Of a stretch of DNA of 20,727 bases, positions 1 to 20,727 are shown piece after piece (position 1 is the stretch's first letter; each line of letters begins with the position of its first letter). This stretch comes from Aduncisulcus paluster (Eukaryota > Fornicata). The notes under the pieces were generated by a model, which had not been told where the DNA came from, searched no databases, and saw only the letters and a program-made list of their open reading frames with translations. Location of the stretch: NCBI GenBank assembly GCA_024181965.1, contig BQXS01010957.1:1-20727 (forward strand). The letters are read 5' to 3'. A program made the translations under genes and the position numbers.

Positions 1-3000
1 ATACATGGAAGAGTTTTCACAGTTACAAGAATTATCCGAAAAATCAATGCAATTAACATTTGAAGAAACAAATAAATCAGACAAATCATCTTCATTTACC
101 CCAATACAAATATTGTTATGTGTCAAGTATATTTCAACAATATTGGTCAAGTGATAGAGTGGTGAAGGATCTGATAAAAGGCAATAATTACAATAAAATC
201 TCTGGAGAGCTGGCATGTTAAGACCAGTTAACGTATATATATTATTATTCGACAAAGTTAAAGACGTAATTGAAGTTGAAATGAGTAAATTTTCAACATG
301 ATCCGAAGACAGAGACATTTCATCACTATTCTGCTGAATAACGATGACATTTTCGAGACGCAAAACACTCAAACTTGGTAAATCTGTCAATGAACAATTA
401 GCTCCAGCAGCGGAGAATCCCATAATACCAAGGTAATTATAACTGAGATCGATTGAGGCCAGAATGTTGGCAGAAAGAGAACGAACAAGAATACCAATAT
501 CAGTAAATTGTGTATGATCAAGTGCAATCGAAGTTAATTGTTCAAACTCTGTTAAAACATCAAAATGTTCGATATTATCACAAGAGGAAAGATATATTTT
601 TTTGAGTTGACTCTTATAATTCGAGATAAAATCAAGAGAAGAGATGGATGTGCCTGTTAAGTCCAGACATATAATATCGGGGAAAATATCAGGGTTGAAT
701 ATCAGGGAATTTTCGGTGAGATCAGAATTGAAACGAGTCCCAAATTGAGATATTCGAGTGGGGAAAGGAAAAAGTTCGGCCATATCAAAAGTTGCATCAG
801 TCAGATCGCATGTAGAAAATGCTATTATTTCGAGTCCACTTTGATACCCTACACGAAGATTACTTGTTTCATCAGCTTCTATATTAATTTTCCTAGAGAG
901 AAGTTGGATAACTCTAACATTACCAACCCTGTCACTATCTCCTGTTCGAATGCTATGGTTTACGTTGAATGTGAGTGCTGATATGTTGGTAGCAAATTCT
1001 AATCCTTCAATGTTCTCTATGAAAGTGTCGAGTATTTTAATATGTCCATACAATAATCTCAAATCGCTGATATTGATCACGTAATCGGCATCAGAATATG
1101 CGGGTATTCCAGAATAATATGAACTTAGAGTGCTAAGAAGATATGTATTAAGAGATTCATCATGAATAACATGGCATTTTCCATCAATATCATCTCCATA
1201 ACCATCAACACCAGTGACATGTGAACACCGTTTTACGCGATAAAATGAATCATATACTTCATTTTTGAGCAGAGACGGACATGAAGATCCTGTACAAGGT
1301 TCACTGTTACTCGATGCAATGTCACATTGTTGAGTTGAGGAATTTTGACGATCAGATATTAATACTGCAGGAAATAGTTGGCCCAATATCCCACTTCCGC
1401 CAAAATAGGCTTGCATCTCGTCAAGGGATTCAGAGAAACAAATTTTGTTATTTTGGATGGAGAATCTTTCAAGCCAAACCATATGAGCGAGAGGAGAAAT
1501 ATCATAGACATTATTTCCTTCAATATTAACACTCGCTAAGTTAACTAATTCGCTTAGAGGAGAGATATCATTTATCCGATTATTTGAGAAAGAAGATGAT
1601 CCCGAATTAGAGCAATCGAAATTCTCAAGATATTCAAATTCTCTAATTATAGATATTTCTGCCAATACATTGTCAGACACATTGATACTGATTAGCTGAC
1701 CACTTAAAGCACTCAGGCCATCCAAGGAAGTGACATGATTCCCACCAAGACTAATAGATGAAATAGAATTGAAAAGACTCAAACCCTCCAAGTTTGATAT
1801 GTGGCTTTCTTCAAGAATTAAGGGATCATCATAATTACTCATAGCTGTCGATGTGGCATCGCAAAAACCTGAAGATCCTTCAAGAACTTCACAGATTTTA
1901 ATCCTTAACCACGGATCTGGAATGTTGGTTTGATACTCACAATTGGGGCCATAATGATCATCACATTGGCAAGTGGGATATGAATTATCACCTAGAGTAC
2001 ATGACTGAGACGTAGAACAGAGTTCACAGGCTCTATGATACACGCAAACACTAGAATTATCAGAATAATATCCAAACACGCACAATTGTAATAATGACTG
2101 CACGACCCAATAACTATTGTCGTTCAAATTGGAGTCAATGTCCTCGGAAACGGTAATAGATGCGTCGGGAAACCACTCACGAAGCGTTTCAGCAATAGAT
2201 GTATTCATACAAACCGAAGTATTCGAAATATCCAGAGATGAAACATTTGGAAGATGTTGAATTGGATATATATCAACAATATCAGAATTATCACTCAAAT
2301 TAATGTTTGATAGATTCATTAAAAATCTTAAAGGTTTGATATTTTTGATTGAATTGTTGGAAAACACAAGGTTTTCAAGGGAAGTCAAATATTGGATACC
2401 TTTCAGAGAGCTTATGCCAAGACCATCACAATTTAAAGTTGTAAGACTTGAAGATCTCAGTGTAGCTGGTGTAATTTCACTTATTGTACCTTGGTCTTTC
2501 ACGGCATCTTTAAGTTCAGTATCGGGAATTATTTCACAGGTTCCAGCAGTATCCAAAGCAATCGAGATACATTCTATGGCACCAACATTTCCCGAACTAT
2601 CAACTAAATATGGATTGTACAACTCATTTGAGGACAAGGATGGATAACTCGAGGTTGTAAGGTCACAATCGAGGGAATAACTTGAATATCCAGTGCTATC
2701 ACTAAGATCAAAGAAAATATCATCAATATATTCTTCAAAATCTTCGAGAGAATCAGAGAAACACAACTTAATTCCATCGAATTCAAAGACAACAAATGAT
2801 AAATGGAAAAGGGGAGATATATCAAATATCGGATTGTGGCTGATATTTAGATTGCTTAATCCATAAATCACTCCGAGTTGATAAATGTGATGGATGTAAT
2901 TATAACTCAGATCGAGAACAGACAAACTCTCTAATGAGGAGAGAGGTGAAATATCAGAGATAAGATTTGAGGAAAGATTTAACTCCTCTAAGATCGATAA

Positions 3001-6000
3001 TTCCACCAAAGGGGATAAATCTGTAATTTTATGACCAGATAATATTAATACCGTAATGTTTGTTAAATATTGGATACCTTCAAGATCATATAAGGTTTCG
3101 GAGCTGGAATCTATCGCAAAGGTGGTGGAAGATGTGAAATTCATCATTTCAGTTTGAGAAATATCACACAAACTACCAGGAAATTCTTCACCTCTGACAA
3201 AACTGCATATTTCACGGCGCATAACAGGATCTGGAATGGACAATTGGTAGCTTTCAATAGATTGAGGGGAAATATTGAGGGAATCTGAATCTAATAATTG
3301 GAACCGATTTCTAAGAGATTCAAAAAGTCCGAATGGCAAAGCACCAAAGATAATATTTTCACTTATATCAAGAAAAGCGAGCGCAGAATAGATGGGATTG
3401 TTTTCATCCAAGAAATTGAATAGATTATGCACCGTGCGTAAACTATTTCTAGCAAGAGAAAGGCTAACAAGTCTTGAGTGGCTAGTGTAATCGAATAGAT
3501 TGGAAATGGAGGAAATATTACAATTGGCTAGCGACAAAGATAATCCACTGATCTGTGAAGTATTATACACATAACTTCTTGATAGAATCCGAATTACAAG
3601 ATAGTCATGCTCAGATGTAACACTTTCATTAAAATTATACCCATCTAATATCAATCCTGACAAGGCAGTTGCGAGTTCAAGTCCATGCAAGGTTGATATT
3701 TCACTTGAATAAGGTGATAGATCAAGATTTCCCTGCACTAATCTAATTTCAGGAACTTCCATAAAACAATCCTCAATGGAATTATCGTCATAATAAAGCC
3801 GACATAATTCCCGTCTGACAATATAATCATGGATTGCATTGCATCTGTATCCATGTTTCACAGAGAACCATGCACATTTAGCCTCCAAAGATATGGGGTC
3901 GAGGACTTCATTCTGAGTCATTCTAATGGAAACATCAGAGGGACAGATACCAGATGTGTCGACTGATCCCAGCATAGATGTCAATTCAGATGAAGACGTT
4001 GTCAAATTAGGGAATATGCCCATCAAGAAGGAAATAATTTCAGTATTTGACTCCGAATAACAGATCGGATTACCGAATAAGGAAGTCACTCCTCCTGAAA
4101 AGAATAACTCCTCAAGTTCAATATTCTTATATAGAGGGGAGAGATCAAACACATAATTTGTCGAAATATCGATGCTTATCAAGTGATAATAGTTGGAAAG
4201 GGGAGACAAATCAGATATTCCATTATTTGAGAGAATCAAATAAGAAATACCCTCCAAATACTGCATTGGTTTGATATCTGTTATGGAGTTGAGCGAAAGA
4301 TCAATGGAATTTAGAGATGTTAGGTGTTCTATTCCATCCAAAAGGGTGATATGACTATTGGCGGCACTTAATGAGTCATTAGAAACGGATTGAAGCTCAT
4401 TCAATGAGATATTACAGAGACCAGCTCTTGAATATCTATGATAACATAATGCAATTCTCATCCAATCGTCTGGGATATCCACTTCATATTGGCATTGGTT
4501 TCCAAACTTACCATTTCTGCACATACAGTAAGGATATACATCTGAAAAATTATATTTTACACATTTTTTTAGAGGACCACAGTTCGAGCATATGTTATAT
4601 TCATCAAGAAGACATTCACCAACCCCAAGTGTTGCTGATATTTCTTCCATTCCATTTTGATAGTAACCATGCTGGCATTCAATGATACTGCTCGGATTCA
4701 CGTCAGAGGGTTGTCCAACGCAGACCTTGTATTCACCAATCTTATCATCAATGCCGTCACATATAGCTGGAATCTTTTGTTCAAGAGGGATTGAGAGTCC
4801 AGAAAACTCAACATCTGGAAATAGATCTGTGAAGAGAGCCAGCATCTCTTCAGAAAAAAGATCAAGATTGTTGTAAGCAGGTTCCAGATATACTAATGGG
4901 AGCGAAGTGAGTGGAGACATATCGGTAATACTATTATTAGAACATTTAATCGATGTAAGAGTGGGAATAAGGGCAAGGGGTTCAACATTAGAGATGGATT
5001 GATTCGAGATATCGATCTCTTCAAGATTTTGAAAGAATTCAATTCCTTCAAGGGAGGTGACTAAATTATCAGGAATATGAAAGTAGCCATCGGCTGCAGA
5101 ACCACCTGATCCCCCAAATGTAATTGAAGTGAGTTCTCTAAGGTCCTTCAATTGCGAGAGAGTAATTGAAGAAATGTCACCAAAAATATAATCGGATAAA
5201 TTTTCATCGTGGAGAATTCGACATAGACCACTATCAGTTTGTTTAGTTCCAAATGCACACTCAACTCCTCCAATGGAATTTTCTCCCCATAAATAAGGAT
5301 TATATACCATATTATTGATCAGAGTTGTTGGGCAATTTGAATTCCCATCATTTGCACAGCTTGCAGGATCCATAGGACACTGTGGTTCAATGCAGAAATT
5401 GTTCGTAAGATCCCAAAAATTATCGGTCCAGTCTGAAAAAGCAAAGGAATTAGAGTCATGACAAATATTTAAACCATCCATCTTAAGAGTGTTAAAGGAA
5501 CGAGAACGAAAAAGAGGGAAAGGATCATATACTTCGAGTTCTAATGCCGAGAGAGAAAGCGTATCGAAATTAATACCACCAATAGGAGATAAGTCAATAA
5601 TATAATTATTCGGATTGGCTAAATTTTCATCAATTGTCAAATTCACCAAAGAGAAATCTTGTCCACACATACCCTTCAGAGGAGAAATGTTGGAAATCCG
5701 ATTTCCAGATAGGGGTAACGATGTCATGTTCGACAAATGCTGGATTCCTTCAATTGAGAATAAACCTTGTTCAAAAAATGGAGAACTAGACAAATCTGAA
5801 TTAGGAATAGACTTGATATCATCAACACTGAGATCACACAGAAATGGTGTTGAGTTGGCATAAATATAACATAGAATAGCTCTCATGTGGATATCTGGAA
5901 TGTAGGTCTCGTAGTCATTTCCATGGTAATAGATACATAGTTTCTTCTCAGGACTAAAAATAGATAATGAATCGCATTCACATTGCCATGTATTTGTATT

Positions 6001-7407
6001 ACAGGTTCCTCCTGGTCCACACTCTCTTCCTTGATCATCTGATGGACAACGGGAAGTCACACAATTGGTTGAAGGATCCCATCCAGCTCTACATTCAAAT
6101 TCAATTGTTCCATCTGTCTGAAGAACACACATTTTGTTCTCAAGAGCTTTCCCGTAACATACAGAAGTTGTGTCCTTTTTACATGAGGACGTTGAAGAGT
6201 CGTAAACATATCCCAGACGACACTCAAGAGCACCAAAATTATTGCAGACGAAACCAGTTTCAATCAGAGGATCGGATACACACTCGGAAGTTATTATTGA
6301 AGATAAGGATAAGGTAGTAGGAGTATGAGACCAAATATTATAATATTCAGTTGAAAATGAATTGTCCAAATAAGCTAAGTTATCGGTAATCTGAAGAGAA
6401 GAAATGGATGGAAGGAAGAGAAGAGGAGTATAATCGGAAATATATGGCGTAATAAGCGAAATTGAATCTAGATTTGTTGCATATTCAATTCCTTTGAGAG
6501 AATATATTAGAGAAGATTCAGAAATCGTTGTGATCATGCGTAAATCTGGCAAGCTAAGGAAACATCCATCGCTACCACATAAACTATTCCGAAGACTTTC
6601 ATCTTGGATGATTTGACATCTCCCTTGATTGTCTCTCGAAGAGAACCACATACATTCAAGAGAATCCGTCCTATCGTCAAATACTTCATTATTCAAGAGA
6701 CTGGAACATTCAGGGTCAACGCATGAACACTGACTGTTGGGAATCAATTGCCAGGAAGATATATTCGTCGAGCTGTAGATGGAGGAGAAATAACTCTCGA
6801 CCTCTGATGGGGTTTCTGAGAGGATCAAATCAATATGGAGATCGACGCCATTAGATAGACAAAGCATTGAGAGATTAGATAAGCTGAAGAGAGGGGATAT
6901 ATCAGAAAAAGGATTTCCATATAGTGTTAAGATAGAGAGAGAAAAAAGAGAAAAAAGAGGAATAATGGATGTAATCAAATTATTCGATAAGTCAAGAGTA
7001 ATAAGATTGGTTAAGGTTCCAATTGGAGATATATCCTCAATAGAATTGCTGCTAAGGTCCAGAGATGTTATCGATTGTAAATATTCAATTCCAGTCAAAT
7101 CATTAATAGAAAAACCAGATAAATTGAGGGATCCACTTGTAGATGCCATGGTACTCTGAAATAAATCACAAAGCGAGTTTGTAGACAAAATCTCATTACA
7201 GAGCGCGAGGTGAAGATTTTCATCTGGAAAATACACAATTTCATCATTAAATGTAGATATTAAGGGGGAAAATGTGTTTAAAGGTCCTGTATAATCATTA
7301 GATATAACAATAGCATTCGAAAACTGTACAACGATAAAATATAATAAAACAATAAAATAAACATGATAATTAGAATATAAATGATTGCAATAATGCAAAA
7401 TGCTCAT
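1..7407 (-). CDS. Giant secreted/surface LRR protein with internalin-like caps and EGF-like linkers (C-terminus outside the window)
   Basis: Reading the minus strand from ATG at 7407 gives 2469 codons with no stop down to base 1, so the gene continues beyond the left edge. Residues 1-32 look like a signal peptide: polar start, hydrophobic core around 21-29, then a likely cut after FSNA. The rest is mostly 21-22-residue SDS22/internalin-type leucine-rich repeats (pattern LxxLxxLDLSxNxIxDISPL). They are grouped in ten modules, each opened by a cap of the form I-P/H-D-x2-L/M-R-x3-C near residues 60, 266, 503, 731, 978, 1192, 1391, 1627, 1829 and 2081. Between modules lie Cys-rich linkers. Such repeats usually bind proteins or glycans, so adhesion, prey capture or recognition is inferred. 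No enzyme domain is visible, and any membrane anchor would lie outside the window. The frame stays open upstream to 7554 with ATGs at 7539, 7509, 7482 and 7476. I chose 7407 for its clean signal peptide and AAA context. Confidence 0.9.
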   Translation of the reverse strand, partial: MSILHYCNHLYSNYHVYFIVLLYFIVVQFSNAIVISNDYTGPLNTFSPLISTFNDEIVYFPDENLHLALCNEILSTNSLCDLFQSTMASTSGSLNLSGFSINDLTGIEYLQSITSLDLSSNSIEDISPIGTLTNLITLDLSNNLITSIIPLFSLFSLSILTLYGNPFSDISPLFSLSNLSMLCLSNGVDLHIDLILSETPSEVESYFSSIYSSTNISSWQLIPNSQCSCVDPECSSLLNNEVFDDRTDSLECMWFSSRDNQGRCQIIQDESLRNSLCGSDGCFLSLPDLRMITTISESSLIYSLKGIEYATNLDSISLITPYISDYTPLLFLPSISSLQITDNLAYLDNSFSTEYYNIWSHTPTTLSLSSIITSECVSDPLIETGFVCNNFGALECRLGYVYDSSTSSCKKDTTSVCYGKALENKMCVLQTDGTIEFECRAGWDPSTNCVTSRCPSDDQGRECGPGGTCNTNTWQCECDSLSIFSPEKKLCIYYHGNDYETYIPDIHMRAILCYIYANSTPFLCDLSVDDIKSIPNSDLSSSPFFEQGLFSIEGIQHLSNMTSLPLSGNRISNISPLKGMCGQDFSLVNLTIDENLANPNNYIIDLSPIGGINFDTLSLSALELEVYDPFPLFRSRSFNTLKMDGLNICHDSNSFAFSDWTDNFWDLTNNFCIEPQCPMDPASCANDGNSNCPTTLINNMVYNPYLWGENSIGGVECAFGTKQTDSGLCRILHDENLSDYIFGDISSITLSQLKDLRELTSITFGGSGGSAADGYFHIPDNLVTSLEGIEFFQNLEEIDISNQSISNVEPLALIPTLTSIKCSNNSITDMSPLTSLPLVYLEPAYNNLDLFSEEMLALFTDLFPDVEFSGLSIPLEQKIPAICDGIDDKIGEYKVCVGQPSDVNPSSIIECQHGYYQNGMEEISATLGVGECLLDEYNICSNCGPLKKCVKYNFSDVYPYCMCRNGKFGNQCQYEVDIPDDWMRIALCYHRYSRAGLCNISLNELQSVSNDSLSAANSHITLLDGIEHLTSLNSIDLSLNSITDIKPMQYLEGISYLILSNNGISDLSPLSNYYHLISIDISTNYVFDLSPLYKNIELEELFFSGGVTSLFGNPICYSESNTEIISFLMGIFPNLTTSSSELTSMLGSVDTSGICPSDVSIRMTQNEVLDPISLEAKCAWFSVKHGYRCNAIHDYIVRRELCRLYYDDNSIEDCFMEVPEIRLVQGNLDLSPYSSEISTLHGLELATALSGLILDGYNFNESVTSEHDYLVIRILSRSYVYNTSQISGLSLSLANCNISSISNLFDYTSHSRLVSLSLARNSLRTVHNLFNFLDENNPIYSALAFLDISENIIFGALPFGLFESLRNRFQLLDSDSLNISPQSIESYQLSIPDPVMRREICSFVRGEEFPGSLCDISQTEMMNFTSSTTFAIDSSSETLYDLEGIQYLTNITVLILSGHKITDLSPLVELSILEELNLSSNLISDISPLSSLESLSVLDLSYNYIHHIYQLGVIYGLSNLNISHNPIFDISPLFHLSFVVFEFDGIKLCFSDSLEDFEEYIDDIFFDLSDSTGYSSYSLDCDLTTSSYPSLSSNELYNPYLVDSSGNVGAIECISIALDTAGTCEIIPDTELKDAVKDQGTISEITPATLRSSSLTTLNCDGLGISSLKGIQYLTSLENLVFSNNSIKNIKPLRFLMNLSNINLSDNSDIVDIYPIQHLPNVSSLDISNTSVCMNTSIAETLREWFPDASITVSEDIDSNLNDNSYWVVQSLLQLCVFGYYSDNSSVCVYHRACELCSTSQSCTLGDNSYPTCQCDDHYGPNCEYQTNIPDPWLRIKICEVLEGSSGFCDATSTAMSNYDDPLILEESHISNLEGLSLFNSISSISLGGNHVTSLDGLSALSGQLISINVSDNVLAEISIIREFEYLENFDCSNSGSSSFSNNRINDISPLSELVNLASVNIEGNNVYDISPLAHMVWLERFSIQNNKICFSESLDEMQAYFGGSGILGQLFPAVLISDRQNSSTQQCDIASSNSEPCTGSSCPSLLKNEVYDSFYRVKRCSHVTGVDGYGDDIDGKCHVIHDESLNTYLLSTLSSYYSGIPAYSDADYVINISDLRLLYGHIKILDTFIENIEGLEFATNISALTFNVNHSIRTGDSDRVGNVRVIQLLSRKINIEADETSNLRVGYQSGLEIIAFSTCDLTDATFDMAELFPFPTRISQFGTRFNSDLTENSLIFNPDIFPDIICLDLTGTSISSLDFISNYKSQLKKIYLSSCDNIEHFDVLTEFEQLTSIALDHTQFTDIGILVRSLSANILASIDLSYNYLGIMGFSAAGANCSLTDLPSLSVLRLENVIVIQQNSDEMSLSSDHVENLLISTSITSLTLSNNNIYTLTGLNMPALQRFYCNYCLLSDPSPLYHLTNIVEIYLTHNNICIGVNEDDLSDLFVSSNVNCIDFSDNSCNCENSSMY
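1924..2082 (-). other. Cys-rich EGF-like linker 3 of the LRR protein
   Basis: Residues about 1776-1828, from CVFGYYSDNSSVC to the cap IPDPWLRIKIC. It has CELCSTSQSC and then the EGF-like end CQCDDHYGPNC. The sequence C-x-C-x4-G/Y-x2-C is shared with linker 2. Confidence 0.7.
4477..4761 (-). other. Cys-rich EGF-like linker 2 of the LRR protein
   Basis: Residues about 883-977, from CDGIDDKIG to the cap IPDDWMRIALC. It contains ECQHGYYQNG, CSNCGPLKKC and the EGF-like end CMCRNGKFGNQC. The organisation matches linker 3 more closely than linker 1. Confidence 0.7.
5902..6288 (-). other. Cys-rich EGF-like linker 1 of the LRR protein
   Basis: Residues about 374-502. Three short Cys-rich units follow one another. 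Two contain an ECRLGY / ECRAGW element with DSSTSSC or DPSTNC after it. The last has CGPGGTC followed by CECDS, a typical EGF-like spacing. The block ends at the cap IPDIHMRAILC. Disulfide-rich units like these fit an extracellular protein. It is the longest of the three EGF-type linkers. Confidence 0.7.
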
Positions 7408-7811
7408 TTTGCAAAAAGAATTAATCGCCGATTTCTCTAATATGACAAAAATCAGCGTAATTATCCAAAAGCGCATCCTCATCACTCTCAATGACAAATT
7501 TTCTGTCATAAAAATTGAATTTTGTTGCTTTTTGAGCATGGAATTATAAGAATATTACCGTGATATTGTTTTAGCATTTCCAAATTTTCATAATCCATTT
7601 TGATTGAACTATTAGGTGTCCTCTGTCTATAGAAACATTATTTTTGTTTCTGCACTTATTGTATTCTGTTTAATATCTCTTTTAGGGAAAGTATCATTCT
7701 CATAATCTATCAAGTTGCTATCTTCGGAATAGCGTTTTTTTTTATCACTTTTCTTCCTTATACATTCATATATACCATTATCAATTCCATTTTTGTGATT
7801 TTATATCATAA
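7408..7811. promoter_or_regulatory. Divergent intergenic region between the LRR and RING genes
   Basis: It holds no recognisable gene. The LRR reading frame stays open on the minus strand as far as 7554, so part of this stretch may be coding if an upstream ATG is used. The remainder, about 7555-7811, is AT-rich with T runs and must hold the start signals of both divergent genes. I see no clear TATA or initiator motif. Confidence 0.5.
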
Positions 7812-9494
7812 ATGGATAGATTCCGATCATTTTTCGAATTAGACAGTGTTGAACCCAGTCAACAACATATATTGCAACCGCTTCATTGTGGTATATGTTT
7901 TTCTATTGTTTTTCCTGATCCAGTACGCTTGAAATGCGGTCATGTTTTCCATCAAGCTTGTATTGAACCTTGGATTGCAACTCACCGAACTTGTCCCACA
8001 TGTAAGAGTCCTATACAACCTGGAGAATATTATATTGATCGTCTTGCTCTATATTTACTATCTCATGCCCGTTTTCGATGTCGTGTTCCCCTTTGTTCAT
8101 TCATGGGTACAATTGATGAGTCCTTCATTCATATCCAAACTCAGCATTTATGGGATGAGATCCGCCCTTTTATTGATTTTGAAAGTGAATCAATGGCTTG
8201 TAATATTCTTGAGGAATCCTCCCATCCCACATCTCCGTCCCGATCTGACAGACCTCTCACCCCGATTGATGACGGTGAATCGTCAAAGAGTAGTGAAAAT
8301 GATGATCGTAGGTCCGTTTCAGGCATGTCTTTTGAGCATTCACATTCTTGCGCCTCATGTCCAGAACTATTTGCTCGAGGAGAAGATCCTGGGCCTCCTC
8401 CAAAAGAGTCTTCAAGTGTAAATCCTTCGGCTTCAACAATATTAGGTCCTTTTGTGCAAAATAATCCCCAGTTTAGCTCTCCTATCTCGTCAATTCAACC
8501 GTCACCCATCCAATACTTACTGGCTGAAAAAAGCACGGATGATGAGCTCCACTGCTCTGAATTTATTATATCTGATGAAACCACTTGGATGGACGGCGAT
8601 GGAGGGCCTGTTTTGACTTCAATTTCACCCCATCTTGGAGAAATTATTACTTTTCCGGCAAACCCAAGCTCCAACCCTTTCTCAAACCCTGACTTCCCCT
8701 CCTCTGTTAACGATGGTCAGGATGGTATTTCTACAAATGGGGATGATATTCATTCCTATTTTGGTGAGTTTCCCTCTTTTGCAGCCGCTGGAAGACGTTT
8801 TTGTGAGGAGCATGGAATTGAGGAATCCTCGATGTGGCGCATTGATTCTGGTGTCAACAAAGCCAGTGAAGAGATTTGTGACTTTTCTCGGCATGATTTT
8901 GACCCAATACAGACAAATCTATCTGCTTCCGAGGAGCAATCTCAGATTTCTGAGCGAGATCTCTTTTCTTCCGACTATGACGTGTGTATTCTTCCATTCT
9001 CTGCCCTTCGTAGGAGTAGCAAAGGTGGTCTCTCTACTTCCACTCAGGATGAGGTTGACCATGGATCTGGAGGGATTGATTCCTCAACTGTTCCATTCCA
9101 CTGTGTGTCGTCAGACTCCCGAGAGATGTCTCCGCCACTTAAACGTAATCCACATTGTATATCCCAGCCCCCTAACGACCATGGGAGCATGAATGAGAGT
9201 TTTGTGTCCCTGTCTGCGAGCCATAACTCTGACAGTTATGAATATGATGCTCATCCGAGGGTCGATGTTGCAGGATCTATTCAGCTCTCAAAGGATTTCC
9301 CTATCATATGCAGTGAATACGAATCCCACTCGGAGCGATCCTCATCCCATTCACACACAATGGGGTCACACTCTCCTTGCAATCCTCCCAGCCATCCCGG
9401 TGGTTCTGTGTCTACATCAAGTCGATCGATTGATGACCACTCGGGCAGTGTCAATAATCCTAAAGGTCAATCCGGAAATCCAGAAGATAAATAG
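7812..9494 (+). CDS. RING-H2 zinc-finger protein with C2H2 finger, probable E3 ubiquitin ligase
   Basis: 560 residues from ATG at 7812. An N-terminal RING-H2 finger is complete, with ligands C26, C29, C42, H44, H47, C50, C61 and C64 and the usual Trp (W54) before the last Cys pair. It is followed by C90-x4-C95-x11-H107-x4-H112, which looks like a C2H2 finger. RING-H2 domains bind a ubiquitin-conjugating enzyme and pass ubiquitin to a substrate, so E3 activity is a family-based inference. Residues 113-560 are rich in Ser, Pro, Asp and His, lack predicted domains by eye and are probably disordered; this tail may hold substrate or phosphorylation sites. There is no membrane segment. The pairing of RING and adjacent C2H2 recalls RNF114/RNF125-type ligases, but I cannot assign an ortholog. 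No intron is visible. Confidence 0.85.
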   Translation: MDRFRSFFELDSVEPSQQHILQPLHCGICFSIVFPDPVRLKCGHVFHQACIEPWIATHRTCPTCKSPIQPGEYYIDRLALYLLSHARFRCRVPLCSFMGTIDESFIHIQTQHLWDEIRPFIDFESESMACNILEESSHPTSPSRSDRPLTPIDDGESSKSSENDDRRSVSGMSFEHSHSCASCPELFARGEDPGPPPKESSSVNPSASTILGPFVQNNPQFSSPISSIQPSPIQYLLAEKSTDDELHCSEFIISDETTWMDGDGGPVLTSISPHLGEIITFPANPSSNPFSNPDFPSSVNDGQDGISTNGDDIHSYFGEFPSFAAAGRRFCEEHGIEESSMWRIDSGVNKASEEICDFSRHDFDPIQTNLSASEEQSQISERDLFSSDYDVCILPFSALRRSSKGGLSTSTQDEVDHGSGGIDSSTVPFHCVSSDSREMSPPLKRNPHCISQPPNDHGSMNESFVSLSASHNSDSYEYDAHPRVDVAGSIQLSKDFPIICSEYESHSERSSSHSHTMGSHSPCNPPSHPGGSVSTSSRSIDDHSGSVNNPKGQSGNPEDK

Positions 9495-9778
9495 TCTCTA
9501 TTTAAAATCTAAATATTAATCATATATTAACATAATTTAATCTCATTGATTAAATTTTTTATATATTTTTACAAGTTAATTTTTTTTTTTTTTATCATTT
9601 ACTATTATTCTTTGTTCATATGCTCGCTTTTTCTATGCTTATTATTGAGTACAGTATCTTATGGTTAATTTAAATACTATACCATACTATTTATACAGTA
9701 CAAGACAACTTTTTTTCTTTGTGTTCCTATTTCCACTCTATGTTTTTTCCACTGTCAATCGGACAATTATCTATGATG

Positions 9779-9811
9779 CAGTATATAGTATATAGTACAG
9801 TATATAGTATA
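9779..9811. repeat. 14-nt direct repeat CAGTATATAGTATA
   Basis: CAGTATATAGTATA occurs at 9779-9792 and again at 9798-9811, a period of 19 bases, with AGTAC-like sequence between. GATG at 9775 and CATC at 9812 flank the pair. Related TACTGTA/TACAGTA words appear nearby (about 9651 and 9695) and in the gap after PARG. Confidence 0.7.
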
Positions 9812-10490
9812 CATCATTGAGATGGAAATATTCTCGGGACTCTCTTTCCAGCATTAATAATATGTTTTTTTTTTTTTCTTTTCTAATTCCTTTTTATTAC
9901 TAATCGTTCTCATCTTTTTTGTTTTGTTTTTTTGTTTTGCCAGATTTTCTTCTTATTATTTTCTCTATTTCCATACTAACCTATTGTGGCTAATTTTATG
10001 TAATTTATATGGTTTCATATAACATTACTCTTCTGTCTGATTTAGCATATTGTGATTCTTTCCCTTTCAAATGTTTCCTTGCTGTTTCTTACCTCCAAAG
10101 GGCGAATACTATATCTGAACATTTTATATTATATTATTTTATTATTACAAGACTTCATGTGTTTATTTCACTTGCAATGTGACTAAAAAAAAAATTTACT
10201 TTATTTTGGTTTCATATCATGGCCTCGGGCTCGTAAATTATGATAGATATTCATATATCTGTCTAGATATTGCATGTAATTGATTCGGGATGGATAATTT
10301 TGTCAGTTTTTTCTTCTGTTGTGACAACAGTGTTGTTGAAGCTGGAATAAAACAAGTGTCAAATAATAGTCCTTATAATCATCGATATTCTTCATCAATA
10401 CGGTTAAATTGTGCGTTTCGATTTGAAAATTTGTGTTGAACTGCCCTTCTTGAAGAAGAGCAAAAAATTCCATGCTCGATCTTAAGGAAT

Positions 10491-10529
10491 ATGGAAATAA
10501 AATTATGATTATAATTATAATATTTCCAT
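10491..10529. repeat. AT-rich inverted repeat upstream of PARG
   Basis: ATGGAAATA at 10491-10499 is the exact reverse complement of TATTTCCAT at 10521-10529. The spacer is itself nearly self-complementary. It could form a hairpin or cruciform in the PARG upstream region, but inverted repeats are common in AT-rich DNA. Confidence 0.5.
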
Positions 10530-10630
10530 TATATGGGTTATAATGAAAATATTAATTATGAAAATCTTAGTTACTATGTTAAATCTTGGTGAGGAGCATT
10601 TGTTCAAGTTTTTGGCCACAAAAACTGAAA

Positions 10631-13402
10631 ATGGTTCAATGGTTCACCATTCCAGGTGGCTGTAATTGGAAAAGTTATAAAAATGAGTTAAAAATAATTC
10701 AACACTCATGTATTAATGGTATCGCAACCGTCGAGGCTGTTGTCGATTGTTTTTTGAAATTACAGGAAATTAAGAGATGTGGAGACTTTCAAAAACGTTC
10801 TTTGACATTTATTTTCTCTGGAGCTTGCGATTTAGTTTCAAAACATAATGATCTATCATCTTCTCAAGTTCTTAATGATTCTATCGGAATGATGATTAAC
10901 TGTTGTCTTTTACTTGATCATAGGGATGGAATGGCTGATAAATTTGCAAAAATTTCTTCAAATAATCCTGTTTTTATTATTTCCCGTTTAATGTGTCTCT
11001 CGCTAAATGCTCTTGCCTTTTTAAATCTTTTTGATAATTATTCATATAATATGACCTTTCTAAAGTTTCCAGTGTCTCATTCTGGCAAGTATATTCCTGA
11101 AGATGGGATCCTCTTTCAGGTTGAGAAATGTGCTTGTATGCTCCAATACTTTATCGAGGCCAAATTTTCCTTTTCTGAGCTTGAAAAGAATTGTATTGTT
11201 CTTGTTCATCGTTCAATTTCAAAGAAATTTGTTCATGATGTTCTAAATCCCGAACCAATAATGAAATCTTCCAAAGGAAAGAAAAAGGGAAAGAAAAATA
11301 GATCAGTATATAGTAGTGATGAAATGGGAGTGTTTCTCGATGATTTCCATTATAAATCATTATATCCAACGTCGTGGGATATCTCTTCTGATCACTATGA
11401 AGCTATCATGGAGCAAAAACGGAAAGCAAGAAACCGACTCAAATTCAATTTTATTCCACAGTCCGTCCATAGTCATGGGGATACCGAGGTATGTCATGGC
11501 ACAAAACCCTCAATTACAATCTTATCGACGAAATCCTCTCTCCTCTCTCAGGAATTTATCTGTTCACGGACTGTTGGGGACTTTGCAAACAAGCACATCG
11601 GAGGTGGTGTGTTCGGTCGAGGAAGTGTCCAGGAAGAGATAATGTTTCTCACATGTCCGGACTTGTGTGTGAGTAAGTATTTATGTGAAGTTCTTGATGA
11701 TGAAAGTGCCGTGTGGATCTTCGGAGCACCATTAATCTCGAAATATGAAGGGTATAGTAGGAATTTTCGTTATGCCGGAAGAGTGAAGCTTCCAATTGAA
11801 TCGTATGGAAAAAAAAGTTCAGATAAAACTGATTCAATTCATCCGTTGTGCTTGTGTTCTGTTTCAGTGCAAGATATTCCCAAGGTTAAAATGGGTCAAA
11901 AAATATCTAAAACCCCAATTTCTCGTCAGATTAACATTTTGCCTTTTTGCATAACCGTGATGGATGCACTTCATTTTGAAGATAGCGGTTCTGATCTGTT
12001 ACAGCTTTGTCCTGGTAATTTTCTAAGAGAAGTTACAAAAGCCGTTGCAGCTTTTTCTCCTCCATCACTCCAACATATTCAAATTCGGGCCAGTGAGATG
12101 GGATCGGGATCATTGAGAACAGCGAGACCGTATTCTTATTCCGAGCTGATGAACAGCATTCTTGTTCTTTCACATGATGTTTGTTCCAACAATAATCCCT
12201 TGATCATTCGGACTCAGAACGTCAAAGATCTGTATGTTGGCGACCTCGTGAAGTGTAACTTCTATGACTCCGATTTGATCAATGAATGCATTGATTCGGA
12301 TGCTGGAGGGATAATGAAATTATTCTATCGACCGATTGTGAGTGGTCGGTGGGGATGTGGGGCCTTCAATGGTGATGGTCCCGTGAAAGGATTGGTGCAA
12401 ATGTTTGCACTATCAATTGCTAACTATCTGAACAGGGAGAAAATGGAGCAACAACTCAAGCAATCAGAGTATTCTCCTTCAGAATTTTTAATACATTTAG
12501 AACTGTGCCCATACAAAAACAAATCCGATAGTAAGTCATGGAAATCAATTGTAAAACGTATTTATTGTCGTGATATGTGTAGTTGTTTTCAAATATTATC
12601 CAATTTGGATAATTTCAGACAAGATGTGAAACAAAATGCAACATTGGCTGAATATATCAAATTTTGGGATCAATTTAATGAAGAAGAAGAAGAATCCCAA
12701 CCTGATGATCCTATTTTAGAGGCTGCTATAGTTCCTACAAAAGAGATTCAATCATCTGAACTGACTCAATCTTCCTTTGCAGAATCCATTCTATTGTCGA
12801 ATTCTGGTGGTGTATCATGTGACGTGTTATCATCTGTAATACCGTGTGATTCATCCTCCATTGTTCCCAGATCTGATCCAATACACGCCTCTTTAATACC
12901 AGAATATATCGATATATTCTCTGAAACTGTTTCTCAGAATGATGTTATTCCTCTAAATGCACCGATTGAGGTCAAAGATATGGAGGAGAGAAAAGAAGAA
13001 GAAGAGGAGGAGGGAAAAGAAGAAGAAAGAGAAGAAAAAGAGGAAGAAGAGGAGGAGGAAAAAGAAGAAGAAAGAGAAGAAAAAGAGGAAGAAGAGGAGG
13101 AGGAAAAAGAAGAAGAGGAAGAAGAGGAAGAAGGAGAAGAGGATGAAAAGAATGAAGAATCTTCGTCTGAATCTATTCAAACCCACATTTCCTCATTATC
13201 TATTACAATGGAAAGACAAATTGATTGCAAAGTTCCGAATCAACGTAAAATCTTTAGATTCTTTCGGAGAGTATCGTCTTCATTAATTTTATATAAAAAT
13301 CCTTTGCGTGAATATTATAAAAAACTTGAATTTCATTCTCTTTTTGACAAAACTCCCCAATATTCAAATCCATTGCAGAAAATTAGACAAAAGGCAAAAT
13401 AG
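10631..13402 (+). CDS. PARG: Poly(ADP-ribose) glycohydrolase (PARG) with long acidic tail
   Basis: 923 residues from the first in-frame ATG at 10631; the frame is open from 10583 but only a TTG lies further up. PARG cuts the ribose-ribose bonds of poly(ADP-ribose), reversing PARP action in DNA repair and signalling. The family signature is intact: D317-F-A-N, G324-G-G, then Q334-E335-E336, the two acidic residues of the active site. Also conserved are YEGYSRNFRYAG after it, MDALHF at 444-449, and GRWGCGAFNGD at 572-582. Residues 1-210 resemble the helical accessory part of the family. A Lys-rich insert (212-226, KSSKGKKKGKK) may be a nuclear signal. Residues about 785-845 are almost pure Glu with Lys/Arg, and the last 75 or so residues are basic. 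The tail is not part of the usual family. No intron is visible. The assignment is firm; the role of the tail is unknown. Confidence 0.93.
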   Translation: MVQWFTIPGGCNWKSYKNELKIIQHSCINGIATVEAVVDCFLKLQEIKRCGDFQKRSLTFIFSGACDLVSKHNDLSSSQVLNDSIGMMINCCLLLDHRDGMADKFAKISSNNPVFIISRLMCLSLNALAFLNLFDNYSYNMTFLKFPVSHSGKYIPEDGILFQVEKCACMLQYFIEAKFSFSELEKNCIVLVHRSISKKFVHDVLNPEPIMKSSKGKKKGKKNRSVYSSDEMGVFLDDFHYKSLYPTSWDISSDHYEAIMEQKRKARNRLKFNFIPQSVHSHGDTEVCHGTKPSITILSTKSSLLSQEFICSRTVGDFANKHIGGGVFGRGSVQEEIMFLTCPDLCVSKYLCEVLDDESAVWIFGAPLISKYEGYSRNFRYAGRVKLPIESYGKKSSDKTDSIHPLCLCSVSVQDIPKVKMGQKISKTPISRQINILPFCITVMDALHFEDSGSDLLQLCPGNFLREVTKAVAAFSPPSLQHIQIRASEMGSGSLRTARPYSYSELMNSILVLSHDVCSNNNPLIIRTQNVKDLYVGDLVKCNFYDSDLINECIDSDAGGIMKLFYRPIVSGRWGCGAFNGDGPVKGLVQMFALSIANYLNREKMEQQLKQSEYSPSEFLIHLELCPYKNKSDSKSWKSIVKRIYCRDMCSCFQILSNLDNFRQDVKQNATLAEYIKFWDQFNEEEEESQPDDPILEAAIVPTKEIQSSELTQSSFAESILLSNSGGVSCDVLSSVIPCDSSSIVPRSDPIHASLIPEYIDIFSETVSQNDVIPLNAPIEVKDMEERKEEEEEEGKEEEREEKEEEEEEEKEEEREEKEEEEEEEKEEEEEEEEGEEDEKNEESSSESIQTHISSLSITMERQIDCKVPNQRKIFRFFRRVSSSLILYKNPLREYYKKLEFHSLFDKTPQYSNPLQKIRQKAK
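13016..13105 (+). repeat. 45-bp tandem repeat in the PARG acidic tail
   Basis: Two identical 45-base copies, 13016-13060 and 13061-13105, each coding KEEEREEKEEEEEEE, followed by a partial third copy. The purine-only tract runs on to about 13150. The exact match at the DNA level, synonymous positions included, points to recent duplication by slippage or unequal exchange. Confidence 0.9.
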
Positions 13403-13534
13403 TGTATTTTCGGACTCGTTTATCATGAAATCATTATTGAATTTATTGTTTATTAGTTTTAAAAAACTGTTTTTTTCTTTCTTTTCGAGAATATGGAACC
13501 TTATATACTATACTATAATTTCACCGGAATAACA

Positions 13535-13581
13535 ACCTATCACCGATAGGTCCAGTAGTAGAGTATAGTGGTCCTATCGGT
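13535..13581. repeat. Three-arm inverted repeat able to form two exclusive hairpins
   Basis: Arm 1 ACCTATC (13535-13541), arm 2 ACCGATAGGTCC (13542-13553) and arm 3 GGTCCTATCGGT (13570-13581). Arm 2 can pair with arm 1 (7 bp, 3-nt loop) or with arm 3 (11 of 12 positions, one T-T mismatch, 16-nt loop). It lies 133 bases after the PARG stop codon. It may be a 3' UTR structure of PARG or a 3'-end signal; function is not known. Confidence 0.75.
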
Positions 13582-13718
13582 TGAATAAGCAGGATCACAC
13601 AGAAGACACATGCATTGCATTGTAAATCTTGGCCCAATTATTCACAATAATAGATATTGTGACAATAATGTTTATTTGGCGATGATTCTATAGTTCCTGA
13701 GAACTTCTCATTGAAGGT

Positions 13719-13759
13719 GTTACTGTACTGTACTATACGGTAATATACTGTACTGTAAC
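13719..13759. repeat. TACTGTA-rich inverted repeat
   Basis: GTTACTGTACTGTA at 13719-13732 pairs with TACTGTACTGTAAC at 13746-13759, with 12 of 14 pairs and two T-T mismatches. TACTGTACTGTA is also a direct repeat in both arms. It sits about 45 bases beyond the stop codon of the minus-strand gene at 13803. Confidence 0.65.
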
Positions 13760-13802
13760 ATAAAATTTGATCAGCAGGAATAAATAAATAAATTTCCAAG
13801 AT

Positions 13803-14852
13803 TTAACCTGAAGTATCTCCCTCACCCCAATAAGCATGACGATTTGGTGGACCCATACCTCTGCTGTCATTCGTCTCAGCTAAAATACGTTGAGTCCTTC
13901 GCACACGAACCAAATCATCAACAAGTGAATCATCTTGCTCCGAACTTCTTCTATCAGCACCACCAACACTGGCTTCAGTTCGAGTTTGAGATCTCCTTAC
14001 GGTCCGATCTCTTCCCCTACCTCCCCTTCGTCTCCGCCTTTGGGCCACAGCCTCGTCTTCCCGAACCTCATCAATCCATGAATCCAAGTTCGATGTCCAC
14101 AAATCAGTTTCTGAAAAACACCTCTTCCAAGCCTTTCTGCTGAGATATGTATACTTTTTGACATTTCCATACTTAACTCTTACACGGCTTATTAAAGACA
14201 AAATCAAGCGATCGTGTTCAAGAGAACTAAGTCGAATAAATCGTTGCCGCAGAGGATGAGACAATTCAAAAGAATCAATGGCTTTCAACAAAAAGTATTT
14301 AACTTCCCTTGCTTCAGTTGATGAAGGATTCAAAAAATCTTGAAGGAGGAAAAGTACGGCTCGATCAATAAGGTGATCAAATGATTTATCATATGAAGAT
14401 ATTATGTGTCTAAGAGTATCAGCTCTCTCAGGAGTAAGCTTCTCTGGGTCATATTGTTCGGCAATATGACGTTCAATGTCAGATTGTCTTCTATGTAAGT
14501 CATTCAAGGTATCAAAAACCTCTTTCATTTTGGTTCCGAGATCTAAAAAAGATTTTCGAAACTCCTTTTGAATAGAGCGAACACTACAAAGAGTGGCTCG
14601 TTGTCCCGCCGAAATAAACTCAATATAATCAAATAGTTCGCGCTTGTTGGATGGTAATAAAGCTTCGCCGATTTCCAAAGTAAAAGGGAATGTTGGCCGC
14701 CTTTGACCATCCGATATATCACTTCTTCCTAAAGGTTGTGATGAAATATCAATAGTAGGTATAAAAGGAGCGATTGGAGGTTGTATCTGGTCTTCAGTCA
14801 ACGAAAGACTTTCACTTCTGTTATCTCCCTGTGAAACTGATGGAGATGACAT
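13803..14852 (-). CDS. Unrecognised protein, helical core with Arg-rich patch
   Basis: 349 residues from ATG at 14852 to TAA at 13803-13805. I do not recognise a domain. Residues 1-55 are Ser/Pro/Gln-rich and probably disordered. Residues about 65-265 are rich in helix-forming residues with regular hydrophobic spacing; about 95-135 could be coiled coil. From 271 there is an Arg-rich patch (QRRRRRGGRGRDRTVRR) that could be a nuclear signal or an RNA-binding RGG-like stretch. The C-terminus is again polar. No signal peptide, membrane segment or Cys cluster is seen. It is divergent from the 276-residue gene at 15112 with 259 bases between the starts, so shared regulation is possible. The intact length and ordinary codon use support a real gene. 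Confidence 0.75.
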   Translation of the reverse strand: MSSPSVSQGDNRSESLSLTEDQIQPPIAPFIPTIDISSQPLGRSDISDGQRRPTFPFTLEIGEALLPSNKRELFDYIEFISAGQRATLCSVRSIQKEFRKSFLDLGTKMKEVFDTLNDLHRRQSDIERHIAEQYDPEKLTPERADTLRHIISSYDKSFDHLIDRAVLFLLQDFLNPSSTEAREVKYFLLKAIDSFELSHPLRQRFIRLSSLEHDRLILSLISRVRVKYGNVKKYTYLSRKAWKRCFSETDLWTSNLDSWIDEVREDEAVAQRRRRRGGRGRDRTVRRSQTRTEASVGGADRRSSEQDDSLVDDLVRVRRTQRILAETNDSRGMGPPNRHAYWGEGDTSG

Positions 14853-15111
14853 AATTTAGAACTCCTAATATTCTATTATTAAAAAAAAATTCAAAAGGCC
14901 TGTCCAAATACATATCATGTAGAATACGAGTTTCAAATGTCGGGGCGTCTAAATGTGGATCTTGCAGCGTAAACATTATTCAAATATTTATGGAAAATTT
15001 TTTGGGCGAAGGAAACCCGACAAAGTTAGATATGCGACCAAGATTTGAGATGACTCGCATAGTTTTCATTTCTAATTGAAAAAAACATGTCATTTGTCTC
15101 ATGTAATCAGA
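14853..15111. promoter_or_regulatory. Divergent intergenic region between two unrecognised genes
   Basis: 259 bases between divergent starts, with an A run at about 14881-14889. It should carry both promoters. No named motif is seen. Confidence 0.45.
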
Positions 15112-15942
15112 ATGGAAGATCACATTAAACATATTTTAGATGGACAACAACAGTTTTTTGAAAAAATACAGACATCAATCCACCGTTATGAGGCCAGACA
15201 GCGTGAATTAGAAGATCTAGTTGGTTCTTTGTTATCTGAATTGGAATTGACAAAAAAAGAATTGTCTGAGTTATCAACAAGAGTTGATTCTCAACAACAA
15301 AGTTTATCAAGTTCTTTTTCTCACTCTCCAATCCTTGATATCGAGGAAGTGAATCCCACTGAAAATCACGATTCCACAAAAAAAGTTATTGAATTTGAAA
15401 AGATTCAATTTGATGAGCAACAATCTCCGAAATTAAAACATATGAAAACGCCTCCCATTCCTTCACCTATCGAAATCGGGGAACTCATCTATCAATCTGT
15501 ATTTCAAAAATCTCAAGAAAAATCATTTTTACCGGAAACAACAAGGAAAGAATCAATCCCAATACTATCTCTTAGCCATCATTCTGAACATGAAAAGCAT
15601 CCTGATTCCCATTATCCTCCATCCTTTGAGGATTCTTTCATTCATCTTTCATCGATATCTCCCTTGGAAATTGGTCCTTATTCTTTCTTTTCACCACTTT
15701 CTCTTCAATCACCAAAATCTGAGGGGGAGTCTGAATGGGATGAAGGACTCGAACTTCGGGTGGGAACAAGAGTGGCCGAAATGATACGAAATATTAATCA
15801 AAGATCGCTATACAAAGTGGATTTGTCGTATTTTAAGAAGGATGATGTTGTTTTTGCCGTATTTTCTCGCTTTCTCGCCAATTTGGATCGGTATTTATCT
15901 CAATTTGATTCACGCTCCATGCCCAGCGATTCAGATAAGTAA
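15112..15942 (+). CDS. Unrecognised coiled-coil protein
   Basis: 276 residues from ATG at 15112 to TAA. The frame extends up to a TTG at 15076, but 15112 is the first ATG. Residues about 5-68 have heptad-like spacing of Leu and charged residues (HRYEARQRELEDLVGSLLSE and on), which suggests a coiled coil. Residues 69-210 are Ser/Pro/Glu-rich and probably disordered. The last 65 residues (ELRVGTRVAEMIRNINQRSL, then YFKKDDVVFAVFSRFLANLD) look like a small folded helical domain that I cannot name. A short motif PIEIGELI resembles TLEIGEAL in the divergent neighbour, which may be chance. No signal peptide or membrane segment. Confidence 0.75.
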   Translation: MEDHIKHILDGQQQFFEKIQTSIHRYEARQRELEDLVGSLLSELELTKKELSELSTRVDSQQQSLSSSFSHSPILDIEEVNPTENHDSTKKVIEFEKIQFDEQQSPKLKHMKTPPIPSPIEIGELIYQSVFQKSQEKSFLPETTRKESIPILSLSHHSEHEKHPDSHYPPSFEDSFIHLSSISPLEIGPYSFFSPLSLQSPKSEGESEWDEGLELRVGTRVAEMIRNINQRSLYKVDLSYFKKDDVVFAVFSRFLANLDRYLSQFDSRSMPSDSDK

Positions 15943-16247
15943 GGATGAGGATTTTTTCTTGAATTTATAAGATTGTTTTTAAAAAAGGCCTTTTATGAGA
16001 GGAGATACATTTTGGTTCAACTTCGAACATTGATATCTTATTAATTTTATTAAAAATCTACAATTATCATCAAAACAATCGAAGGTGAATCACAAATAGG
16101 ATGTATATTCGGACAAAATGACAATAATAACCCTCGAGAAAACAATAATGTAAATTAAGTATGGAAAGATGAATTGGAGTATTCAGTATTTGTCATCATA
16201 GATCTATTTGGACATGAATTTATAAAAATTTTTTAGAACAAAATATC
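15943..16247. other. Convergent intergenic region before RPB10 3' end
   Basis: 305 AT-rich bases between converging genes. They include the perfect palindrome AAAAGGCCTTTT at 15983-15994. I see no coding sequence or RNA gene here. Confidence 0.5.
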
Positions 16248-16653
16248 TCACTGAGCATCTTGTAAAGCTTGTTCTTGAGTCTTACCCCTAGCATATGGAT
16301 TGTACTGTAAAAGCTGATCAACAAGATCAACATGAGTCAAAATCATTCTTCTGCAGCAATATCTTGTTAATCCTAAGGCCTCTAGAGCTTCTCTATCAGA
16401 GGAGTATCAAAAAAAGAGCAAAAATGTAAGGAAAGAAATAATTGGGGGGGGAATAAGGGAAAAATGACAATAAACATACTTTTGAGATTTTCCATCGGCT
16501 AATAATTTTGTATATGTTTCATATAAGTTCCCTACAACGTAAAATAGAAAAAAAATAACAAGTTAGTGAAATATCATGAAAAAATCCAGAAAGAAAGAAA
16601 TAATGGGTAATACATATTTTTCCACAGGTAAAACAGCGAACTGGGATAATCAT
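16248..16653 (-). CDS. RPB10: RNA polymerase subunit Rpb10 (ABC10-beta), three exons
   Basis: Coding exons are 16653-16618, 16538-16480 and 16392-16248, joined to 79 residues plus TGA. Rpb10 is a small zinc protein shared by RNA polymerases I, II and III that helps assemble the Rpb3 side of the enzyme. The start [12 protein letters not shown], the VVGN that follows, and [16 protein letters not shown] then [11 protein letters not shown] match the family throughout. The zinc ligands are C7, C10, C44 and C45. The spacing between LL and ALxALGL is eight residues, as in known members, which fixes intron 2. The last 12 or so residues after QYNPYARG extend beyond the usual 67-70. The first intron is best read as AT-AC; a GT-AG alternative would give CGKIWNLY and lose the conserved VGN. 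No single open frame covers the gene, so it is easily missed. It is divergent from ABCE1. Confidence 0.9.
16393..16479 (-). other. RPB10 intron 2 (GT-AG)
   Basis: 87 bases, phase 2, from GTATGTTTATTG to CTCTGATAG. It has an in-frame TGA if retained. Removing it joins CAA AA to A GAA GCT and restores family spacing. The 3' end (CTGATAG) resembles a branch site placed right at the acceptor, as in the M3 gene intron. Confidence 0.85.
16539..16617 (-). other. RPB10 intron 1, apparent AT-AC intron
   Basis: 79 bases, phase 0, beginning ATATGTATTACC and ending CTATTTTAC. CACTAAC, a good U2-type branch site, lies inside, followed by a T-rich tract. The only AG near the end is TTGTAG, and using it (16613-16532, GT-AG) removes the conserved VVG. 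Reading through shifts the frame to an early TGA. The choice of AT-AC rests on protein conservation. Confidence 0.65.
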
Positions 16654-16981
16654 TGCTGATCTAGTTAGACAAATCAGATGAATTTGATATCTTCATGAAA
16701 CCTAATGAATTCGATATAAATGGATCATTCCTGCGATGATAACACCTCGTTAAAGCAATTTACTATATTTTTTTCCTTTCTATATCAGAGAATAAGAGGG
16801 GAATGGCAAAATATGCTGATTAATGAAGTATCTCTGTATAATAAAGATTGAGAACGGTTATAGGAGGTAACAACAAATTGATAAATCGTATTTTTGTTTC
16901 TTGGAACAAATAAGATACAGATATAAATCATCTAAAAATAGGTGATGATACAATATTGTTCAATCCACCATTTGGCACGCT
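16654..16981. promoter_or_regulatory. Divergent promoter region RPB10 / ABCE1
   Basis: 328 bases between two start codons pointing apart. It is AT-rich and has no coding sequence that I see. GATATC and GATATAAAT occur about 16687-16720. It should hold both promoters. Confidence 0.5.
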
Positions 16982-18814
16982 ATGAGTAAGACATCACGTA
17001 CAGCTATCGTTAATCCTGATCGCTGCAAGCCTGAGATATGTAGTCAGGAATGTCGTAGGGTGTGTCCAGTTGTTAAGATGGGGAAAAGATGTATCGTCGT
17101 CACAAAGAAGATTGCCATGCTTTCTGAAACTCTTTGTATTGGTTGTGGTATATGTCCAGGTAAATGTCCTTTTAAAGCAATCACAATTATCAATCTTCCA
17201 AGTGATTTGGATGAAAAACTCATTTACAGATATGGAAGAAATGCTTTTAAACTTCATCGGTTACCTACCCCTAGACCCGGTCAAATTCTTGGTTTGCTTG
17301 GTCAGAATGGTATTGGTAAAAGTACTGCTCTGAGAATTATGGCAGGAAAATTGGTTCCTAATTTTGGTAATTTCAAGGAAGAATCTGATTGGGAAGATGT
17401 CTGTGAATATTTCCGTGGTTCAGAATTGCAAGCATACTTTAAGAAAGTGGTGGAACAATCAATTGTTGTTCGTACAAAGCCTCAATACGTTGATGTTATT
17501 CCTAAGAAGATTCCTGGAAGTGTCGGAAACGTTTTAATGAAACTCCACTCAAAACCCCTTCCTATTGTCAAAGATATTATAGCGAAATTGGATCTTGTTC
17601 ATCTTCTCAAGCGTAAAATCAAACTTTTGTCCGGTGGTGAGCTTCAGAGATTCGCCTGTGCTTTGAGCATGGTTCAAACGGGAACAATGTACATGTTTGA
17701 TGAGCCTTCTTCATATTTAGATGTTAAACAGAGATTGACCGTTGCTAGAATGATTCGTGACATGATTGTCGGTGATCACGAGGTTTATTCCATCGTTGTT
17801 GAACATGATCTTGCTATTCTTGATTATTTGAGTGATTTTGTATGTGTTTTGTATGGTACCCCCGGTGTATATGGTGTGATCACCTTCCCATTCAACGTTA
17901 GAGATGGAATCAATGTATTTTTGGCTGGTTTTATCCAAACTGAGAATATGAGGTTCAGGGATTATGCTATTTCATTCAAAATGACAACAGATACCGATGA
18001 AGAAGAGGGTGAAGCCAGTGATGTCATCCGAGAGCAAGAATACCCCGATATGCGTATTGATAGAGACGAATTCCACCTCACTGTCGAGGCTGGAAAGTTC
18101 AGAGACTCTGAAATTGTTGTTCTTATCGGAGAAAACGGTATGGGTAAGACCACTCTGATCCGTGCTTTGGCTGGTATGAAGGGACTCGATCCCAAAGAGC
18201 TTGACAGTGATGATTTGGTCGATATGCCTTCCCTGTCTGTCTCCATGAAGCCTCAGAAACTCTCTCCTTCCTTTGAGGGTACAGTTGAGCAACTTCTCAA
18301 GAAGAGAATTAGGCCAGCTCTTTCCCATGCTCAATTCCAGACAGATGTGTTCAAACCTATGAACATGGATGTCCTCATGGACAGAACTGTCACTGAGCTG
18401 AGTGGAGGTGAGCTCCAACGTGTCGCTATCGTTATGGCTCTTGGAAAGCCTGCTGATGTCTATCTTCTCGATGAGCCCAGTGCTTACCTTGATGCCGAAC
18501 AGCGTATGATCACCGCAAAGGTTATCAAGAGGTTTATTTTACATTCCAAGAAGACTGCGTTCGTTGTTGAGCATGATTTCTTGATGTCCACCTACCTTGC
18601 TGACCGTGTGATCATCTACTCCGGTGAACCTGGTGTGAAATGTACTGCTCACGCTCCCCAGGGTCTTGTTGCTGGAATGAACACTTTCTTGAAGAGTCTT
18701 GATGTCACTTTCAGGCGTGATCCAACCAACTTTAGACCTAGGATTAACAAATTCCTCTCTCAAAAGGATAAGGAACAGAAGGCCACCGGTGATTTCTTCT
18801 TCGAGGAGAAGTAA
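16982..18814 (+). CDS. ABCE1: ABCE1 / Rli1 ribosome-recycling ATPase
   Basis: 610 residues from ATG to TAA, the normal family length, without introns. ABCE1 is a soluble twin ATPase that splits ribosomes after termination and works in initiation. Two 4Fe-4S clusters are indicated by C15, C20, C24, C28 and C52-x2-C55-x2-C58-x3-C62, with one more Cys at 37. The first nucleotide-binding domain has Walker A GQNGIGKST at 107-115, signature LSGGE at 216-220 and Walker B ending D240-E241, with VVEHD after it. The second has GENGMGKTT at 383-391, LSGGE at 473-477, LLDEPSAYLD with D497-E498, and VVEHD. All key residues are present, so it should be active. By eye the codons of the second half end in C or G more often than those of the first half. 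A possible polyadenylation signal AATAAA lies at 18897-18902. Confidence 0.97.
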   Translation: MSKTSRTAIVNPDRCKPEICSQECRRVCPVVKMGKRCIVVTKKIAMLSETLCIGCGICPGKCPFKAITIINLPSDLDEKLIYRYGRNAFKLHRLPTPRPGQILGLLGQNGIGKSTALRIMAGKLVPNFGNFKEESDWEDVCEYFRGSELQAYFKKVVEQSIVVRTKPQYVDVIPKKIPGSVGNVLMKLHSKPLPIVKDIIAKLDLVHLLKRKIKLLSGGELQRFACALSMVQTGTMYMFDEPSSYLDVKQRLTVARMIRDMIVGDHEVYSIVVEHDLAILDYLSDFVCVLYGTPGVYGVITFPFNVRDGINVFLAGFIQTENMRFRDYAISFKMTTDTDEEEGEASDVIREQEYPDMRIDRDEFHLTVEAGKFRDSEIVVLIGENGMGKTTLIRALAGMKGLDPKELDSDDLVDMPSLSVSMKPQKLSPSFEGTVEQLLKKRIRPALSHAQFQTDVFKPMNMDVLMDRTVTELSGGELQRVAIVMALGKPADVYLLDEPSAYLDAEQRMITAKVIKRFILHSKKTAFVVEHDFLMSTYLADRVIIYSGEPGVKCTAHAPQGLVAGMNTFLKSLDVTFRRDPTNFRPRINKFLSQKDKEQKATGDFFFEEK

Positions 18815-19060
18815 GGAAAATATATCAATCATTTTTGTTATCTGAGAATCATTAACATTTATTTGGATGGTGTTTTACGCTCCGTCTTTTCCGATAAATA
18901 AAGAAATATCTCCATTTGATTGCCTTTTTTAATAATTTTATTTGCAATTATCATGATAATACAATCAATTAGCATGACATCAACATCATGATCCTTGTTG
19001 CTCAGAACGATGACTGAGTCAGTTCATCATTTTCGTCCTCTTTCTTCGATAACAACTATA
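18815..19060. promoter_or_regulatory. Intergenic region between ABCE1 and the M3 peptidase gene
   Basis: 246 bases holding the ABCE1 3' end (AATAAA at 18897-18902) and the promoter of the next gene. Two symmetric sites stand out: the perfect palindrome ATTATCATGATAAT (18947-18960), and ACTGAGTCAGT with an AP-1/Gcn4-like TGAGTCA at 19015-19021, about 40 bases before the ATG. Confidence 0.5.
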
Positions 19061-20727
19061 ATGGATTTTATTCCTTCATGTATGTTGTGTTTACTTATCT
19101 GTTTATTCTTTTCTCCTTGTATAAATATGTTTTAAAACGAATCTAATTTGTCATGAATATTGTTGTCGCTATTCACTCTGTTTTAACATAGTTTCAAAAG
19201 ATATTCATCCAGAATTTGCTTGCAGATGGAATTTAACTCCCCATGAAATCGAAGCCTTGACTGAATATTGTATTGATGTCGATAAGCGTCTTGTTGATAC
19301 AATCGTCAGAATTCCTGACTGCCACCGCACATACGAAAATACAGTTCAACCTCTGGTTCAAGATGTTTTGTATGAATCAATTGAATCTAGTTTCACCATC
19401 GTTTCTTACGTATCCAAGTTCAAATCTGTAAGAGAAGCATCTTACAAAGCCAGAGATAAACTTAGTCAGTATGGAGTTGGTCGATACATGCGTAAAGATC
19501 TTTATTTGGCCCTCAAGGCTGTTCATATTAATGAAGTCGAGAAAGCCAAAATCCATCCTGAAGAGGTGAGAATTCTCGATAAAATGGTAAGAAACAGGGA
19601 ACAACGGGGTCTTATGCTACCTATTGATGAGCGTGAGAAATTGACCAAACTCAAGCAAAAGATGGCCTCTCTCAAAACTGAGTTTAATCAAGCTGTGCAA
19701 TCAGATGATACCCAATTCCTTTTCACCTCTGATGACCTCAAAGGATTGCCCGAGTCCTTCTTTAAAGGTCTTGAGAAGAAGAAAGATGATGATGGTATTG
19801 AGAAATTCGTTGTGACCCTGAAATATCCTCACCTTGTCCCAATATTACAGAAATGTTCTGTCAGAAAAACAAGACAACTCATGGAAAAGGCAAAGAACAA
19901 TATTGGAAATCCCAAGAATTTGGACCGTCTGTTGGAGATTGTGAAGCTTCGTCATGAAGTTGCCCAATTATTGGGTTACAAGAGTCATGCTCATCTCGTT
20001 CAGATTGAGAATATGGCTAAGAATCCTGAGAAGGTTCAAGATTTCTTGAATGATATCTTCTCTAAATTCAAGAAACAGGCTGACCTTGAGAGAGAACGTG
20101 CCTTCTCCATCGGAAGGGAAGAATGTGGGGAGTCTGTTGCCGTCGATGAGGGTGAACAAGAGATGTTCAACGCCTGTGATATCTCATATTTGCTCCAAAA
20201 GATCGAAGAGAAGGAGTACCAATTCGATAAGGAACTTGTACGTCCCTATTTTGAGCTCTCTTCCACTTTTAAGAGTATCTTTGCTATTTTTGAAGAAGTG
20301 CTCGGTGTTGAGATCATTGAAGTCGAAAAGGAAGTAGATGAACCAGAATTGAAGGAAGAAAAAGAGGAAGGAGCAAAGGAAGAGGAAGGAGCAAAGGAAG
20401 AGGAAGGAGCGAAAGAGGAGGAAGGAGAAGAGAAAAAGGAAGAGAAGAGTCCCGTTGATAAAGATGCTTTGATTGCTGAAGGATGTTTGATTGCTCAACG
20501 GATCCGTAAGACATCCATGCTCACTTCCGATGGGAAAGTTCGTGTTTGGCATGCCGATGTTCGTCCATTTGCTGTATATACTGCTGAGGACCCTGAAAAC
20601 CCTCTCCCTAAAGAGCACCGTTTCCTCGGTTACCTTGTGTGTGACCTTCATCCAAGGACTGGAAAGTATTCCCACGCCTGTATGCTTCCAATCGTTCAAC
20701 CCTGTCGTAGACGATTCTGGGACTCCT
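19061..20727 (+). CDS. M3 family zinc oligopeptidase (thimet oligopeptidase/saccharolysin type), 3' end outside the window
   Basis: Exon 1 is 19061-19079 (MDFIPS plus one base) and exon 2 runs from 19192 to the right edge, giving 518 residues so far. M3 enzymes cut short peptides in the cytosol or organelles after the proteasome or in salvage. Evidence: an N-terminal ENTVQPL element, the YFELSSTFKSIF-FEEVLG helix region, then VWHADVRPFAVY and FLGYLVCDLHPRTGKYSHAC, all in family order. The zinc site HExxH lies beyond the edge, so activity cannot be judged. Exon 2 has no ATG at its start and is open only from 19125; splicing the GTATGT intron supplies one. About 70 extra residues (385-455), mostly Glu/Lys/Gly, sit just before VWHADVR, where relatives have only a few. 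No signal peptide is seen. Confidence 0.9.
19080..19191 (+). other. Intron in the M3 peptidase gene
   Basis: 112 bases, phase 1, from GTATGT to TTTTAACATAG. The donor is a perfect GTATGT. The acceptor carries a branch-like TTTTAAC directly before ATAG. Reading through from the ATG meets TAA after 24 codons. Removal joins T to TT (Phe7) and gives a protein start that leads into the family N-terminus. Confidence 0.85.
20364..20417 (+). repeat. 18-bp tandem repeat in the M3 peptidase insertion
   Basis: Three copies of an 18-base unit coding EEGAKE at 20364, 20382 and 20400; a fourth, changed copy follows. The first two are identical at DNA level and the third differs at wobble positions. It forms the core of the acidic insertion. 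Confidence 0.85.

Follow-up and report, generated by a model that had tools for sequence, protein, structure and literature searches.

A probable U2-type AT-AC intron in the RPB10 gene of Aduncisulcus paluster

The RPB10 gene encodes a subunit common to RNA polymerases I, II and III. It occurs once in the searched part of the A. paluster assembly (7.09 Mb), on the minus strand of the window, that is, the whole analysed stretch of 20,727 nucleotides (contig BQXS01010957.1). The first intron of this gene seems to start with AT and to end with AC, and the question is whether these are its boundaries and, if so, which spliceosome would remove it. The features of the gene are the following.

16618–16653, minus strand: RPB10 exon 1, encoding 12 residues and ending in CGK (sequence reading and scripted splicing)
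16539–16617, minus strand: AT-AC intron of 79 nt, donor ATATGT, acceptor TTTTAC, GC content 21.5%
16562–16568, minus strand: CACTAAC, putative branch-like site, located by script
16480–16538, minus strand: RPB10 exon 2, opening with VVGN (scripted splicing)
16393–16479, minus strand: second RPB10 intron, GT-AG, 87 nt, donor GTATGT (scripted splicing)
16248–16392, minus strand: RPB10 exon 3, up to the stop codon (scripted splicing)

The divergent neighbour of RPB10 is an ABCE1/RLI1-like open frame of 610 aa (16982–18814, plus strand; ABC_tran, Fer4_RLI). A probable GT-AG intron (GTATGT...AACATAG, 112 nt) at 19080–19191, plus strand, sits early in a gene that has a Peptidase_M3 match of 105.5 bits in its downstream frame; the intron falls outside the matched domain. 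The window also contains a 938-aa frame with a match to the PARG catalytic domain (macro-domain fold, 126.5 bits) and a glutamate/lysine-rich tract (10586–13402, plus strand), and an open frame of 2,518 codons that runs off the window end (7554–1, minus strand).

The sequence-only reading had placed the intron from ATATGT to TTTTAC, at 16617–16539, between CGK and VVGN, and scripted splicing agrees with it. On the minus strand, exon 1 closes with ...TGTGGAAAA, the intron opens with ATATGTATTACC... and closes with ...CACTAACTTGTTATTTTTTTTCTATTTTAC, and exon 2 opens with GTTGTAGGGAAC... The A of the branch-like CACTAAC is situated 24 nt before the last intron base, with a T-rich tract in between. 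The donor is identical to the local GTATGT with the first G replaced by A, as the same reading had pointed out; GTATGT is the donor of intron 2 of RPB10, and it also occurs in probable introns from other stretches of the genome, as judged by eye. A slide of the junction is excluded, since moving both ends by one base gives a different protein, as the rows with KIVG and GNVV in the pair scan described below show. The reverse complement of the intron reads GT...AT, and hence a GT-AG intron on the opposite strand does not explain the AT-AC ends. A DNA search of 7.09 Mb out of the published 29.4 Mb for further copies, as expected of a repeat, matched only the intron itself.

The product spliced at the AT-AC junction is a 79-aa RPB10 that matches the Pfam family RNA_pol_N (PF01194, gathering cut-off 26.9 bits) with 105.4 bits over residues 2–59. 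We scanned every donor/acceptor pair of the region whose product stays in frame and free of stops (n = 1,687) against a profile built from 119 homologs (the best 120 of 2,764, with the A. paluster protein excluded). The AT-AC pair 16618/16538 ranks first with 137.5 bits. Just behind it, at 136.6 bits, come rows that read KIVG, with ends of the kind TA...CG. AT-AC pairs make up 12 of the 1,687, so that one of them would take first place by chance about 0.7% of the time. The homologs were gathered with the AT-AC product as the query, which gives the profile a mild lean towards this junction; Pfam is free of this lean and agrees.

A conventional GT-AG intron using displaced sites (16613–16532, GTATTA...GTTGTAG) would yield a protein with CGKIWN, the VVG-coding bases being a relic of the exon. 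It has canonical ends, retains the frame and is the best of the six in-frame GT-AG pairs scanned. However, it ranks 155th of the 1,687 pairs with 124.4 bits, 13 bits below the AT-AC pair, its Pfam score is 94.8 bits, and its donor lacks G at position +5. After CGK or CGR all 119 other homologs (again from the best 120 of 2,764) read [VI]-x-[GA]: a single pattern after CG[KR] covers 117 of them (VVG 52, VIG 42, IIG 11, VTG 9, VVA 1, ITG 1, VIA 1), and the remaining two, read by eye, have VVG (CYSCGKVVGN). IWN is found in 0 of these 119 homologs; relatives with CGKIWN were what the sequence-only reading had named as evidence against itself. Three solved RPB10 chains align over residues 1–67 or 1–69 and read CGKVIGD, CGKVVGD and CGKVIGN at the junction. 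The deposited protein, considered next, has VVGN as well. The shifted GT-AG intron is thus very unlikely.

The databases contain one identical protein of 79 aa, annotated as "DNA-directed RNA polymerase, subunit N/Rpb10 like protein" from A. paluster. It is obtained from exactly one of 14,229 donor/acceptor pairs, the AT-AC pair 16618/16538, so the public gene model already reads this intron as AT-AC. Gene predictors of the kind used here, BRAKER2 with TopHat, are not known to take AT-AC introns without read support. According to the genome paper (PMC9933649), the A. paluster gene set comes from BRAKER2, supplied with RNA-seq that TopHat had aligned, and since the annotation was guided by RNA-seq, the AT-AC junction was probably seen in the RNA behind it. 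The same paper counts 11,743 introns and gives them without a splice-site breakdown (PMC9933649).

One may also suppose an assembly or sequencing error at the ends of a true GT-AG intron. The published genome is described as a short-read draft of 29.4 Mb in 25,863 contigs with 40.4% BUSCO (PMC9933649), and the deposited protein fixes the junction, not the end bases of the intron. Yet this explanation requires two independent errors exactly at both intron ends, and we consider it the least probable of the alternatives. The AT-AC reading of the junction, being the best of the scanned pairs and the sole one to give the deposited protein, is confirmed as far as sequence evidence goes.

The class of the intron is less straightforward. 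The U12 donor consensus is [AG]TATCCTT, and the U12 branch consensus is TTCCTTRAC. The donor ATATGT is U2-like except at position +1; compared with the U12 donor ATATCCTT, it agrees at five of eight bases and lacks the CC. The nine bases ending at the branch-like site, TTCACTAAC, agree with the U12 branch TTCCTTAAC at seven of nine positions, and hence the branch alone is not decisive for the class. The earlier claim that U12 signals are absent therefore holds for the donor and is too strong for the branch. The distance of 24 nt between the branch A and the last intron base exceeds the spacing usual in U12 introns. The distinction between the U2 and U12 classes is carried by the donor and by this predicted spacing. 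The proposed U2-type assignment keeps the donor, the branch spacing and the T-rich tract in its favour, while its branch argument is offset by the 7/9 match, and on balance the intron is probably U2-type.

The snRNA data are consistent with this, within their reach. A U2 snRNA gene is present (63.2 bits, cut-off 46) and has the usual GUAGUA branch-pairing stretch (UGUAGUA); it is located at L028:1501–1708 on the minus strand. Neither U12 nor U6atac gave a match in 7.09 Mb of 29.4 Mb, in a search that found U2 and missed U1 and U6 too; in the control genomes none of these snRNA families produced a match. On the minus strand of L029, at about base 1500 of the reverse complement, a T run follows an exact copy of ACAGAGATGATTAGC. 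This site may be a divergent U6 gene, a candidate that cmscan did not confirm. A survey of two Spironucleus species is reported to have found no minor-snRNA candidates, while most major ones were missed too (PMC6679479). An intron removed by the minor spliceosome would account for the AT-AC ends and for the 7/9 branch match. Against it are the donor without CC, the long branch spacing, the T-rich tract and, as weak evidence, the two snRNA surveys, and a U12-type intron seems very unlikely.

The sequence-only reading had further suggested a genome search for other introns of the ATATGT...AC kind, and our pattern scans of 7.09 Mb, which are insensitive, revealed none. The pattern ATATGT-CTAAC-TTTAC has four matches in 7.09 Mb versus 14 for the reversed pattern. 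Apart from the RPB10 intron itself, one of the four lies inside an 837-codon open frame, and two are tandem copies within a single open frame of 1,027 codons. The looser ATATGT...AC pattern gives 42 matches, the RPB10 intron included, versus 50 in the control. Six other loose-pattern matches, picked by eye as the most intron-like, have flanks that show no two convincing coding exons joined, and a seventh is the 837-codon case again.

The matching GT-AG pattern yields two matches versus six in the control. In 185 kb, a script demanding a CTAAC-like branch counted 14 GTATGT-AG, 14 ATATGT-AC, 15 ATATGT-AG and 10 GTATGT-AC donor sites, with no excess for either the GT-AG or the AT-AC kind. As the patterns do not pick out GT-AG introns either, little can be read into the lack of other AT-AC introns, and the scans speak only against a large class of them. 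A scan of 147,558 bases for donors at a transition from coding to AT-rich sequence passed 5 of 72 GTATGT, 1 of 28 GTAAGT, 4 of 103 ATATGT (the RPB10 intron included) and 6 of 66 ATAAGT sites, and 1 of 94 TTATGT, 0 of 38 CTATGT, 0 of 46 TTAAGT and 0 of 23 CTAAGT sites; it missed intron 2 of RPB10 and is too blunt for rates. The three other ATATGT sites that passed look like coding or upstream sequence by eye.

Taken together, the RPB10 intron is very probably an isolated AT-AC intron of the U2 type, with both terminal bases changed, which the major spliceosome would remove. The ancestral intron would have been GT-AG, and replacement of its first base (G to A) and its last base (G to C) would have produced the AT-AC ends, the remaining signals (donor TATGT, branch-like CACTAAC, T-rich tract) apparently staying of the major class. 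The first and last bases of U2-type AT-AC introns are read together in the second splicing step, so such a paired change may be tolerated. Removal would then proceed by the major spliceosome, as for the known introns of this type.

AT-AC introns of the U2 type are seldom met with, and those that occur in nature put to the test the idea that the first and last intron bases are recognised jointly. The present one resides in an essential gene of a free-living organism related to Giardia; in Giardia itself, an AT-AC intron has been reported, as have snRNAs of mixed character (PMC3510501). It provides a clean test case and not a new principle, this kind of exception being already known. A broader possibility, to which we give little credence, is that tolerance of changes at the first and last intron bases is a trait of the fornicate lineage (Giardia, Aduncisulcus), with one reduced major spliceosome handling AT-AC introns in constitutive genes. 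If so, the RPB10 intron would be one of a set scattered over the A. paluster genome.

Our searches of the open-licence literature turned up no study of Aduncisulcus that deals with AT-AC introns. U2-type AT-AC introns were reportedly described by Wu and Krainer in 1997 and by Dietrich et al. in 1997, human SCN4A intron 21 being the example, and the AT-AC intron of Giardia lamblia is said to have been treated by Roy et al. in 2012 (Mol Biol Evol 29:43). The RPB10 intron shares with SCN4A intron 21 the AT-AC ends and, as its signals suggest, removal by the major spliceosome; it differs in gene, lineage and length. Splicing of SCN4A intron 21 is said to depend on the major spliceosome (PMC2831892), AT-AC termini are said not to be exclusive to U12-type introns (PMC3584512), and the U2-type spliceosome is said to recognise AT-AC introns poorly (PMC7367187). 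AT-AC pairs of any class are reported to make up 0.101% of splice-site combinations across the animals, fungi and plants surveyed (PMC7072748). With U12-type AT-AC introns the RPB10 intron has in common the terminal dinucleotides and the partial branch match, whereas its donor is ATATGT and not ATATCC, its branch spacing is longer and it has a T-rich tract.

Among the fornicates, Kipferlia is credited with 124,912 GU-AG introns (PMC5874029), and 11,743 annotated introns of A. paluster are set against eight in Giardia in the A. paluster paper (PMC9933649). A 2023 survey of Giardia lists one AT-AC junction, rarely spliced, among 42 candidates; its control introns have [GC]TATGT donors and a branch site that is merged with the 3' end (PMC10711314). 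Thus A. paluster resembles Giardia lamblia in having an AT-AC intron in a fornicate genome with donors of the TATGT kind, but the branch-like site of the RPB10 intron, unlike the fused sites of Giardia, stands 24 nt upstream of the intron end.
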